Shown: piece by piece, positions 1-64,000 of the stretch
How the letters are laid out: the number at the start of each line of letters is the position of its first letter
Position numbering within the stretch: position 1 is the first letter of the stretch
Source: Methylophilus aquaticus
GTDB lineage: Bacteria > Pseudomonadota > Gammaproteobacteria > Burkholderiales > Methylophilaceae
DNA length: 64,000 bases
Assembly: GCF_030769565.1 (NCBI RefSeq)
Contig: NZ_JAVCAP010000001.1
Coordinates: 276,161 to 340,160, forward strand
Direction: 5' to 3'
The notes under the pieces: generated by a model
What the model saw: only the letters and a program-made list of their open reading frames with translations
The model's database searches: none
Told to the model about the DNA's origin: nothing
Program-made: the position numbers and the translations under genes

Positions 1-38
1 CAGATTCTTCACTTACAAAACATTTGGAGGAACCTTCA

Positions 39-89
39 ATGATACCGTCAAAGTTTAGCAATTTCAATTGTTTAGCATGCGTTAATTAA
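39..89 (+). CDS. possible 16-residue peptide ORF
   Basis: A 16-codon reading frame (MIPSKFSNFNCLACVN) starts with ATG eight bases after a full GGAGG Shine-Dalgarno sequence at 26-30. The peptide has two cysteines spaced C-x2-C near its end. I do not recognise it. It could be a leader peptide or a chance ORF behind a fortuitous purine stretch; no terminator or attenuator hairpin is evident just downstream, and the region up to 223 holds nothing else I can support. Confidence 0.2.
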   Translation: MIPSKFSNFNCLACVN

Positions 90-223
90 CGGATAAATGC
101 TTTTTTTGTTCAAAGGTGAGAATGATTTTTATTTACAATGTGCAGCCGGCCAGCCAATGCCTTTTGTGAAGAAAAGAGGTGGTTTTACAGTGTTGAATCG
201 GGCGGATGGGGAAAGGCCGGAGG

Positions 224-799
224 TCAGATGGCGGCGCCGTCATCCGCGTGGCTGTGTAGCCACGCCAATATTTCATCAATGTGCTGGTCTGGTGGAAACA
301 CTGGATAAAATACTTTTATGATCTGCCCTTGACTGCAAATCATGCTGAGTCTTTTATAGAGGGACTTTCCTTCAAGCGCAAAGGTTGGCAGGTTGAGTGC
401 TTGCTTGAGTTGCAGGGAAGCATCACTCAGTAGTTCAAAAGGCAGGTGCAGGCGTTGTTTGGCTTCTTGCTGACAACGGCTGCTTTGCGTGCTGATGCCA
501 AATACCTGCGTATGCAGCAAAGCCAGTTCGTGATGGTGATCCCGAAAGCTGCAAGCCTGCGGTGTACACCCGCGTGCGCCGGGAATGTGATCCCAGCCCT
601 CCGGCAAAGGGTGGCCCGGGCGTCCTGTCATTGGATAAAAGTACAAAACAGTTCTTTGCTGACACTGCGAAAGTGTGACAGTCGCCCCGCTTGTGGTCTC
701 TAGGCCAATAGATGGCAAAAACATGCCCGTTAAATGATCGGCGCCGCCATCATCGCTAGGGCGGGGTAAGTCTGGCGGTAGTGAGGTGAGGGTAGTCAC
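224..799 (-). CDS. PrxQ/BCP-like peroxiredoxin (redoxin family)
   Basis: A 191-residue thioredoxin-fold peroxidase of the AhpC/TSA superfamily that would reduce hydrogen peroxide or organic peroxides with thiol electrons. The sequence GARGCTPQACSFRDHH carries the peroxidatic cysteine (Cys78) and a second cysteine five residues later (Cys83), the C-x4-C arrangement of atypical 2-Cys PrxQ/BCP enzymes. The segment YFYPMTGRPG before it is the usual approach to the active site, although the spacing between the two is longer than in classical BCP. The gene sits just downstream of hemL on the same strand (6-base gap) and probably shares its transcript. The start is the ATG nearest the end of hemL. 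Family assignment is firm; the physiological reductant is unknown. Confidence 0.85.
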   Translation of the reverse strand: MTTLTSLPPDLPRPSDDGGADHLTGMFLPSIGLETTSGATVTLSQCQQRTVLYFYPMTGRPGHPLPEGWDHIPGARGCTPQACSFRDHHHELALLHTQVFGISTQSSRCQQEAKQRLHLPFELLSDASLQLKQALNLPTFALEGKSLYKRLSMICSQGQIIKVFYPVFPPDQHIDEILAWLHSHADDGAAI

Positions 800-805
800 C
801 TGTGA

Positions 806-2092
806 TTACAGGGCAGCAAACGCCAGTTCAGCCGCTTGTATGGTTTCTGCGATATCTGCATCAGAATGCGCAGCAGAAACAAAGCCGGCTTCAAATGCGG
901 AGGGCCCTAGATAAATGCCCGCGTCCAGCATGCTGTGAAAGAAATGATTAAAGGCCTTTTTATCAGTCAACATCATTTCAGCAAAGCTGGTCGGATTGCT
1001 GTCGCTGAAATATACCCCGAACATGCCGCCAACATTTTGTGCGCTAAAGGTGACGCCAGATTTTTGCGCGGCCTGTTTGAGGCCGTGCATCAGTTTTGCA
1101 GTTTGCGCAGCGAGTCGATCATAGAAGCCGGGTGCTTGAATCAGTTTTAAGGTGGTTAAGCCCGCGGAGACTGCGACGGGATTGCCCGACAGGGTGCCTG
1201 CCTGGTAAACCGGCCCCAGTGGCGCCAGTACCTGCATAATGTCCTTGCGCCCACCAAAAGCGCCTACTGGCAAGCCGCCGCCAATAATCTTGCCCAGGGT
1301 GGTCATGTCAGGGGTGATGCCATACAGTGCTTGAGCACCGCCCAGTGCGACACGGAACCCGGTCATAACTTCGTCAAAAATCAACACTGCTCCATGCCTT
1401 GTGCAGAGTGTACGCAGGGTTTGCAAAAACTCCATATGCGGCAAGATCAGGTTCATATTGCCGACGACAGGCTCGATAATCACGCATGCGATTTCATCTC
1501 CCATCTGGTTGAAAATGTCCGCAAGTTGCTGCGTATTATTGTATTCTAGTGTCAGGGTGTGCTGGGCAATGCTGGCAGGAACGCCGCCAGAATCCGGCTC
1601 GCCAAATGTCAACAGTCCAGAACCGGCTTTAACCAGCAGGCCATCCGAGTGGCCATGGTAGCAGCCTTCAAACTTAATGATTTTATCGCGACCGGTAAAT
1701 CCGCGCGCGGTGCGAATGGCGCTCATGGTAGCCTCGGTGCCGCTACTGTTCAAGCGTACTTGCTCCATGCTGGGGATCAGTTGGTTGATCAGTGTGGCCA
1801 TTTCCAGTTCGAGGCCAGTTGGTGCGCCAAAACTCAGGCTGTTGGCAGCTGCCTGATGTACGGCAGCTACTACTTCCGGGTGGGCATGTCCCAAGATCAT
1901 TGGCCCCCAGGAGTTGATGTAGTCAATATATTCCTTGCCATCCACGTCCCACAATCTGGAGCCTAGCCCTTTTTTAAAAAAAACAGGCGTACCACCCACG
2001 CTGCGAAACGCACGTACCGGTGAGTTAACACCGCCCGGAATCAGTTGCTGAGATTGTTCAAACAGATCTTGGTTGCGTGAAGTCATGGTCAT
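806..2092 (-). CDS. hemL: glutamate-1-semialdehyde 2,1-aminomutase
   Basis: This cytoplasmic PLP enzyme converts glutamate-1-semialdehyde into 5-aminolevulinate, the last step of the C5 route to tetrapyrroles and haem. The 428-residue product has the normal family length. Visible signatures are [13 protein letters not shown] (about 115-127), GCYHGHSDG (143-151), the cofactor-binding FDEVMTGFR (239-247) and the Schiff-base lysine Lys268 in [18 protein letters not shown]. It is followed six bases later by the peroxiredoxin gene, so haem precursor synthesis and peroxide removal are probably co-transcribed. A second ATG lies two codons in and would serve equally well. Identification is certain. 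Confidence 0.97.
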
Positions 2093-2268
2093 TCGAGCGA
2101 TAACGTAAAAAACAATATTCTAGCAGAGCCATAGGTCGCCAGCGTTGAAATTGTCACTTGCAATCAGTGCGCCAAAGGCGTAACTTTAATGTTACAAAAG
2201 GGCGTTTTACGTGTTTACCCGTCCGCATTCACAGTATTTGGCATTAAATTATCTGGGAAGAGGTGTGT

Positions 2269-2496
2269 ATGGATAACAAATACGGCTTGGGTTCGCGTCG
2301 TTTGGCGACAGAACATCATCAGGTACATAAGCAGCCGCACAAGCATGCGTCACATCATGCTATGCAGTGTCGAGCCTGCAAAAGTACCCATTTACGATTG
2401 TGCCCGACAGTAGAAGACCATCAATGCAATGATTGTGGTGAGTGGCAGCAGGATATGCCAACCGGCTATGCCATTGGTCGGCACAGTCAGTATTGA
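2269..2496 (+). CDS. small zinc-ribbon-like hypothetical protein
   Basis: A 75-residue basic, histidine-rich protein that I cannot assign to a named family. The C-terminal half has CRAC (near residue 36), a lone Cys near 46, and CNDC (near 55), a CxxC...CxxC layout typical of a small zinc ribbon. The N-terminal half is rich in His, Arg and Lys. The ATG at 2269 was chosen because a GGAAGAGG stretch precedes it; a GTG two codons upstream is also in frame. The gene is divergent from hemL and ends eight bases before the end of the convergent protease gene. A nucleic-acid or metal-binding role is an inference from composition only. Confidence 0.6.
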   Translation: MDNKYGLGSRRLATEHHQVHKQPHKHASHHAMQCRACKSTHLRLCPTVEDHQCNDCGEWQQDMPTGYAIGRHSQY

Positions 2497-2503
2497 TTGC
2501 TTG

Positions 2504-3559
2504 TCAGTGACCTGTTTCGCTTTCACCTGTTGCATTGCTTGGTCTGGCTGTCGTACTTAGTCTGCTTTTCATGGCTTTATAAGCTTCTTCATCCAGAGCA
2601 TTTAATTGTCGCATTGATTTTTCGAACAGCGCACTTTGTCCTGATTGTTCTGCCAGAACAGCCAAACCTTGCCAAGCTTCAATATGCGCCGGTTGTAATG
2701 CCGTGGTTTGTTCATAAGCGCTCCGTGCTTCTGCAAGTTTGCCTTGACCATGCAATGCGCTAGCCAGATAAAAGTAAGCTTCTGCTAGTTCAGGTGTTTG
2801 CGCAATCCATGCCTCTGCGATATTGTGTAAATCATTCCATTCGCTATGCAGGTAAGGTTGTGTGACCTGCATGAAAAAAGGTTGTTGCTGCGTCGGCTGA
2901 TCCCAGAATGCATTTGTGACCGCTATATTTGCGGTGTGATTTTTGAGTAGTTTTTGTACCCACTCAACTGGAACACTGTAGTAATAGGCAAACTTACCAG
3001 GACTTTTAAATGTGTTGATGCCAATTAACTCTCCGGCATTGTTAAACAAAGGGCTGCCACTTGCACCCATAATGAAAGCGGCATCCGTACGAATAACAAG
3101 ATCCTCTGCATAAGGGTAAAGTGCCCGTATTTTGCCAACTGTCGTCAGCGGTTTGGGCAGGCCTCCGGGAAATCCGATTGAAAATACCTCCTGACCATAA
3201 TGAAGGTTGTTAGTCGTACTCAGTTTTACTGGCGGGAGATCAAGGTATTGGAAAGTCAGCAGGCATACATCGTGTACCCAGTCAGCATACATGGCGACCG
3301 GGGTGATGCTGTCACCAAACTTGGAGATGTTCACGCCGCTGGCATTGGCAAGCACGTGGCAATTGGTGGCGACCACATCAGGCGCGACTACAACCCCGCT
3401 GCCGACACCGTGCGCGCCTCCCTGCGTGAGTGCATGAACTTTCACAATCGATGTCTTAAGCTTGTATACCAGTTCAAGATCTGGCGCGGCTGAAGAGGTT
3501 TGCAGCAGAAGCACTGGCAGAAACAGAATGCTACTCAAGTAAACCGTTAATTGCTGCAT
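2504..3559 (-). CDS. secreted trypsin-like serine protease with TPR tail
   Basis: A 351-residue protein with an N-terminal signal peptide (MQQLTVYLSSILFLPVLLL, cleavage near SSA-AP), a trypsin-like S1 domain, and a C-terminal TPR region. The triad is visible: His68 in ATNCHVLA, Asp97 in DWVHDVCLL and Ser167 in MGASGSPLF. There is no PDZ domain, which separates it from DegP/DegQ. The tail contains helices such as EAYFYLASALHGQGKLAEAR typical of TPR repeats. The start at 3559 is preferred because AGGA lies nine bases upstream; an ATG at 3565 and a longer reading frame to 3640 also exist. It probably acts in the periplasm in envelope protein quality control; the substrate is unknown. Confidence 0.8.
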   Translation of the reverse strand: MQQLTVYLSSILFLPVLLLQTSSAAPDLELVYKLKTSIVKVHALTQGGAHGVGSGVVVAPDVVATNCHVLANASGVNISKFGDSITPVAMYADWVHDVCLLTFQYLDLPPVKLSTTNNLHYGQEVFSIGFPGGLPKPLTTVGKIRALYPYAEDLVIRTDAAFIMGASGSPLFNNAGELIGINTFKSPGKFAYYYSVPVEWVQKLLKNHTANIAVTNAFWDQPTQQQPFFMQVTQPYLHSEWNDLHNIAEAWIAQTPELAEAYFYLASALHGQGKLAEARSAYEQTTALQPAHIEAWQGLAVLAEQSGQSALFEKSMRQLNALDEEAYKAMKSRLSTTARPSNATGESETGH

Positions 3560-3720
3560 CAGCATTGATCCTTTAAAGTGTGACTCGGGAAAGTATTTCT
3601 GGGAATGATGGGTAAACCACCAGAAACAAAAAAATTCCATAGCAATCTTGACAATTTCAGTGAAAAGCCGCCCAAACAGCGCTAGAATAGCCGATATTTT
3701 TGATTTTCTAAGGATTTACC

Positions 3721-4461
3721 ATGCTGATTACAAGCGAAATCGTTGATTTGAACACTCCAACAGGAGTGATGCGCACTTATGTTCATCGTCCAAAGCATGA
3801 TGGAAAAGTGCCTGCGGTTTTGTTTTATTCAGAAATCTTTCAGCAGACTGGCCCGATTGAGCGTGCCGCGCGATTTTTGGCAGGACATGGCTATGCTGTG
3901 TTGGTGCCCGAAGTGTTCCATGAGTTAAATCCTATTGGAACCGTACTTGGCTATGACGATGCTGGTCGCGACAAAGGCAATGCAGACAAAATGGCCAAAG
4001 ATGTGCAGGACTATGATACCGATAACCGTGCCATGATTGATTTTCTGAATGCGCAGCCTTGGTATGATGGCAACCTGGGTGCGGCAGGGTTCTGCATTGG
4101 CGGGCATCTGGCCTTTCGCGCAGCTCTGCAGCCAGAAGTGAAAGCCACTGCCTGTTTTTACGCAACCGATTTGCACACGAACATCATTCCGAACAAACCT
4201 GGCCAGCACAGCATGGACCGCGTCAACGAGATTAAAGGCGAGTTGCTGATGATCTGGGGCAAGCAAGATCCGCATATTCCTGGTGATAAACGTGCAGAGC
4301 TGTATAACCGCTTTGCAGCTATCCCTGGATTGCATTACACCTGGCATGAGTTCAACGGACAACATGCTTTTATGCGCGATGAAGGTGAACGTTACGATGC
4401 GCAACTGGTCAACATCGGATATGAATTGACCTTGCAAATGTTTGGTAACGTACTTAAGTGA
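3721..4461 (+). CDS. dienelactone hydrolase family protein
   Basis: An alpha/beta hydrolase of 246 residues. The catalytic triad is readable: nucleophile Cys125 in GFCIGGH, Asp183 in GKQDPHIPGD and His215 in GQHAFMRD. Cysteine instead of serine at the nucleophile position is the mark of the dienelactone hydrolase family. Classic members open the lactone ring in chlorocatechol degradation, but chromosomal copies outside catabolic operons, like this one, act on unknown esters or lactones. AGGATTTACC precedes the ATG. The gene is monocistronic: a strong rho-independent terminator follows at 4571-4600. The family is certain, the substrate is not. Confidence 0.9.
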   Translation: MLITSEIVDLNTPTGVMRTYVHRPKHDGKVPAVLFYSEIFQQTGPIERAARFLAGHGYAVLVPEVFHELNPIGTVLGYDDAGRDKGNADKMAKDVQDYDTDNRAMIDFLNAQPWYDGNLGAAGFCIGGHLAFRAALQPEVKATACFYATDLHTNIIPNKPGQHSMDRVNEIKGELLMIWGKQDPHIPGDKRAELYNRFAAIPGLHYTWHEFNGQHAFMRDEGERYDAQLVNIGYELTLQMFGNVLK

Positions 4462-4570
4462 GCGAGTACTAGAGCCCTCGAGTAAAAAGAAAACTATGGT
4501 GCTGAATGTCTTATGCCTGTTGCGACTCTCAAAACAACTTGCGTGCGTCGTTCAATACATGCCCTAGTCC

Positions 4571-4601
4571 AAGCACAGGCCAAAAGCCTGTGCTTTTTTT
4601 T
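4571..4601 (+). terminator. rho-independent terminator after dienelactone hydrolase gene
   Basis: A nine-base perfect stem (AGCACAGGC / GCCTGTGCT) closes a CAAAA loop and is followed by a run of T. It ends the dienelactone hydrolase transcript and separates it from gnd. Confidence 0.85.
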
Positions 4602-4631
4602 AACTAAATTAACCATTTATTAGAGAACATT

Positions 4632-6146
4632 ATGACTACAAAAAATGCGGATATTGGATTGGTAGGATTGGCAGTGATGGGCCAAAACCTGGCACTGAAC
4701 ATTGCGGATCACGGCTACACCATCGCGGTCTATAACCGTGACCCGAAAAAAATGCTGAATTTTATTGAGGAATGCAAAAAGAACGAGCCTTCGCACGAGC
4801 GCGTGGTCGGTCATGCCGATTTGGCCTCTTTTGTATTAAGCATCAAGCGTCCTCGCAAAATCGTGTTGCTGGTCAAGGCAGGGAGCGCAACCGATGTGAC
4901 GATTAATGCTTTGCTGCCATTTCTGGAGCAGGGCGACATTATTATTGATGGTGGTAACGCGTTGTGGACTGACACCATTCGCCGTGAAAAAGAGCTAGCC
5001 GCCAAAGGCATTGAGTTTATTGGCTCTGGCGTTTCTGGGGGAGAAACCGGTGCCCGTTTTGGTCCATCCCTGATGCCATCCGGTACACGTAAGGCCTGGT
5101 CCAGCCTGGAGCCCATCTGGCGAGATATCGCGGCCAAGGTTGACCCGGCAACAGGTGCTCCGTTAGAGGGCGGTGCACCTGGTAAGCCTGTTGTAGGTGG
5201 TTTTTCATGTGCCGAATATATCGGCCCTGACGGGGCTGGCCATTATGTGAAAATGGTGCATAACGGCATCGAGTACATCGATATGCAGTTGATTTGCGAA
5301 GCCTACTGGCTGATGAAAAACCTGCTCGGCATGCCTGCTGACGAAATTGGTAAAGTGTTTGCCGAGTGGAATAAAGGCGAGCTATCCAGCTTCCTGATTG
5401 AAATCACAGCGGATATCCTTCAACAAAAAGACCCTGCCGGTAAAGGTTTTCTGGTTGACCAGATTCTGGATACTGCTGGTCAGAAAGGTACTGGACAGTG
5501 GACGGCTGCCAACGCCCTTGAGTTGGGTGCGCCAGCGAACGCGATTGCAGCGGCAGTGTATGCACGTGCCTTGTCAAGCCTGAAAGATGAGCGTGTAGAA
5601 GCGAGCAAGATTCTCAAGGGTCCGGCGATTGTGCAAGAAAAAGACAAGGCAGCCATTATTGAGGCGATCAAGAATGCGCTGTATTGCTCTAAGATCTGCG
5701 CTTACGCACAAGGCTTCCAATTGATTGACAAAGCACAGGTGGCTTACAACTGGAAATTGAACTTTGGCGAAATTGCACAGATTTGGCGTGGTGGTTGCAT
5801 CATCCGCGCACGTTTCCTGCAAAAAATCACCGATGCCTATGCGTTAAACTCACGCCTTAAAAACTTGATGCTTGACCCTTATTTCACTAATGCAATGAAT
5901 GAAGGCCAGGCTGGGTGGCGTAAAGTGATCGCTCTGGCGGTGACTAATGGTATTCCTGCGCAAGGGTTTGCTGCCGCGCTGGCATATTACGATGGTTATA
6001 GAAGTGCGGATTTGCCTGCCAATCTGTTGCAAGGTCAGCGGGATTATTTCGGCGCGCACACCTATGAACGCAAAGATCAGCCACGTGGTCAGTTCTTCCA
6101 CCTGGATTGGCCAGAAGCTGGTCGTCCTCAGCTGTCGATCGAGTAG
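4632..6146 (+). CDS. gnd: 6-phosphogluconate dehydrogenase, decarboxylating
   Basis: Oxidises 6-phosphogluconate to ribulose 5-phosphate with release of CO2 and reduction of NAD(P). In methylotrophs using the ribulose monophosphate route this closes the dissimilatory cycle that burns formaldehyde and regenerates the C1 acceptor. The dinucleotide fold begins with [16 protein letters not shown] (9-24); [13 protein letters not shown] and [12 protein letters not shown] follow, and the catalytic lysine is Lys207 in [13 protein letters not shown]. At 504 residues it is some 20-30 longer than the E. coli enzyme, mainly because of a Gly/Pro-rich insertion around 170-193. A terminator follows at 6191-6216 and no zwf or pgl gene is adjacent in the window. 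Confidence 0.96.
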
Positions 6147-6161
6147 TCATTACTTAATGAT

Positions 6162-6216
6162 GGCGTCCTGAGCGGACGCCTCTGTGATTGAGGATGGCAT
6201 ACCGCCATCCTTTTTT
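6162..6216 (+). terminator. tandem hairpins and rho-independent terminator after gnd
   Basis: The first hairpin pairs GGCGTCC with GGACGCC (about 6162-6180). The second pairs AGGATGGC with GCCATCCT around a five-base loop (6191-6211) and runs into six T residues. The second is a canonical terminator; the first may stabilise the 3' end. Confidence 0.8.
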
Positions 6217-6260
6217 CGTGTAATTGGGATGACAGGATTCAGCGCAAGACAAAAGGAGTC

Positions 6261-6285
6261 AGGTTAATCCCTGACGGATTAACCT
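6261..6285. other. perfect hairpin with an alternative pairing
   Basis: AGGTTAATCC and GGATTAACCT form a perfect ten-base stem around CTGAC. The overlapping bases GTCAGG (6258-6263) and CCTGAC (6270-6275) can pair instead, so the two structures exclude each other. No T run follows on either strand. It lies between the gnd terminator and a small minus-strand ORF; function unknown. Confidence 0.45.
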
Positions 6286-6336
6286 TTACGGCAGTGAATG
6301 AACGTTTAATCTAGATGCAGCAGTATCAGTCGTGCG

Positions 6337-6528
6337 CTATACGCAGTCGCAACTGGATTCAAGGAAGCGGTGTAATTCGTTAATTGCTTTGAGGTGTTCT
6401 TGCGCTTTGGTTGCCGCGGCCATTGATTGTTTACCTGGATTGGCTGGGTCATTCAGATTGGGGGCATAAATTTCATCCGTCAAGAAATGGTTGGATGAGA
6501 CAGCTTGGTATGATTCTACAATTTGCAT
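6337..6528 (-). CDS. small hypothetical protein (63 aa)
   Basis: A 63-residue acidic-to-neutral soluble protein with no family that I recognise. It begins MQIVESYQAVSSNHF, has a low-complexity middle (NLNDPANPGK) and a predicted helical C-terminal half ending in a Cys-x-Cys pair (SSCDCV). Support for it being real is an AGGA Shine-Dalgarno motif eight bases before the ATG and a sensible amino-acid composition. It stands alone between gnd and thiS in opposite orientation to both. Without homologues in hand the call rests on the ribosome-binding site and coding character. Confidence 0.45.
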   Translation of the reverse strand: MQIVESYQAVSSNHFLTDEIYAPNLNDPANPGKQSMAAATKAQEHLKAINELHRFLESSCDCV

Positions 6529-6854
6529 TTCAAATTTCCTTTTGGGATCTAAATATTATCTGGCTTCAAGACAGCGAATTGTGTTCGCTGTGCATGTGGC
6601 GCCAAAATTAACAAAAAGTTCAAGTTACAGCAATTAGTAATCTGCCGTAGTGACTGAAATGGTCCATTTCTAGTCCGTATTTTGCGTCGCTACAACATAT
6701 AAGCAAACATAGTGCCATGCTTGTGTTACTTTAACGCGGTGGTGTGATTGCAGGATGACAACATCAATTGTCTGGCCTTCTCACCAAAAACTAAAAGCCA
6801 AATGCGCTGATTTTTCGTAAAATATCGGTTTGATTAAACAAAAATTAAGAGTAG
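6529..6854. other. gene-free intergenic region upstream of thiS
   Basis: About 325 bases without a supportable gene. It must hold divergent promoters for the small minus-strand ORF and for thiS. A short hairpin (ACAGCGAA / TTCGCTGT) sits near 6571-6592. A TAAAAT near 6819 could be the thiS -10 element but has no clear -35 partner. I see no TPP riboswitch core here. Confidence 0.5.
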
Positions 6855-7058
6855 ATGCAGATTTTTGTAAACGGGAAAAAAATACAGTTGCCTGTGGATG
6901 GATTGTCCGTTATGGGGCTGGTGGTGCATATGCAACTGGTGGGTAAACGCATTGCGATTGAGCGGAATGGCGATATCCTGCCACGCAGCCAGTTTGACCA
7001 AGTGTTTTTGCGCGATGGCGACAAGCTTGAAATAGTAGGCGCTGTGGGTGGTGGTTAA
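6855..7058 (+). CDS. thiS: sulfur carrier protein ThiS
   Basis: A 67-residue ubiquitin-like protein whose C-terminal glycine is adenylated and thiocarboxylated to donate sulfur for the thiazole ring of thiamine. The beta-grasp pattern (MQIFVNGKKIQLP... at the start, DQVFLRDGDKLEIVGAVGGG at the end) and the terminal Gly-Gly are plain, with one extra glycine at the end. It is directly upstream of thiG with a 51-base gap, the usual ThiS-ThiG pairing. The adenylyltransferase ThiF and thiE/thiC genes are not in the window. Confidence 0.93.
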   Translation: MQIFVNGKKIQLPVDGLSVMGLVVHMQLVGKRIAIERNGDILPRSQFDQVFLRDGDKLEIVGAVGGG

Positions 7059-7109
7059 TTGGCTGTCAGGGATGGCAGCCAACATTTTGATGATTGAAGA
7101 GAATACGTT

Positions 7110-7892
7110 ATGAGTGACACACTGGCCATTGCCGGTAAAAATTATGCGTCCCGCCTGCTGGTGGGTACAGGCAAATACAAGGACTTTACTGAAACGCGGG
7201 CTGCAATTGATGCGAGTGGCGCAGAAATTGTCACTGTTGCCATTCGCCGTACCAATATTGGTCAGGATGTCAGCACGCCATCGCTGCTGGATTATTTGCC
7301 GCCCTCTGAGTTTACTTATTTGCCAAATACGGCTGGTTGCTACAGTGCTGAGGATGCTGTGCGCACCTTACGGCTTGCGCGCGAGCTGCTGGATGATCAC
7401 CGTCTGGTCAAGCTGGAGGTACTGGGCGACCCGAATACCTTATATCCCAATGTCACTGAAACGCTGGCGGCGGCAAAAACCCTTGTCAAAGAGGGCTTTG
7501 AGGTCATGGTCTATACTTCTGATGACCCGATTATCGCCAAACAGCTAGAAGATATTGGCTGTGTTGCCGTGATGCCACTGGCCTCCCTGATTGGTTCAGG
7601 GATGGGGATTTTAAATCCGTGGAACCTGCAAATTATTATTGAGAGTGCCAATATCCCGGTGCTGGTGGATGCCGGTGTTGGCTGTGCATCAGATGCTGCA
7701 ATTGCGATGGAGTTGGGTTGTGCCGGTGTGTTGATGAACACCGCAATTGCAGCTGCGCGTGACCCTGTCATGATGGCAGGTGCCATGAAAAAGGCCATCG
7801 AAGCCGGTCGCGAGTCTTTCCTGGCTGGACGCATGGCCAAAAAACTGTATTCCGCAACCCCCAGCTCTCCAACAACCGGCATGATAGGCTAA
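7110..7892 (+). CDS. thiG: thiazole synthase
   Basis: Condenses 1-deoxyxylulose 5-phosphate, dehydroglycine and the ThiS thiocarboxylate into the thiazole phosphate moiety of thiamine. The 260-residue TIM barrel matches the family length. The Schiff-base lysine is Lys101 in [10 protein letters not shown]; the phosphate-binding segments [20 protein letters not shown] and [18 protein letters not shown] are intact. It follows thiS and overlaps the next gene, apaG, by one base (TAATG), so the two are translationally linked. The imine donor could come from the ThiO-like oxidase encoded at 27094 (inference). Confidence 0.97.
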
Positions 7893-8278
7893 TGGCACAC
7901 GACCCGAATCAATATGCTTGTGAGGTCACCGTTGTGACCGAGTATCTGCAAGACCAGTCTTCCGCTGAAAGCGGCCAGTATGTGTATGCGTACACTATCA
8001 CTATCCGCAATACCGGACAGGTGCCAGTGCAGTTGATTAGCCGGCACTGGGTTATTACGGATGCCATGCAGCAAGTGCGTGAGGTCAAGGGGTTGGGTGT
8101 GGTGGGTGAACAGCCCTTGCTGGCACCGGAGGCCGAATATAGTTACACCAGCAGTGTCATGTTCAGTACGCCCAGTGGCGAGATGTATGGCACTTATCAA
8201 ATGGTCGCAGTGGATGGCACCTGGTTTGAGGTGGATATCCCGACCTTTTGGTTGCATCAGGCGGCCGGATTACATTGA
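7892..8278 (+). CDS. apaG: Co2+/Mg2+ efflux protein ApaG
   Basis: A 128-residue protein with the fibronectin-III-like ApaG fold. Characteristic strings are YAYTITIRNTG (about 33-43), LISRHWVITDA and GTYQMVAVDGTWFEVDIPTF near the end. E. coli ApaG (CorD) has been linked genetically to cobalt and magnesium tolerance, but its molecular role is not settled. The start codon overlaps the thiG stop by one base. No signal peptide is present, so it is cytoplasmic. Its place between thiG and mltA is simply an operon neighbour relation; nothing ties it to thiamine. Confidence 0.94.
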   Translation: MAHDPNQYACEVTVVTEYLQDQSSAESGQYVYAYTITIRNTGQVPVQLISRHWVITDAMQQVREVKGLGVVGEQPLLAPEAEYSYTSSVMFSTPSGEMYGTYQMVAVDGTWFEVDIPTFWLHQAAGLH

Positions 8279-8318
8279 TTACGCAGGTAATGCGAATAGT
8301 TAACCTACGGATAGTGCA

Positions 8319-9545
8319 TTGGTCAGATACAAAATACAGTTAAATTCATGCTGGGTCGCGTACATGTGTGCGCTGGTGTTGGCTGCCTGTCAGGCAACGG
8401 CGCCGTTGCCCAGGCCTGATAGCAAGCCGATTAAACCTGGTAGCGAGACCTCTCGTCCATCAGGCAGTGTGGCGCAGTCTGGCCAGTCACAGCCATTCGC
8501 GTTGTTAAAACCAGCCACATGGTCCGAATTGCCAGGCATCAACCAGGAAAACTGGCTGGCAAGCTGGCCGGTGTGGCTGAAAAGCTGTCAGGGACTCAAG
8601 CTCAAGCCTGACTGGCGGGAGGTTTGTGCGCAGGCACAAACGGTGAACGCGAATGATGGCGCTGCGATTCAAGCCTATTGGAAGCAGTATTTCAATGTGT
8701 ACACAGGCAGCCAGAGCGATGCCACACAGCAAGGGCTGATTACCGGCTACTACCAGCCGGTATTAAAAGGCGCTGCTGCCAGCAGTCCACAGTACAGTGT
8801 GCCTTTGTATCAGCCTCCGCCGGATCTGATTACAGTGAATTTGAGCGCGCTGTTTCCTGAACTCAAATACAAGCGCGTGCGCGGGCGTGTGCAGGGGCAA
8901 ACGCTGGTGCCATACCTCACACGTGCCGAAATCGAACAGCCAATCTCTCCATTGGCAGGAAGCGAATTGCTGTGGGTTGAAGATGCTGTCGAGGCTTTTT
9001 TTCTACAGGTCCAAGGCTCAGGTGTGGTGGAGTTAGAAAATGGCGAACGTGTGCATGTGGGCTATGCTGACCAGAATGGCCATCCATACCTGTCGATTGG
9101 AAAACTGCTGGTCGAGCGTGGTGAGATGACGGCAAGTGAGGCTTCCATGCAAAGCATTAAGGCATGGGGCCATCAGCACCCCGAGCAGTTGCGTGAGTTA
9201 CTGAATGCGAATCCAAGTTATGTGTTTTTCAAGCGGCTTCCTGTCGGGCTGAGCGGGCCGCTGGGAGCATTGGGCGTGCCTTTGACTGCTGAGCGCAGTA
9301 TCGCGGTGGATCCTTTTCATATTCCATTGGGCTCACCTGTTTATTTGTCCACCACATACCCAAATAATGAATCACCACTTCAGCAACTGATGATGGCGCA
9401 AGATACCGGCGGCGCCATCAAAGGCGGTGTCCGCGCTGATGTTTTTTGGGGCGAGGGTGCGTCTGCTGGAAAGTTGGCGGGTGCGATGCGTCAGCAAGGA
9501 CGTCTGTGGGTATGGCTTCCAAAAACGTTCAAGCTAGCTCAATAA
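8319..9545 (+). CDS. mltA: membrane-bound lytic murein transglycosylase A
   Basis: A lipoprotein that cleaves glycan strands of peptidoglycan to 1,6-anhydro-muropeptides at the inner face of the outer membrane. A lipobox (LVLAAC, Cys near residue 24) follows a short hydrophobic stretch. The MltA beta-barrel and 3D domain are visible: ITGYYQPVL, YLTRAEIE, VQGSGVVEL, SIAVDPFHIPLGSPVYL, and AQDTGGAIKGGVRADVFWG with the catalytic aspartate region. The reading frame has no early ATG that preserves the lipoprotein signal, so a TTG at 8319 is the proposed start; an ATG at 8364 would cut the signal too short. Its product class is the substrate stream handled by AnmK and AmpD, both also in this window. 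Confidence 0.93.
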   Translation: MVRYKIQLNSCWVAYMCALVLAACQATAPLPRPDSKPIKPGSETSRPSGSVAQSGQSQPFALLKPATWSELPGINQENWLASWPVWLKSCQGLKLKPDWREVCAQAQTVNANDGAAIQAYWKQYFNVYTGSQSDATQQGLITGYYQPVLKGAAASSPQYSVPLYQPPPDLITVNLSALFPELKYKRVRGRVQGQTLVPYLTRAEIEQPISPLAGSELLWVEDAVEAFFLQVQGSGVVELENGERVHVGYADQNGHPYLSIGKLLVERGEMTASEASMQSIKAWGHQHPEQLRELLNANPSYVFFKRLPVGLSGPLGALGVPLTAERSIAVDPFHIPLGSPVYLSTTYPNNESPLQQLMMAQDTGGAIKGGVRADVFWGEGASAGKLAGAMRQQGRLWVWLPKTFKLAQ

Positions 9546-9567
9546 TATCCTGCATGGAAGCTCGGGT

Positions 9568-10122
9568 ATGAAAGCTGTGTTACACCGGCATGATGCTTAT
9601 TGGCTACGAAAGCTGGTCGGTCAGCAGCAGGCATTGAGAAGCTGGCTGCTGGAAAGTGGATCACTTACTGCCAGGTTAAAAAAACAGTATGCAGACTTCT
9701 CTGTCATCCCGCTCAGACAGGAATGGCTTAGACCTCATCGCGATGAACGACAGATACTCGGTATTGCTTCCAGTCAGTCAGCCTGGGTGCGTGAAGTCTG
9801 GCTCACCGGCAATGGTCAACCCAAAGTGTTTGCCCATAGCGTGATCAGCCGTCATCATTTGCGCGGCCCTTGGTATGCGTTGCGCAAAATGGGGCGTCAA
9901 CCCTTGGGGGGCGCATTGTTCGCAGATCCCAAGGTTAGGCGTGGCATTCTGCATTACAAAAAATTGTCAGTTGCACACCCTCTTTATCAGTTAATTGCCT
10001 CTAGAATGGTGGTTGCGGATGGAGAAGTGCTTTGGGCTCGGCGATCATTGTTCAGGTTAAATCAATACAGTTTGCTGGTGACCGAGGTGTTCCTGCCAGG
10101 ATTTTTTACGGATATCAATTAA
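9568..10122 (+). CDS. ubiC: chorismate--pyruvate lyase
   Basis: Removes pyruvate from chorismate to give 4-hydroxybenzoate, the first committed step of ubiquinone synthesis. The 184-residue protein has the family marks REVWL (residues 75-79), the VISRHHLRGPW region, LGGALFADP, and the RRSLFRL...VTEVFLPGF ending. It lies 22 bases after mltA and 12 bases before ubiA, forming the standard ubiC-ubiA pair. The protein is soluble, with no signal sequence. Confidence 0.95.
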   Translation: MKAVLHRHDAYWLRKLVGQQQALRSWLLESGSLTARLKKQYADFSVIPLRQEWLRPHRDERQILGIASSQSAWVREVWLTGNGQPKVFAHSVISRHHLRGPWYALRKMGRQPLGGALFADPKVRRGILHYKKLSVAHPLYQLIASRMVVADGEVLWARRSLFRLNQYSLLVTEVFLPGFFTDIN

Positions 10123-10134
10123 CTGGCGGGTGAA

Positions 10135-11004
10135 ATGATCATGATTTCTGCGCAGAAATGGCATGCCTATTATCGATTGACGCGGCTGGATAAACCGGTC
10201 GGAATCTGGTTGTTAATGTGGCCTACTTTGTGGGGGCTGCTGGTCGCTGGTAAAGGGTATCCCGATCTCAAAATTGTGATGGTTTTTGTGGTCGGCACCA
10301 TTTTAATGCGGTCTGCCGGGTGTGCCTTTAATGATATTGCTGACAGGCATTGGGATGGTGCAGTTTCCAGAACAAAGTCTCGCCCCTTGGCTGCAGGCGA
10401 GATATCGGTACGGGAAGCCTATATTGTGGCTGCAGGGCTGGTTCTTCTTGCATTTATTGTTGTGTTGCAGCTTGATCGTGCAGTCGTACTTTGGTCGGTC
10501 CCGGCATTGTTGGTTGCCATCAGTTATCCCTATACCAAGCGTTTTTTTGCCATCCCGCAGGCTTATCTTGGGGTGGCATTCGGATTTGGCATTCCGATGG
10601 CCTTTGTCGCAGTACAGCATTCTGTACCAATGATTGCATGGTGGTTGCTGTTGGCTAACCTTTTTTGGTCTGTGGCCTATGATACGGCGTATGCCATGGT
10701 GGATCGCGAAGATGACTTGAAAGTCGGCATCCGTTCCTCGGCCATTACATTTGGCCGCCGGGATGTGCTGGCAATGATGCTTTGTTTTACCTTGATGTTG
10801 CTAATCTGGGCTATGTTGGCCGTGCAGTTGCAGTTTGCCTGGCCATTTTGGTTGGGGTGGGTGCTTGCATGGGGGCAAGTGTACGCACAATATCAACTGG
10901 TTAAGCTTAGAATGCCAGCGGCCTGTTTTACCGCATTTTTACAGAATATATGGATAGGTGCCAGTTTGACAATCGGTTTGGCTCTTGCCTTCTGGTTAGG
11001 CTGA
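10135..11004 (+). CDS. ubiA: 4-hydroxybenzoate polyprenyltransferase
   Basis: An inner-membrane prenyltransferase that attaches the polyprenyl tail to 4-hydroxybenzoate in ubiquinone synthesis. It has about eight to nine hydrophobic segments and both Asp-rich, Mg-diphosphate binding motifs: NDIADRHWD at 66-74 and DREDDLKVG at 190-198. The length (289) is normal. A second in-frame ATG two codons downstream has better spacing from GGCGGG and may be the true start. The 3' end overlaps the convergent FimV-like gene by nine bases. Confidence 0.97.
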   Translation: MIMISAQKWHAYYRLTRLDKPVGIWLLMWPTLWGLLVAGKGYPDLKIVMVFVVGTILMRSAGCAFNDIADRHWDGAVSRTKSRPLAAGEISVREAYIVAAGLVLLAFIVVLQLDRAVVLWSVPALLVAISYPYTKRFFAIPQAYLGVAFGFGIPMAFVAVQHSVPMIAWWLLLANLFWSVAYDTAYAMVDREDDLKVGIRSSAITFGRRDVLAMMLCFTLMLLIWAMLAVQLQFAWPFWLGWVLAWGQVYAQYQLVKLRMPAACFTAFLQNIWIGASLTIGLALAFWLG

Positions 11005-12573
11005 TTTACGTTGTTTGGGGTATTCTTCAAGCTCAAATGTGAAGTCAGACCAATACTGGAATGCGGTGCTGTCAGAAGGAGACAGTGCACCAATATCCTC
11101 TGAAAGTTGCTGTAGATCACGTAGCCCCTGGTGTTCATCCGTGGCGACTTGTTCTTGGGGAGCTTGCTGGTTGTTTGGTAAGGCTTGCGTAATGCATGCA
11201 ATGGCTCTCAGCAACATCAGATCCTCAAATACGGTACGCTCAAAGCCGATACGTGGCACCAGACGCGTGTTGTAAATCAAATCATCTATCAATGTTACCA
11301 CGGCAGGCGAGCCCCAGGCTTGTTGCAGTGCTCTGGTGATTCTGCTGAATGACTCTATGCCATGCAATGCGGAGTCAGGGTTGCGCTCAACATTGATATT
11401 GAAATATTTGCGGCATTCACTGGCGGCCAAGTCAAACTCTTGTTGTTTGCCCTCTCTACCCAATAAATCCAGCAAGTACAGCCAAACCCATGGCGAACAT
11501 TTGGGTTGTTGCGCCAAGTGGTTTTGCAAGTGTTGTATGGCTTGATTGATCCTGCCGTGTGTCAGAAAGTGAGAAGCATTTTTAATAACCTCCTCACTGT
11601 CTGGTGCTGTCACTACACCAGGCTTTTTGCGGGGAGATAGCTCGTCATCGTTGGCATGTCGGGGAAGTGGCTGCACTCTGCTCATGGATGACTTGCTGAT
11701 GTTGGATGGCGTGTTTGGCAACTCAGTTGAAGCTGGATTAACCAGAGGTTTGCCATGTGCAGGCGTAGCAGCAATGGGGCGCTCGCTCATGGCCTGGTTT
11801 TCTTGTGCGCTAATTTTATGTGAAGGATTAGTTGTTTGACGTGTGGTGCGAGGGGTTGCGGAGTGTCTGCGCAGCCAGTCAGCAAAAAAATAGCTGCTGC
11901 ACAATAGTACAAAACCCAAACACATAACCAATGTCCGCAGTAGGTGGTTTTCGGATTTTATATGCGTGAGCTCAGTATTGCGTGTCTCAACTATATGCGA
12001 TTGCTGTAGGTTGACCTTGTAGAGTGCATCTAATTGGCGTTGCAATTGTCCAAAGTTTTCCTGTAGTTGCGAGATTTGTTGCTCTAGTAACTCAAGCTCC
12101 TGGTCATTAAGCGGTGCGCTTGCTAGTGCCGAAATTTTGACTGATGTTTGGGCTGGTGGACTTTCTCTCAATGGTGTTGCAATGGCGCGGCTGGTGGAGA
12201 CTCGAGTGATTGGGTCTATATCGAAAATATAGCTGGTACGCTGGCATTTGTTGCTCACCCGCAGTATGAAGGGTGTCATGGCAGCACTGTCAGACCAGAT
12301 CGTCAAAATGCCTTGAGCACTTCCCAACGTTGTATATTCAGTCTGCATGGTTGAATCTTCGATAGACGACCTCGCTGAAAAACAACCCAGATCAGTGTCT
12401 GTTGAGAGATTACTGAGGCTAAGTTCGGCAATAAAAGGCTGATTAGGCACTGAAACTATGGTGAGTAGATTCTGTGAGTTTACTGTTGCACATGCAACAG
12501 ACGTCATAAGCCACAACCAGCAAGCGGTTGAAAAAATAAGAGCCTGTTTAGAAAGGTGCGCGCTAAAACACAT
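10996..12573 (-). CDS. FimV-like membrane protein with coiled coil and TPR domain
   Basis: A 525-residue protein built as: signal sequence (1-29), a periplasmic region of about 110 residues with the SVPNQPFIAELSLS pattern seen at the start of FimV-type proteins, a Gln/Leu-rich coiled coil (157-212), one transmembrane helix (213-232), a basic Ser/Pro-rich cytoplasmic linker, and a C-terminal TPR-like domain (about 335-440) containing WLYLLDLLGREGKQQEFDLA. This is the FimV/TspA layout, but without a clearly readable LysM domain. FimV organises the cell pole and type IV pilus function in other proteobacteria; pilSR also lie in this window. The assignment to the broad family is likely, the exact role unproven. 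The 3' end overlaps ubiA by nine bases. Confidence 0.65.
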   Translation of the reverse strand: MCFSAHLSKQALIFSTACWLWLMTSVACATVNSQNLLTIVSVPNQPFIAELSLSNLSTDTDLGCFSARSSIEDSTMQTEYTTLGSAQGILTIWSDSAAMTPFILRVSNKCQRTSYIFDIDPITRVSTSRAIATPLRESPPAQTSVKISALASAPLNDQELELLEQQISQLQENFGQLQRQLDALYKVNLQQSHIVETRNTELTHIKSENHLLRTLVMCLGFVLLCSSYFFADWLRRHSATPRTTRQTTNPSHKISAQENQAMSERPIAATPAHGKPLVNPASTELPNTPSNISKSSMSRVQPLPRHANDDELSPRKKPGVVTAPDSEEVIKNASHFLTHGRINQAIQHLQNHLAQQPKCSPWVWLYLLDLLGREGKQQEFDLAASECRKYFNINVERNPDSALHGIESFSRITRALQQAWGSPAVVTLIDDLIYNTRLVPRIGFERTVFEDLMLLRAIACITQALPNNQQAPQEQVATDEHQGLRDLQQLSEDIGALSPSDSTAFQYWSDFTFELEEYPKQRKSA

Positions 12574-12875
12574 TCTTGATTAGAAATGATACTTTAGTAA
12601 GCTTTTGTAACCGGCATTATGATGTTCACTATTGCGCTTAACAACATCCAATTCAAATTTTCTGAGGGCAACAAAGTTCTATAAATCTGATTATATATTG
12701 TACACTTATACAACTATACTTGGTGCGCTGGAAATCAAGCATAAAGTGACGCGCGTTTAGTTGTGGCATGAGGCTCCAAATGCTTGAATTATTTTGGAAT
12801 AGCCGTTGACAAGGTTTTTCAGCGGGCATATAATCCGCCCTCTTAATTTATACGCTATAACTCGGTAGTTATAAA
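12574..12875. other. divergent promoter region, FimV-like gene / rplM
   Basis: About 300 bases with no gene. The left side is AT-rich and should carry the promoter of the minus-strand FimV-like gene; the right side holds the consensus rplM promoter annotated separately. No RNA gene or long repeat was seen. Confidence 0.6.
12806..12834 (+). promoter_or_regulatory. consensus sigma-70 promoter of rplM-rpsI
   Basis: TTGACA at 12806-12811 and TATAAT at 12829-12834 are both perfect consensus hexamers with the ideal 17-base spacer. The start codon of rplM is 41 bases further on, leaving a leader of roughly 35 nucleotides. This fits the high expression of ribosomal protein genes. Confidence 0.92.
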
Positions 12876-13304
12876 ATGAAAACATTTTCAGCAAAATCGC
12901 ATGAAGTACAACGTGACTGGTTCGTGATCGACGCCACTGATCTGGTGTTAGGTCGTTTGGCTAGCGCCATTGCTCACCGTTTGCGTGGCAAACACAAAGC
13001 TATTTACACACCGCACGTGGATACTGGTGATTACATTGTTGTAATCAACGCGGACAAAATTAAAGTAACAGGTAACAAGGCTGGTGATAAATTGTATCAC
13101 CGTCACTCTGGTTATCCAGGCGGCATTACGACGACTTCATTTGCAAAAATGCAAGATCGTTTCCCTGGTCGTGCATTGGAAAAAGCTGTTAAAGGCATGT
13201 TGCCAAAAGGTCCTTTGGGCTACGCAATGATCAAAAAAATGAAGGTGTATGCTGGCGACAAGCATGAGCATATTGCTCAGCAACCTCAACCATTAACACT
13301 TTAA
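12876..13304 (+). CDS. rplM: 50S ribosomal protein L13
   Basis: Large-subunit ribosomal protein of 142 residues that binds domain II of 23S rRNA early in assembly. It starts [20 protein letters not shown], the standard L13 opening, and carries [15 protein letters not shown] and the conserved [19 protein letters not shown] near the C-terminus. It has a consensus promoter 41 bases upstream and is followed after 22 bases by rpsI, the invariant L13-S9 operon. Identification is certain. Confidence 0.99.
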
Positions 13305-13326
13305 TATTAGACGATTAGGATAAAAG

Positions 13327-13719
13327 ATGATCGGTAAATACAACTATGGCACAGGCCGCCGCAAGAGTTCAGTGGCACGTGTGTTTTTGAAGTCCGGTAG
13401 CGGTAATATCGTAGTAAACGACAAGCCAGTTGACATTTATTTCTCACGCGAGACCTCTCGCATGATTTTGCGTCAGCCCCTGGAATTGACTAACAATACA
13501 GCTAGTTTTGATATTTTGGTCAATGTGCATGGTGGTGGTGAGTCCGGTCAAGCCGGCGCTGTGCGTCACGGCATTACCCGTGCATTGATTGACTATGATG
13601 CTGCGCTGAAAAGTGCATTGTCTCACGCTGGTTTTGTAACGCGTGACGCGCGTGAAGTAGAACGTAAAAAAGTGGGTCTGCGTAAAGCACGTCGCCGGAA
13701 ACAGTTCTCCAAACGTTAA
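13327..13719 (+). CDS. rpsI: 30S ribosomal protein S9
   Basis: Small-subunit protein of 130 residues whose C-terminal tail reaches the P-site tRNA. The opening [20 protein letters not shown], the middle [17 protein letters not shown] and the ending [14 protein letters not shown] are diagnostic; the terminal Lys-Arg that contacts tRNA is present. It is the second gene of the rplM operon and is followed by a terminator. Confidence 0.99.
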
Positions 13720-13747
13720 TTTTCAACGTTTGTTCCGAGAGTTGTGC

Positions 13748-13773
13748 AAAAAGGTCGCATTGGCGGCCTTTTT
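13748..13773 (+). terminator. terminator of the rplM-rpsI operon
   Basis: AAAAAGGTCGC pairs with GCGGCCTTTTT around an ATTG loop, with one G-U pair, so the T run lies inside the stem. It is placed 28 bases after rpsI. Confidence 0.8.
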
Positions 13774-13827
13774 CATTTATTGTTTCATCTTTGCGCTTTT
13801 GTTTGGTTTGGCCATTTGTGATTTAAC

Positions 13828-14874
13828 ATGAAAAAAATTAAAGTCGGCATTGTTGGTGGTACCGGATATACTGGGGTGGAGTTGCTGAGACTATTGGCAC
13901 GTCACCCAAATGTCCAGATACAGGTGATTACCTCACGTGGTGAAGCAGGTCTCCCTGTGGCTGACATGTTCCCAAGTTTGCGGGGGGGGGTGAAGTTAGC
14001 ATTTAGTGATCCGGCCACGGTAGATTTGACACAGTGTGATATTGTATTCTTTGCAACCCCACATGGGGTTGCTATGCGTCAGACACCGGCACTGGTTGCT
14101 GCCGGCGTAAAAGTGATTGATCTTGCTGCCGACTTTAGATTGCAGGATGCAGCGGAGTTTGAGAAGTGGTACAAACTCCCCCATGATTGTATGGATATTC
14201 TGGAAAAAGCAGTCTATGGCCTGCCAGAACTCTATGCGCGGGATATTGCCCAAGCCGAAGTGATTGGTAATCCCGGCTGTTACCCGACCACCGTGTTGCT
14301 TGGCCTGGCGCCTCTGCTGGAACATGGCTGGATTGATTATTCAGCGCCTATTATTGCAGATGCAAAATCCGGCGTGTCAGGTGCTGGTAGAAAGGCCGAA
14401 GTCGGCACTTTATTTTCCGAGTCGAGTGACAATCTAAAGGCGTATGGTGTGGCAGGGCACCGGCATCATCCGGAGATTCTGGCGCAACTAAAGAAACTCT
14501 CCGGTCATAATGCAGTCCAGTTGATTTTTGTGCCACATTTAATTCCGATGATACGTGGTATGTTGACCACTTTGCATGTTAAGTTGAATGCCGAGGGTAA
14601 AAGGCAGTCTCTGCAATCGGTTTACGAGCAACGTTATGCTAATGATTATTTCGTTGATGTGATGCCTGCTGGCGCTTTGCCTGAAACTCGTTCGGTCAGA
14701 GGTGCCAACTATTTGAGGCTGGCCTTGTATCCTCAAGCGGCTGATTATGTCACAATCATTGTGGTACAAGATAATCTGGTCAAAGGGGCATCTGGGCAGG
14801 CGGTGCAAAACATGAATCTAATGTTTAATTTACCCGTAGATACCGGTTTGCAAATATTGCCGCTGTTGCCATAA
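13828..14874 (+). CDS. argC: N-acetyl-gamma-glutamyl-phosphate reductase
   Basis: Reduces N-acetylglutamyl phosphate to the semialdehyde with NADPH in arginine synthesis. The 348-residue product is the long (type 1) form. Visible are the nucleotide-binding [17 protein letters not shown] (7-23), the catalytic Cys151 in [15 protein letters not shown], and the histidine-containing [12 protein letters not shown] run of nine G at 13982-13990 encodes part of LRGGVK in the correct frame; it is a potential slippage site but the gene is open throughout. The stop overlaps the next start by one base. Confidence 0.97.
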
Positions 14875-15236
14875 TGATACGACCCATACGCCGAAGGCTC
14901 AGAAATCATTTTGGGTTGACCGCCAGACAGGTTGCGGTGCGCTCACATCGGCCATGGTATTTTCAAAGCATGCTGGCAGTATCGTTTGTGGTGGTAGGGT
15001 TTGCATTGGCCTATTGGGCGTTGCATGACGACGATAGTGAACATGTACGCTTACGTTTGCAGCAAGTGACTTCCGAGAATATCGAACTTCAGAAAAAGCT
15101 GATTGCTTCGCAGCGGGAGTTGCAGGTTGAATTGGCCACCAGTAACAATCTGGCCAAAACCTTGACTGCTCAGCAAGATGAAAATATCAAGCTGAAAGAG
15201 GAGTTGGTGTTTTACAAAAAAATGACTAAACACTGA
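14874..15236 (+). CDS. DUF6776-type membrane-anchored coiled-coil protein
   Basis: A 120-residue protein with a basic N-terminus (RPIRRRLRNHFG), one transmembrane helix (about 32-50, MLAVSFVVVGFALAYWAL), and a C-terminal coiled coil rich in Leu, Gln and Glu ending LKEELVFYKKMTKH. The order membrane helix, coiled coil, then a short LKE-L-F motif matches the betaproteobacterial DUF6776 family. It overlaps argC by one base and precedes a bactofilin gene, a conserved neighbourhood in this class. Function is unknown; a partner role to the bactofilin at the inner membrane is plausible but unproven. Confidence 0.7.
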   Translation: MIRPIRRRLRNHFGLTARQVAVRSHRPWYFQSMLAVSFVVVGFALAYWALHDDDSEHVRLRLQQVTSENIELQKKLIASQRELQVELATSNNLAKTLTAQQDENIKLKEELVFYKKMTKH

Positions 15237-15310
15237 TAATGTATCGTGAATGGTTACTTTAATTTGTCGTGATCGTGTATAAGTGAAGTTAATCTGGAAT
15301 AGAAGGCATC

Positions 15311-15706
15311 ATGTTTTTCAAAAAAAGTATTCAAATTGATAGTCATATTGACACACTGGTCGGGCATGAAACACATATCCATGGTGACATGCAGTTTGCA
15401 GGGGGCTTACGCGTCGATGGCGCTATTATTGGTAATGTGATTGAAAATCGTGAGCATCCAAGTACCTTGATCATCAGTGAGAATGGTAGCGTGACCGGCG
15501 CGGTTGAAGCCTCTAAAGTAGTTTTAAATGGCATCATTCGTGGACCGGTAAAGTCATCAGTGTTCATTGAGTTGCAAAACAAGGCACGTATTATTGGCGA
15601 TTTGTATTACAAATCGCTGGAGATGCATACGGGAGCCGTCATTGAAGGAAAGTTGATTTATTTAGGCGAGCAGGCAGAAATTGTGCCGCCAGTTGATGCG
15701 CCTTGA
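15311..15706 (+). CDS. bactofilin family cytoskeletal protein
   Basis: A 131-residue beta-helical, polymer-forming protein of the bactofilin (DUF583) family. The central region shows the repeating hydrophobic-glycine pattern of the right-handed beta-helix: GDMQFAGGLRVDGAIIGNV, SENGSVTGAVEASKVVLNGI, and GDLYYKSLEMHTGAVIEGKL. The short N-terminal tail MFFKKSIQ could mediate membrane contact. Bactofilins form filaments that localise cell-wall enzymes. The gene is between the DUF6776 gene and erpA, as in other Betaproteobacteria. Confidence 0.92.
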   Translation: MFFKKSIQIDSHIDTLVGHETHIHGDMQFAGGLRVDGAIIGNVIENREHPSTLIISENGSVTGAVEASKVVLNGIIRGPVKSSVFIELQNKARIIGDLYYKSLEMHTGAVIEGKLIYLGEQAEIVPPVDAP

Positions 15707-15757
15707 AATAAATTAATTCATCGCCATATTGTAAAGACAGATTGATAGGAGTCCATG

Positions 15758-16117
15758 ATGACCACAGCAGAAGCAATGATAGAAATGCCTAGCCCGTTGG
15801 TGTTTACCGACAATGCGGCCAAGAAGGTGAAAGAATTGATTGACGAAGAAGGTACACCAGATTTGAAGTTGCGTGTATTTGTGAGTGGTGGTGGCTGCTC
15901 CGGGTTTCAATACGGTTTTACCTTTGAAGAAGAGGTGAATGATGACGATACGCAAGTCGATAATGACGGCGTCACCTTGCTGATCGATCCGATGAGCTTG
16001 CAGTATCTGATGGGTGCTGAAATCGATTACACAGACAGCCTCCAAGGTTCCCAGTTTGTCATTCGTAACCCAAATGCGACGACGACTTGTGGTTGTGGCA
16101 GTTCGTTTTCTGTATAA
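15758..16117 (+). CDS. erpA: iron-sulfur cluster insertion protein ErpA
   Basis: An A-type carrier that delivers [4Fe-4S] or [2Fe-2S] clusters to apo-proteins such as enzymes of isoprenoid synthesis and respiration. The three cluster-binding cysteines are visible: one in [13 protein letters not shown] and two in the terminal [11 protein letters not shown]. The protein has 119 residues if the second of two consecutive ATG codons is used; AGGAG is six bases before that ATG but only three before the first. The gene ends one base before a long bidirectional terminator shared with gltA. Confidence 0.95.
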
Positions 16118-16174
16118 AGGTGTTCAAATGCAAAAAAGCCGGGCATAGCCCGGCTTTTTTGCATTTGAACACCT
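16118..16174. terminator. 27-base perfect inverted repeat, bidirectional terminator
   Basis: Two perfectly complementary 27-base arms (16118-16144 and 16148-16174) flank the loop ATA. The inner part is AAAAAAGCCGGGC / GCCCGGCTTTTTT, so both strands present a GC stem followed by six U. It begins right after the erpA stop and ends one base before the gltA stop, terminating both convergent genes. Confidence 0.93.
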
Positions 16175-16175
16175 G

Positions 16176-17465
16176 CTAGCGTTTATGCAGTGGCATAAAC
16201 TCTCTGCGGGCTGAGCCCACATACATCTGGCGTGGTCGGCCGATTTTTTGTTCTGGGTCAGCGTTCATTTCGCACCATTGCGAGATCCAACCTGCGGTGC
16301 GGGCGAGAGCGAAAATGGCGGTGAACATTGAGTTTGGTATGCCCATGGCGCGCATGACGATGCCACTATAGAAGTCGACGTTGGGGTACAGTTTGCGGGT
16401 AACAAAGTAATCATCTTCCAGCGCAATTTTTTCCAGTTCCATGGCTAATTTGAACATGGGATCGTCGTGCAGGCCAAGTTCATTGAGCACTTCGTGACAG
16501 GTTTTACGCATGATGGAGGCACGCGGATCCATATTGCGATAGACGCGGTGACCAAATCCCATCAGTTTGAAGCTGTCAGATTTATCCTTCGCGCGCTTGA
16601 TAAATTCGCCAATGCGGCTAACATCGCCCATTTCTTCGAGCATTTTGAGCGTGGCTTCGTTAGCCCCGCCGTGAGAAGGCCCCCATAGAGAGGCAATCCC
16701 AGCCGCGATACAGGCAAAGGGGTTGGCGCCGGAGGAGCCGACCAGGCGCACGGTCGAGGTCGACGCGTTTTGCTCGTGGTCCGCATGCAAAATGAGGATA
16801 CGCTCAAATGCGCGTGCCAGAATCGGATTGGGTACGTATTCTTCACAAGGCGTGGCGAACATCATGTGCATGAAGTTCTCGGCGTACCCTAATTTGTTTT
16901 TGGGATACATAAATGGCTGGCCGATGTTGTACTTATAACTCCAAGCGGCAATGGTAGGAACTTTTGCCAGCAGGCGCATGGCGGCCACTTTACGTGATTC
17001 CGGGTCGGCCACATTGTTGTTGTCCGGATAGAACGCCGCCATGGCCCCAACGACAGCGATCATGACTGCCATCGGATGCGCATCGCGGCGGAAACCACGA
17101 AACACATTGCTCATCTGGTCGTGCAGCATGGTGTGTTCGCTGATGGTGCTGATGAATTCTTCACGTTGCTTGTGGTCAGGCAGTTCCCCGTGCAGCAACA
17201 GGTGAGAGACCTCGAGAAAGTCACAACTTTCAGCCAAATCCTCAATCGGATAGCCGCGATAGTAAAGTAGACCCTGCTCACCATCGATGTAGGTAATTGC
17301 CGAGTTGCAGGCCGCCGTCGACATGAAACCCGGGTCGTAAGTGAAATAGCCGTGTTTACCCAGATTGCGAATGTCGATGACATCAGTGCCCAGGGAGCCT
17401 TTCAGAATAGGGAGATCAATTGACGGACTGTTATTATCAAAAGAAATGGTCGCTTTGGTTGCCAT
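16176..17465 (-). CDS. gltA: citrate synthase (type II)
   Basis: Condenses acetyl-CoA and oxaloacetate to citrate at the entry of the TCA cycle. The 429-residue length fits the hexameric, NADH-sensitive proteobacterial type. Signatures are the N-terminal [20 protein letters not shown], the catalytic histidines in [11 protein letters not shown] and GFGHRVYRN, and the C-terminal [15 protein letters not shown]. It is a single gene between erpA and anmK, reading away from the latter; in obligate methylotrophs with an incomplete cycle it would serve biosynthesis. The start is an ATG preceded by AGAG. Confidence 0.98.
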
Positions 17466-17642
17466 AACGCACTCTATTTGTAGATGGGATTAAACTAAAT
17501 TATACGCAATCAACTCATAAAATGGGGACTGGGCAAGTCTTGGGCAAAGAAAACATACAAAATCACTCAAAATCATGCACCAGATTAAAACAAACGTATC
17601 GTGCGATTGCACTGGATAAGTGAATATAGGTACAAGCGCCGG

Positions 17643-18767
17643 TTAGGCTGGGTAAATCGCCCCTAAAATACGTGGCCCAGCTGCGCCGGTGACTGCTGGC
17701 AGGTTGCCGCTTAATCCGTCTACGCAGCGTTGCGCCAGCCAGGCGAAAGCCACGGCTTCTACCCAGTCCGCCCCAATGCCCAGCTCCTCGGTTTTTTGCA
17801 CCGGCATGTGGAGGGCTGCAGCGATGCGTGACATCAGCATGCCATTATGTACCCCCCCGCCGCAAACAAATATTTCATGCACGTCAGGGCAGTGTTTATG
17901 GATGGCATCGGCAATCGTCAGTGCCGTAAATTCAAGCAGCGTCCGCGCTACGTTTTGCGGAGTGTCTGTCATCTGTTGCAAATGGTGCGTCAGCCAGATC
18001 TGATTAAACAGGTCCCGGCCGGTGCTTTTTGGCGGGGTAATCTGCAAATAGGGCTCGGCCAGCATGGCCTGTAATAATGCATTATTCACTGTTCCGCAGG
18101 CAGAAAACGCCCCGTCTGCGTCGTAAGGTTTGCCCGTATGCTGGTTGATCCACTGGTCCAGCAACATATTGCCAGGGCCAGAATCAAACCCCGTCACTGC
18201 ACCTTGCGCTGGCAGCCAGCTGATATTGGCAATGCCGCCAATGTTGATAATCGCACGGTTGTTTGTTGCATGCGCAAATACGGCCTGGTGAAATGCCGGT
18301 ACCAATGGGGCACCTTGACCGCCCGCCGCGATGTCGCGACTGCGAAAGTCGCCGACAACGCTGATATTGGTCAATTCTGCCAGTCTGGCCAGATTGCCGA
18401 TTTGGCTGGTGTAGGCCAGCCCGTCTTGCAAGTCCGGACAGTGGCGTATCGTTTGACCGTGACAGCCAATCGCTGAAATGGCTGAGGCCGGGATTGCCGC
18501 TTTCGCCAGCAGTTGATGTACGGATTCAGCATACAGGCGCGCGAGCGCGTTTGCTGTGATCGCTGCCTCATGCAGTTCGTTCATCGCGGGGTGATGCAGC
18601 GCAAGCAGCGTCTGTTTGATATTTTCAGGGTAGGGCAGGAAGTGTTCGGCCAGTTGCCGAACGCCCTCTACAGACTGTTGCACAAGCACGGTATCGACAC
18701 CGTCAAGACTGGTGCCGGACATCATGCCGATAAAATAGCGGGAATGGAGAGGCGTGGCTGGGTTCAT
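17643..18767 (-). CDS. anmK: anhydro-N-acetylmuramic acid kinase
   Basis: Phosphorylates and opens 1,6-anhydro-MurNAc to MurNAc-6-phosphate in peptidoglycan recycling. The N-terminal FIGMMSGTSLDGVDTVLV, the CHGQTIRH motif and FDSGPGNMLLDQW are diagnostic of this ASKHA-fold kinase. The proposed start at 18767 gives 374 residues; an in-frame ATG at 18785 adds six. The protein is cytoplasmic. It fits with MltA (makes anhydro-muropeptides) and AmpD (releases the peptide) elsewhere in the window. In many Betaproteobacteria an M23 peptidase gene sits between anmK and tyrS; here it is missing. Confidence 0.95.
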   Translation of the reverse strand: MNPATPLHSRYFIGMMSGTSLDGVDTVLVQQSVEGVRQLAEHFLPYPENIKQTLLALHHPAMNELHEAAITANALARLYAESVHQLLAKAAIPASAISAIGCHGQTIRHCPDLQDGLAYTSQIGNLARLAELTNISVVGDFRSRDIAAGGQGAPLVPAFHQAVFAHATNNRAIINIGGIANISWLPAQGAVTGFDSGPGNMLLDQWINQHTGKPYDADGAFSACGTVNNALLQAMLAEPYLQITPPKSTGRDLFNQIWLTHHLQQMTDTPQNVARTLLEFTALTIADAIHKHCPDVHEIFVCGGGVHNGMLMSRIAAALHMPVQKTEELGIGADWVEAVAFAWLAQRCVDGLSGNLPAVTGAAGPRILGAIYPA

Positions 18768-18862
18768 GGCGTGTAATAGTATCATTCTAGATTGACTTGC
18801 CTACAGTTAAGCGCTGTATTACGCTAAAATAGCAGCTTTTATTTCTTTGAAAAAGCACCTGC

Positions 18863-20140
18863 ATGTCAAGACATGTTGCGTGTAAAACCAATATGACAGA
18901 AGCAACCCAAGTCAATGACGCACCAAAAAACGCAGTCAGCCTCAGCCCGGAGTTAATGCAAGCGTTAGCCGTCATCAAGCGTGGCGCAGATGAACTGCTG
19001 ATCGAGCAAGAACTGATTGAAAAGCTGAAAACAGGCAAGCCTTTGCGCGTGAAAGCTGGATTTGACCCGACAGCGCCTGATTTGCACTTGGGCCATACCG
19101 TACTCATCAACAAGTTAAGACAATTGCAAGACCTGGGTCATCAGGTGCTGTTCTTGATTGGTGATTTCACCGGCATGATAGGCGATCCCACTGGCAAAAG
19201 TACCACGCGTCCACCACTGACTAAAGAGCAAGTGGCAGAGAATGCCAAGTCTTACGCTACCCAGGTATTTAAAATTCTGGATCCTGACAAAACCCAGATT
19301 GTATTTAACTCGCAATGGCTCACCGAGTTAGGTGCAGCAGGCATGCTCAAACTCGCCGCCAGCCATACCGTTGCACGGATGCTCGAGCGCGATGATTTTT
19401 CCAAGCGCTTTAAGGGTAATCAGCCGATTGCGATTCATGAGTTTTTATACCCCCTGTTGCAAGGCTACGATTCGGTCGCCCTCAATGCCGATTTAGAGTT
19501 GGGTGGCACAGACCAGAAATTTAACCTGCTGATGGGGCGCGAGTTGCAGAAACAGGCCGGTCAATCGCAACAGTGTGTGTTGATGATGCCATTGCTGGAA
19601 GGCCTGGATGGTGTCAATAAAATGTCCAAGTCACTGGGCAACTATATTGGTATTCACGAAGCCCCTGAGATTATTTTTGCCAAGCTCATGTCCGTTTCAG
19701 ACCAGCTGATGTGGCGCTATATTGATTTGCTCTCCTTTGCTTCACTGGAGACCATTGCACAATGGAAAGCGCAAGTGGCTAACGGTGAAAATCCCCGCAA
19801 TATCAAAGTAAGTTTTGCGCAGGAAATAGTCGCCCGTTTTCATGGGCAAGCCGCCGCTGAAAAAGCGTTGTTGGACTTTCAGACGCGGGCAAAAGGCGGG
19901 ATTCCTGATGATGTGCCTGACGTTGAGGTGGCCCTTGATGCTGACAGTATAGGGATCAGTCAATTATTAAAAATGGCCGGGCTGGTAGAAAGTACCAGCG
20001 AGGCGATGCGCGCAATTCAACAAGGTGGTGTAAAGCTCGATAGCGTGAAGGTGGAAGATAAAAACTTGCAACTCAGCAAAGGGGCAGTAGTGGTTGCTCA
20101 AGTGGGTAAAAGGAAATTTGCAAAAATTACCTTGATATAG
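18863..20140 (+). CDS. tyrS: tyrosyl-tRNA synthetase
   Basis: Charges tRNA-Tyr. This class Ic synthetase of 425 residues has the HIGH-like motif in [15 protein letters not shown], the KMSKS loop as NKMSKSLGN, and a C-terminal S4 RNA-binding domain ([20 protein letters not shown]... through [14 protein letters not shown]). These place it in the TyrZ-like form common in Betaproteobacteria. A second ATG at 18893 would drop ten poorly conserved residues; neither has a strong ribosome-binding site. It diverges from anmK and ends in a strong terminator shared with rpoN. Confidence 0.97.
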
Positions 20141-20165
20141 TCGTTCAGACGTTTTGTTAGGCTAT

Positions 20166-20192
20166 AAAAAAGGGCTCTCAGAGCCCTTTTTT
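20166..20192. terminator. bidirectional terminator between tyrS and rpoN
   Basis: AAAAAAGGGCTC and GAGCCCTTTTTT form a perfect 12-base stem around TCA. Both strands end in six U, so it serves tyrS on plus and the kdsD-lpt-rpoN operon on minus. Confidence 0.92.
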
Positions 20193-20219
20193 GTTGTGCC
20201 ACTGTAGCCGCGCCTGGGA

Positions 20220-21767
20220 TCAAAGTGATTTACGCAGATTGGCTGGAGGAATGCTAAGTGATTCACGGTATTTTGCAATGGTTCTGCGCGCCACCACAAT
20301 GCCTTGCTGCGCGAGGGTGTCGGTAATCTGGTTATCAGACAGCGGTTTTTTAGGGTTTTCCTCCGCGACCATTTGTTTGATCAATGCACGGATCGCAGTG
20401 GCTGAACAGGAGCCGCCAGCATCGGTGGCAACCGAGCTGCCAAAGAAGTATTTGAGCTCGTAGACACCGCGCGGTGTCAGCATGTACTTATGCGTAGTCA
20501 CGCGTGAAACTGTACTTTCGTGCAGGTCGAGCTCTTCAGCAATTTCGCGTAGCACCAGAGGGCGCATGGCAATGTCCCCATGCTCAAAGAAGTTGCGCTG
20601 GCGGTCTACAATTGCCTGAGAGACCCGCAGAATGGTCGAAAAGCGTTGCTGGATGTTTTTAATCATCCATTTGGCTTCCTGCATCTGGCTTTGCAAGTAT
20701 TGCCCAGAATTTTCACGGTTGCGCTTCAGTATATCTGCATACATCTGGTTGATACGCAGTTTTGGAATGGCGCCATCGTTCAACGTGGCGATCCAGATCC
20801 CTTTGATTTTTTTCACCACAACATCATGCTGAATAAAATGATCATGACTGAATGAAGAAAATGCACTCCCGGGTTTAGGATTTTGTTGGCGTATGAGCTG
20901 TTGCGCACCCTTGAGGGTTTGTTCATCGCACGCCAAAACCTTGCGTAGTTTGACAAAGTCTTTGTTTGCCAGTAACGCAAGATGGTCTTTGACTATGTTC
21001 ATGGCTTGTACGCGAAATAGTGTTTCAGTATCCAACCGCTGAAGTTGAATCAGCAAACACTCTCGCAAATCACGTGCGCCAACGCCGATAGGATCGAGGT
21101 TCTGGATGAGTTTGAGCGCGGTCTCAAGCTCCAGAAGTTCCACTTCAAGCTCTGGCGGCAGTTGCTCTGAAATTTCTTGCAAGTCCAGTTCCAGATAACC
21201 GTCATCATTAATGCTATCAAGCAGAAGTTTGACCAGGCTCATGTCACGCTGTGACAAATGCGCTAGCTGCATTTGGTCTATCAGATGTTCGCGCAGGCTG
21301 ATGCTGTGGGTGTCCTGGCGGGTGAAATCACTGTCATCATCGTCGTGATTGCTGCGCCCTGATTCATCCCAGCTGCTGGTGCTGCCAAATTCCTCATAGC
21401 TGTCTTCAAATTCGGGGGGAGAAAATTCTTCATTGAGATTGGGTTGTTCTCCTTCCACGCCCCCCAGCTCGTCATGTAATTCCTCGCGTAATGTTTCTGA
21501 AGGGGCGGTAATGTCTTTTTGTGTGGCTACATCAAATGAGCTGGCCTCTTCGGCGGAGGCTGGCGTTGATATTTCGCTTGCAGCCGAGGTTTCCTCAAAC
21601 TCACCTTCTTCGCCATCTGCCATTTCCAGTAATGGATTTTCCTGCAAAATGGCTTCCAGCTCCTGAGTTAATTCCAGGGTTGACAGTTGCAGCAGCCGAA
21701 TAGACTGTTGTAACTGCGGGGTCAGCGCCAGATTTTGTGAAATACGTAATTGCAGATTTTGTTTCAT
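20220..21767 (-). CDS. rpoN: RNA polymerase sigma-54 factor
   Basis: Sigma-54 directs transcription from -24/-12 promoters and depends on AAA+ activators such as PilR, encoded at 51048. The 515-residue protein has the Gln/Leu-rich activator-interacting region I (LALTPQLQQSIRLLQLSTLEL), an acidic region II, the core-binding domain, the HTH (LRKVL...; ESTVSRVTTHKYM) and the RpoN box ARRTIAKYRESL near the C-terminus. The ATG at 21767 was chosen over an adjacent GTG. It is the last gene of the kdsD-lptC-lptA-lptB-rpoN cluster. The hpf, ptsN and hprK genes that commonly follow rpoN are absent; a terminator follows instead. Confidence 0.97.
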   Translation of the reverse strand: MKQNLQLRISQNLALTPQLQQSIRLLQLSTLELTQELEAILQENPLLEMADGEEGEFEETSAASEISTPASAEEASSFDVATQKDITAPSETLREELHDELGGVEGEQPNLNEEFSPPEFEDSYEEFGSTSSWDESGRSNHDDDDSDFTRQDTHSISLREHLIDQMQLAHLSQRDMSLVKLLLDSINDDGYLELDLQEISEQLPPELEVELLELETALKLIQNLDPIGVGARDLRECLLIQLQRLDTETLFRVQAMNIVKDHLALLANKDFVKLRKVLACDEQTLKGAQQLIRQQNPKPGSAFSSFSHDHFIQHDVVVKKIKGIWIATLNDGAIPKLRINQMYADILKRNRENSGQYLQSQMQEAKWMIKNIQQRFSTILRVSQAIVDRQRNFFEHGDIAMRPLVLREIAEELDLHESTVSRVTTHKYMLTPRGVYELKYFFGSSVATDAGGSCSATAIRALIKQMVAEENPKKPLSDNQITDTLAQQGIVVARRTIAKYRESLSIPPANLRKSL

Positions 21768-21773
21768 CACGGA

Positions 21774-22520
21774 TTACAGCCTAAAGTTCTTGCCAAGATA
21801 GACTTCACGTACACCTTCATTCTGAATGATTTCATCTGGTGTACCAGCAGCAAATATGGCGCCATCATTCACAATGTAAGCCCGATCACAAATATCCAGT
21901 GTTTCACGTACGTTATGATCCGTAATCAAAATACCAATGTGCTGGCTACTGAGATAACGAATGATTTTCTGTATTTCGATGACGGCAATCGGGTCAATCC
22001 CGGCAAAGGGTTCATCCAGTAAAATAAATTTTGGTTCAGTCGCCAGGCAGCGGGCAATTTCCACTCGGCGACGTTCACCGCCAGACAGGCTCACTGCCTG
22101 GCTGTTGCGAATATGCTGGATATGTAATTGATCCAGTAATGATTCCAGTTTTGCTTCTCGTGCTTCTTGTGAACTATCTCGTGTTTCAAGAATTGCCATG
22201 ATGTTGTCGCTCACCGACATTTTTCTGAATATCGACGCTTCCTGTGGCAAATAAGCAAGACCCATACGCGCCCGTTCATGCATTGGCGCATGGCTTACGT
22301 CGATGCCATTCATGGTAATGCTGCCGCCATCCAGCGCAACCAGTCCAACAATCATGTAAAAGCTAGTGGTTTTGCCCGCGCCATTGGGACCTAGCAGGCC
22401 TATGACTTCGCCACTACGCAGCTCTAACGTCGTATTTCTGACCACGGTACGGCCTTGGTAAGCTTTTTTTAGATGGTTGACGCGCAGGTGATTGTGATCG
22501 TCAGAAAGGGTGGATTGCAT
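21774..22520 (-). CDS. lptB: LPS export ABC transporter ATP-binding protein
   Basis: The ATPase of the LptBFGC complex, which extracts lipopolysaccharide from the inner membrane. Walker A is GPNGAGKTT, the signature is [10 protein letters not shown], Walker B is [13 protein letters not shown], and the H-loop is ITDHNVRE. The start at 22520 gives 248 residues, the family norm, and lies ten bases after the lptA stop; a longer in-frame extension overlaps lptA and is unlikely. The lptF and lptG permease genes are not in the window. Confidence 0.97.
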
Positions 22521-22530
22521 GTCTGTCACT

Positions 22531-23187
22531 TTATGGCTTCGTCTCTGTGTCTGCGGGTGCCGCCTCAATCTTGAACTGTAATGCACGGTTCATTTTAAGG
22601 CCTTGCTGGCTTGCTGGTTTGTTGTCTATGACAGGAGGCGTATTTTTGCTTTTGGGTTGTATCGTGGCTTTCACGCGGCTGTTAACGGTGCCGTTCGGGT
22701 TGGCTTTGGTGCCACCGATCACTTCTGCATATTCGGCATTGGCGTCATAGCTAATGTAATCACCATTCACGATATCTTCACCGCGCTTTACCCAGGCTTT
22801 GGTATAAAGCTGTACCTTGTCCATGCGTCCATTGTATTCAATACGTTGTGCGCTGCCTTGCATCCATTCATCCTTGCCGGTCCGCTTTTGCTTGAAGGTT
22901 GTTGGATTGCCCGTGCAAGTGCTGTGCTGGAAGCCATCCTGATCTTCGCGCACAATCATTTTGTCGGCCTTGATTTGTAAGGTGCCTTGATTCAGGATGA
23001 CATTGCCGGTGTAAATGCTAATTTTCTTGGCATCATTGACGGTGACAGTGTCTGCTTCCAGCTCTATTGGCTGTTCACGGTCTGATTCTTCTGCATGTGC
23101 TGTGATGGGTGGCAGAAGTGCTAGCCATAAAATCAGGCCGGGCTTTTTAAAAAGGTGCTTACACATATTCAAAACAGTCTCCATCAT
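22531..23187 (-). CDS. lptA: LPS transport periplasmic protein LptA
   Basis: A periplasmic beta-jellyroll protein that forms the bridge carrying LPS from LptC to LptD. It has a signal peptide ending THA-EE, then the OstA-domain pattern: [42 protein letters not shown], and [21 protein letters not shown]. The length of 218 is a little above E. coli because of a basic, Pro/Ser-rich C-terminal tail. The start overlaps the lptC stop by one base; a downstream ATG at residue 8 is also possible. Confidence 0.95.
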
Positions 23188-23822
23188 TAACGTGGCCTGG
23201 CAGAAGATTGATCAACAGATGATCTGGTTGACGATGCCGTTTTACCCGCACTGGGCACGCGCTCGTAATGGACGTGTACCCGATTAAATAATTGTATGGT
23301 GCTGGCTTTATTGTCAAAAGTCATTCCTGTGGCGGTAATCACGGTCGCAGGCTCTTGTTTGATGACCACAGGATAATCAGTGTGTGCGATTTCCCGGTCA
23401 GGTTCCAGCGTGAGTTGGTCTGTGCTTAATTGCATTTCACCTTTGGTGGGTGTCGCCTGGCGAATCACTTTTACATGTTGGCTAAATTCAACTTGCTTAC
23501 CGTTTGGTGAAATTTTGCCATGCTGTCCATGAATCTGTGTATAAGGTTTATCTTGTCCAAACTGCGTAAATCGAGGCCGCTGCAACTCCGTGGTGTCACT
23601 GTCAGGGTAGTGGCGCATTTGTGCGGCTGCCAGTACATACTTGGTAAAGCCGCTGGCATCCGTGCGTGTGCTGACGAAATTGTAAAGCATGTAATCCGGG
23701 TCATGCCGGCCTTGGCTGCTTAATCTGACACCTTGCTGTTGTACCGTCTGGTTAATCCAGAACGTCAGCAGCGCCAGAAACAGCAATAAGGCAATGGGTA
23801 AAATAATCGGCTGCTTTAACAT
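23187..23822 (-). CDS. lptC: LPS export system protein LptC
   Basis: A bitopic inner-membrane protein that receives LPS from LptBFG and hands it to LptA. One N-terminal helix (about 4-24, PIILPIALLLFLALLTFWI) is followed by a periplasmic jellyroll with DYMLYNFVSTRTDASG, RHYPDSDTTELQRPRF and GNV-like repeats. The C-terminus is longer than in E. coli (211 residues in total) with a Ser/Arg-rich tail. It follows kdsD by six bases and overlaps lptA by one. The kdsC phosphatase gene that normally stands between kdsD and lptC is absent. Confidence 0.93.
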   Translation of the reverse strand: MLKQPIILPIALLLFLALLTFWINQTVQQQGVRLSSQGRHDPDYMLYNFVSTRTDASGFTKYVLAAAQMRHYPDSDTTELQRPRFTQFGQDKPYTQIHGQHGKISPNGKQVEFSQHVKVIRQATPTKGEMQLSTDQLTLEPDREIAHTDYPVVIKQEPATVITATGMTFDNKASTIQLFNRVHVHYERVPSAGKTASSTRSSVDQSSARPR

Positions 23823-23828
23823 GGGTAG

Positions 23829-24830
23829 TTATACCACTTTTGCCTTGAGTAAGTCATGCATGTTAAATGCACCCACGAGCTGTTGTGATGCATCCACCGC
23901 CAAAAAACCATTGATTTTATGGTGCTCCATCAGACTCACAGCATCTACTGCCATTTGCTGAATCCCTAATAGTCTGGGCTGATGGTTCATCACTTCACTA
24001 ATCGGCGTATTGCCATCAGTCTGCCCCTGCACAAACAGGCGCCGCAAATCACCGTCGGTAAAAATGCCGACCGGAGTACTCGTTTGATCAATAACAGCAG
24101 TAAACCCCATTCCTTTGCTGGTGATTTCCTGAATAGCTTGCTGGATATTCGCTTGCACACTGATGCAAGGAATTGCATCTCCTGTGCGCATGACATCTTT
24201 GACGCGCACCAATAAGCGGCGACCCAGGCTGCCGCCAGGGTGCGAGCGTGCAAAATCTTCAGCTGTGAACTCGCGTGAGTCCAGCACACACAGAGCAAGG
24301 GCGTCGCCCAGTGCCAGTGCGGCGGTGGTACTGGCTGTTGGCGCAAGCCCGAGCGGGCAGGCTTCGTGGCTGACTGCTGCACTCAGGTGTACGTCTGATT
24401 CACGCGATAGGGTGGAGTCTGCAGTTCCGGTGATACTTAGAATGCGTGCGCCAATGCGCCGGATGGCTGGCAAAATGTTAATAATCTCATCGCTTTCACC
24501 TGAGTTTGATAAAGCGATGACCACATCCTCCGCTGTAATCATGCCGAGATCCCCATGGCTGGCCTCAGCCGGATGCATGAAGAACGCAGGCGTACCGGTG
24601 CTGGCAAGTGTGGCGGCAATTTTTCCACCAATGTGTCCTGATTTCCCCATCCCTGTGACAACTACGCGGCCACGACATGACAGAATCAGCTGCACTGCAG
24701 CTTCAAAGTCGCGACTCACGCGCTTTGCCAGCTGGTGGATTTCCTCGGCTTCGTGTAACAGTACTTGCCGCGCTCTTTCCAGCACGTTAGGTTTATTCAC
24801 AAGACTGACACCTGATTTTGCTATACTCAT
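23829..24830 (-). CDS. kdsD: arabinose-5-phosphate isomerase
   Basis: Interconverts ribulose 5-phosphate and arabinose 5-phosphate, the first step to the Kdo sugar of LPS. The product has an N-terminal SIS domain (GRVVVTGMGKSGHIGGKIAATLASTGTPAFFMHPAEASHGDLG) and two C-terminal CBS domains (VKDVMRTGDAIP... and ISEVMNHQP...). The SNSGES and AEASHGDLG motifs carry substrate-binding residues. The start at 24830 (MSIAKSG) gives 333 residues; six more are possible from 24848. It opens the LPS-transport operon. Ribulose 5-phosphate is also the RuMP cycle acceptor precursor, so the enzyme draws on the same pool as gnd supplies. Confidence 0.95.
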   Translation of the reverse strand: MSIAKSGVSLVNKPNVLERARQVLLHEAEEIHQLAKRVSRDFEAAVQLILSCRGRVVVTGMGKSGHIGGKIAATLASTGTPAFFMHPAEASHGDLGMITAEDVVIALSNSGESDEIINILPAIRRIGARILSITGTADSTLSRESDVHLSAAVSHEACPLGLAPTASTTAALALGDALALCVLDSREFTAEDFARSHPGGSLGRRLLVRVKDVMRTGDAIPCISVQANIQQAIQEITSKGMGFTAVIDQTSTPVGIFTDGDLRRLFVQGQTDGNTPISEVMNHQPRLLGIQQMAVDAVSLMEHHKINGFLAVDASQQLVGAFNMHDLLKAKVV

Positions 24831-24934
24831 GGCCAAATAGTATAGCAAGTGACTGCGTGGGCAAAAAGTAAAACTCCACTTTTTTTCATGAATATTTTAT
24901 ATCAGGCACATTTTTTGCATAATTTATAGGTTTG

Positions 24935-24950
24935 TGGCACGATGTTGGCT
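24935..24950 (+). promoter_or_regulatory. possible sigma-54 promoter upstream of the antiporter gene
   Basis: TGGCACGATGTTGGCT matches the sigma-54 consensus (TGGCACG-N4-TTGC) with correct ten-base spacing between the GG and GC dinucleotides and one mismatch in the -12 box. The proposed start codon at 25059 is about 110 bases away. rpoN is encoded in this window. Single-site prediction only. Confidence 0.35.
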
Positions 24951-25058
24951 GTCTGCGAAGGCTCCGTCCCAACAAACATGCGCTTGCGCATGGTTTTTAT
25001 GTGGTGACAGTGCTTGCCGGCGAGCGCCACTATTATTAGAAATTGCCAAGAGCTTTAC

Positions 25059-27035
25059 ATGTTTGATTCCCTGATTAATTTACTTTTATTGCTGACAAGC
25101 TCTGTATTTGCTGTCGGGTTGTTCCGCATACTCGGATTACCTGCCATGCTGGCTTATTTTATGATCGGCATTGTGCTCGGTCCGCATGCGCTTGGGCTAT
25201 TGCAAGACGAAGAATCGGGCCGTCAGGTGGCAGAGTTTGGCATTGTCTTCCTGATGTTCAGCATCGGGCTGGAGTTCAGTCTGCCCAAGTTGTATGCCAT
25301 GCGTAAAACCCTGTTCGGGCTGGGTGGCGGGCAAGTGGTGCTGACTTTGCTGGCCAGTTTGCTGCTGGGCAAGCTGGCTGGCCTCAGCCTGACCAGCGCC
25401 TTTATTATCGGCGCGGCACTCACCATGTCATCCACCGCGATTGTTTCCAAAATTCTGATGGAGCGCGTGGACCTGAATTCGCGCCATGGCCGCCTGAGTA
25501 TTGGTGTGTTGCTGTTTCAGGATCTGGCCGTGATCCCGATTCTGGTATTAATACAGACGCTAGGGTCGCACAGTGATAACTGGCTGGATGTGCTCGGGCT
25601 GACCTTGCTGAAATCTTCTATCCTGTTGTTTTTACTGTTCAAGTTTGGTAAGAACATACTCAATTTCTGGTTTGAGCTGGTGGCTAAGCAACGCTCGCGC
25701 GAATTGTTTGTACTGAATGTGCTGATGATTACTTTGCTGATGTCAGCAGCCACCAACTTTGCCGGATTGTCTTATGCCTTGGGTGCTTTTGTTGCCGGGA
25801 TGTTGATTTCCGAGACTAAATTCCGCTATCAGGTGGAGTCGGATATTGCGCCTTTCCGCGACATTCTGCTCGGCCTGTTTTTCATCAGTGTTGGCATGCT
25901 GCTGGATGTCTCGGTGCTGTTTGATCATATTCTGCTGATTGTGTTATTGCTTGCCCTGTTCCTGGTGTTTAAGGTCGGCCTGGTGGCCATGCTTACCCGG
26001 TTTTATGGTTTTGAGATGGGCGTTGGCATCCGTACCGGTATTATTTTGGGGCAGGCAGGGGAATTCAGCTTTGTGATTCTGGCCTTGGGTTTACAAACGC
26101 GCCTGATCAGCGGGGATGCCTTGCAACTGGTCTTGTCTGTAGCCGTGCTTTCCATGCTGGTTGCCCCCTTTATTATTCAATACAACGGCAAGATCGCCCG
26201 CAAGCTGGTTAAAAGCTATACCAGAAACAGCAGCAAGGTGGTCGATAATATCCAGGAACAAAGTCTGGAGTTGCGTGACCACGTCATTATTTGTGGCTAT
26301 GGCCGGAGTGGACAATATCTGGGGCGTTTTTTGCGCGAGGAAAATATCCCGTTTGTGGCGCTGGACATGGATGCCAGCCGCGTACAAGAAGCCGCTGCCG
26401 CCGGTGAGAATGTGATTTATGGCGATGCCGGACGGCGTGCAGTACTAGAGGCTGCAGGCCTGAAACGTGCCAAGGCCGTGATTATCAGTTATGCCGAAAC
26501 CCGTGGCACGATGAAGGTGCTGCATGTCATCAAAGAAGGGCATCCCAATTTGCCGGTGATTGTGCGTACACATGACGACAGTGACATGGACGTTTTAAGG
26601 GATGCAGGCGCAGCAGAAGTGGTGCCGGAAATTCTGGAAGGTAGTTTGATGCTGGCCTCGCATGCGCTGGTGACCTTGGGCGTGCCGCTTAATCGCGTGG
26701 TCAAGCGTATTCGCTTGTTTCGTGAAGAGCGCTACAAAATGTTCAAAGGCTATTTCCGCGGCGTGAGCGATACCGATAACACGACAGCCGCTTTGCCCCA
26801 ATTGCATTCAGTGGAAATGTATAAAAACTTCTATGCGCATGGCTTGCGCCTCGATCATATCCCGTTCGGAGATTTTGCCGTCGAAGTGAAGCAGTTGCGG
26901 CGCATCAATATGCCAGAACCTGTGTCACCGCGTCCAGACATTGTGCTTGCAGAGGGTGATGTGCTGGTGTTGCTAGGCAGCAATACTGCACTGATTGCGA
27001 TGGAAGTGTATTTGATTTCCGGTCGTCGGCCATAA
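25059..27035 (+). CDS. KefB/KefC-type monovalent cation:proton antiporter (CPA2)
   Basis: An inner-membrane antiporter of 658 residues: about 12 hydrophobic helices in the first 385 residues (CPA2 fold, with the SFVILALG and LLFQDLAVIPILVL stretches), then an RCK/TrkA-N domain (DHVIICGYGRSGQYLGRFLREENIPFVALD, a Rossmann glycine motif) and a C-terminal TrkA-C-like domain. The layout is that of the glutathione-gated K+ efflux systems KefB/KefC and of YbaL; which of these it matches functionally is not visible. No KefF/KefG ancillary gene is adjacent. The start at 25059 follows AAGAG with good spacing; the upstream extension lacks one. Confidence 0.92.
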   Translation: MFDSLINLLLLLTSSVFAVGLFRILGLPAMLAYFMIGIVLGPHALGLLQDEESGRQVAEFGIVFLMFSIGLEFSLPKLYAMRKTLFGLGGGQVVLTLLASLLLGKLAGLSLTSAFIIGAALTMSSTAIVSKILMERVDLNSRHGRLSIGVLLFQDLAVIPILVLIQTLGSHSDNWLDVLGLTLLKSSILLFLLFKFGKNILNFWFELVAKQRSRELFVLNVLMITLLMSAATNFAGLSYALGAFVAGMLISETKFRYQVESDIAPFRDILLGLFFISVGMLLDVSVLFDHILLIVLLLALFLVFKVGLVAMLTRFYGFEMGVGIRTGIILGQAGEFSFVILALGLQTRLISGDALQLVLSVAVLSMLVAPFIIQYNGKIARKLVKSYTRNSSKVVDNIQEQSLELRDHVIICGYGRSGQYLGRFLREENIPFVALDMDASRVQEAAAAGENVIYGDAGRRAVLEAAGLKRAKAVIISYAETRGTMKVLHVIKEGHPNLPVIVRTHDDSDMDVLRDAGAAEVVPEILEGSLMLASHALVTLGVPLNRVVKRIRLFREERYKMFKGYFRGVSDTDNTTAALPQLHSVEMYKNFYAHGLRLDHIPFGDFAVEVKQLRRINMPEPVSPRPDIVLAEGDVLVLLGSNTALIAMEVYLISGRRP

Positions 27036-27093
27036 CCGTGTTCAGGTCTGAATAGGCCATGCGCACCCTTCATGCATTATTAAAAGTCAGTTG

Positions 27094-28110
27094 ATGAGCA
27101 AACCAACGGTAATGGTTGTAGGTGGTGGCATTGTCGGCTGCATGACCGCTATGCAACTGCACAAGCAAGGCTTTGCGGTCACGCTGGTTGAACGCAATGT
27201 GATTGCCGCACAAACCTCGGGCGAATCTTCTTGGGCGGGTGCAGGCATCGCATTTCCTTTGCTGCCGTGGTTCTATCAGGACGTAGTCAATACATTGGCG
27301 CTGGCTGGTGCCCTGGCCTATCCGGCAGTCTCCGCCGAGTTATTTGCAGAGACAGGTATAAACCCGGAATGTACGCGCAGTGGCATGCTGATTCAGCCGC
27401 CATTTGACCTTGCAAGGGCCATGGACTGGTGCACGCGTTTTGGCCTCGCCTACCAACAGCAAGGGGATAAGCTGCTGATCCCGGAAGTCGTACAGATCCG
27501 CAATCCACGTTTATTGCAATCACTCAAAGCCTGGTTAATGAAACAGGGCGTCGAGTTGCGCGAACGGACCCAGTTAATGCCATTACAGGAAGGGCATTCG
27601 ACCATCCATGGCTGGCAAACCACCCATGGCGAAACCTTGAAGGCTGATGTGTATGTGGTGACCTCCGGGGCGTGGAGCTTTGAATTACTCAAGCAAACTG
27701 CCCTGCAACTGGATATCAAACCCATGCGCGGGCAAATGCTGTTGTACCAGATGGCCCCGGGCTTATTACCACATATTCTCTACCGCGACGGTTTTTATAT
27801 GTTGCAGCGCCGGGATGGCCACCTGTTGGCGGGCAGCAGTCTGGAAGATGTAGGGTTTGATACAGGGGTGACAGACTGCATGCGGCTGGAAATGCTGCAA
27901 AAGGCAGAAGCCTTGTTACCTGCTTTGCGCGGACAGCCAGTCATTAAACACTGGAGCGGTTTGCGCCCGGGCACCCCGCACAATATCCCCACCATCGGCC
28001 AGCATCCGCACATCAATAATCTATATCTAAACACCGGTCATTTCCGCTATGGCGTCACCATGGCGCCAGAATGCGCAAGACAAATCGCTGCACTCATTAG
28101 CGGTGCTTGA
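27094..28110 (+). CDS. FAD-dependent oxidase of the DAO/ThiO family
   Basis: A 338-residue flavoprotein of the D-amino-acid oxidase superfamily. The ADP-binding motif is VMVVGGGIVGCMTAMQL (near 6-22); the C-terminal HWSGLRPGTPHNIPTIG and LYLNTGHFRYGVTMAP close the FAD site. This pattern and length match glycine oxidase ThiO, which makes the imine used by thiazole synthase ThiG; a DadA-type dehydrogenase is the main alternative. ThiS and ThiG are encoded 20 kb away, with no thiO next to them, so a thiamine role is a reasonable inference. Start is ATG 27094, not the preceding TTG. Confidence 0.85.
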   Translation: MSKPTVMVVGGGIVGCMTAMQLHKQGFAVTLVERNVIAAQTSGESSWAGAGIAFPLLPWFYQDVVNTLALAGALAYPAVSAELFAETGINPECTRSGMLIQPPFDLARAMDWCTRFGLAYQQQGDKLLIPEVVQIRNPRLLQSLKAWLMKQGVELRERTQLMPLQEGHSTIHGWQTTHGETLKADVYVVTSGAWSFELLKQTALQLDIKPMRGQMLLYQMAPGLLPHILYRDGFYMLQRRDGHLLAGSSLEDVGFDTGVTDCMRLEMLQKAEALLPALRGQPVIKHWSGLRPGTPHNIPTIGQHPHINNLYLNTGHFRYGVTMAPECARQIAALISGA

Positions 28111-28214
28111 AGCGGGTGACAGCCTTTCACGATGAGCCGAGTGGCGATTCATACACCAGAAAGTACACCTATCGCAGCTACCAAGATGAATGGGTTAAAA
28201 GGTAGGTGTTAATC

Positions 28215-28328
28215 ATGACTGCGTGCGTGAAGAAACGAAATATTTACAATAGGCAAAGCGGTCGTTTTATTTCACCAAAAGCCGCACGAAATAAAGATGG
28301 TGGAAGGTCTTCATTCTTCTTGATGTGA
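28215..28328 (+). CDS. possible 37-residue basic peptide
   Basis: A short ORF between the convergent thiO-like and moaC genes. A GGTAGGTG purine stretch sits six bases before the ATG. The product is basic and contains NRQSGRFISPKAARN, which resembles the R-x-TGRFV-x-K-A-R type of small protein found widely in bacteria and phages (recognised by eye, not by search). The C-terminus SSFFLM is hydrophobic. It may be a real microprotein or a remnant. Confidence 0.35.
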   Translation: MTACVKKRNIYNRQSGRFISPKAARNKDGGRSSFFLM

Positions 28329-28387
28329 TATTTTCAGATGTATATTGCCCAATGAATGCGTATATATCCATACTATATATGCGCGCT

Positions 28388-28870
28388 TTAACTGCTCTGC
28401 GCGACCCAATCCCCACTTTTTCCACCATGCTTTTCCAGCACACGGATATCAGTGATGGTCATGCCGCGGTCTATGGCTTTGCACATGTCGTAAATCGTTA
28501 GCAAGCCGACTTGTACTGCTGTCAGTGCCTCCATTTCCACGCCGGTTTGTCCGGTGGTTTCGCATTGCACGCGGCATACGATGCTTGAAGCCTCTTCGTC
28601 AGCCACAAAACTGACATCGACGCGGCTTAAACTGAGCGGGTGGCACAAGGGAATGAGGTCGCTGGTTTTTTTGCTGGCCTGGATCGCGGCAATGCGGGCA
28701 ATGCCAAGTACATCGCCTTTTTTTGCGTTGCCAAGGGCGATGGTCTGGAATGTGGCGGGCAGCATGGCAATGCGCCCTTCGGCGATGGCGATGCGTTTGC
28801 TATGCGCCTTGTCGCTGATGTCGACCATATGGGCGTGGCCCTGTGCGTTGAAGTGCGTTAATTCGGACAT
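28388..28870 (-). CDS. moaC: cyclic pyranopterin monophosphate synthase
   Basis: Converts the MoaA product into cyclic pyranopterin monophosphate in molybdenum cofactor synthesis. The 160-residue protein has [16 protein letters not shown], the [30 protein letters not shown] block and the terminal [11 protein letters not shown], all diagnostic and including the catalytic Asp/Lys residues. No other moa gene is adjacent; it is a lone gene divergent from the M48 protease gene. Confidence 0.97.
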
Positions 28871-28986
28871 GATGAAAGAGGCGTAAGGTTAAAAAGGGTG
28901 AACTCAGGCGCTGAAGCCGTTATCATAACAAGTTTAACTGACTGCACACGCAGTGTGCGGGCGGAACATGGTTATTTAATATTTTT

Positions 28987-30546
28987 ATGCGCTCGCGCTC
29001 ATTACTCAAGTCATCTCGCTATCGCTTGTCCTCCTGCCTTTTGCCTTGGCTGGCAGGTGTTGCTATGTCTATGCTTGGGGGGGCGCTTGTGATGGCAGGT
29101 GATTCTACCGGGCTTTATTCTGGCAAACCTTACGAGCCCGAACTGGATATCAGTTTGCCGTCAGATTCGTCCAATCAATTGCCCGAGCTTGGTGATGCTT
29201 CGCAAACGGTGTTGTCGCTGCTGGATGAAGAAAAAATTGCGAATCAGATTTTAAAGCAGGTGGCGACCAGTGAAGATGTGCTGGATGATGCAGAGGTGAC
29301 GGATTATTTGCAGGCGCTTGGGCAGCGCTTGGGTAAAAGCAGCCCGGATAAACAGCAGGTGTTTCATTTTTTTGTGGTGCAGGATAAAACGATCAATGCA
29401 TTTGCCATGCCGGGTGGCGTGATCGGGGTGCATACCGGATTGTTTTTGGCGGCCAATAGTGAATCAGAGCTGGCCAGTGTGCTCGGTCATGAAATCGGCC
29501 ATGTTACTCAGCATCATCTGGCACGCATGCTGGCCTCGCAAAAATATGACATGTTTAAAAATATTGCCGCTACGGCGCTGGCTTTGCTGGTGGCGCGCTC
29601 CAATCCGCAAGCCGGTGCAGGCGCGCTGACTGCGGCGTCTGCAGCCGGTGTGCAGCGTCAGATCGATTACACCCGTGAGCATGAGCGTGAGGCAGACCGG
29701 GTCGGTTTGACGATTCTGGAAGATGCGGGGTTTGATGTGCGTGCGATGCCGGCTTTTTTTACCACCATGCAACGGGCGACCCGCTTTTCTGACGGCAACA
29801 TGCCCAGCTATTTGCGTACCCACCCGCTGACCAGCGAGCGCATTGCCGATATTGGTAACCGCGTTCAGAATCGTCCTTACAAGCCAGCAAACGAGAGTCC
29901 TGCATTTGGGCTAATGCGTGCAAAAATCAGGGCTTTTCAAGGGATGCCGACCCAAGCTATCGAAGAGTTTAACAATAATATCGCCGATGGCCGTTATCAG
30001 AATGAGCAGGCGGAGCACTTCGGCCTGGCTTACGCTTATTTGCGCGCAAATCAAGCAACGCAAGCACAGCAACAAGTACAGTGGCTGGAGCAACATCGCA
30101 TGGTGAACGCTTATCTGGTGACATTGAAAGCGCTGACTTTGGCCAAGTTGGGGCAAGTTGCACAGGCGCAGACACAGTTCATGCAGGGCTTGCAGCAATA
30201 TCCGCAGCATCGTGCGTTGGCATTGGGTGAGGCCGAGCTACTGATACGTAGCAGTCAATGGTCGCAAGCCATCACGCATATCCAGAAGCAACTCATGACA
30301 TTTCCAGATGATCCCAAGTTATATGACTGGTTGGCTGCCGCCTATCAGGGCTTGGGTAAACAGATGTTACTTCATCAGGCGCTGGGGGAATCTTATGTGC
30401 GCAAATATGATTTGCAGCGTGCGATAGATCAGTTTGAAATCGCCAGTAAAACGAAAGACGGGGATTTTTATTTACAATCCAGAGTCGAAGCAAGACTAAA
30501 AACGCTGCGTCAGGAGTTAGAACGCGAACAAGACCCCAAGCGTTAA
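28987..30546 (+). CDS. periplasmic M48 metalloprotease with TPR repeats (BepA-like)
   Basis: A zinc metalloprotease and chaperone of outer-membrane protein assembly in the BepA/YfgC family. The 519-residue protein has a signal sequence (to about residue 37), the M48 catalytic motif HEIGHVTQHH (His168, Glu169, His172), the downstream ligand region REHEREADRVG, and a C-terminal TPR array (about 290-510: AEHFGLAYAYLRANQATQAQ, KLYDWLAAAYQGLGKQ). BepA cleaves misassembled LptD and acts with the BAM complex, which suits the LPS-export genes nearby. A SoxYZ-like gene starts 33 bases downstream and is probably co-transcribed. The start lacks a clear ribosome-binding site. Confidence 0.92.
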   Translation: MRSRSLLKSSRYRLSSCLLPWLAGVAMSMLGGALVMAGDSTGLYSGKPYEPELDISLPSDSSNQLPELGDASQTVLSLLDEEKIANQILKQVATSEDVLDDAEVTDYLQALGQRLGKSSPDKQQVFHFFVVQDKTINAFAMPGGVIGVHTGLFLAANSESELASVLGHEIGHVTQHHLARMLASQKYDMFKNIAATALALLVARSNPQAGAGALTAASAAGVQRQIDYTREHEREADRVGLTILEDAGFDVRAMPAFFTTMQRATRFSDGNMPSYLRTHPLTSERIADIGNRVQNRPYKPANESPAFGLMRAKIRAFQGMPTQAIEEFNNNIADGRYQNEQAEHFGLAYAYLRANQATQAQQQVQWLEQHRMVNAYLVTLKALTLAKLGQVAQAQTQFMQGLQQYPQHRALALGEAELLIRSSQWSQAITHIQKQLMTFPDDPKLYDWLAAAYQGLGKQMLLHQALGESYVRKYDLQRAIDQFEIASKTKDGDFYLQSRVEARLKTLRQELEREQDPKR

Positions 30547-30579
30547 TGGTGGCGGAAGTTAAATGAAAGGGAAGGCATC

Positions 30580-31371
30580 ATGCAAAGAAGAACGCTGTTG
30601 AAAGGCTTGCTGGTTTGGGCAACCCTGCCGCTTGGATTTCTGGCAGATAAGTTGCATGCGGCGCCATGGTTTGCCAAGGCATTTGAGGCAACCAAAACTG
30701 CGGATGTAATGGGCGCATTGCAGGCAAGTGCTGTCCCTCTGGCTTCGGAAATTCAGATAGATGCGCCACAGAAAGCCGAAAATGGTGCAGTGGTGCAGGT
30801 AGAAATCACCTCGCCAGCTGCTGCAGGTACGGTGAACAGCATACGCTTGCTGGCTGATGCCAACCCCACCCCGCTGGTGGCGAGCTTTGAATTCGGTAAA
30901 CAGGTGATGCCCAAGCTGGTGACGCGTATCAAGCTGGCACAGTCTGGCGAGATTATTGCGCTGGTGCAACAGTCCGCCGGGCAATTGCAGCAACAGCGTC
31001 GACAGGTGATTGTTCTGGAAGATGGCTGTGCCAGCAATGAGCGCGACGAACCCTTTGCCAGCAGTATAAAAATGCGTGCGCGGCCACTGGATGCCGATTT
31101 GGTGGAGCTTAAAATCATCATCCTGCATCCTATGCGTACCGGGCGTAGTAAGGGTGATGATGGTCAACTTGTTCCGGCACATTTTATGCAGATGATGCAG
31201 GTCGTGTTGAATGGCCAGGTGGTGGTGGATGCGCAAACCGGTACTGCGATTTCCCGTAACCCTTATTTCACTTTTTATTTGCGTGATACCAAGGTCGGAG
31301 ACGTGATTACAGTCAACTGGCAGGATAATCGTGGCTATGAAGGCCATGGGCAGGTGACGGTCAGTGCTTGA
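30580..31371 (+). CDS. SoxYZ-like fused carrier protein, variant cysteine motif
   Basis: A 263-residue periplasmic protein joining a SoxY-like domain (about 40-155) and a SoxZ-like domain (about 160-263, containing AHFMQMMQVVLNGQVVVDA and SRNPYFTFYLRDTKVGD). The N-terminus has a twin-arginine pattern, RRTLLKG, followed by a hydrophobic stretch, as in SoxY. The carrier cysteine is Cys150 in LEDGCASN, replacing the GGCGG of true SoxY. Fusions of this kind are annotated in methylotrophs as quinoprotein-dehydrogenase-associated SoxYZ-like carriers; what they carry is not known. No soxABX genes are present. GGGAAGG precedes the ATG. Operon partner of the M48 protease; paralogue of the gene at 61855. 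Confidence 0.85.
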   Translation: MQRRTLLKGLLVWATLPLGFLADKLHAAPWFAKAFEATKTADVMGALQASAVPLASEIQIDAPQKAENGAVVQVEITSPAAAGTVNSIRLLADANPTPLVASFEFGKQVMPKLVTRIKLAQSGEIIALVQQSAGQLQQQRRQVIVLEDGCASNERDEPFASSIKMRARPLDADLVELKIIILHPMRTGRSKGDDGQLVPAHFMQMMQVVLNGQVVVDAQTGTAISRNPYFTFYLRDTKVGDVITVNWQDNRGYEGHGQVTVSA

Positions 31372-31441
31372 TAACCGTCCGCTTGGTCACGGTCAGATAT
31401 ATTCATTAATTATATTTATCAATTGAATTAATATAATCAAT

Positions 31442-31470
31442 TTTACATATTGTTTGTGTGTGTCTACAAT
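31442..31470 (+). promoter_or_regulatory. sigma-70 promoter of ahpC
   Basis: TTTACA (31442-31447) and TACAAT (31465-31470) are near-consensus hexamers with a 17-base spacer. The start codon is 75 bases downstream. The 60 bases before the -35 box are very AT-rich with repeated ATTAAT/ATATAAT elements, where an OxyR-type regulator could bind, but no full OxyR consensus is readable. Confidence 0.7.
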
Positions 31471-31544
31471 GCATCCATTCGCTGATTACACGCAGCCAAT
31501 TTTAAGTTAACCCGTGTTTTTAAATCACTCTAAAGGAGAACTAT

Positions 31545-32108
31545 ATGTCATTGATTAATACACAAGTACAACCGTTTAAAGCGCAGGCATTTCATAACGG
31601 CAAATTTATCGAAGTATCCGACGAAAGTTTGAAAGGCAAGTGGTCAGTGTTGATTTTCATGCCAGCTGCATTTACTTTCAACTGCCCAACCGAAGTGGAA
31701 GATGCCGCTGATAACTATGCCGAGTTTCAGAAAGCCGGCGCTGAAGTGTATATCGTGACCACTGATACACACTTCTCACACAAAGTTTGGCACGAGACTT
31801 CACCGGCTGTTGGTAAAGCCAAGTTCCCGCTGGTTGGTGACCCAACCCACGTGTTGACCAATGCATTTGGTGTGCACATTCCTGAAGAAGGCTTGGCATT
31901 GCGCGGTACTTTCGTGATCAACCCTGATGGCGTGATCAAAACTGTTGAAGTGCACAGCAACGAAATTGCCCGTGATGTGAAAGAAACATTGCGCAAATTG
32001 AAAGCGGCACAATACACCGCTGCCAACCCAGGTCAGGTGTGCCCGGCCAAGTGGAACGAAGGCGCGAAAACATTGACGCCTTCATTGGATCTGGTAGGCA
32101 AGATCTAA
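31545..32108 (+). CDS. ahpC: alkyl hydroperoxide reductase subunit C
   Basis: A typical 2-Cys peroxiredoxin that reduces hydrogen peroxide and organic hydroperoxides with electrons from AhpF. The peroxidatic cysteine is Cys47 in AAFTFNCPTEVED and the resolving cysteine is Cys166 in NPGQVCPAKWNEG; the 187-residue length and the C-terminal SLDLVGKI match E. coli AhpC. AAAGGAG precedes the ATG at good spacing. ahpF follows after a structured intergenic region of 192 bases. Confidence 0.98.
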   Translation: MSLINTQVQPFKAQAFHNGKFIEVSDESLKGKWSVLIFMPAAFTFNCPTEVEDAADNYAEFQKAGAEVYIVTTDTHFSHKVWHETSPAVGKAKFPLVGDPTHVLTNAFGVHIPEEGLALRGTFVINPDGVIKTVEVHSNEIARDVKETLRKLKAAQYTAANPGQVCPAKWNEGAKTLTPSLDLVGKI

Positions 32109-32158
32109 GTGGACTGTGCGGACTGAGGTTCAAAAGACTGAAGCCTGAAACAGCCTCG

Positions 32159-32227
32159 CCCCTGAAATGTGTCATCTGTATTTCAGGGGGCTGAGGGGAG
32201 TGCATCCTCTGGTGTATTCCCCTCAGC
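32159..32227 (+). other. two adjacent hairpins between ahpC and ahpF
   Basis: Hairpin one pairs CCCCTGAAAT with ATTTCAGGGG around 11 bases (32159-32189). Hairpin two pairs GCTGAGGGGA with TCCCCTCAGC around 18 bases (32190-32227). Both are perfect ten-base stems placed back to back with no T run. They could slow exonucleases and set the ahpC to ahpF ratio, or be a REP-type element. Confidence 0.6.
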
Positions 32228-32300
32228 GAATCCCCCCAACGCATTTAAAACACCATACATTGGTGATGGGTGCTTGCACCCTCAAGAAACGGAGATTGAC

Positions 32301-33866
32301 ATGTTAGACGACACCTTAAAAGGACAACTGCAAACCTATCTGGGCATGCTGCGCCAACCAATTCAGCTGATTGCCAGCCTGGATGGCAGCGACAATGCGA
32401 CAGAAATGCGTACATTGCTGCAGGAGATTGCCAGTTTGTCTGACAAAGTAACGCTCGACGAAACCGGCGATGATGTACGCAAGCCTTCATTTGTGATTGC
32501 GCGTGAGGGCGAAACACACGGTGTACGTTTTGCAGCGATTCCGCTCGGGCATGAATTCACCTCGCTGGTGTTAGCGCTGTTATGGACAGGTGGCCATCCG
32601 CCCAAAGTCGAGCAGGACGTGCTGGACCAGATCAGAGCGCTGGAGCGTGATCTGAACTTTGAAGTGTACATGAGCTTGTCATGCCACAACTGTCCGGACG
32701 TGGTGCAGGCCACCACCCTGATGACGGTGTTTAACCCGCGCATCCAGACGACCGTGATTGATGGCGCGCTGTTTCAGGATGAAGTAAACGATCGCAATAT
32801 CATGGCAGTGCCCGCCACCTTCATGAACGGCGAAATGTTTGCCTCTGGCCGCATGCTGGTAGAAGAAATTCTGGCCAAGGTAGATACGGGTGTTATCGCC
32901 AAGGAAGCTGAAAAGCTCAATGCCAAAGCCCCATATGATGTATTGGTTGTTGGTGGCGGACCTGCGGGTGCGGCTGCAGCGATTTATGCGGCGCGCAAAG
33001 GCATCCGTACTGGCATTGTCGCCGAGCGTTTTGGTGGCCAGGTGAACGACACACTGGCGATTGAAAACTTCATTTCAGTCAAAGAAACCGATGGTCCGAA
33101 ACTGGTCATGGCGCTCGAAGAGCACGTCAAAAGCTATGATGTGGATATCATGCCGTTGCAGCGTGCGGCAGGCTTGGCTGAACCAGAGAAAGCGGACAAT
33201 AAGCATGCTGGATTGATTGAAGTGAAGCTGGAAAGTGGCGCGACCTTACGCAGCAAGTCTGTGATACTGGCGACTGGTGCACGCTGGCGCAACCTGAATG
33301 TGCCCGGTGAAGAGGCCTACAAAAACAAAGGCGTGGCGTATTGTCCGCACTGCGACGGCCCCTTGTTTAAAGGCAAGCATGTGGCAGTGGTTGGTGGTGG
33401 TAACTCGGGCGTTGAAGCTGCGATTGACCTGGCAGGTGTGGTTGGCCATGTCACCTTGTTGCAGTTCGATACTGAACTGAAAGCTGATGCCGTATTGCAA
33501 CGTAAGCTGCGCACACTGGAAAATGTAACCATTTTAACCAGCGCACAAACCACTGAAGTCACGGGTGATGGTACCCGCGTCAATGGGCTAACCTATACTG
33601 ACCGTGTGACGGGTGAAAGCAAGCATATTGCACTGGAAGGTGTATTTATCCAGATTGGCCTTGTCCCCAACAGTGACTGGTTAAAAGGCACGCTTAATTT
33701 GAGCAAGTATGGCGAAATTGAGATTAACAGCCATAATGCGACCTCGCTGCCAGGCGTGTTTGCTGCCGGGGATGTGACGACAGTGCCTTACAAGCAAATC
33801 ATTATTGCGATGGGGGAAGGTGCCAATGCCGCTTTAGGTGCATTTGATTATTTGATTAGGCAATAA
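32301..33866 (+). CDS. ahpF: alkyl hydroperoxide reductase subunit F
   Basis: The flavoprotein that passes electrons from NADH to AhpC. The start at 32301 (GGAG upstream) gives 521 residues, the E. coli length; an upstream in-frame extension overlaps the hairpins and is not used. Domains: an N-terminal tandem thioredoxin fold with the redox pair in [11 protein letters not shown], an FAD domain starting [20 protein letters not shown], the thioredoxin-reductase-like dithiol CPHCDGP, and an NAD domain with [19 protein letters not shown]. Together with AhpC it forms a complete peroxide scavenging pair, useful where methanol oxidation generates reactive oxygen. Confidence 0.97.
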
Positions 33867-33963
33867 GCTGTGTTTAAGATGCAATGGAAACCAGATGGCT
33901 ATCGAGAGATGACCATCTGGTTTGGCGCGACATTTCTATTTAAGAGATGCGGAAATTTCATAA

Positions 33964-34002
33964 TCCTACATATGTTGCATTTTATGTGCAACATATGTAG
34001 GA
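33964..34002 (+). promoter_or_regulatory. 39-base palindromic operator of nsrR
   Basis: Perfect 16-base arms (33964-33979 TCCTACATATGTTGCA and its complement at 33987-34002) flank TTTTATG. The inner part, ATGTTGCATTT and ATGTGCAACAT, follows the 11-1-11 pattern of NsrR sites. The right arm overlaps the AGGA ribosome-binding site of nsrR nine bases before the ATG, which implies autorepression. Confidence 0.8.
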
Positions 34003-34011
34003 TAGCAAAAT

Positions 34012-34458
34012 ATGCAAATCACTAAATTCACTGACCTTAGCCTAAGGGTGCTAATGTACCTCACATACGAGGCTAATGGCGCAATTGTGACGATTAATGA
34101 AATTGCTCAGCAATTTGATGTGCCTAGAAACCACTTGATTAAGGTGGTGACTAGGTTAAATAAACTCAACTGGGTGATTACCACGCGCGGCAGAAATGGC
34201 GGGCTTAAGCTTGCGATGCAGGCGAGTGAGCTGAAATTAGGCAACATTTTAATGGAGCTTGAAAATAAAACCTCGCTCATTAATTGTGCTGAACCACCTT
34301 GTGTTTTAGCGGGGAGATGTAATTTAAAGAATATTTTGGATCATGGATTACATGCTTTTTACCATGAAATGAATCAATACTCTTTAAAAGCGATTATGGA
34401 TAAAACAACACAAAATGCTGTTATACAACTGCATCAACGCTATGCAACTGCATTATAA
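34012..34458 (+). CDS. nsrR: Rrf2-family nitric-oxide-sensing repressor NsrR
   Basis: A 148-residue winged-helix repressor whose iron-sulfur cluster is damaged by nitric oxide, releasing target genes. The N-terminal HTH (LTYEANGAIVTINEIAQQFDVPRNHLIKVV) and wing TTRGRNGGLKL are clear. The three cluster cysteines are Cys92, Cys97 and Cys103 in NCAEPPCVLAGRC, the NsrR spacing rather than IscR. A long palindrome overlaps its ribosome-binding site and a related site precedes hmp, the gene directly downstream. Codon use in nsrR and hmp is more AT-rich than in neighbours, hinting at acquisition as a unit. Confidence 0.92.
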   Translation: MQITKFTDLSLRVLMYLTYEANGAIVTINEIAQQFDVPRNHLIKVVTRLNKLNWVITTRGRNGGLKLAMQASELKLGNILMELENKTSLINCAEPPCVLAGRCNLKNILDHGLHAFYHEMNQYSLKAIMDKTTQNAVIQLHQRYATAL

Positions 34459-34492
34459 ATTGGTGATTTAAGAAGTTTAAACCACGCCAAGT

Positions 34493-34516
34493 AACACTCT
34501 AGTGAGTGTTTTTTTT
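34493..34516 (+). terminator. terminator between nsrR and hmp
   Basis: AACACTC pairs with GAGTGTT around TAGT and runs into a T tract. It separates the two transcripts so that hmp relies on its own NsrR-controlled promoter. Confidence 0.8.
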
Positions 34517-34524
34517 GAAGTTAA

Positions 34525-34547
34525 ATGTTGTATTTAATATGCAACTT
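34525..34547 (+). promoter_or_regulatory. NsrR-type operator upstream of hmp
   Basis: A 23-base imperfect palindrome beginning ATGTTGTATTT and ending ATATGCAACTT, of the same design as the inner part of the nsrR operator (ATGTTGCAT...). It ends 13 bases before the hmp start codon, so bound NsrR would block transcription or translation start. Confidence 0.75.
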
Positions 34548-34560
34548 ATTGGGAGCTATG

Positions 34561-35760
34561 ATGTTATCTGCAAAATCTAAACCTTATATTGATGCCAGCG
34601 TACCCGTGTTAAGAGAGCATGGGCTAGCCATCACTGCAGCGTTTTATCAGAACATGTTTGAGGCGCACCCTGAGCTAAAAAACTTATTTAATATGGGCAA
34701 CCAAGCCAATGGCTCTCAGCAGCAATCGCTTGCAGCAGCAGTGTTTGCTTATGCCGCCAATATAGAAAACACTGCTGCTTTGGCACCTGTGATTGAGCGC
34801 ATCGTGCATAAGCATGTGTCTGTTGGTATAAAAGCAGAACATTATCCGATTGTCGGCAAGCATCTACTTGGGGCGATTAAACAAATATTAGGCAATGCCG
34901 CTACAGCAGACCTGCTAGACGCTTGGGCAGAGGCTTATGGCCTATTAGCAGATGCTTTAATGGTGGCAGAAGCCAAACTTTACCAGCAAAACAATCAGCA
35001 GCCAGATGAGTGGCTAAAAGTAAAAGTATTAGAAAAAATCCATCATACAAATGACATGGTCTCTTTTATATTGCAAGCAGATAACGGTAGTGAATTACCT
35101 AAGTTCAAAGCTGGCCAATATATCAGCGTGGCCGTTCAATTGGCTGAGTCAAACCTAAGGCAAATTAGACAATATAGCTTGTCTGATGCTAGCGATAAAC
35201 ACACTTACAGAATTACAGTAAAACGTGAAAATGCGGATGAATACAAACCCAAAGGCAATGTTTCAAACTGGCTGCATACATATGTTAAGGTAGGTGGCAT
35301 TTTAGAAGTCAGTCATCCTTGCGGTAACTTCACGCCTAATCTGCTTGAGAAAAGGCCCATAGGGCTGATTTCTGCAGGCGTTGGCATTACGCCTATGCTA
35401 TCTATACTCAATGCGTTAGCGTTAACTAATCAAAATAGACCTGTTTTATTTGCACATGCAGCTAGAAGCCAAAACCACATCGCGCATTTTGCTGAAATTT
35501 TAAACACTAAGACCTTGTTAACGTATGCAGAACTCGCCTTCTTTTTAAATGAAGTAGATGACACACGATCACATCAAATTAAAGGAAGAATGAATCTAGG
35601 CAAGTGCGTGCCCGCCACCTATCAAGATGCTGTGTTTTACATTTGCGGACCGCAAGTGTTTATGGATGAGCAGCGCGATGTTTTGTTAGCACTTGGCATC
35701 AAAGCCAGCGATATTCATAGAGAGGTATTTGGCCCAGAAAGCCTTAACCACATCATCTAA
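34561..35760 (+). CDS. hmp: flavohemoglobin, nitric oxide dioxygenase
   Basis: Converts nitric oxide and oxygen to nitrate using NADPH. The 399-residue protein has a globin domain (1-140) with Tyr29 and Gln53 on the distal side and proximal His85 in VHKHVSVG, then a ferredoxin-reductase-like FAD domain (RQYSLSDA) and NAD domain (GLISAGVGITPMLSIL, YICGPQVFM, REVFGPE). Numbering and length match E. coli Hmp. The ATG at 34561 is best spaced from GGGAG; another ATG is directly before it. Control by NsrR is indicated by the operator at 34525. Confidence 0.97.
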   Translation: MLSAKSKPYIDASVPVLREHGLAITAAFYQNMFEAHPELKNLFNMGNQANGSQQQSLAAAVFAYAANIENTAALAPVIERIVHKHVSVGIKAEHYPIVGKHLLGAIKQILGNAATADLLDAWAEAYGLLADALMVAEAKLYQQNNQQPDEWLKVKVLEKIHHTNDMVSFILQADNGSELPKFKAGQYISVAVQLAESNLRQIRQYSLSDASDKHTYRITVKRENADEYKPKGNVSNWLHTYVKVGGILEVSHPCGNFTPNLLEKRPIGLISAGVGITPMLSILNALALTNQNRPVLFAHAARSQNHIAHFAEILNTKTLLTYAELAFFLNEVDDTRSHQIKGRMNLGKCVPATYQDAVFYICGPQVFMDEQRDVLLALGIKASDIHREVFGPESLNHII

Positions 35761-35770
35761 ATGGATAACA

Positions 35771-35808
35771 CATGAACGAATGGATATTTTGTGACATCCA
35801 CCCGTTCA
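35771..35808. other. hairpin between hmp and the convergent flavoprotein gene
   Basis: ATGAACG pairs with CGTTCAT, and TGGAT with ATCCA inside it, leaving small bulges and a ten-base loop. It occupies nearly the whole 59-base gap between two convergent genes and may act as a weak bidirectional terminator, although there is no T run. Confidence 0.45.
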
Positions 35809-35819
35809 TGAATAGCAAT

Positions 35820-37457
35820 CTATTGTAGTTGGGTCATACTCAAGGCTACCGCTTCCGCCACTTTAATTCCATCCACACCGGCCGATAAAATGCCCCCCGC
35901 ATAGCCCGCGCCCTCACCACACGGGAACAACCCTTTGGTGTTGATGCTTTGCAAGGTATTGTCATCCCGCTTAATGCGAATCGGGCTGGAAGTACGCGTT
36001 TCGACGCCGGTGAGCACGCCATCTGCCAGATCAAAGCCCGGCACTTGTCTGGCAAAGGCAGGAATGGCTTCGCGCATGGCGGTGATGGCGAATTCTGGCA
36101 AGGCGGTATCGAGGTTGGTGAGCGTAACGCCCGGGGTGTAGGAGGGCATGACTTCGCCAAATGTTGTTGAAGGGCGATTGGCCAAAAAATCGCCAATCAG
36201 TTGTCCAGGGGCATTGTAGTTGCCACCACCGAGCACAAAGGCGTGGCTTTCGAGTGTGCGTTGAAATGCCATGCCAGCCAGCGGATGGTCCGGGTAATCG
36301 ACTTCGGGCGTGATGCCGACCACAATGCCAGCATTGGCGTTGCGCTCGTTACGCGAGTATTGGCTCATGCCATTGGTCACCACGCGATTGGGCTCTGAAG
36401 CCGCCGCAACCACAGTACCGCCAGGGCACATGCAAAAGCTGTAGACGCTGCGGCCATTTTGGGCGTGATGCACGAGGCGATAATCGGCTGCGCCCAGTTT
36501 GTTTAAAATATCTTCAGAGTAGCTTTTTCCGTAGCGCGCACGGTCAATCAGGCCTTGCGGATGTTCAATACGAAAGCCGATAGAGAAGGGTTTGGCTTCG
36601 ACATAAATGCCTTTGTGATACACCATTTCGAAGGTGTCGCGTGCGCTGTGACCGACGGCCAAAATCAGGTGATGGGTGGCGATAAATTCACCTGTTTGTA
36701 GGGTTACGCCCTGTACTTGATTGTTTTCAATATGAATATCGTCAACACGACTTTCAAAGCGGATTTCACCGCCAAGTGATTTGATGGTGTTGCGCATTTC
36801 TTCCACCATGCCCACCAGCCTGAATGTGCCGATATGGGGATGACTCACATACTGAATTTCTGGCGGTGCACCTGCTTTGACAAACTCCTGGATGACTTTG
36901 CGGCCATAATGTTTGGGATCTTTGATTTGGCTATACAACTTGCCATCTGAAAACGTGCCTGCGCCGCCCTCACCAAACTGTACGTTGGATTCTGGATTGA
37001 GCGTGTTTTTGCGCCACAAGCCCCAGGTGTCTTTGGTGCGTTTGCGCACTTCTTTACCGCGTTCCAAGACGATGGGCTGAAAGCCTGACTGTGCCAGAAT
37101 CAATGCAGCGAAGATTCCGGCGGGACCAAAGCCAACCACCACCGGACGCAGCTTTGGTGGGTGTGCTGCGGTCGCCACAACGTGGTAACTGGTATCCGGC
37201 GCTGGTTTGATATGGGGGTCTTTTTTAAACTTGGCTAAGATTCTCGCTTCATTTTTAACTTCTACATCTAGGTTATACACATACAAAATCGCATGTGTTT
37301 TACGTGCATCCACGCCACGTTTGAATATTTCGAAGCGGATGAGCTCACTGGCCGGAATATCCAGCCGTTTGAGGATTGCGGTCTGGATTTGTTCGTCCTG
37401 ATGAATCAGTGTATCTGCTTGCTCGATGGGGAGCTTGAGTTCGGTGATGCGTAACAT
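35820..37457 (-). CDS. FAD-dependent oxidoreductase of COG2509 family
   Basis: A 545-residue flavoprotein of the uncharacterised COG2509 group (FAD-dependent dehydrogenases). A short ferredoxin-like N-terminal region precedes the FAD motif VVVGFGPAGIFAALILAQSG, then FGEGGAGTFSDGKLYSQIKDP, CMCPGGTVVAAASEPNRVVTNGMS and the C-terminal GLFPCGEGAGYAGGILSAGVDGIKVAEAV, all typical of this group. The start at 37457 has AGAG upstream; an in-frame ATG at 37487 would add ten residues. No substrate is known for the family. It is convergent with hmp and has no operon partner. Confidence 0.88.
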   Translation of the reverse strand: MLRITELKLPIEQADTLIHQDEQIQTAILKRLDIPASELIRFEIFKRGVDARKTHAILYVYNLDVEVKNEARILAKFKKDPHIKPAPDTSYHVVATAAHPPKLRPVVVGFGPAGIFAALILAQSGFQPIVLERGKEVRKRTKDTWGLWRKNTLNPESNVQFGEGGAGTFSDGKLYSQIKDPKHYGRKVIQEFVKAGAPPEIQYVSHPHIGTFRLVGMVEEMRNTIKSLGGEIRFESRVDDIHIENNQVQGVTLQTGEFIATHHLILAVGHSARDTFEMVYHKGIYVEAKPFSIGFRIEHPQGLIDRARYGKSYSEDILNKLGAADYRLVHHAQNGRSVYSFCMCPGGTVVAAASEPNRVVTNGMSQYSRNERNANAGIVVGITPEVDYPDHPLAGMAFQRTLESHAFVLGGGNYNAPGQLIGDFLANRPSTTFGEVMPSYTPGVTLTNLDTALPEFAITAMREAIPAFARQVPGFDLADGVLTGVETRTSSPIRIKRDDNTLQSINTKGLFPCGEGAGYAGGILSAGVDGIKVAEAVALSMTQLQ

Positions 37458-37580
37458 AAGATCTCTTGGATAGTGGTTATCTATCAAAAACCGTATTTTA
37501 TTACATTCGGCAGCGTCTTAGGCTAGATTTTCATTGGGCTTGGGGTTAATCTGGCTTATAGATTGACGATATATATTTGT

Positions 37581-38744
37581 ATGTTTAATTACAAACGACG
37601 AATAGTTGTTCCGCTAATCATTGCTGCTGCACTTTTGTGCCTGGCAATGGTCTGGCTATTTATCGCCATGTATCAATTGGTCTACTACTCGGAGCTGAAA
37701 GATCTGGTAGATCGCCAGCGTTACGATATTGTTGCACTGGGGAAAGCGATTACCAATGCTGAAAGCGGCCAGCGTGGCTATTTGCTGACTGGACATACGT
37801 TGTTTTTGGATACGATGGAGCAAGGGCGGATGGAGGCGAAAAGCGTCATGGCCCGGTTTGATCAACATGCCAATCAGCTCACTGAAATTGGGCCTCAGTT
37901 AAAAAGAATAAATCAGTTGGTGCATGAAAAGTTCGATGTGATGGATCGAGGCATTCAAGTGCAGTTAAGTGCCGGCTCTTATGCTTCGCATTTATCGTTG
38001 AGTAAAGACAAAGGCCATGTCTTGATGATGCAAATTAACCATTTGTTAAGTGAGGCGGATGGTAAACTTGAGTCCCTGCGGGCTGATTATGAGCAACAGA
38101 TTCGGGAGCGCATGGTCGCTTCAGTGCTTGGGGCGATTCTGTTGGGCATGCTAATTATCAGCGTGTTGATATTTTCATATCGCAGCACGATGCATTTGAT
38201 TGAACAAGTGATTAAAAATCAGGCGGTGGCCGAACAGCTCAGCCATCATGCTGAACACGATTTACTGACTGGCTTGCCTAACAGGCGCAGTGTGGATACC
38301 CATCTCCATCATATCCATCAACTGGCGAGAAACACTTCGCGGCCATTTGCCATATTTTTTATGGATTTGGATGGCTTTAAGAAAGTGAATGATGAATATG
38401 GCCATGCATTAGGTGACGCGCTGTTGGTGGAGGTCGCGAGTCTGTTTAAAAAGGTCCTGCGACAAACAGACTTTCTGGCACGGCAAGGGGGGGATGAGTT
38501 TGTGCTGGTGGTGAGTATCTATTTACATCGTGCTGAGCTGATACAGCTGGCACAGCGGTTAATCCAGTTGTTTGCAGAACCGGTCATGGTCAGAAATATT
38601 CCAATTGAAATAGGTGTCAGTATAGGCATTGCAGAATATCCGCACCATGGCCAACAAATAAAGCAGCTATTGCTGGCCGCGGACAAGGCGATGTATGACT
38701 CCAAAAAGAATGGTAAAAATCGTTACAGCTTCGTTGCCGAATAA
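37581..38744 (+). CDS. membrane diguanylate cyclase, CHASE3-GGDEF
   Basis: Synthesises cyclic-di-GMP. The 387-residue protein has an N-terminal helix (about 8-32), a periplasmic CHASE3 sensor (with the signature NAESGQRGYLLTG), a second helix (about 180-200), and a C-terminal GGDEF domain. The active site reads RQGGDEFVLVV, intact, and an inhibitory I-site RQTD lies five residues upstream, so product feedback is likely. No EAL or HD-GYP domain is present. The ATG at 37581 is preferred to an upstream TTG. The gene is monocistronic; the sensed signal is unknown. Confidence 0.92.
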   Translation: MFNYKRRIVVPLIIAAALLCLAMVWLFIAMYQLVYYSELKDLVDRQRYDIVALGKAITNAESGQRGYLLTGHTLFLDTMEQGRMEAKSVMARFDQHANQLTEIGPQLKRINQLVHEKFDVMDRGIQVQLSAGSYASHLSLSKDKGHVLMMQINHLLSEADGKLESLRADYEQQIRERMVASVLGAILLGMLIISVLIFSYRSTMHLIEQVIKNQAVAEQLSHHAEHDLLTGLPNRRSVDTHLHHIHQLARNTSRPFAIFFMDLDGFKKVNDEYGHALGDALLVEVASLFKKVLRQTDFLARQGGDEFVLVVSIYLHRAELIQLAQRLIQLFAEPVMVRNIPIEIGVSIGIAEYPHHGQQIKQLLLAADKAMYDSKKNGKNRYSFVAE

Positions 38745-38808
38745 GCTGACAGATGTTGGCTACCTCGAAATCAAACCTGCGCCACTTTCAAATTACATTC
38801 TCAGAAAA

Positions 38809-39414
38809 TTACATTTCTGGCGCTAATTGCAGCATTTTTTTAAGCAGAGGCACTGTCACTGGTTTTTTGGTCGTCAGTGACCATTTATCAACCGCATCCA
38901 GTACTGCCATCAGTGTCTGCAAGTCCCGGCGCAGATAGCGCAGGCAGTAAGCAATCACATCATCTGGCAGTTTCATGCCGCGGTCACGTGCATGCGCACG
39001 CAGCGCGTCGGCTTTTTCATCATCACTTAAAGGCTGCAACTGATAAACCAGTCCCCATGCCAATCGCGTGGCAAGGTCGTCACGCAAGCCCATCTGGCCC
39101 GGGGCGTGCTGACCGGCCGTGATGAATACGCCACCTTCGGCTTTGATATGGTTAAACGCATCAAACAGCGTGATTTGCGCCTCGTCATCCAGTGACTGCA
39201 CATCATCCGCGATATGGGCGCCCATGGCTTGCGCTGCCAGCAACAAGTGTGTTTTTCCGCTGCCGTGCTCTCCCCACACATAAAGAAAACGCGTGGTGGA
39301 ACGACCCTGCATCACATCGTGAAGGCTGCGAAGCACCTCCGCATTTTGACCAGTAATAAAATTGTCAAAGCTGGGTGCTGCCGGTGGTTGTATATTGAGT
39401 AACAGCTGTTTCAA
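38809..39414 (-). CDS. hda: DnaA regulatory inactivator Hda
   Basis: An AAA+ protein related to DnaA that, with the beta clamp, stimulates ATP hydrolysis by DnaA and prevents over-initiation. The start is proposed at a TTG (39414) giving KQLLLNIQPPAAPSFDNFITG, the standard Hda opening with the clamp-binding QLLL motif; there is no nearby ATG and no clear ribosome-binding site. Walker A is WGEHGSGKTHLL, and the sensor regions follow, for 202 residues. It stands 43 bases after perM, the conserved perM-hda pair divergent from purM. Confidence 0.92.
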   Translation of the reverse strand: MKQLLLNIQPPAAPSFDNFITGQNAEVLRSLHDVMQGRSTTRFLYVWGEHGSGKTHLLLAAQAMGAHIADDVQSLDDEAQITLFDAFNHIKAEGGVFITAGQHAPGQMGLRDDLATRLAWGLVYQLQPLSDDEKADALRAHARDRGMKLPDDVIAYCLRYLRRDLQTLMAVLDAVDKWSLTTKKPVTVPLLKKMLQLAPEM

Positions 39415-39457
39415 GATGTGGGTTTTCAAATGTCGGTTAGTGGGGGACTGGCGTTGC

Positions 39458-40639
39458 TCAGTAATCTTCCGGGGTTTGAATGATGTTAGGCTCACCTCTG
39501 CGATAGGCGTCACTGCGTAAATAACTTTGTTTGGTATAGCGTAAGCCGACAGCAATCGCCGCACTCACCGGTAATGCCAGCAATACGCCGGCAAAGCCGA
39601 ACAGTTGGCCGCCTGCCATCAATGCCAGAATCACAATCACCGGATGCAAGCCAATACGGTCGCCAACCAGCAGCGGGGTCAGGATAAAACTTTCTACCAC
39701 TTGTCCGATACCAAATACCATCAGTACTGGAAATACCTCCGGAAACGAAGCAAATTGCAGTAATGCCAACACCACTGCCATCAAAAAAGCCAGCGCAAAC
39801 CCCAGGTAGGGTACAAAACTGAGCAGGCCCGCGATCATGCCGATGGAAAGTGCCATGTCTAACCCGACCAGCCATAATCCCGCACTGTAAAACACACACA
39901 ATGACAGCATCACTGAGAGCTGGCCGCGTAGAAACTCCGCAACCACGCTATCAATATCTTGACCGATTGTGTGCGCCCGACCGATCCAGTCACGCGGGAT
40001 CAGTTCACCTACTTGCGTGACCATATGGTCCCAATCACGTAAAAAATAAAACAACACCACAGGTAACAGGCAGATATTGGCAAACATGCCGATCAGGCTC
40101 AGTCCTTTCTGTCCTGCGCTAAGCAACACACTGCCCAGCACACTGCCTGCAGTTTGCCAGTGCTCGCTGATGAGTTTTTGAACATAGTCATGGCTGATGT
40201 TGAGGTGTATTCCAAACTGCTGCAACAACCATGGCTCGACTTGTTGATGTAAATGGTCAATCAGTAAAGGCAAGCGCTGGGCAATCAGAAATGACTGTTG
40301 CTGCAGTAGTGGAATTAAAATCAGCAACAGGCCAAACAGCGCGAGGATAACGCCAGCCATGACCAGCAAGGTGGCCGGTGTGCGGCCGACTTTCCAGTGC
40401 CCCGAGCCAACCTCGCTCAGACGATCTACCAGCGGATCCAGCATGTATGCAATCACCGCGGCTGCCAGAAAGGGCGTCAGGATCGGTTCCAGCAAATAAA
40501 ACATGTAGATAAAGGCGCCGATGACCAGCCACCAGCGATGGTCGCTTATAAACTGGGTGGCACCGGCTTTCGGGTGTTCAATATCGGGCATGGAGTCATG
40601 GGCGCATTCTGCGTAATCCGGCATAGGTCGAACGGACAA
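39458..40639 (-). CDS. AI-2E family (PerM-type) membrane transporter
   Basis: A 393-residue polytopic inner-membrane protein with about seven to eight hydrophobic helices and the family pattern LEPILTPFLAAAVIAYMLDPLVDRL near the N-terminus and FVPYLGFALAFLMAVVLAL, LVGDRIGLHPVIVILALMAGGQLFGFAG near the C-terminus. The AI-2E transporter family includes TqsA and various permeases of unclear substrate. ATG codons at residues 6 and 18 are alternative starts. It lies between purM (divergent) and hda (downstream), an arrangement usual in Betaproteobacteria. Confidence 0.9.
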   Translation of the reverse strand: MSVRPMPDYAECAHDSMPDIEHPKAGATQFISDHRWWLVIGAFIYMFYLLEPILTPFLAAAVIAYMLDPLVDRLSEVGSGHWKVGRTPATLLVMAGVILALFGLLLILIPLLQQQSFLIAQRLPLLIDHLHQQVEPWLLQQFGIHLNISHDYVQKLISEHWQTAGSVLGSVLLSAGQKGLSLIGMFANICLLPVVLFYFLRDWDHMVTQVGELIPRDWIGRAHTIGQDIDSVVAEFLRGQLSVMLSLCVFYSAGLWLVGLDMALSIGMIAGLLSFVPYLGFALAFLMAVVLALLQFASFPEVFPVLMVFGIGQVVESFILTPLLVGDRIGLHPVIVILALMAGGQLFGFAGVLLALPVSAAIAVGLRYTKQSYLRSDAYRRGEPNIIQTPEDY

Positions 40640-40776
40640 GATGCGTTAAAATAATGATTATTTTAAAATTATACTGAATTTCGTCACTGCATTACGGATT
40701 GTTGCAATCAATCACCGCAACAACCAGCCTATGCAGTGGTGCAATCCTGATTCGAATTAATAGAAACGAGCTGATT

Positions 40777-41823
40777 TTGACGACTTCTTCTGATAAAACT
40801 TCTATCACCTATCGTGATGCCGGCGTGGATATGGAAGCCGGGGATGCTCTGGTAGAGCAGATTAAGCCTTTTGCCAAGCGCACCATGCGCCCTGAGGTCA
40901 TGGGCGGTATTGGTGGTTTTGGTTCATTGTTTGCCATGCCAAAAAAATTCAAGGAACCGGTGCTAGTCTCCGGCACTGACGGTGTCGGTACCAAATTGAA
41001 ACTGGCCTTTCAACTGGACAAGCATGACACCGTGGGTATCGATCTGGTCGCGATGAGTGTCAATGATATTCTGGTGCAGGGCGCCGAACCGCTTTTTTTC
41101 CTGGATTATTTCGCCTGTGGCAAGCTCGAAGTCGCTACTGCCGCTGCAGTGATCAAAGGCATTGCCCAAGGCTGTGAAGAGTCTGGTTGTGCGCTGGTGG
41201 GCGGTGAAACGGCCGAAATGCCTGGCATGTATCCGGCAGGTGAGTACGATTTGGCAGGATTTGCGGTTGGTTGTGTGGATAAAGCCAATATAATTGATGG
41301 CTCGACCATCCGGTCTGGTGACGTGGTACTGGGACTTGCCTCCAGTGGTGCGCACTCAAATGGCTATTCACTGATTCGCAAATTGATTGAAAAATCAGGC
41401 ATTGATATGGCGTCTGATTTCCATGGCCGCAGTTTTAAGGATGCGGTGATGGCCCCCACCAAACTCTACGTGAAATCCATTCTCAAATTGTTGGAGACCT
41501 TGCCAGTCAAGGGCATGGCCCATATTACCGGTGGCGGGATTACGGAAAATATTCCGCGCGTATTGCCAGCAGGTCTGACTGCCGAAATTCAGAAGTCCAG
41601 CTGGAATCTTCCACCATTGTTCCAGTGGTTACAGACCCAAGGCAATATCGAGCCGATTGAAATGTATCGTACCTTCAACTGCGGCATTGGCATGGCAGTG
41701 ATTGTTGCTGCCGAGCATGCTGAACAGGCACACGCGCTGCTGCAAGCCAATGGTGAAACGGTTTACCGCATTGGATGTATTCGTCCACAACAGATGGGCG
41801 AAGCGCCTACTGTGGTGGTGTAA
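40777..41823 (+). CDS. purM: phosphoribosylformylglycinamidine cyclo-ligase
   Basis: Closes the imidazole ring to give aminoimidazole ribotide in purine synthesis. The 348-residue product has [19 protein letters not shown] at the N-terminus, [40 protein letters not shown] and [17 protein letters not shown], all diagnostic. The start is a TTG (40777): the conserved N-terminus begins right there, no ATG lies upstream in frame, and the first internal ATG would remove conserved residues. It overlaps the next gene by one base. Confidence 0.96.
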
Positions 41824-42521
41824 TGCATCTTTTGCGTTTGCAATGGGTGGCCGTCATTATGTTGACGGCAGTGGGGTTGCTGTTGGCACTCTCGGCCCAT
41901 GCCGCGCCCAAACAACTGACGATTGAGTATGACTTGCTGCAGCAAGGCGTTAAAGTGGGGACGGTGCATGATGCACTTGCGGTGAGCGGGAATCAGTACA
42001 AGATTACTTCGCTGACTGAAGGCGTTGGTATTTATAAGTTGATGGGTGAGCGCACACTCTCCAGCCAAGGTCAGGTTGTCGGCAATGCCCTGCGGCCAGG
42101 CCATTTTGAATCGTTGCAATCTAGCCATCCAAACAAGTCATTGATCAGTGATTTTGACTGGAGCAAAAAAACGCTGAATATGCAGGTTAAGGGGGAGCAG
42201 GCAAGTGTGCCGCTTGGCAAAAGTGCGCAGGACCTGCTGAGCGTGATGTATGCATGGATGTGGCAACCACCCAAAATCGGGCAAATCACGCTGTCAGTCG
42301 CCAATGGTAAAAAGCTCACGCCACGCAAATTTATCATCACTGAAGAAAAAACACCGATGCAAACCGAAGCCGGTCGCTTTAACGTGATCAAGCTGGCGGA
42401 CAGTGATGGTGAGAAAATACTGTACCTGGCCAAAGATAAAGGCTACTTGCCGGTAAAGCTGGTGGTGATCGATGATCACAAGCGTATGGAACAGGTGATT
42501 ACCCGTGTCACCGGACAGTAA
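41823..42521 (+). CDS. DUF3108 domain periplasmic protein
   Basis: A 232-residue protein with a signal peptide (cleavage near AHA-AP) and one DUF3108 domain: KQLTIEYDLLQQGVKVGTVHDA at the start and FNVIKLADSDGEKILYLAKDKGYLPVKLVVID at the end. The fold is thought to be a beta-barrel-like structure, with no assigned function. It overlaps purM by one base and precedes a second DUF3108 protein by 24 bases, so the two may act together in the envelope. Confidence 0.85.
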   Translation: MHLLRLQWVAVIMLTAVGLLLALSAHAAPKQLTIEYDLLQQGVKVGTVHDALAVSGNQYKITSLTEGVGIYKLMGERTLSSQGQVVGNALRPGHFESLQSSHPNKSLISDFDWSKKTLNMQVKGEQASVPLGKSAQDLLSVMYAWMWQPPKIGQITLSVANGKKLTPRKFIITEEKTPMQTEAGRFNVIKLADSDGEKILYLAKDKGYLPVKLVVIDDHKRMEQVITRVTGQ

Positions 42522-42545
42522 TTAATCAGCGTGACAGGATGGCGC

Positions 42546-43607
42546 ATGATCAGCAACCATGGCCTGCTCAAGTGGATAAAGGCACGGGTGACCTGGCAGC
42601 TGGGGCTGGGTCTGCTGCTTTCACTGATGCTGCATTTGTGTGTGTTGTCGCAAAGTGGCTGGATCAGCTTGTTTTCAGGTGAAGATGACGTGCCCTCAGT
42701 GTTGCAGGCACGCTTGGTGATCCCGCCACCGCCACCAGTCGCATCAACTCCCGCGCCACCGCCTGCGCCAGCCGTCAAAAAAGCATCACCAGGGCCTGAT
42801 GCGCTGCCGGATACTGCTGTTGACGTTGCGCAGCAGCCACTGCCGGCGCTACCTGAAGCACCGGTTTCTGACACTGTGCAACCGGAGACAGAAACAGAAA
42901 TGCAGGCCGAGGATGAAACGCGTGTGGCCGAGCTTGAGCAGGCGGTTGATGCTGCTGAACAGCCTGCCCCATATCAGCAGGTGAGTACCCACTATGAGGT
43001 GTTTGTGAATGGTGAAACCAGCGCAGCGGGTACAGCCAGTATTGAATATGCTGTGACGCCCGATCAGCAATACACCCTGGCGTGGACGGTTGAAGGGCGT
43101 GGCCTGTTAAAATTGCTTTACCCAAAACTGGTACAGGAAAGCCGGGGTGCGGTGGGGCCACGTGGTTTGAAACCCGCTTATTATCGGTATGCTTTTGGTA
43201 GCCGTGCAGACAAAAGCTATGAGGCCAGCTTTGATTGGGAAACACGCTTGCTAACCCTTAAAACTGGCAAAGGCGAGCAAAGTCATGATTTGCCCGCCAA
43301 CACGCTGGATATCCTGAGCTTTATGTACCAGTTTATGTTTGTGCCACCCTTGCAGGAAATGCATGTGGCGCTGACCAATGGCAAGCGGCTGGGGGAATAT
43401 GATTATGCATTTGAAGGTGAAGAATCCCTGCAGTTGGGGGAGCAAACCGTACAAACCTTGCATATTGCCCATAGCCGTGGCGATACCGATGAAAAAATAG
43501 AGTTGTGGCTGGCCAGCGAGTATCGCTACGTGCCGGTCAAAATCCGTAAAGTTGAAAAGAACGGCATGGTGATCGAGCAGGTAGCGACCCAAATTCAAGC
43601 CCGTTAA
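42546..43607 (+). CDS. membrane-anchored DUF3108 protein with proline-rich stalk
   Basis: A 353-residue protein with one N-terminal helix (about 16-36), a Pro/Ala-rich and acidic stalk (VIPPPPPVASTPAPPPAPAV through about residue 140), and a C-terminal DUF3108 domain (YQQVSTHYEVFVNGETSAAGTASIEYAV ... WLASEYRYVPVKIRKVEKNG). The layout resembles TonB-like spanning proteins, which suggests reach across the periplasm, but no TonB C-terminal domain is present. The start at 42546 has AGGA six bases upstream. It follows the shorter DUF3108 gene. Function unknown. Confidence 0.85.
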   Translation: MISNHGLLKWIKARVTWQLGLGLLLSLMLHLCVLSQSGWISLFSGEDDVPSVLQARLVIPPPPPVASTPAPPPAPAVKKASPGPDALPDTAVDVAQQPLPALPEAPVSDTVQPETETEMQAEDETRVAELEQAVDAAEQPAPYQQVSTHYEVFVNGETSAAGTASIEYAVTPDQQYTLAWTVEGRGLLKLLYPKLVQESRGAVGPRGLKPAYYRYAFGSRADKSYEASFDWETRLLTLKTGKGEQSHDLPANTLDILSFMYQFMFVPPLQEMHVALTNGKRLGEYDYAFEGEESLQLGEQTVQTLHIAHSRGDTDEKIELWLASEYRYVPVKIRKVEKNGMVIEQVATQIQAR

Positions 43608-43636
43608 TTTAAAAAACATAGCATAGAGAGCACACA

Positions 43637-44917
43637 ATGACCCCCTATTTAATGCGCCAGACGGCGGTATTACTCACCCAGTTGCTGACTTTTGAAAGTC
43701 CTGCCGATGCCGTGGTGGGCGCCTATTTCAGAGAGCATCGCGATTTGGGCACCAAAGACCGCGCATGGATCGCTGAAACCGCTTATGGCATATTGCGCCG
43801 CTATCGCTATTTAAGCGAAATCACTGCCAATAACGATGAAGACGCGACCGAAGATGCCCGTAAACTGATTTTGGCCTGGTTGATGAAAATTGAAGGCAAA
43901 AGCATCCGCGATCTCGAAGAGGTGCTCGATGAGCGGCAAAAGGAATGGGCCGTCGCCATTAAAAGCAAAAACAGTGAAGGCCTGAGCCCCGCAGCGCTGG
44001 CTGATGTGCGTGACTGGTTCTGGGAAAAGCTGGTCGCACAATATGGCGAAGCCGAAGCCATGACCATCTGCCGCAGCATGTTCGAGCAAGCCAGCCTCGA
44101 TTTGCGCGTCAATACCATCAAAGCCAGTCGCGAAGATGTACTCACCCGCATGCTGGCCGAAAACACCGTCAAAGACAACGTGATTGCTGTCACCCCATAC
44201 TCGCCTTTGGGTATTCGTATGGGCGCACGCCTCAATATCAGCAAACATATATTGTTTACCGAAGGCCAGATTGAAGTGCAGGATGAAGGTAGCCAGTTGC
44301 TCAGCTACCTGGTCGCCCCCAAACGCGGGCAAATGGTGGCCGACCTCTGTGCAGGTGCGGGCGGCAAAACCCTTGCACTGGGTGCATTGATGAAGAACAC
44401 GGGTCGCTTGTACGCTTTTGATGTCTCTGAAAAGCGCCTGAATAACCTGGGCAAACGCCTGAAACGCTCCGGCCTTTCCAACCTGCAAGCGCAAGTGATC
44501 AATAACGAAAACGACCTCAAACTCAAGCGCCTCAACGGCAAATTTGACCGTGTTCTGGTCGATGCCCCTTGCAGTGGTTTGGGCACATTAAGAAGAAACC
44601 CCGATTTAAAATGGCGTCAAACCGAGCAGGATGTGACCGAACTCAATGTCAAACAAAGCAATATCCTCGCCCGCGCCGCAAAATTATGCAAAGCCGGTGG
44701 CCGCGTGGTCTACGCCACTTGCAGTCTGTTGCGTGATGAAAATGAAGCGATTGCCGAAGCCTTTATGGCAGCGCATCCCGAGTTTAAACTCATCCCCGCA
44801 CACGAAGTGCTGGCGCAGCAGCATATCGAGCTGAATACCGGTGACTATTTGAAGTTACTGCCACATCTGCATGGTACGGATGGCTTTTTTGCAGCGGTGT
44901 TTGAAAAGGCGGCTTAA
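43637..44917 (+). CDS. RsmB/NOP2-family RNA cytosine-5 methyltransferase
   Basis: A 426-residue SAM-dependent m5C methyltransferase. An N-terminal helical RNA-binding region (MRQTAVLLTQLLTFESPADAVVGAYFREH...) leads into the catalytic domain: SAM motif VADLCAGAGGKTLALGALM, the first cysteine in VDAPCSGLGTLRRNPDLKW and the catalytic cysteine in YATCSLLRDENEAI. It resembles RsmB (16S rRNA C967) most, but the N-terminal part is not an obvious NusB domain, so another rRNA or tRNA target is possible. Monocistronic, 30 bases after the DUF3108 pair. Confidence 0.9.
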   Translation: MTPYLMRQTAVLLTQLLTFESPADAVVGAYFREHRDLGTKDRAWIAETAYGILRRYRYLSEITANNDEDATEDARKLILAWLMKIEGKSIRDLEEVLDERQKEWAVAIKSKNSEGLSPAALADVRDWFWEKLVAQYGEAEAMTICRSMFEQASLDLRVNTIKASREDVLTRMLAENTVKDNVIAVTPYSPLGIRMGARLNISKHILFTEGQIEVQDEGSQLLSYLVAPKRGQMVADLCAGAGGKTLALGALMKNTGRLYAFDVSEKRLNNLGKRLKRSGLSNLQAQVINNENDLKLKRLNGKFDRVLVDAPCSGLGTLRRNPDLKWRQTEQDVTELNVKQSNILARAAKLCKAGGRVVYATCSLLRDENEAIAEAFMAAHPEFKLIPAHEVLAQQHIELNTGDYLKLLPHLHGTDGFFAAVFEKAA

Positions 44918-45043
44918 TGCGTAGTCATCACTGCTGAAAAGCATGAACCAGATTCAAGTAAAACAGCCCTCAAGAAGCAGCTTGATTACGGTCATACTGT
45001 GCACACGTTGTACAGATTAATCACCCAAATGAGGAGAAACACC

Positions 45044-45115
45044 ATGTGGACTAAACCAGCTGCTACAGAAATGCGTTTTGGCTTTGAAGTAACCATGTAC
45101 GTGATGAACAAATAA
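45044..45115 (+). CDS. pqqA: PQQ precursor peptide PqqA, orphan gene
   Basis: A 23-residue ribosomal peptide beginning MWTKPAATEMRFGFEVTMYV. The Glu15-Val-Thr-Met-Tyr19 segment is the E-x3-Y core whose glutamate and tyrosine are cross-linked by PqqE and become the PQQ cofactor of methanol dehydrogenase. A GAGGAG ribosome-binding site lies six bases upstream. The gene is followed directly by a strong terminator and by no pqqB, C, D or E, so it is an extra, monocistronic precursor gene. Several Methylophilaceae carry more than one pqqA; this copy could raise peptide dosage. Confidence 0.93.
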   Translation: MWTKPAATEMRFGFEVTMYVMNK

Positions 45116-45138
45116 TTTTAGCCTCGGCTAAGATGACT

Positions 45139-45165
45139 AAAACCCGACCGAGTGTCGGGTTTTTT
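45139..45165 (+). terminator. terminator of pqqA
   Basis: AAAACCCGAC pairs with GTCGGGTTTT around CGAGT and continues into T. It is 24 bases after the pqqA stop and shows the gene is a single-gene transcript. The following 150 bases up to 45321 hold nothing I can identify. Confidence 0.9.
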
Positions 45166-45321
45166 GTCGGCGCATGGACTTTGTATGACAAGCCCGTTTG
45201 CAGCACTTCAAACGAGTGCCATTTGCGTACATGGGGGCCATATATGAAGTCGAGTATTGCATTCCAATATTTCATTCTTAACCTTGATTTTCAGGTCAAT
45301 CTAAAACAAAAAGCGATACGA

Positions 45322-45963
45322 TCAGCCAATCGCCTTTTGAATCAACGGCACTAAATCTTGCGGTAGTTTAATCAAGCGCAAAGCGGCCTCTCTGCCTTTG
45401 GGAGACATCTTCAAATAAGATTTACGCAATATATCCACAAACTTGCCTTCTGAATATTCGGGGTGCATGCCTGCAAATTCGGTGAGGTCATGTTCTAAAA
45501 ACGCTAGCACAATCACATCTTCCAACGTTTGCATTTCAGGGTCACTGCTGAGATTCTCTTTATTGAGTAGCGCACACACTTTGCTGATGGTGGTTGCATC
45601 GTAGCCATGCGTGGTTAGCACTTGGGTGGCAATTTCTGCGTGATAGCTTTTGAGTTTGGTGCGCCAGGCTAAATAGCCGGGTTTGGTCATGGGGTAGTCG
45701 CTGCGTGGGATTTTCCAGCGTTGAATATGTTGGCTGCGCGCGGCGAGTTGCAATGCCTCTGAAGCGTCTGGTGCGTAGCGCGCAAGCATTTCGCTCATGC
45801 GGTGTGCGTAAACCAATGCTTTGGATTGCGCTGTGCCTTCGACCATGACGCTGGTTGGGTCTTGGCTATTGAGGGCGTCAAACGCGGCGAGGGCGGTATG
45901 AAAGCGTTGGGTGTTCATTTGCAGAGTGCTCATTTTGTGATGTGCTGCGGTGGGGTCTTGCAT
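45322..45963 (-). CDS. DUF4202 family protein
   Basis: A 213-residue soluble, helical protein. The pattern FHTALAAFDALNSQDP, VYAHRMSEMLARYAPDASEALQLAARSQHIQRWKIPRSDYP and YLAWRTKLKSYHAEIA is typical of DUF4202, a family with conserved His/Arg residues and an HD-like look but no assigned activity; QHIQRW is the most conserved part. Starts at 45963, 45933 and 45918 are possible; the first has AAGGG at long spacing, the last fits the conserved region best. It is a single gene between pqqA and a divergent symporter. Confidence 0.85.
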   Translation of the reverse strand: MQDPTAAHHKMSTLQMNTQRFHTALAAFDALNSQDPTSVMVEGTAQSKALVYAHRMSEMLARYAPDASEALQLAARSQHIQRWKIPRSDYPMTKPGYLAWRTKLKSYHAEIATQVLTTHGYDATTISKVCALLNKENLSSDPEMQTLEDVIVLAFLEHDLTEFAGMHPEYSEGKFVDILRKSYLKMSPKGREAALRLIKLPQDLVPLIQKAIG

Positions 45964-46112
45964 GACGAGTTTACCCTTTTAAGCTTAAGCAGAATGCTTG
46001 TGCTGCAAGCATGGCGGGGAGTTTAAATAGTACAACATTCTCTAAATTCTCTGTCTTGTGTCGCGAAAGTTACAGTATCATGATTCTAACCAATAGCACC
46101 CTGAAAATCCGC

Positions 46113-47330
46113 ATGTTCAAACTCCCCAGCCTCAATGCTCAAATCCTGATTGCTGCCATTGCCGGTGTTTTTCTAGGTTGGCTTGCACACGGAAGCGAGC
46201 ACGCATCATCCTTGTATGCTGCCAATCTGGTGGGCACGCTATTTATCGATTTACTCAAAATGGTGCTGGTGCCGCTGGTGTTTTGTTCGATTGTGGTGGG
46301 TATTGCCAATTTGCGGCAGCATCAGCAGATGCACAAGGTATGGCGGTATACCTTGCTGTTTTTTATCAGCAGCATGCTGGTGTCGATTGTGATTGGACTC
46401 ACGGCCAGCAACCTGTTTAAACCGGGTGCCGGGTTGCAAATGACGATGTTTGAAGGCGCGATTCAGCAGTTTGAGGCCAAGAGTATGTCGTTGCCAGATT
46501 TTTTTGCCAGCTTTTTGCATGGTTTGTTTATGAACCCGTTTAAGGCGCTGGCGGAGGGCAGTATTCTGGCTGTGGTGATGTTTGCCTTGTTGAGCGGGAT
46601 TGTGCTGGTGCTGGGCGGGGCGCAGTACGACGGTTTGCGTAGTCTGTTCGAACAGGGGCTGGCCTTGTGCATGCAGATGGTGGGGTGGGTGATGCGTCTG
46701 GCCCCGCTGGGCGTGGGGGCGCTATTATTCAAGCTGGTGGCACAGCAGGATATTGCCATGTTGCAAGTGCTCGGACGTTTTGCAGCCGTTGTGGTGGGCT
46801 CAACCCTTGTGCATGGCTTGGTGGTATTGCCGCTGGTATTGTGGCTGTTTACTCGGCGCAGTCCACTGTGGTTTTGGCGTGGTGCACGCGAGGCATTGGT
46901 CACTGCATTCGCCACCAGTTCGAGCAGTGCCACCTTGCCAGTGACTTTGCGCTGTGCCACGCAACATTTGCACGTCAAGCCTGAAATTGCCGGGTTTGTG
47001 CTGCCGCTGGGGGCGACGATTAATATGGATGGCACCGCGCTATACGAAGCCGCCGCTGCTTTATTTATTGCGCAGCTCGCCGGGGTGGACTTGAATCTGG
47101 CCCAGCAACTGGTGGTGTGTTTTACCGCGATGATTGCTGGCATGGGTGCGCCCGGCATTCCCAGTGCCGGCATGGTGACCATGGTGATGGTGCTGCAAAG
47201 TGTGGGCTTGCCTGCAGAGGCGATTGCCATTCTATTGCCCGTGGACCGCCTGCTGGACACCTTGCGTACGACGGTGAATGTCGAGGGTGATATGGTAGGC
47301 AGTTTAGTCGTACAAAAAATGATTTCCTGA
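46113..47330 (+). CDS. dicarboxylate/amino acid:cation symporter (DAACS family)
   Basis: An inner-membrane transporter of 405 residues that takes up C4-dicarboxylates or glutamate with Na+ or H+. The hallmark serine-rich hairpin is TAFATSSSSATLPVTL and the substrate/ion site is PLGATINMDGTALYEA; a second hairpin contains GAPGIPSAGMV. Eight helices and two re-entrant loops fit the GltPh fold. The N-terminus is uncertain: ATG codons at 46080 and 46011 are also in frame and none has a good ribosome-binding site; MFKLPSLNAQ is the likeliest beginning. Substrate cannot be told between DctA- and GltP-like. Confidence 0.9.
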   Translation: MFKLPSLNAQILIAAIAGVFLGWLAHGSEHASSLYAANLVGTLFIDLLKMVLVPLVFCSIVVGIANLRQHQQMHKVWRYTLLFFISSMLVSIVIGLTASNLFKPGAGLQMTMFEGAIQQFEAKSMSLPDFFASFLHGLFMNPFKALAEGSILAVVMFALLSGIVLVLGGAQYDGLRSLFEQGLALCMQMVGWVMRLAPLGVGALLFKLVAQQDIAMLQVLGRFAAVVVGSTLVHGLVVLPLVLWLFTRRSPLWFWRGAREALVTAFATSSSSATLPVTLRCATQHLHVKPEIAGFVLPLGATINMDGTALYEAAAALFIAQLAGVDLNLAQQLVVCFTAMIAGMGAPGIPSAGMVTMVMVLQSVGLPAEAIAILLPVDRLLDTLRTTVNVEGDMVGSLVVQKMIS

Positions 47331-47344
47331 AAGTTTTCAAAAGC

Positions 47345-47887
47345 ATGCTGTTATTTCATCAAGCCGAGCTCAGTGAAGCCGGCGATATTGCCCAACTCGT
47401 GAATAGTGCTTATCGCGGGGAAACCAGTCGCGCGGGCTGGACAACAGAAGCCGATTTGTTGGCGGGTTTGCGCACGACCACGCAGGAAGTCGCCAGCATC
47501 ATTCAACGTGAAGATGCTTTTATGTTGATTGGTGTCGAGCGTGATGAAATCGTGGCGAGTATTTGTTGCGAGTGGCAAGCGCTGGCGGGGCACAATACCG
47601 CCCATTTTGGCATGATTGCGGTCAAGCCGAAGTTGCAAAACAAAGGCTATGGCAAAGCGATGATTGCGGCGGCAGAGGCGGTGACGGCCAGAAGATGGCG
47701 TGTGGTCGGGTATCACATGGCTGTGATTTCGGTGAGGCATGCCTTGATTGATTTTTATGAAAGGCTTGGCTATCAGCGCACGGGGGAGTTTGTGGCTTTT
47801 CCAGAGAAATCCGAGCTGTGGCAACCCAAAGTCGAGGGGCTGAATTTGCAGTACATGGCAAAGTTAATCTCAAGGAGTGGGCAATAA
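47345..47887 (+). CDS. GNAT family N-acetyltransferase
   Basis: A 180-residue acetyltransferase with a single GNAT fold. The acetyl-CoA pyrophosphate loop is visible as VKPKLQNKGYGKAMIAAAEA (the Q/R-x2-G-x-G/A type), followed by the C-terminal DFYERLGYQRTGEFVAFP, typical of motif B. The substrate is unknown. It begins 14 bases after the symporter gene and may be co-transcribed. The ATG lacks an obvious ribosome-binding site. A decayed ampD copy follows. Confidence 0.85.
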   Translation: MLLFHQAELSEAGDIAQLVNSAYRGETSRAGWTTEADLLAGLRTTTQEVASIIQREDAFMLIGVERDEIVASICCEWQALAGHNTAHFGMIAVKPKLQNKGYGKAMIAAAEAVTARRWRVVGYHMAVISVRHALIDFYERLGYQRTGEFVAFPEKSELWQPKVEGLNLQYMAKLISRSGQ

Positions 47888-47931
47888 CCGCCATTCGCAT
47901 TGGCCAGCATTCATTAAGCAACGATAATGTG

Positions 47932-48155
47932 CGACCCATCAAAAAAGGACCAGGGTCGGTTTTGCGCCGAGGTGCAATCTTGGAATGCCCCACATATGTG
48001 AAATCGGATAACGCAGCTTCAAGGCCGTTAATAATGATTGCAATGCCATTACCAACGTATTGTTGCAGTGGCAGGCTGATATTGTGAATCGTGATCGTGT
48101 CGATGACGGTGTTGACCAGACGTGCATCCACACTCGGCAACAGTCCTTGCAAGAC
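47932..48155 (-). pseudogene. decayed, internally deleted copy of ampD
   Basis: Read on the minus strand, this stretch encodes, in order, SVDARLVNTVIDTITIHNIS, then (after a frame change) LLTALKLRYPI, then GHSKIAPRRKTDPGPF. Each piece aligns with the intact AmpD encoded at 49305-49853 (NVDARPANTVIDMIVIHNIS, LLTALKLRYPI, GHSEIAPGRKTDPGPF). Relative to that gene about 250-260 bases from the middle are missing, removing the substrate-binding core, and at least one frameshift is present; the 5' end is also lost. DNA identity remains obvious by eye. It is a duplication remnant on the opposite side of the EamA exporter gene. Confidence 0.88.
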
Positions 48156-48393
48156 TTGGCCTGATCCTCTTGTCTGCTGGTTCTTGACCCCCCTGCCAAA
48201 GCAGCGTAGAGTACGTAGCCTTATGAACAAGCAATGCTCATCAACCTCAGTGATTGCGATGCATCGAACAGCATTGTGGCTAGTCGCCACATTGTGCTGC
48301 GGTTGCTGCTTGTCGTAAAACTCATGCAACCGCGGGCTCTCCGCGGTTGATCTTGTTGTCTTTCTCCGTAGAGCCCCACATTCAGGGCTCAAT
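48156..48393. other. gene-free stretch with two hairpins before the exporter gene
   Basis: About 240 bases without a supportable gene. CAACCGCGG pairs with CCGCGGTTG around GCTCT (about 48328-48350). GAGCCC pairs with GGGCTC (about 48372-48390) only three bases before the ATG of the EamA gene, where it could mask the ribosome-binding region. No known riboswitch class is recognised. Confidence 0.5.
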
Positions 48394-49308
48394 ATGAAAC
48401 ACGCCTCACTCCCGTATTCTGGTGCCTTACTGGTGCTGCTGTCCTCTATTGCCTTTTCGTCCAAAGCGATTATGGTCAAGCTGGCTTACGCTTATCACAT
48501 CGATGCGGCGACCCTGATAGCCTTGCGTATGGCGTTTGCAATACCGTTCTTCGTCGGGCTGGGCTGGTGGGCGATGCGAGACGGCGCCGCATTGCGCGTG
48601 ACAGCACGTGACTGGCTGACGCTAGTGGTATTGGCGGTGATTGGCGGGTATGGATCTATGTGGCTCAACTTTGAAGGCTTGCGCTATGTTTCAGCGGGTC
48701 TGGAGCGGGTGATTTTGTTTCTTTACCCGACGCTGGTGGTTGCCATGAGTGCGCTGTTTCTGCAGCACACCATTACACGTCGCGAGTGGTTTGCCATGCT
48801 GACAGGGTATGCCGGGGTCGTGCTTGTTGTTTGGCACGATATCGAGCTGTCTGGCCTGCAGTCTGCCGACACCTTGTATGGCGCCGGACTGGTGCTGTTA
48901 AGTGCCATTGTTTATGCGGCCTATTTACTGGTCAGTGGGCAGTTGATCCCCAAGCTGGGCGCCAGCCGCTTTACCGCGCTGAGCATGACGCTGGCGACCC
49001 TGGCGAGTGCCATGCACTTCAGCCTCAGCGAGCCAGTCAGTGCGTTGACGCATTTGCCGCCAGCGGTTTACGGCTTGGCCATGCTGATGGCTATCGTGGC
49101 AACGGTCTTGCCTTCTGTACTGATGAATTTGGGTATACAGCATCTGGGCAGCCGGCGTGCTGCGCTGATCAGTGCGATTGGGCCGGTAGCCACCATCGTC
49201 ATGGCCTATCTGTTTCTGGGCGAGCAGTTGTCCTGGATTCAGGCTGCGGGCACCTTGCTGGTACTGGCGGGTGTGGTCGCCGTCAGTGTGCAGGCCGAGT
49301 CGGCCTAA
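48394..49308 (+). CDS. EamA/DMT-superfamily exporter
   Basis: A 304-residue inner-membrane protein with ten hydrophobic helices in two EamA repeats (about 12-140 and 155-290); the second ends GEQLSWIQAAGTLLVLAGV, a standard motif. Such RhaT/YdcZ-like members export amino acids, metabolites or toxic analogues; the substrate cannot be read from sequence. The start codon comes right after a hairpin. The gene is flanked by the decayed ampD copy and the intact ampD, both on the minus strand, and its last four bases overlap ampD. This arrangement suggests it was inserted or duplicated together with ampD. Confidence 0.9.
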   Translation: MKHASLPYSGALLVLLSSIAFSSKAIMVKLAYAYHIDAATLIALRMAFAIPFFVGLGWWAMRDGAALRVTARDWLTLVVLAVIGGYGSMWLNFEGLRYVSAGLERVILFLYPTLVVAMSALFLQHTITRREWFAMLTGYAGVVLVVWHDIELSGLQSADTLYGAGLVLLSAIVYAAYLLVSGQLIPKLGASRFTALSMTLATLASAMHFSLSEPVSALTHLPPAVYGLAMLMAIVATVLPSVLMNLGIQHLGSRRAALISAIGPVATIVMAYLFLGEQLSWIQAAGTLLVLAGVVAVSVQAESA

Positions 49309-49853
49309 ACAATCCGTTCCCAGTCAAAAAAAGGGCCAGGGTCGGTTTTACGGCCTGGCGCAATCTCGGAGTGTCCGACAATATGCTTAATGGGGTAGCG
49401 CAGTTTTAACGCCGTTAATAAGGTTTGCAGTGTCAGGTATTGCACCTCGGTAAAGGCTTCAACGTCGCTGCCTTCCAGTTCTATGCCAATCGAGAAGTCA
49501 TTGCAGCGTTCACGCCCCTGCCAGCTGGAAAGCCCGGCATGCCAGGCGCGTTGGGCACAGGCTGCAAACTGAATGAGTTCGCCATCCCGCCGAATCAAAA
49601 AGTGGGAGGATACTTTGAGATGTGCAATTTCCGCATAATAGGGGTGTTCTGCGGGATCCAGTTGATTGGTAAACAGTGCCATAATGCCATTGCCACCATA
49701 GTGTTGCGGTGGCAGGCTGATATTGTGAATCACGATCATGTCGATGACGGTGTTGGCCGGACGCGCATCTACATTCGGAGAAAGTACCTGAAGGCACGGC
49801 TGCGCAAAGCCATCGTCATCAATCATCAGTTTGCTGGAAAATCTGTCAGACAT
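49305..49853 (-). CDS. ampD: 1,6-anhydro-N-acetylmuramyl-L-alanine amidase AmpD
   Basis: A cytoplasmic zinc amidase that splits anhydroMurNAc-peptides in cell-wall recycling and so lowers the signal for AmpC beta-lactamase induction. The 182-residue protein has zinc ligands His43 (VIHNISLPP), His161 and Asp171 (GHSEIAPGRKTDPGP), and the catalytic Glu in SIGIELEG. It has no signal peptide, which separates it from AmiD. Its substrate arises through lytic transglycosylases such as MltA, and its product goes to AnmK; both are encoded in this window. The end overlaps the EamA gene by four bases. Confidence 0.96.
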   Translation of the reverse strand: MSDRFSSKLMIDDDGFAQPCLQVLSPNVDARPANTVIDMIVIHNISLPPQHYGGNGIMALFTNQLDPAEHPYYAEIAHLKVSSHFLIRRDGELIQFAACAQRAWHAGLSSWQGRERCNDFSIGIELEGSDVEAFTEVQYLTLQTLLTALKLRYPIKHIVGHSEIAPGRKTDPGPFFDWERIV

Positions 49854-49988
49854 GACAACATTGTAGGTGAATTTTCCAAAATTGCGCTATGATTTCGCCC
49901 GCACCGCCATCAATTGGCTTGCACATGTCAGCGCTTGCGTGCGGCGGATCGCGACATGCCCTCTTATCGCCGCCAGATGAGGTTTCAC

Positions 49989-50999
49989 ATGGTTTTTCTA
50001 CAGTTGTTATTGATGTTGCTGCTGATTCTGGTAGCTGCCGAGGTGTTCACTAATGCACTCGAGCACCTGGGTGAGCGCCTGGGTATTTCCGAAGGGGTCA
50101 CCGGGTCAATTTTCGCGGCTGTGGGCACTGCATTGCCTGAAACGCTGGTGCCTTTACTGGCGATTTTTTCTTATACCTCGGCCAGTGGCGACAGCCAGGC
50201 CGGCCATGATATCGGTGTGGGAGCGATTTTGGGGGCGCCTTTAATGCTTGGTACATTGTCAATTAGCCTGATGGCCTTGTCAGTGTTGAAGCGTCGAGGA
50301 GCACATGGACATATCCGCCCTGAGCGTACGGGTTTGGTACGCGACCTTAATTTTTTCATCCTTGCATTTATTTTCGCTGCTGCAGCCATGTTTATCCCGC
50401 ATGAAGAAGCGTTGGTGCGCTATGGCATCGGTATTGTGATGATACTCACCTATTTTATTTACGTATTGATGACGATTCAGGCCTCCAAGGCGCTGGTTGA
50501 AGACGGTCACGCCACCGAGGCAGAGGAGGTGATGATGCTTGCCAAGCTCGGGTTGCCTACCAATATGACAACGATATTGCTTCAGTTAGGCTTGGGTTTG
50601 GGTCTGCTGATCGTAGGTGCCAAAGGGTTCATTAATGAAGTTGAGACTGCTGCTGCAATTCTCGGAATCTCAGCATTGTTGTTGTCATTGTTGATTATTC
50701 CGATTGCCACCGAGCTACCTGAAAAAGTGAACAGTATTTTATGGATACGCAAAGGCAAGGATACTTTGGCTTTTGGCAATATCACCGGAGCGATGGTGTT
50801 TCAGGGCACCTTGTTGCCGGCCATCGGCATTATGCTGACTGAATGGACGCCCAGACAAGAAGTTGCGTTGGGAATTGTGGTGACATTGCTCGCTGCACTA
50901 TGGGTGCGTTACCGCATTGCAAAAGGCGGATTACTGGTATGGCATTTGTTGGTGAATGGGTTGTTTTATCTGGTGTATCTGGCGATTGTTCTTAGCTAG
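49989..50999 (+). CDS. CaCA-family sodium/calcium exchanger-like protein
   Basis: A 336-residue membrane protein with ten to eleven helices and two inverted alpha repeats, EGVTGSIFAAVGTALPETLVP (about 36-56) and LLLSLLIIPIATELPEKVNSI (about 236-256), each with the acidic residue that binds the cation. This is the calcium/cation antiporter fold; bacterial members move Ca2+, Na+ or K+. The ATG at 49989 has GAGG at seven bases; the upstream extension contains basic residues unlike the family. It is divergent from ampD and ends at a bidirectional terminator. Confidence 0.88.
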   Translation: MVFLQLLLMLLLILVAAEVFTNALEHLGERLGISEGVTGSIFAAVGTALPETLVPLLAIFSYTSASGDSQAGHDIGVGAILGAPLMLGTLSISLMALSVLKRRGAHGHIRPERTGLVRDLNFFILAFIFAAAAMFIPHEEALVRYGIGIVMILTYFIYVLMTIQASKALVEDGHATEAEEVMMLAKLGLPTNMTTILLQLGLGLGLLIVGAKGFINEVETAAAILGISALLLSLLIIPIATELPEKVNSILWIRKGKDTLAFGNITGAMVFQGTLLPAIGIMLTEWTPRQEVALGIVVTLLAALWVRYRIAKGGLLVWHLLVNGLFYLVYLAIVLS

Positions 51000-51008
51000 C
51001 GTTTGATG

Positions 51009-51040
51009 AAAAGACCCCTGCAAATACAGGGGTCTTTTTT
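51009..51040. terminator. bidirectional terminator between the antiporter and pilR
   Basis: AAAAGACCCCTG pairs perfectly with CAGGGGTCTTTT around CAAATA and is followed by more T. It ends the exchanger transcript on plus and pilS-pilR on minus. Confidence 0.92.
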
Positions 51041-51047
51041 ACATGCT

Positions 51048-52544
51048 TTATTCTTCGCCTTCAACGTCGTCAATATCTTGTTCTTTGGATAACCCCAGTT
51101 TGGAGAGGCGATAGCGCAAGGTTCTAAAGCTGATCCCCAGTAATTTTGCAGCTGCCGTTTTGTTATTATTCGTTTTTTCCAATGCTTGCAGAATCGTACG
51201 TTTTTCAATATCTTCCAAATAGTCTGACAGGCTGAGATCTTTGGGTAACATTTCGCCTGATGGCATGGGAGATGCTGGCATAGATGATGCGGGAAAAGTT
51301 GTCTGCGAGGTTGAGGGGATGGCAATCCCCGGTAGAGATGTCAGCACAGTCGCCTCGGCTGGTTCGATGACTGTAGTCCGTCTTTCCAGCAGAACAGGCA
51401 ACTCATCCAGTGATAAGTCCTCGATGTTGATGGTTTGCCCGTCACAGAGTGCCAGGGCACGCTCCAGCATGTTTTCCAGCTCTCGCACATTGCCTGGGAA
51501 TTGCAGTTGCTGGATGTAAATGCGGGCCTCTGACGAAATGGCTGGAGGCGTAATGCCCTGTGCCAAACTTAATTTGGTCAGCAAGCGTTCAGTCAGTTCA
51601 GGAATGTCTTCAACGCGTTCCCGCAGCGCCGGCATTTTTAACTGAATCACATTGAGTCGGTAGTACAGGTCTTGCCTGAACTCGCCTTTTTCCATCATCG
51701 CATTCAGATTCTTGTGTGTAGCAGAAATAATCCGGACATCGACGGTTTCTTCTGTGGTGCCGCCTACGACGCGCACTTTTTTCTCTTGGATGGCGCGCAG
51801 TAATTTGACTTGCATGGCCAGAGGCAGGTCAGCGACCTCATCCAGAAATAATGTGCCGCCATTGGCCGCCTGAAACAGACCTTGCGTATCTTGAATGGCG
51901 CCAGTGAATGCCCCTTTTTTATAGCCAAAAAATTCACTTTCCATCAGGTTTTCGGGAATTGCACCACAGTTCACTGCAATAAAGGCCTGGTCGCGACGTG
52001 AACTATTTTGATGAATGAGTCTTGCAGCCAGTTCTTTACCACTGCCAGATTCGCCGCTGATATATACCGGCGCCTGACTGCGTGCCAGTTTGGCAATCAT
52101 GATGCGCACATTACTCATGGCTGGCGAGCCGCCAATCAGGTCTACCGTATTTGCGCCTTGCGATTCCTTTTGTGAAGAGAGCTTGAGTGCAGACTCTACC
52201 AGTGGACGCAGTTGCTTCAGTGAGATCGGTTTGGTGATGTAATCAAACGCGCCCGCCTTCAGTGCCGATACCGCATTTTCAGCACTGCCATACGCAGTAA
52301 TGACGGCGACCGGCAAGCCTGGAAAGTGCAGATTAATGTGCTGTACCAACTCTAGACCAAGGCCATCAGGCAGTCGCATGTCGGTCAAGCAAAGATCATA
52401 ACTGAATGATTGCAGCATGTGCTTGGCATCAGTGACATTCCCGGCGCTTTCTGCTTGTATGCCCATACGTTCCAACGTCAGAACCACCAGTTCGCGAATA
52501 TCTGTCTCATCATCCACTACCAGACAGCGATATGTAGTTGCCAT
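51048..52544 (-). CDS. pilR: sigma-54-dependent response regulator PilR
   Basis: An NtrC-type activator of 498 residues. The receiver domain has the acidic pocket Asp11/Asp12 and phosphorylation site Asp55 (LCLTDMRLPDG). The AAA+ domain shows Walker A GESGSGKELAARLIH, the sigma-54-contacting GAFTGA loop, and GGTLFLDEVADLPL. A Fis-type HTH closes the protein (LEKTNNNKTAAAKLLGISFRTLRYRLSKLG). In other species PilR switches on pilA from a sigma-54 promoter. The start directly follows the pilS stop codon. The call as PilR rests on pairing with PilS and on similarity in the linker; no pil structural gene is present here. Confidence 0.88.
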   Translation of the reverse strand: MATTYRCLVVDDETDIRELVVLTLERMGIQAESAGNVTDAKHMLQSFSYDLCLTDMRLPDGLGLELVQHINLHFPGLPVAVITAYGSAENAVSALKAGAFDYITKPISLKQLRPLVESALKLSSQKESQGANTVDLIGGSPAMSNVRIMIAKLARSQAPVYISGESGSGKELAARLIHQNSSRRDQAFIAVNCGAIPENLMESEFFGYKKGAFTGAIQDTQGLFQAANGGTLFLDEVADLPLAMQVKLLRAIQEKKVRVVGGTTEETVDVRIISATHKNLNAMMEKGEFRQDLYYRLNVIQLKMPALRERVEDIPELTERLLTKLSLAQGITPPAISSEARIYIQQLQFPGNVRELENMLERALALCDGQTINIEDLSLDELPVLLERRTTVIEPAEATVLTSLPGIAIPSTSQTTFPASSMPASPMPSGEMLPKDLSLSDYLEDIEKRTILQALEKTNNNKTAAAKLLGISFRTLRYRLSKLGLSKEQDIDDVEGEE

Positions 52545-54137
52545 TTAAGCGATTGCCTTTTTAATTGTCAGTGAAAATTGAGTGCCTTTTGCCGAGCTGG
52601 TATACGACAGCTTTGCGCCATTGGCTTCTGCAAGCTCGCGTGCAATAAACAGCCCGAGGCCAGTGCCGGTTTTTTCGGTTGTCATAAAGGGCTCGAACAA
52701 GTGCGGTTGAATTTTTGCATCGATGCCACGGCCGTCATCTATGACTAAAAGATGGGCAAACTGGCCACTTTTATCGGTGATAATGTTCAGTTTCAGACTG
52801 TGCGCATTCTGCTGACAGTGCCGCCATCCATTTTTACATAAATTCCATAAAATTTGATTAATATGCCGACGGTCAAACACAATGACGCACTCTTCATCCA
52901 GCACCTGTAGTATAAAACGGCTGGTATCAATCTTTTCAACCGCACAAAATTGCTGATAAAATTCTTGCACAAAACTGTTTACATTAAACAGTTCCTGATT
53001 GGTTCGGTCACGACGATTAAGTTCCAGCACGTCTTTAATGATTTGGTCCAGACGCTGCACATTATCCGAGATGATTTGCAACATACGCAATGTGCCTGTT
53101 TGTTGCGAATCTTCTTGCAGTAATTGCGTCGCATGGCTGATGGCGCTCAGCGGGTTGCGGATTTCATGCGCAATGTTGGCGGTTAACCTGCCCAGCGCTG
53201 CGAGTTTAACCTGATGTGCCTGTGTTTGAATTTGCGACCAGTCTTCAATGAAAATGACAACGCCATTTTCGATATCCTCAGAAATCGCGTGAAAACGGAT
53301 ACCGAGATCACGATTGTTCATGCTGAAACGAATCGCATCTTGCGGCGATAATTTGCGCTCGGGATACGTGTGTAACAATTGCATGAGCGCCGGAATAAGT
53401 ACCTCGATCGGTGTATTCACTTCTAGTGCTTCTTGCAATTGCGCTTCGTTTAAACCAAGCAACTTACAAGCTTGCAGATTGTAATGCTTGAGTTGTTGGT
53501 TCTGGTCAATCACCAGAACTCCATTGGGCATTTCCTGCGTAATCAGCGCATTTGTTTTTGCCAGATGCTCTATATCTTGGCCTCTTTGCGTCGCCAGTTT
53601 CTCACTGCTTTGCATACGCACTGTCAGTGATTGGGCCAGCCAGGCAGTTGCAAAGCAACTGAGCGACAGGAGTACTGCCGTGCCATAATCATTCCCCGGA
53701 ATATTACGAACCAGTATCTGATAGGTATTATCAAGCAATATGCCAATCGTCGCGATTGCCGCGTAAAACATGGCGAATCTGCCATCGCTGATTAAGCTGG
53801 CAAATACAATATTGATGACCAGCAGCAAGCCGATACCACTCTGATTGCCATGCAGAAAATGCATCACCATGATGATGAAAGTGATGTCGATGATTGTTTG
53901 TGCTTTAAGAAAATTGCCATGTGATAGTTGTAGTCGCTTGGTGCGCACACTCATGACAATTGCATATATAAAGTAAACGACCAATATCCAGAAAATAGCC
54001 GGAGAGAGGGCTGAGTGTTGCTTCCAGTATGGCCAGAGCTGGCTTCCTAGCAATGTGCCTGATGCACATAGTCTGAAAAGACTATACAGTTTGACGTGTT
54101 GCGTATCCGGCATTTTTTGTGGCGTTGGCTTGCTCAT
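52545..54137 (-). CDS. pilS: sensor histidine kinase PilS
   Basis: A membrane kinase of 530 residues with about six N-terminal helices (residues 20-180, the PilS sensor arrangement), a PAS domain (LITQEMPNGVLVIDQNQQLKHYN...), a dimerisation domain with the phospho-accepting histidine in NIAHEIRNPLSAISHATQLL, and an ATPase domain ending DDGRGIDAKIQPHLFEPFMTTEKTGTGLGLFIARELAEANG. PilS monitors pilin in the membrane and acts on PilR, encoded immediately downstream. Start is uncertain: ATG at 54137 or at 54185 with GGATG upstream. Confidence 0.88.
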   Translation of the reverse strand: MSKPTPQKMPDTQHVKLYSLFRLCASGTLLGSQLWPYWKQHSALSPAIFWILVVYFIYAIVMSVRTKRLQLSHGNFLKAQTIIDITFIIMVMHFLHGNQSGIGLLLVINIVFASLISDGRFAMFYAAIATIGILLDNTYQILVRNIPGNDYGTAVLLSLSCFATAWLAQSLTVRMQSSEKLATQRGQDIEHLAKTNALITQEMPNGVLVIDQNQQLKHYNLQACKLLGLNEAQLQEALEVNTPIEVLIPALMQLLHTYPERKLSPQDAIRFSMNNRDLGIRFHAISEDIENGVVIFIEDWSQIQTQAHQVKLAALGRLTANIAHEIRNPLSAISHATQLLQEDSQQTGTLRMLQIISDNVQRLDQIIKDVLELNRRDRTNQELFNVNSFVQEFYQQFCAVEKIDTSRFILQVLDEECVIVFDRRHINQILWNLCKNGWRHCQQNAHSLKLNIITDKSGQFAHLLVIDDGRGIDAKIQPHLFEPFMTTEKTGTGLGLFIARELAEANGAKLSYTSSAKGTQFSLTIKKAIA

Positions 54138-54384
54138 TATTAAGCTTTTTTCATATGTTAAAGCAGTGGAGGCAGCGATGTTCATCAGGCAGCATCCAGG
54201 CAGTTCTGGTACTTGCGCTTATTCTAACAGTAATTAAAATTAAAGCTGATATACTCTGATGACATGGAAAAATGGCACTGAACTGGTAAGTGGTTTGATG
54301 TGGCGCGTATAACAATAGTGCTTTTAAGGGGTGTAGATGTCAGGTTTGACCGGCATTGATAAACCTTAGAATTGGGAAGAAGTA

Positions 54385-54969
54385 GTGGCGAGTGCGCAAG
54401 AAATATCAGATTTTTTACATCAAGTAGAAAAGAGAGCGTTCAGGCAAACAGCATTTGCTGTGCGTGATGATCATGCTGCGCTGGATATTGTGCAGGATGC
54501 CATGCTGAAGCTGGCGGAAAAATATCACAGCAAACCTGTCACCGAATATCCAATGCTGTTTCAGCGTATTTTGCAAAATACCATGCGCGATTATTGGCGC
54601 AGGCAAAAAGTAAGAACGATGTGGACTTCCTTGTTTTCTTCATTTGGAAGCCCGGATGACGAAGAGTATGATCCGCTGGAAACACTGGAGGTTGAGCAGG
54701 CTGATGCCGAGCCTTCTGGCCAGTTGGAACAGGTGCAAACCATGGCTATCATAGAAAAAGCATTAACCAGACTGCCGGCACGTCAACGGGAAGCCTTCGT
54801 CCTGCGTTATTGGGAGGAGTTAGATGTTGCAGAAACTGCCGAGGCGATGGGTTGCTCTGAAGGCAGTGTAAAAACACATTGCTCGAGGGCGGTGAGTGCA
54901 TTATCCCAGACCTTGATCCAGATGGGTCTCGGGAGTCAAGAGTTGAAAAAGACAGGAGCAAAAACATGA
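54385..54969 (+). CDS. ECF-type RNA polymerase sigma factor
   Basis: A 194-residue sigma-70 family protein with region 2 (VRDDHAALDIVQDAMLKLAEKYHSKP ... LFQRILQNTMRDYWRRQK) and region 4 (LTRLPARQREAFVLRYWEELDVAETAEAMGCSEGSVKTHCSRAVSAL). The starting codon is GTG at 54385, with GGAAG at good spacing. It overlaps the next gene by four bases (ATGA). The gene triplet with DUF3619 and DUF3106 proteins is common in Betaproteobacteria, which suggests the downstream membrane protein regulates the sigma factor, but no classical anti-sigma zinc motif is seen. Confidence 0.92.
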   Translation: MASAQEISDFLHQVEKRAFRQTAFAVRDDHAALDIVQDAMLKLAEKYHSKPVTEYPMLFQRILQNTMRDYWRRQKVRTMWTSLFSSFGSPDDEEYDPLETLEVEQADAEPSGQLEQVQTMAIIEKALTRLPARQREAFVLRYWEELDVAETAEAMGCSEGSVKTHCSRAVSALSQTLIQMGLGSQELKKTGAKT

Positions 54970-55340
54970 GGAACAAACGTCATCCAGAAGACGAGTTGCC
55001 TATTCCTTTGCGCCAATACTTGGACGTAAAAAAGCAAGCAGATACCTTGCCGTTGAGTCCTTCAGTGGAGTTGGGTCTGGCAAAAGCACGGCAGGCGGCT
55101 TTGAGACGCTTTGCTGCGCAAAAAAATAATACGCAGCGACTAACCGATATACTCGGGTGGGCTTCGTTTGGACACCCGCGTATGGTGGGTGCAGCAGCTT
55201 TGTCTGTGTGCCTGGTTGTGGGGGTCATGCTGATGATGGTAAGTCAACCCGAGGATGCGATGTTGCTCGGTGCCGATTTGCCGCTGGAGGCTTTTGTTGA
55301 TAACGGTTTCGAGCCTTGGCATTATTCTGATCAGATCTGA
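54966..55340 (+). CDS. DUF3619 family membrane protein, possible anti-sigma partner
   Basis: A 124-residue protein: a basic cytoplasmic N-terminal half (LGLAKARQAALRRFAAQK), one transmembrane helix (about 74-92, MVGAAALSVCLVVGVMLMMV), and a short acidic periplasmic tail (LEAFVDNGFEPWH). This is the DUF3619 layout. Its start codon overlaps the stop of the sigma factor gene, so the two are translated together, the usual arrangement for a sigma factor and its membrane inhibitor. Function is inferred only from position and topology. Confidence 0.8.
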   Translation: MRNKRHPEDELPIPLRQYLDVKKQADTLPLSPSVELGLAKARQAALRRFAAQKNNTQRLTDILGWASFGHPRMVGAAALSVCLVVGVMLMMVSQPEDAMLLGADLPLEAFVDNGFEPWHYSDQI

Positions 55341-55397
55341 TCGGTCTGACTGGCTATACGAGCGGTTTTTATTTTGGGATTGGAATAACGAGAAGTG

Positions 55398-55919
55398 ATG
55401 CAAAATCATTCAATCACATGGTCTAGGCTGGCATTGCTTTTTTGTGTGAGTCAGGGGTTTGTGCAAAGCGTTGTGAATGCTAATGAGGCGTTGTCTTTGA
55501 CTGCGCCCTCTTTGTTAATTGCAATGGGAGATATCGGGACGATCAAAAGTGAATTGACGCCCAGTGATCCCGCTTCAAATTTAACTTGGGTGCAGTTAAC
55601 AGACCAGCAACGTTCGGTACTTTCACCTCTGGCCACCGAGTGGGATAGTTTGCGCCCTTGGCAGCGAGAGAAAATGCTGGATATTGCCAAAGAGTATCCC
55701 AAAATGGATGCGCAAAAACAGCAGCGTATTCAGCACCGACTGGTTAAATGGAGTCGGATGACGCCTTATGAACGTGAGAATGCCCGCAAGCGATATCAGC
55801 AGTTTCAAAGTTTGAGTCCCGAAAAAAAGGAAGCTTTACGCAAGCAATGGAAAGAGCATCAGCGCAAATCAGCTGCCAGCGAAGGGTATGACCCTGAGTT
55901 TGATGGTGTCGAGCCTTGA
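55398..55919 (+). CDS. DUF3106 family secreted protein
   Basis: A 173-residue protein with a signal peptide (cleavage near VNA-NE), then the DUF3106 repeats: WVQLTDQQRSVLSPLATEWDSLRPWQREKMLDIAKEYPKMD and LVKWSRMTPYERENARKRYQQFQSLSPEKKEALRKQWKEHQ. The helical, Trp/Arg-rich repeats recall CpxP/Spy-like periplasmic sensors or chaperones, although homology to them is not shown. It is third in the sigma factor operon, 57 bases after the DUF3619 gene, so it may be the periplasmic sensor of the system. ATG 55398 preferred to a preceding GTG. Confidence 0.85.
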   Translation: MQNHSITWSRLALLFCVSQGFVQSVVNANEALSLTAPSLLIAMGDIGTIKSELTPSDPASNLTWVQLTDQQRSVLSPLATEWDSLRPWQREKMLDIAKEYPKMDAQKQQRIQHRLVKWSRMTPYERENARKRYQQFQSLSPEKKEALRKQWKEHQRKSAASEGYDPEFDGVEP

Positions 55920-55948
55920 TGCAATGGTTTTTGTCGGTAGCAATGACA

Positions 55949-55986
55949 CCATTAAAAAGGCCCGCAATTGCGGGCCTTTTTAATGG
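55949..55986. terminator. 38-base perfect palindrome, bidirectional terminator
   Basis: The 19-base arm starting CCATTAAAAAGGCCCGCAA is followed at once by its exact complement; the centre AATT forms the loop. Both strands present a GC stem then five U, ending the DUF3106 operon and the convergent PBP gene. Confidence 0.92.
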
Positions 55987-55995
55987 TCAATCTGA

Positions 55996-57108
55996 TTAGT
56001 TTGCATTTTCATTCAATGACTTACTCATGGATAGTCCAGTCAATACAATTTCCCCGTGCTGGTCTAGGGAGGATAATGTGTTGTAGTTATGCTCCATCCA
56101 TTTTTTTATGCGTCTGGCATCGCCAATGCGGGTTAGTTTTCCAACTGAGTCAAGTAGTACCATGATGAAGGGCTCGCCTGCAATGGTCGCTTGCATGACC
56201 AGGCAGCGGCCAGCTTCACTGATATAGCCAGTTTTGGATAAACCAATTTCCCAATTGCTTTGCTCTGCCCGTACGAGCGCATTGGTGTTATGAAAATGCA
56301 TGGGTTGTTGTCTGCGGGCAATTTGCAGGTCGTAGTCAGCCGTTGTTGTAATTTGGCGTATCAACGGGTATTGGTAAGCTGCATGCACCATTTTGGCCAA
56401 ATCTGACGCCGTAGAAATATTGTTGCTGGTGAGTCCGGTGGAGTCTTCAAAGCGTGTGTTCATCATGCCAAGACTGGCAGCCTTGCTGTTCATATCTTGG
56501 ATAAACCGTTGTTTGCCGCCTGGGTAATGCGTAGCCAATGCTGAAGCTGCGCGGTTTTCTGATGCAATCAGGGCAAGGTTAAGCAAATCTTCACGGGTCA
56601 TGGTGGTGCCGACGGGCAGGCGTGAGGAGGTGCCTTTGAGGTAGTCAACATCCATTTCGGTAATCGAAACTTGCTCACGCAAATCAAGTTTTGCATCCAG
56701 TACGACCATCGCCGTCATCAGCTTGGTAACCGAAGCAATGGGTGTGGGCGTGTCCAGGTTTTTTGAGTAAATAATTTCGTGGGTATTTTGGTTTATTACC
56801 AAGGCTTTGGTCGAAGCAATTGCGAGATTGGTGACGCTGGATTTTCCTTCATATGCGTCATACATGTCGGCTGCAATAGCTGGTTTTGCCGATTTACGGG
56901 CATGCGCATGCAGTTTTGTCGGACGCATTGCCTTTGTTTTTTCTTGATTCACGCGGTATTGGCTTGGAACGCGCGTGATGTATTTTTTTTGCTTGCTTGC
57001 TGATACATGCTGTTTTTTCACAGGCGACTTGGCCGCAGCGTGCTCAACAGGCGCAAACGCGAGTGAACTGACAAGTAATAACTTAAAACATCTAGTGAAA
57101 AAACCCAT
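55996..57108 (-). CDS. D-alanyl-D-alanine endopeptidase (PBP7-type)
   Basis: A periplasmic penicillin-binding protein of the peptidase S11 family, 370 residues. Signal peptide MGFFTRCFKLLLVSSLAFAP, then a basic linker, then the three active-site motifs: SVTK (Ser126, Lys129), SEN (Ser183) and KTG (Lys292, in LSKTGYISEAG). The short C-terminal part without a membrane-anchoring helix fits PbpG (PBP7) endopeptidases, which cut peptidoglycan cross-links, rather than DacA carboxypeptidases. The ATG at 57108 has AGGAAGG upstream. It is divergent from gcvH. Confidence 0.92.
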   Translation of the reverse strand: MGFFTRCFKLLLVSSLAFAPVEHAAAKSPVKKQHVSASKQKKYITRVPSQYRVNQEKTKAMRPTKLHAHARKSAKPAIAADMYDAYEGKSSVTNLAIASTKALVINQNTHEIIYSKNLDTPTPIASVTKLMTAMVVLDAKLDLREQVSITEMDVDYLKGTSSRLPVGTTMTREDLLNLALIASENRAASALATHYPGGKQRFIQDMNSKAASLGMMNTRFEDSTGLTSNNISTASDLAKMVHAAYQYPLIRQITTTADYDLQIARRQQPMHFHNTNALVRAEQSNWEIGLSKTGYISEAGRCLVMQATIAGEPFIMVLLDSVGKLTRIGDARRIKKWMEHNYNTLSSLDQHGEIVLTGLSMSKSLNENAN

Positions 57109-57288
57109 AATCAACCTTCCTGAATGCGAAGCCATTATTGCCCAATTGTTATTCAACGTCAATTACTTATCATCATTTATTCTTGTAAAAAATTAAACAT
57201 TTTATGTCTTTAGTTGGTAATAAGTTTTGGCCTGCTTGATGGACTGTGGCACAATAATTATTGCTTAAACTTTTGATTTTTAATTCAT

Positions 57289-57660
57289 ATGTCAACGATG
57301 TCGCAATACTTCTTTTCAAAAGATCATACATGGGCTGCTCGCAGCGATGACGGAGCTTGGTTGATCGGTATTACCGACTATGCACAGAATATGCTCGGAG
57401 ATGTTGTGTTTGTGGATCCTCCAGAATTGGGGCAGTCTGTGCAGCAGTTTGCGGTATGCGGTTTGGTTGAATCGGTCAAAACCGGCTCTGACTTATATGC
57501 GCCGTTGAGTGGTCGTGTGCTGGCAATCAATGAAGAGGTGTTGGCAAACCCTGAAAAGCTGAACGATGATCCTTATCGCGCATGGATTTTCAAGCTTGCC
57601 TCTGATGCTAGCGGTGAAGCTGAACTTTTGAATGAGGCCGCTTATCAGCAATTGCTATAA
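57289..57660 (+). CDS. gcvH: glycine cleavage system H protein, solitary
   Basis: A 123-residue lipoyl-carrier protein that shuttles the aminomethyl group of glycine between the P and T proteins and also serves as a lipoyl relay. The lipoylation site is Lys64 in GLVESVKTGSDLYAPLSG. The fold marks KDHTWAAR and GITDYAQNMLGDVVFVDPPELG are intact, and length is normal. No gcvT or gcvP gene is adjacent, which is less usual; it may act with distant copies or mainly in lipoate transfer. Its 3' end overlaps a small minus-strand ORF. Confidence 0.93.
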   Translation: MSTMSQYFFSKDHTWAARSDDGAWLIGITDYAQNMLGDVVFVDPPELGQSVQQFAVCGLVESVKTGSDLYAPLSGRVLAINEEVLANPEKLNDDPYRAWIFKLASDASGEAELLNEAAYQQLL

Positions 57661-57846
57661 ATCACTATTCATTTTTTGACTGATAATCAGTGTTGGGCTG
57701 TTTTGCGCCAATGCGGCGTGACTGGCAGCCGCTGATTGATCTTGGTGCAGGCGCAGCAGGGGCAGGTGCGTATTTAGGTCTCGACTGGTTAATCCCAGAA
57801 ATATCAGCGTTCCAATGATGCTGCTTGTTTTTAAGTGGTGTTGCAT
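57655..57846 (-). CDS. small hypothetical exported or membrane peptide (63 aa)
   Basis: A 63-residue protein that I do not recognise. It has a basic start (MQHHLKTSS), a short hydrophobic stretch (IIGTLIFLGL) and a polar, His/Gln/Ala-rich remainder. A strong AGGAG ribosome-binding site lies six to seven bases before the ATG, which is the main reason for calling it. Its end overlaps the gcvH stop by six bases. It could be a short secreted peptide; coding conservation needs comparison with relatives. Confidence 0.45.
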   Translation of the reverse strand: MQHHLKTSSIIGTLIFLGLTSRDLNTHLPLLRLHQDQSAAASHAALAQNSPTLIISQKMNSDL

Positions 57847-57892
57847 GGGTTGCTCCTAAAGTCTTTTTAATTCAATCACATCACATCGATTT

Positions 57893-57922
57893 TTGCGATT
57901 CGGAATGTGAATCGGTTATAAT
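57893..57922 (+). promoter_or_regulatory. sigma-70 promoter of fmdB
   Basis: TTGCGA (57893-57898) and a consensus TATAAT (57917-57922) with an 18-base spacer. The fmdB start is 46 bases downstream, and DUF502 and aspS follow, so this likely drives the fmdB-DUF502-aspS unit. Confidence 0.75.
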
Positions 57923-57967
57923 CTGAATGTGTTTTTTCCTTGTTGTTTAAGAGTTGCGCTTTAAAAT

Positions 57968-58231
57968 ATGCCTATCTACGATTTTGAATGCAGTCATTGT
58001 GGTTATCAGAAGGAGTTGATGCGTAAGGTGTCCGCACCCGCAGTGGATATTTGCCCACAATGTCAGCAATCAACATTTGCCAAAAAAGTCTCTGCACCCA
58101 GCTTTCAGCTGACAGGAAGTGGCTGGTATGCAACTGATTTCAAAAACAAAACAAGCGCTGGTTCAGGGGGGAAATCCGCTGACTCTGACAGTGAAGCTGC
58201 AAAATGTGCACCTGGCTGTGCTTGCCACTGA
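57968..58231 (+). CDS. FmdB family zinc-ribbon protein
   Basis: An 87-residue protein with the FmdB N-terminal zinc ribbon: MPIYDFECSHCGYQKELMRKVS and DICPQCQQSTFAKKVSAPSF, giving two CxxC pairs, then a disordered Ser/Gly region and a cysteine-rich end (KCAPGCACH). FmdB was named from methylotroph formamidase/amidase regulation, but most members are of unknown role. It lies 12 bases before the DUF502 gene and two genes before aspS, a conserved betaproteobacterial order. Confidence 0.93.
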   Translation: MPIYDFECSHCGYQKELMRKVSAPAVDICPQCQQSTFAKKVSAPSFQLTGSGWYATDFKNKTSAGSGGKSADSDSEAAKCAPGCACH

Positions 58232-58243
58232 TCCGGTGACGAT

Positions 58244-58843
58244 ATGAAAAAATACTTTATTACCGGTTTGCTTGTGTTGGTCCCACTGTTTATTACGGTC
58301 TGGGTGCTTAAAACTTTAGTGCAAACACTGGATCAAAGTCTGTTGCTTTTGCCTGTTGCATGGCGCCCAGAAGCCTTGCTGGGTGTTGATATTCCCGGGT
58401 TTGGCGTAATTTTGACCGTCGCTATTGTGCTTTCGGTAGGGCTTGTGGCCACCAATATTTTTGGCCAGCAACTGATCGAGTTGTGGGAAGGCTTGCTGGT
58501 CAGGGTGCCGGTAGTTAAATCTATTTATTCCAGTGTCAAGCAAGTGTCTGACACCTTGTTTTCTGATTCCGGCAATGCGTTTCGTCAGGCTTTGCTGATT
58601 CAGTATCCGCGTGAGGGTGTATGGACAATCGCCTTTTTAACGGGCACCCCTGGTGGGGATGTCGCCAACCATTTGCAGGGTGAATATGTCAGTGTGTATG
58701 TCCCTACTACGCCTAATCCCACTTCAGGTTTCTTTCTGATGCTACCCAAGTCTGACGTGATCGCGCTGGATATGAGTGTGGATCAAGCCTTGAAATACAT
58801 CATCAGCATGGGTACAGTGGCGCCTTCGCTCAAAAACCATTAA
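58244..58843 (+). CDS. DUF502 family membrane protein
   Basis: A 199-residue protein with two N-terminal transmembrane helices (about 5-25, [18 protein letters not shown], and 52-72, [19 protein letters not shown]) and a soluble domain containing [19 protein letters not shown] and [17 protein letters not shown], the two best conserved motifs of DUF502. A plant homologue has been tied to membrane trafficking, but bacterial function is unknown. It is between fmdB and aspS. Confidence 0.92.
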
Positions 58844-58874
58844 TTCGCAATTCTTTCACTTATTTAAAACTATT

Positions 58875-60662
58875 ATGATGCGTACACATTACTGCGGACA
58901 TTTAAACCGCGAACATATTGGACAAACCGTGACGTTGTGTGGCTGGGCCCACCGTCGTCGTGACCACGGTGGCGTGATTTTTATTGACTTGCGTGACCGT
59001 GAAGGCCTTGCGCAAATTGTCATTGACCCCGACACCAAAGAAGCGTTTTCGATGGCAGAAACCGTACGCAGTGAGTTTGTGCTAAAAGTCACCTGTAAAG
59101 TACGGGCGCGCCCTGAGGGCACAGTAAACCCTAACTTACCAACGGGTGAAGTGGAAATGCTGGCGACCGAGATTGAAGTGCTGAATCCTTCACTGACGCC
59201 ACCGTTTATGCTGGATGACGACAATCTCACCGAAACCGTGCGCCTGGAACATCGCTATATCGACCTGCGTCGTCCGGCCATGCAGAAAAACCTCATGCTG
59301 CGCTACAAGGTGGCCAAAAACCTGCGCGACTATCTGGACGAAAACGGCTTTGTCGAGGTGGAAACGCCGATGTTGACCCGTTCCACGCCAGAAGGTGCGC
59401 GCGATTATCTGGTGCCCAGCCGTGTGCACCATGGCCAATTTTTTGCGCTGCCACAATCTCCACAGCTGTTTAAACAGTTGCTGATGGTGTCTGGTTTTGA
59501 TCGCTACTTCCAGATCACCAAATGCTTCCGTGACGAAGATTTGCGCGCAGACCGTCAACCAGAATTTACCCAGGTGGATATTGAAACTTCGTTCCTGGAA
59601 GAAAATGAGATCATGGACATCGTTGAAGAGATGATCCGCCGCATGCTGAAAAAGGTACAGGATGTGGAATTGCCAGCCAAGTTTCCGCGTATGCCATTCT
59701 CTGAAGCCATGAACCGTTACGGCTCAGACAAGCCAGACATGCGCGTGACGCTTGAAATCACTGAGCTCAGTGATGTCATGAAAGATGTCGACTTTAAAGT
59801 GTTCGCAGGTGCTGCCAATATGGTGGGCGGTAGAGTTGCAGCGATTCGCGTACCTAACGGCGCAGCGATCAGCCGTTCTGAGATTGATGCTTACACCGAG
59901 TTTGTCAAAATCTACGGCGCTAAGGGCTTGGCGTACATCAAAATCAACGACATCACCAAACTCAACGAAGAAGGCTTGCAAAGCCCCATCGTTAAAAATA
60001 TCCACGTGAACGCGTTACAAGCCATTATTGACCGCACCGGCGCACAAAACGGCGACATCGTGTTTTTTGGTGCAGACAAAGCCAAAATCGTCAACGAGGC
60101 TTTGGGCGCATTACGCACCAAAGTCGGTCACGAAAAAGGCCACGTCGATGGTCGCGCTTGGGCGCCATTGTGGGTGGTTGACTTCCCCATGTTTGAGCAC
60201 GACGAAGAAAATGACCGCTGGGTCGCGCTTCACCATCCGTTTACCGCGCCGAAAGAAGGCCACGAAGACATGCTCGCCACTGACCCAGGCGCATGCTTGT
60301 CCAAGGCCTACGACATGGTGCTCAACGGCTGGGAGGTCGGCGGCGGCTCAGTGCGTATCCACAAGCAGGAAGTGCAATCCAAAGTCTTCGACGCCCTTAA
60401 AATCAGCCGCGAAGAAGCCCAGGAAAAATTCGGCTTCTTGCTTGATGCCTTGCAATACGGCGCACCTCCGCATGGCGGCCTAGCCTTCGGTTTAGACCGC
60501 TTAGTGACTTTGATGACAGGCGCTGAATCGATCCGTGACGTGATTGCCTTCCCGAAAACTCAGCGCGCACAATGTCTGATGACCAATGCGCCGAACGAAG
60601 TGGATGAGAAGCAGTTGCGCGAGTTGCACATACGTGTGCGTACGCAAAACGTCGCTGGCTAA
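58875..60662 (+). CDS. aspS: aspartyl-tRNA synthetase
   Basis: Class II synthetase of 595 residues, the long bacterial form. It has the N-terminal OB-fold ([23 protein letters not shown]), motif 1, motif 2 ([24 protein letters not shown]), the bacterial GAD insertion domain, and motif 3 ([16 protein letters not shown]). In Betaproteobacteria AspRS is often non-discriminating and also charges tRNA-Asn; I cannot decide that here. Two consecutive ATG codons start the gene. A terminator follows at 60690. Confidence 0.98.
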
Positions 60663-60689
60663 TCCAATGCAGCCAGCTGCTGGAGTTGA

Positions 60690-60721
60690 AACGCGCCTGT
60701 CATTGTGTAGGCGCGTTTTTT
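60690..60721 (+). terminator. terminator after aspS
   Basis: AACGCGCCT pairs with AGGCGCGTT around a ten-base loop and is followed by T residues. It lies 27 bases after aspS and just ahead of apt. Confidence 0.85.
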
Positions 60722-60742
60722 ATTGAACGCTCGGGGACCTTC

Positions 60743-61267
60743 ATGTTTGCATCCACTATTCGTACCATTGCGGATTATCCGAAACCAGGCATACAGTTCC
60801 GGGATATTACAACCTTGCTTAAAGACCGGGTGGCTTTTAATGCGATGGTGGATGCGCTGGCCTTGCATTATGCAAATGTGCGACTAGATAAAGTGGCGGC
60901 AATAGAGTCGCGCGGGTTTATTATAGGAGCGGCGTTGGCCAGTAAGCTTGAGTTGGGTTTTGTCCCGGTACGCAAGCGCGGTAAATTGCCCGCGGAAACG
61001 GTTATGCAGCCTTACAAGCTTGAGTATGGTGAAGACGCGCTGGAAATACATGTGGATGCGGTCACGGAGGGCGAGCAATTGTTACTGGTAGATGACCTGA
61101 TTGCCACTGGTGGCACGGCCATGGCTGCAATGACGCTGGTCAGGCGCTTGGGTGGCGTGGTCGAACATGCTGCATTTGTGGTTGACTTGCCCGCGCTTGG
61201 CGGGTTGCAACAATTGCAGTCTGCAGGCGTCAAACCCTTTGTCTTGTGTCAATTTGATGGGCACTAG
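60743..61267 (+). CDS. apt: adenine phosphoribosyltransferase
   Basis: Salvages adenine to AMP with PRPP. The 174-residue enzyme starts MFASTIRTIADYPKPGIQFRD; DITTLLKD, ESRGFIIGAALA, VRKRGKLP and the PRPP-binding loop LLLVDDLIATGGTA are all present. The ATG at 60743 sits after GGGGA; the in-frame extension to 60686 runs through the aspS terminator and is not used. It follows the terminator, so it must have its own promoter or rely on read-through. Confidence 0.97.
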   Translation: MFASTIRTIADYPKPGIQFRDITTLLKDRVAFNAMVDALALHYANVRLDKVAAIESRGFIIGAALASKLELGFVPVRKRGKLPAETVMQPYKLEYGEDALEIHVDAVTEGEQLLLVDDLIATGGTAMAAMTLVRRLGGVVEHAAFVVDLPALGGLQQLQSAGVKPFVLCQFDGH

Positions 61268-61324
61268 TGTTGATATCATCTGCGTTGTCCATGCCATGGA
61301 ACTATTCTTAGAGACGGGAGCATC

Positions 61325-61756
61325 ATGCCACTGACTGAAATTAACCACGTGAATTTTCGCACTGACCGCGAAACCATGCATCTGCTGCGTGATTTCTACT
61401 GTAACGTACTAGGGTTAACAGTGGGCAAGCGTGTGGCCAGTACCACCTATGGCTACTGGTTATACATAGGTGAAAACGACGTCATTCATCTGGCCGAATA
61501 CAAGACGTCGGAACCGCCCCAATTACATGTGCACGGCACCTATGACCATGTATCATTCACCTGTACCGATATGCCCGCCATGGAGGTACAGTTGCAGGCA
61601 CATGGCATGACTTATACCACGCGAATCTTGGCCAATGGTGTACGTCAAATCAATCTGAAAGACCCTGCAGGCAATGGTGTGGAGCTAAACTTCGAGGAAT
61701 ACCGTGATCCTGCCTATGTGATGCGTCCATCGGGAGACCCAAGCAAGCTGGTTTAG
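61325..61756 (+). CDS. VOC superfamily (glyoxalase/dioxygenase fold) protein
   Basis: A 143-residue protein with the paired beta-alpha-beta-beta-beta modules of the VOC superfamily. Likely metal ligands are His8 (INHVNFRT), a His in the DYDHVSF-like segment YDHVSFTC, and Glu in NGVELNFEE. These sites suit a glyoxalase, fosfomycin-resistance or ring-cleaving type enzyme, and the substrate cannot be told. GGGAG lies six bases before the ATG. It stands between apt and the SoxYZ gene. Confidence 0.85.
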   Translation: MPLTEINHVNFRTDRETMHLLRDFYCNVLGLTVGKRVASTTYGYWLYIGENDVIHLAEYKTSEPPQLHVHGTYDHVSFTCTDMPAMEVQLQAHGMTYTTRILANGVRQINLKDPAGNGVELNFEEYRDPAYVMRPSGDPSKLV

Positions 61757-61762
61757 TGGCTT

Positions 61763-61778
61763 TGTGATGTGAATCACA
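61763..61778 (+). promoter_or_regulatory. CRP/FNR-family binding site upstream of the SoxYZ gene
   Basis: TGTGATGTGAATCACA is an exact TGTGA-N6-TCACA palindrome, the consensus for CRP-type regulators. It lies 77 bases before the SoxYZ-like start codon and 7 bases after the VOC gene stop, a position suited to activation of the carrier gene. A regulator of the CRP/FNR family (CRP, Vfr, Dnr or FnrN type) is inferred; none is encoded in the window. Confidence 0.6.
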
Positions 61779-61854
61779 TATCCCGCAGGGATTTCGATTA
61801 AGAATATGCTACAGACATGATTGTCGTATCAATGAGTGATTATCGGGGGAAGTG

Positions 61855-62643
61855 ATGAAAAAAATATGGATAGTGCTGGCAGCGACGTCTGCCTTGTGGG
61901 TGTCGGGATGGGCGCAGGCAGAAGCGGATCCGAAGTTGTGGTCAGTGGTGAAGGAAGCCTTTTTTCCCAAGCGAGACATTCAAGAAGTTGAGTTTCTCAA
62001 GGTGGATGGGCCTAAACGTGCGGAGAGCGGTGCACAAGTGCCCGTGACCTTTACCTATGACAAGGCCGCTGCCAATGGGGTTGTACTCAAGAAGTTGTAT
62101 GTGATTGTGGATGCCAACCCCATCCAGTTAGCCTCCACCTATCACCTGACCGATATGCTGGGGGGATTCCAAATGTCTACCCGTATCCGTCAGGAAACCG
62201 ATTCTTTTGTGCGTTTGATAGGGGAAACTGCAGATGGCAAGCTTTACATGGGTAAGCGCGAGATCCGTGCAGCTGGTGGCTGTGGCGGAACAGTAGACAA
62301 CAATGAGTCAGAAGTGCGCGCGGCGGCGGGTAAAATCAAACTGAGTGCAGATGTTCCCAAATTTGGCGAAGCCTCAACAACGACCTTCAACATCAAGCAC
62401 GTGATGCGGACCGGGCTGCAGCGTGACTTGGTATCGCAAGGGTATGTGCCAGCCTTTTACATCAATAAAACAGTGTTTACCTACAATGGGAAAGAGTTAA
62501 TGACGGTAGACGTGGGCGTAGGTACCAGTGAAGATCCTTATATGAAATTCAGCTTTATCCCGGATGCACCAGGGACGCTGGAAGTGGTGGCAACCGATAA
62601 TGAAGGCAAGACCTTCAGTAAATCAATTAATGTTAACAACTAA
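61855..62643 (+). CDS. quinoprotein dehydrogenase-associated SoxYZ-like carrier
   Basis: A 262-residue periplasmic fusion of SoxY-like (about 40-150) and SoxZ-like (about 155-262) domains with a Sec signal peptide (cleavage near AQA-EA). The carrier cysteine Cys143 is in RAAGGCGGTVD, the GGCGG motif of SoxY swinging arms, here placed internally at the end of the SoxY domain. Such fusions occur beside XoxF or other PQQ-alcohol dehydrogenase genes in methylotrophs; no such gene is near here. The paralogue at 30580 has a degenerate cysteine motif and a Tat-type signal. GGGGGA precedes the ATG. A CRP-like site lies upstream and a terminator follows. Confidence 0.9.
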   Translation: MKKIWIVLAATSALWVSGWAQAEADPKLWSVVKEAFFPKRDIQEVEFLKVDGPKRAESGAQVPVTFTYDKAAANGVVLKKLYVIVDANPIQLASTYHLTDMLGGFQMSTRIRQETDSFVRLIGETADGKLYMGKREIRAAGGCGGTVDNNESEVRAAAGKIKLSADVPKFGEASTTTFNIKHVMRTGLQRDLVSQGYVPAFYINKTVFTYNGKELMTVDVGVGTSEDPYMKFSFIPDAPGTLEVVATDNEGKTFSKSINVNN

Positions 62644-62663
62644 GCATTTGTGGACTGGAAACC

Positions 62664-62686
62664 AAGGCCTCGCAAGAGGCCTTTTT
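62664..62686 (+). terminator. terminator of the SoxYZ-like gene
   Basis: AAGGCCTC pairs with GAGGCCTT around GCAA and is followed by T residues. It lies 20 bases after the stop codon and makes the carrier gene monocistronic. Confidence 0.88.
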
Positions 62687-62743
62687 GTTTTTTGCATGCA
62701 GTAAAAATGATAAAATACCCTAATCAGAGTAAGGAGATTTGGC

Positions 62744-63163
62744 ATGAAAAGTTTTCGTAAAGAGTTGTGGTTCAACATCCCCGCCCGTATGGACTTTAAA
62801 AACATCACCAGTGATGTGATTGCCTGTGTACGTGAAAGTGGCGTGAGAGAAGGGTTGGTATTGATTAATGCCATGCATATCTCGGCCAGTGTGTTTATTA
62901 ATGATGATGAAAGAGGCCTGCACCATGATTACAAGGTGTGGCTGGAAAAACTGGCCCCGCATGAGCCGGTGAGCGGCTACCGCCATAACGATACCGGCGA
63001 AGACAACGCTGATGCTCACATCAAGCGCCAGATCATGGGGCGCGAAGTGGTCGTCGCCATCACCGAAGGCCAGCTGGATTTCGGTCCGTGGGAACAGATT
63101 TTTTATGGCGAGTTTGATGGTCGTCGTAACAAACGCGTGCTGGTCAAGATTATTGGCGAGTAA
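62744..63163 (+). CDS. YjbQ family protein (secondary thiamine-phosphate synthase type)
   Basis: A 139-residue UPF0047/YjbQ protein. The family signature is seen in [23 protein letters not shown], the His-rich [21 protein letters not shown], and [28 protein letters not shown]. YjbQ proteins have weak thiamine-phosphate synthase activity in E. coli; their real role is debated. GGAG precedes the ATG. A U32 gene starts seven bases after its stop. Confidence 0.93.
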
Positions 63164-63169
63164 ACACAG

Positions 63170-64000
63170 ATGACGATGAAATCACCAGAGCTGCTGGCCC
63201 CGGCCGGTGACCTTGACCGCATGCGTACTGCCTTTGACTATGGTGCGGATGCAGTCTATGCCGGTCAACCACGCTACAGTTTGCGCGTGCGCGAGAATGA
63301 TTTTTCCATGGAAAATCTGTCTATCGGCATCCAGGAAGCCCATGCCCGCGGCAAAAAGTTTTTTGTTGCCAGCAATATTTCACCGCACAACGCCAAGGTG
63401 AAAACCTATATGCGCGACATGGCGCCGGTGATTGCCATGCAGCCCGATGCGCTGATTATGGCCGATCCCGGCCTCATTATGATGGTGCGTGAACAATGGC
63501 CTGAAGTGCCCATACATCTCTCGGTACAGGCCAATGCCGTCAACTATGCCTCGGTGAAATTCTGGCAGCGCATGGGTCTGACCCGCGTGATTTTGTCGCG
63601 CGAGTTATCGCTGGATGAGATTGCAGAAATCCGCGAGGAATGTCCAGAGATGGAACTGGAAGTGTTTGTCCATGGCGCCTTGTGCATTGCCTACTCTGGC
63701 CGCTGCCTGCTCTCCGGTTATTTCAACTCGCGCGACCCCAATCAGGGCACCTGTACCAATAGCTGTCGCTGGGATTACAAAGTGCATGACGCCGAGCCAG
63801 ATGCTGCCGGCGTCATCCGTCTCAAAGAATTTGACTTCCAGGCCGAAATGGAAAAAAGCAATCTTTCTTCCTGTGGGTCCCTGCCACGCCATCCGGCTGC
63901 AGATCAAGTGTTCCTGATTGAGGAAAAAGGCCGTCCCGGCGAATTGCTGCCGATGATGGAGGACGAGCACGGCACCTATATCATGAATAGCAAGGATTTA
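63170..64000 (+). CDS. peptidase U32 family protein, TrhP/YegQ type (partial)
   Basis: The reading frame is open for 277 codons to the window end, so the C-terminus is missing. It opens SPELLAPAGDLDRMRTAFDYGADAVYAG, the U32 start, and has the U32 signature with its cysteines in HGALCIAYSGRCLLSGYFN and GTCTNSCRWDYK. The family divides into TrhP/YegQ, RlhA and UbiU/UbiV; the SRDPNQGTCTNSCRW string and the long IYIMNSKDL-like end favour TrhP, which takes part in 5-hydroxyuridine formation in tRNA. An ATG two codons later is an alternative start. Confidence 0.9.
   Translation, partial: MTMKSPELLAPAGDLDRMRTAFDYGADAVYAGQPRYSLRVRENDFSMENLSIGIQEAHARGKKFFVASNISPHNAKVKTYMRDMAPVIAMQPDALIMADPGLIMMVREQWPEVPIHLSVQANAVNYASVKFWQRMGLTRVILSRELSLDEIAEIREECPEMELEVFVHGALCIAYSGRCLLSGYFNSRDPNQGTCTNSCRWDYKVHDAEPDAAGVIRLKEFDFQAEMEKSNLSSCGSLPRHPAADQVFLIEEKGRPGELLPMMEDEHGTYIMNSKDL

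Follow-up and report, generated by a model that had tools for sequence, protein, structure and literature searches.

The short pqqA gene in the stretch of Methylophilus aquaticus DNA analysed here (the window, 64,000 nucleotides) most likely serves as a dosage unit within a PQQ regulon whose genes are dispersed. In our judgement it is probably one of many scattered units that together supply PqqA, the precursor peptide, and that are controlled jointly with pqqBCDE through a shared palindrome. PQQ is the cofactor of methanol dehydrogenase, and how its synthesis is regulated has been called unclear (PMC9851590). An operator that recurs before pqqA, pqqB and probably the importer gene pqqU across the family, together with a candidate regulator, would make that regulation testable and provide a handle for PQQ production. 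It would also suggest that the gene for a substrate peptide can move out of its operon and increase in number without, apparently, escaping the operon's control.

The window gene and its siblings

The gene, its parts and its neighbours are as follows.

45044..45115, + strand: pqqA, PQQ precursor peptide of 23 residues (Pfam PqqA E 6e-11; genome copies)
45031..45036, + strand: ribosome-binding site GAGGAG, 7 nt 5' of the pqqA ATG (sequence reading)
45139..45165, + strand: intrinsic terminator of pqqA (10-bp stem, 5-nt loop, T run)
44993..44998, + strand: inferred -10-like hexamer CATACT, kept in related copies (inference from aligned copies)
44931..44947, + strand: operator-like site CTGCTGAAAAGCATGAA, 4 mismatches from CTCATGANAATCATGAG (same position in sibling copies)
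43637..44917, + strand: rsmB, unrelated 5' neighbour (Pfam/NCBIfam)
45322..45963, - strand: DUF4202 gene, unrelated 3' neighbour (Pfam)
46011..47330, + strand: SDF-family (DctA/GltP-like; dicarboxylate symporter) transporter gene, unrelated to pqqA (profile matches)

The original prediction, made from the letters of the window, described a complete PqqA with its own ribosome-binding site and terminator, among unrelated genes and with no pqqBCDE beside it, and the follow-up agrees on every one of these points. The reading frame translates to MWTKPAATEMRFGFEVTMYVMNK* and matches the PqqA profile (PF08042) along its whole length (positions 1-19 of 19; 42.4 bits, cut-off 21.1). The Glu-x3-Tyr core, the two residues that PqqE cross-links, is present as E-VTM-Y. 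The terminator begins 24 bases past the stop codon and consists of the AAAACCCGAC stem, a CGAGT loop and the GTCGGGTTTT stem followed by T, while a sigma-70 promoter scan at the gene returned no consensus pair. By their profile matches the flanking genes are unrelated, and the pqqBCDE cluster lies on another contig (C25). Elsewhere in the window, the minus-strand reading frame at 47900-48210 looks like a degenerate version of the AmpD-like amidase gene (49305-49853), with which it has the strings LLTALKLRYPI and KTDPGPF in common.

A search of the genome (2.96 Mb) gave eight PqqA matches, a count from an assembly of 45 contigs from which one more copy could be missing. Seven of the eight genes, the window copy included, encode an identical peptide, and all are free-standing. 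The eighth pqqA-like gene (G000:C4:12357; L011:12324-12413, minus strand) encodes the diverged peptide MWAKPAATEMRFGLEATLYLMNKSCALRE with six extra C-terminal residues; it has no visible ribosome-binding site, retains a recognisable operator remnant with three mismatches and looks like a decayed copy. The idea of an orphan, extra copy that accompanies a normal operon thus has to be given up: every PqqA gene in this genome is free-standing and none adjoins pqqBCDE. Such multiplicity is a family trait, with 3-10 pqqA matches in each of the 37 Methylophilaceae genomes searched and 0-3 in other families of the order. That Methylophilaceae carry multiple pqqA genes, and that the copies can differ in their responses, has been published; PMC4109929 reports 3 to 12 scattered pqqA copies, with the other pqq genes present as one set.

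Among 59 pqqA copies from eleven genomes of the genus, codon differences from the consensus comprise 189 synonymous changes and a single nonsynonymous one, although nonsynonymous changes make up 160 of the 198 single changes that could occur. This excess argues against a chance reading frame, and the copies are under purifying selection. Most are also closed off individually: a terminator lies within 110 nt of 55 of the 59, as against 94 of 2000 random pieces of the window.

The pqqA-less operon and the shared palindrome

The genome search that the original prediction proposed found, besides the seven identical peptides and the decayed eighth, a single pqqBCDE cluster, with pqqB, pqqC, pqqD and pqqE in order (pqqE at 31432-32469, above cut-off) and no pqqA. 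A genome lacking pqqBCDE altogether, which would have refuted the prediction, is thus not what was observed. Since no pqqA gene adjoins this cluster, the dispersed copies are the sole source of precursor that was found. What appears to connect the two is a 17-bp palindrome, CTCATGANAATCATGAG, which emerged from the alignment of upstream regions and stands in the pqqA promoters of many genera as well as before pqqB. Counting sites with up to three mismatches, 71 of 119 distinct pqqA upstream regions have one, against 13 of 5000 background windows (Fisher p about 1e-113, an inflated value, since the related sequences are not independent of each other). In nearly all of the copies that bear it, the palindrome starts about 110-127 nt before the pqqA start codon. 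Each class of pqqA locus keeps its own left half or variant of the operator across species, and at the two-copy pqqA locus the copy on one side has no clear palindrome (five mismatches in all species).

Given that the palindrome was first recognised in the very pqqA upstream regions that were later counted, the results for pqqB and for whole genomes are the more independent tests. First, the palindrome (at most three mismatches) lies within 420 nt upstream of pqqB at 36 of 39 loci. Second, this genome has just four sites that deviate by two mismatches or fewer, in the promoters of three pqqA genes and of pqqB; of the nine three-mismatch sites, only one is intergenic and points at a nearby gene. 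Third, over 80 sites with at most one mismatch were found in 61 genomes, against one for the reversed pattern; they are mostly next to pqqA or pqqB and almost wholly limited to genomes that carry pqq genes. A wider regulon defined by the shorter string AAAATCATGA was considered and rejected: it has 29 sites in the genome, and nearly all of those away from pqqA are intragenic or overlie start codons. In several relatives (L204, L207, L244, L247 and L251) the palindrome also stands 5' of a gene for a glycine-zipper protein, which in some of them is divergent from a YHS/pentapeptide-repeat or PhoX-like gene. No usable match to the operator sequence came out of a literature search, and a shared palindrome that ties most pqqA copies to pqqB is apparently new.

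The arrangement in relatives hints at how the operon came to lack its first gene. Most other genera, like sister species within the genus, have the order palindrome, pqqA, pqqB. In the clade that includes this genome (15 genomes), pqqA is missing before pqqB and the palindrome is kept, in 13 of them with zero mismatches. The simplest reading of these sequences is that the operon of this clade lost pqqA and kept its control site. Two loci in other Methylophilaceae genera, L162 (G036) and L165 (G034), likewise have pqqB without a preceding pqqA and the palindrome CTCATGAAATCCATGAG about 100 nt upstream, which suggests that in these genera pqqA dropped out of the operon independently.

Control and origin of the window copy

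The operator-like site of the window copy has four mismatches, as against one and two in its siblings on contig C4 and two or three in the pqqA genes that other species have at this site. Both of its own changes fall in the right half, which is otherwise nearly invariant among close siblings. Four mismatches are reached in about 1% of random 180-nt windows, so the identity of this operator rests on its position and on the alignment with its siblings. As the weakest operator among close siblings it suggests weaker or divergent control of an unchanged product, and after such drift control would probably be looser than in the siblings. The original prediction had supposed that a free-standing gene could set peptide dosage or come under separate control. 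That supposition agrees with the evidence and with published work (PMC4109929; Ge et al. 2015, cited in PMC9851590). Its further suggestion, a signal different from that of the main operon, fares less well: a wholly different signal is improbable for a gene that carries a weakened version of the palindrome of its siblings and of pqqB.

The position of the window copy is itself variable. Of the 13 genomes of the genus with an identified rsmB, 5 (this genome, G004, G005, G007 and G011) have a pqqA unit in the gap between rsmB and the transporter gene, and in most of those without pqqA there the transporter gene directly follows rsmB. The window promoter and terminator are closer to those of the two C4 copies of the same genome than to same-site copies elsewhere, a resemblance that could reflect gene conversion or re-insertion. 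In a tree of window-type units six of the ten inner forks are unresolved, a signal too weak to separate one ancestral insertion followed by gene conversion from independent insertions. On either course, the window pqqA would have arisen at, or been retained in, this gap in a subset of species.

These observations bear on what the window copy does. It is conceivable, if somewhat doubtful, that the copies divide the work, each answering another signal, and that the window copy, whose operator has changed, is used under one particular condition. The constancy of each locus class's operator variant across species would agree with this, as would another methylotroph in which two of five pqqA copies are expressed far above the others; in Methylovorus MP688 the multiple pqqA genes differ in response and one dominates (Ge et al. 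2015, as cited in PMC9851590). Identical peptides and a common operator position speak against it, and occupancy of the rsmB-transporter site in only 5 of 13 genomes implies that a dedicated role is not general. That the window gene is merely a redundant duplicate in decay, with no separate function, we think unlikely. In favour of this are an operator more diverged than any other in its class, patchy occupancy of the site and the decay that one C4 copy has already undergone (longer C-terminus, no ribosome-binding site). Against it, the window gene has kept its peptide, its ribosome-binding site and its terminator intact, and the pqqA genes at this site in other species are intact as well. A regulatory RNA function of the short transcript, besides its coding for PqqA, is very improbable. 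Speaking for it, the transcript folds better than shuffles do (z -2.7), largely through the terminator hairpins; speaking against it, no Rfam family reaches threshold, and the upstream parts vary freely between locus classes while the peptide stays fixed, which points to a coding function.

Co-controlled dosage units, the reading that we prefer, could work as follows. Each pqqA unit would be a self-contained transcript with an upstream element, a promoter, the 23-codon gene and usually a terminator. The synthesis of each PQQ uses up one PqqA; numerous short, separately terminated pqqA transcripts would therefore yield far more precursor than the enzyme made from a single pqqBCDE transcript. 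With the leading pqqA lost from the operon in this Methylophilus clade, precursor and enzymes would be made in trans, and their coordination would most likely run through the palindromic operator, which stands about 115-125 nt before pqqA and roughly 170-260 nt before pqqB, and through a related site before pqqU.

A candidate regulator, the PQQ importer and known systems

The candidate for the DNA-binding protein is a LuxR-type response regulator that is paired with a histidine kinase, an assignment based on the genes that neighbour pqq genes in other families. Four genomes from outside the Methylophilaceae have the kinase gene beside pqq genes; in two of these a LuxR-type response regulator gene is visible after it, and in one a perfect palindrome is found between the kinase-regulator pair and pqqB. 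Kinase orthologs are present across the Methylophilaceae, in several genera roughly 30-50 kb from pqqB. Methylophilus and its close relatives have a shorter form of the kinase followed by the regulator gene, at a similar distance from pqqB in several genomes; the pair is found in this genome at C45:36053, and in Methylophilus it does not adjoin pqqB. Binding of the palindrome by this protein, the direction in which it would act and the presumed effect on dosage are all predictions from conservation and position. A paralogous kinase and response-regulator pair (L009:4628-6639; G000:C14) is a neighbour of the two-copy pqqA locus, at a distance of about 3 kb (2-4 kb).

The single three-mismatch site that is intergenic and points at a gene stands 62 nt upstream of one for a TonB-dependent receptor (G000:C12:18577-20742). 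The receptor's closest solved structures are 6v81 (E 2e-126) and 9c4o (E 1e-125), which represent the YncD/PQQ transporter, with the next at 2e-14; NCBIfam PqqU is its best family match, yet at 546 bits against a strict cut-off of 1200. Judged by these matches, the receptor is a PqqU ortholog. Upstream of pqqU, TTCATGAAAATACTGAG or a close variant is conserved in most genomes of the genus; its left half fits the palindrome, and its divergent right half fits less well. Common control of pqqU with the pqq genes through this related element is probable. More tentatively, one LuxR-type two-component system and one palindrome may, across the Methylophilaceae, control the pqqA copies, the pqqA-less pqqBCDE operon and pqqU, with pqqA copy number setting the ratio of substrate to enzyme. 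If so, PQQ synthesis and import would be coordinated although pqqA, pqqBCDE and pqqU are unlinked.

Several known systems resemble parts of this arrangement. The nearest is the multi-copy pqqA of other Methylophilaceae, likewise with 3-12 scattered copies and a single pqqBCDE (PMC4109929; Methylovorus MP688, PMC9851590); unlike the present case, those accounts, in the portions available, make no mention of a shared palindrome, a pqqA-less operon with retained operator, or a link to pqqU. In Methylosinus trichosporium OB3b pqqA also lies away from pqqBCDE and is transcribed far more strongly, about 40-fold above pqqB (PMC3615186), but this alphaproteobacterium has one orphan pqqA and no multi-copy family. 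The AgmR (PedR1/ErbR) regulon of Pseudomonas offers a precedent for the proposed control, AgmR being a LuxR-type activator of an unlinked PQQ operon (PMC12997753); there pqqA is inside the operon whereas here it is outside, and the candidate regulator here is characterised by its LuxR-type architecture. Finally, the importer is orthologous by sequence to PqqU, the TonB-dependent PQQ importer of PMC12124388. Because the two are not syntenic, that study infers that the importer is as a rule regulated separately from the pqq operon, whereas the related element upstream of pqqU here suggests co-regulation.
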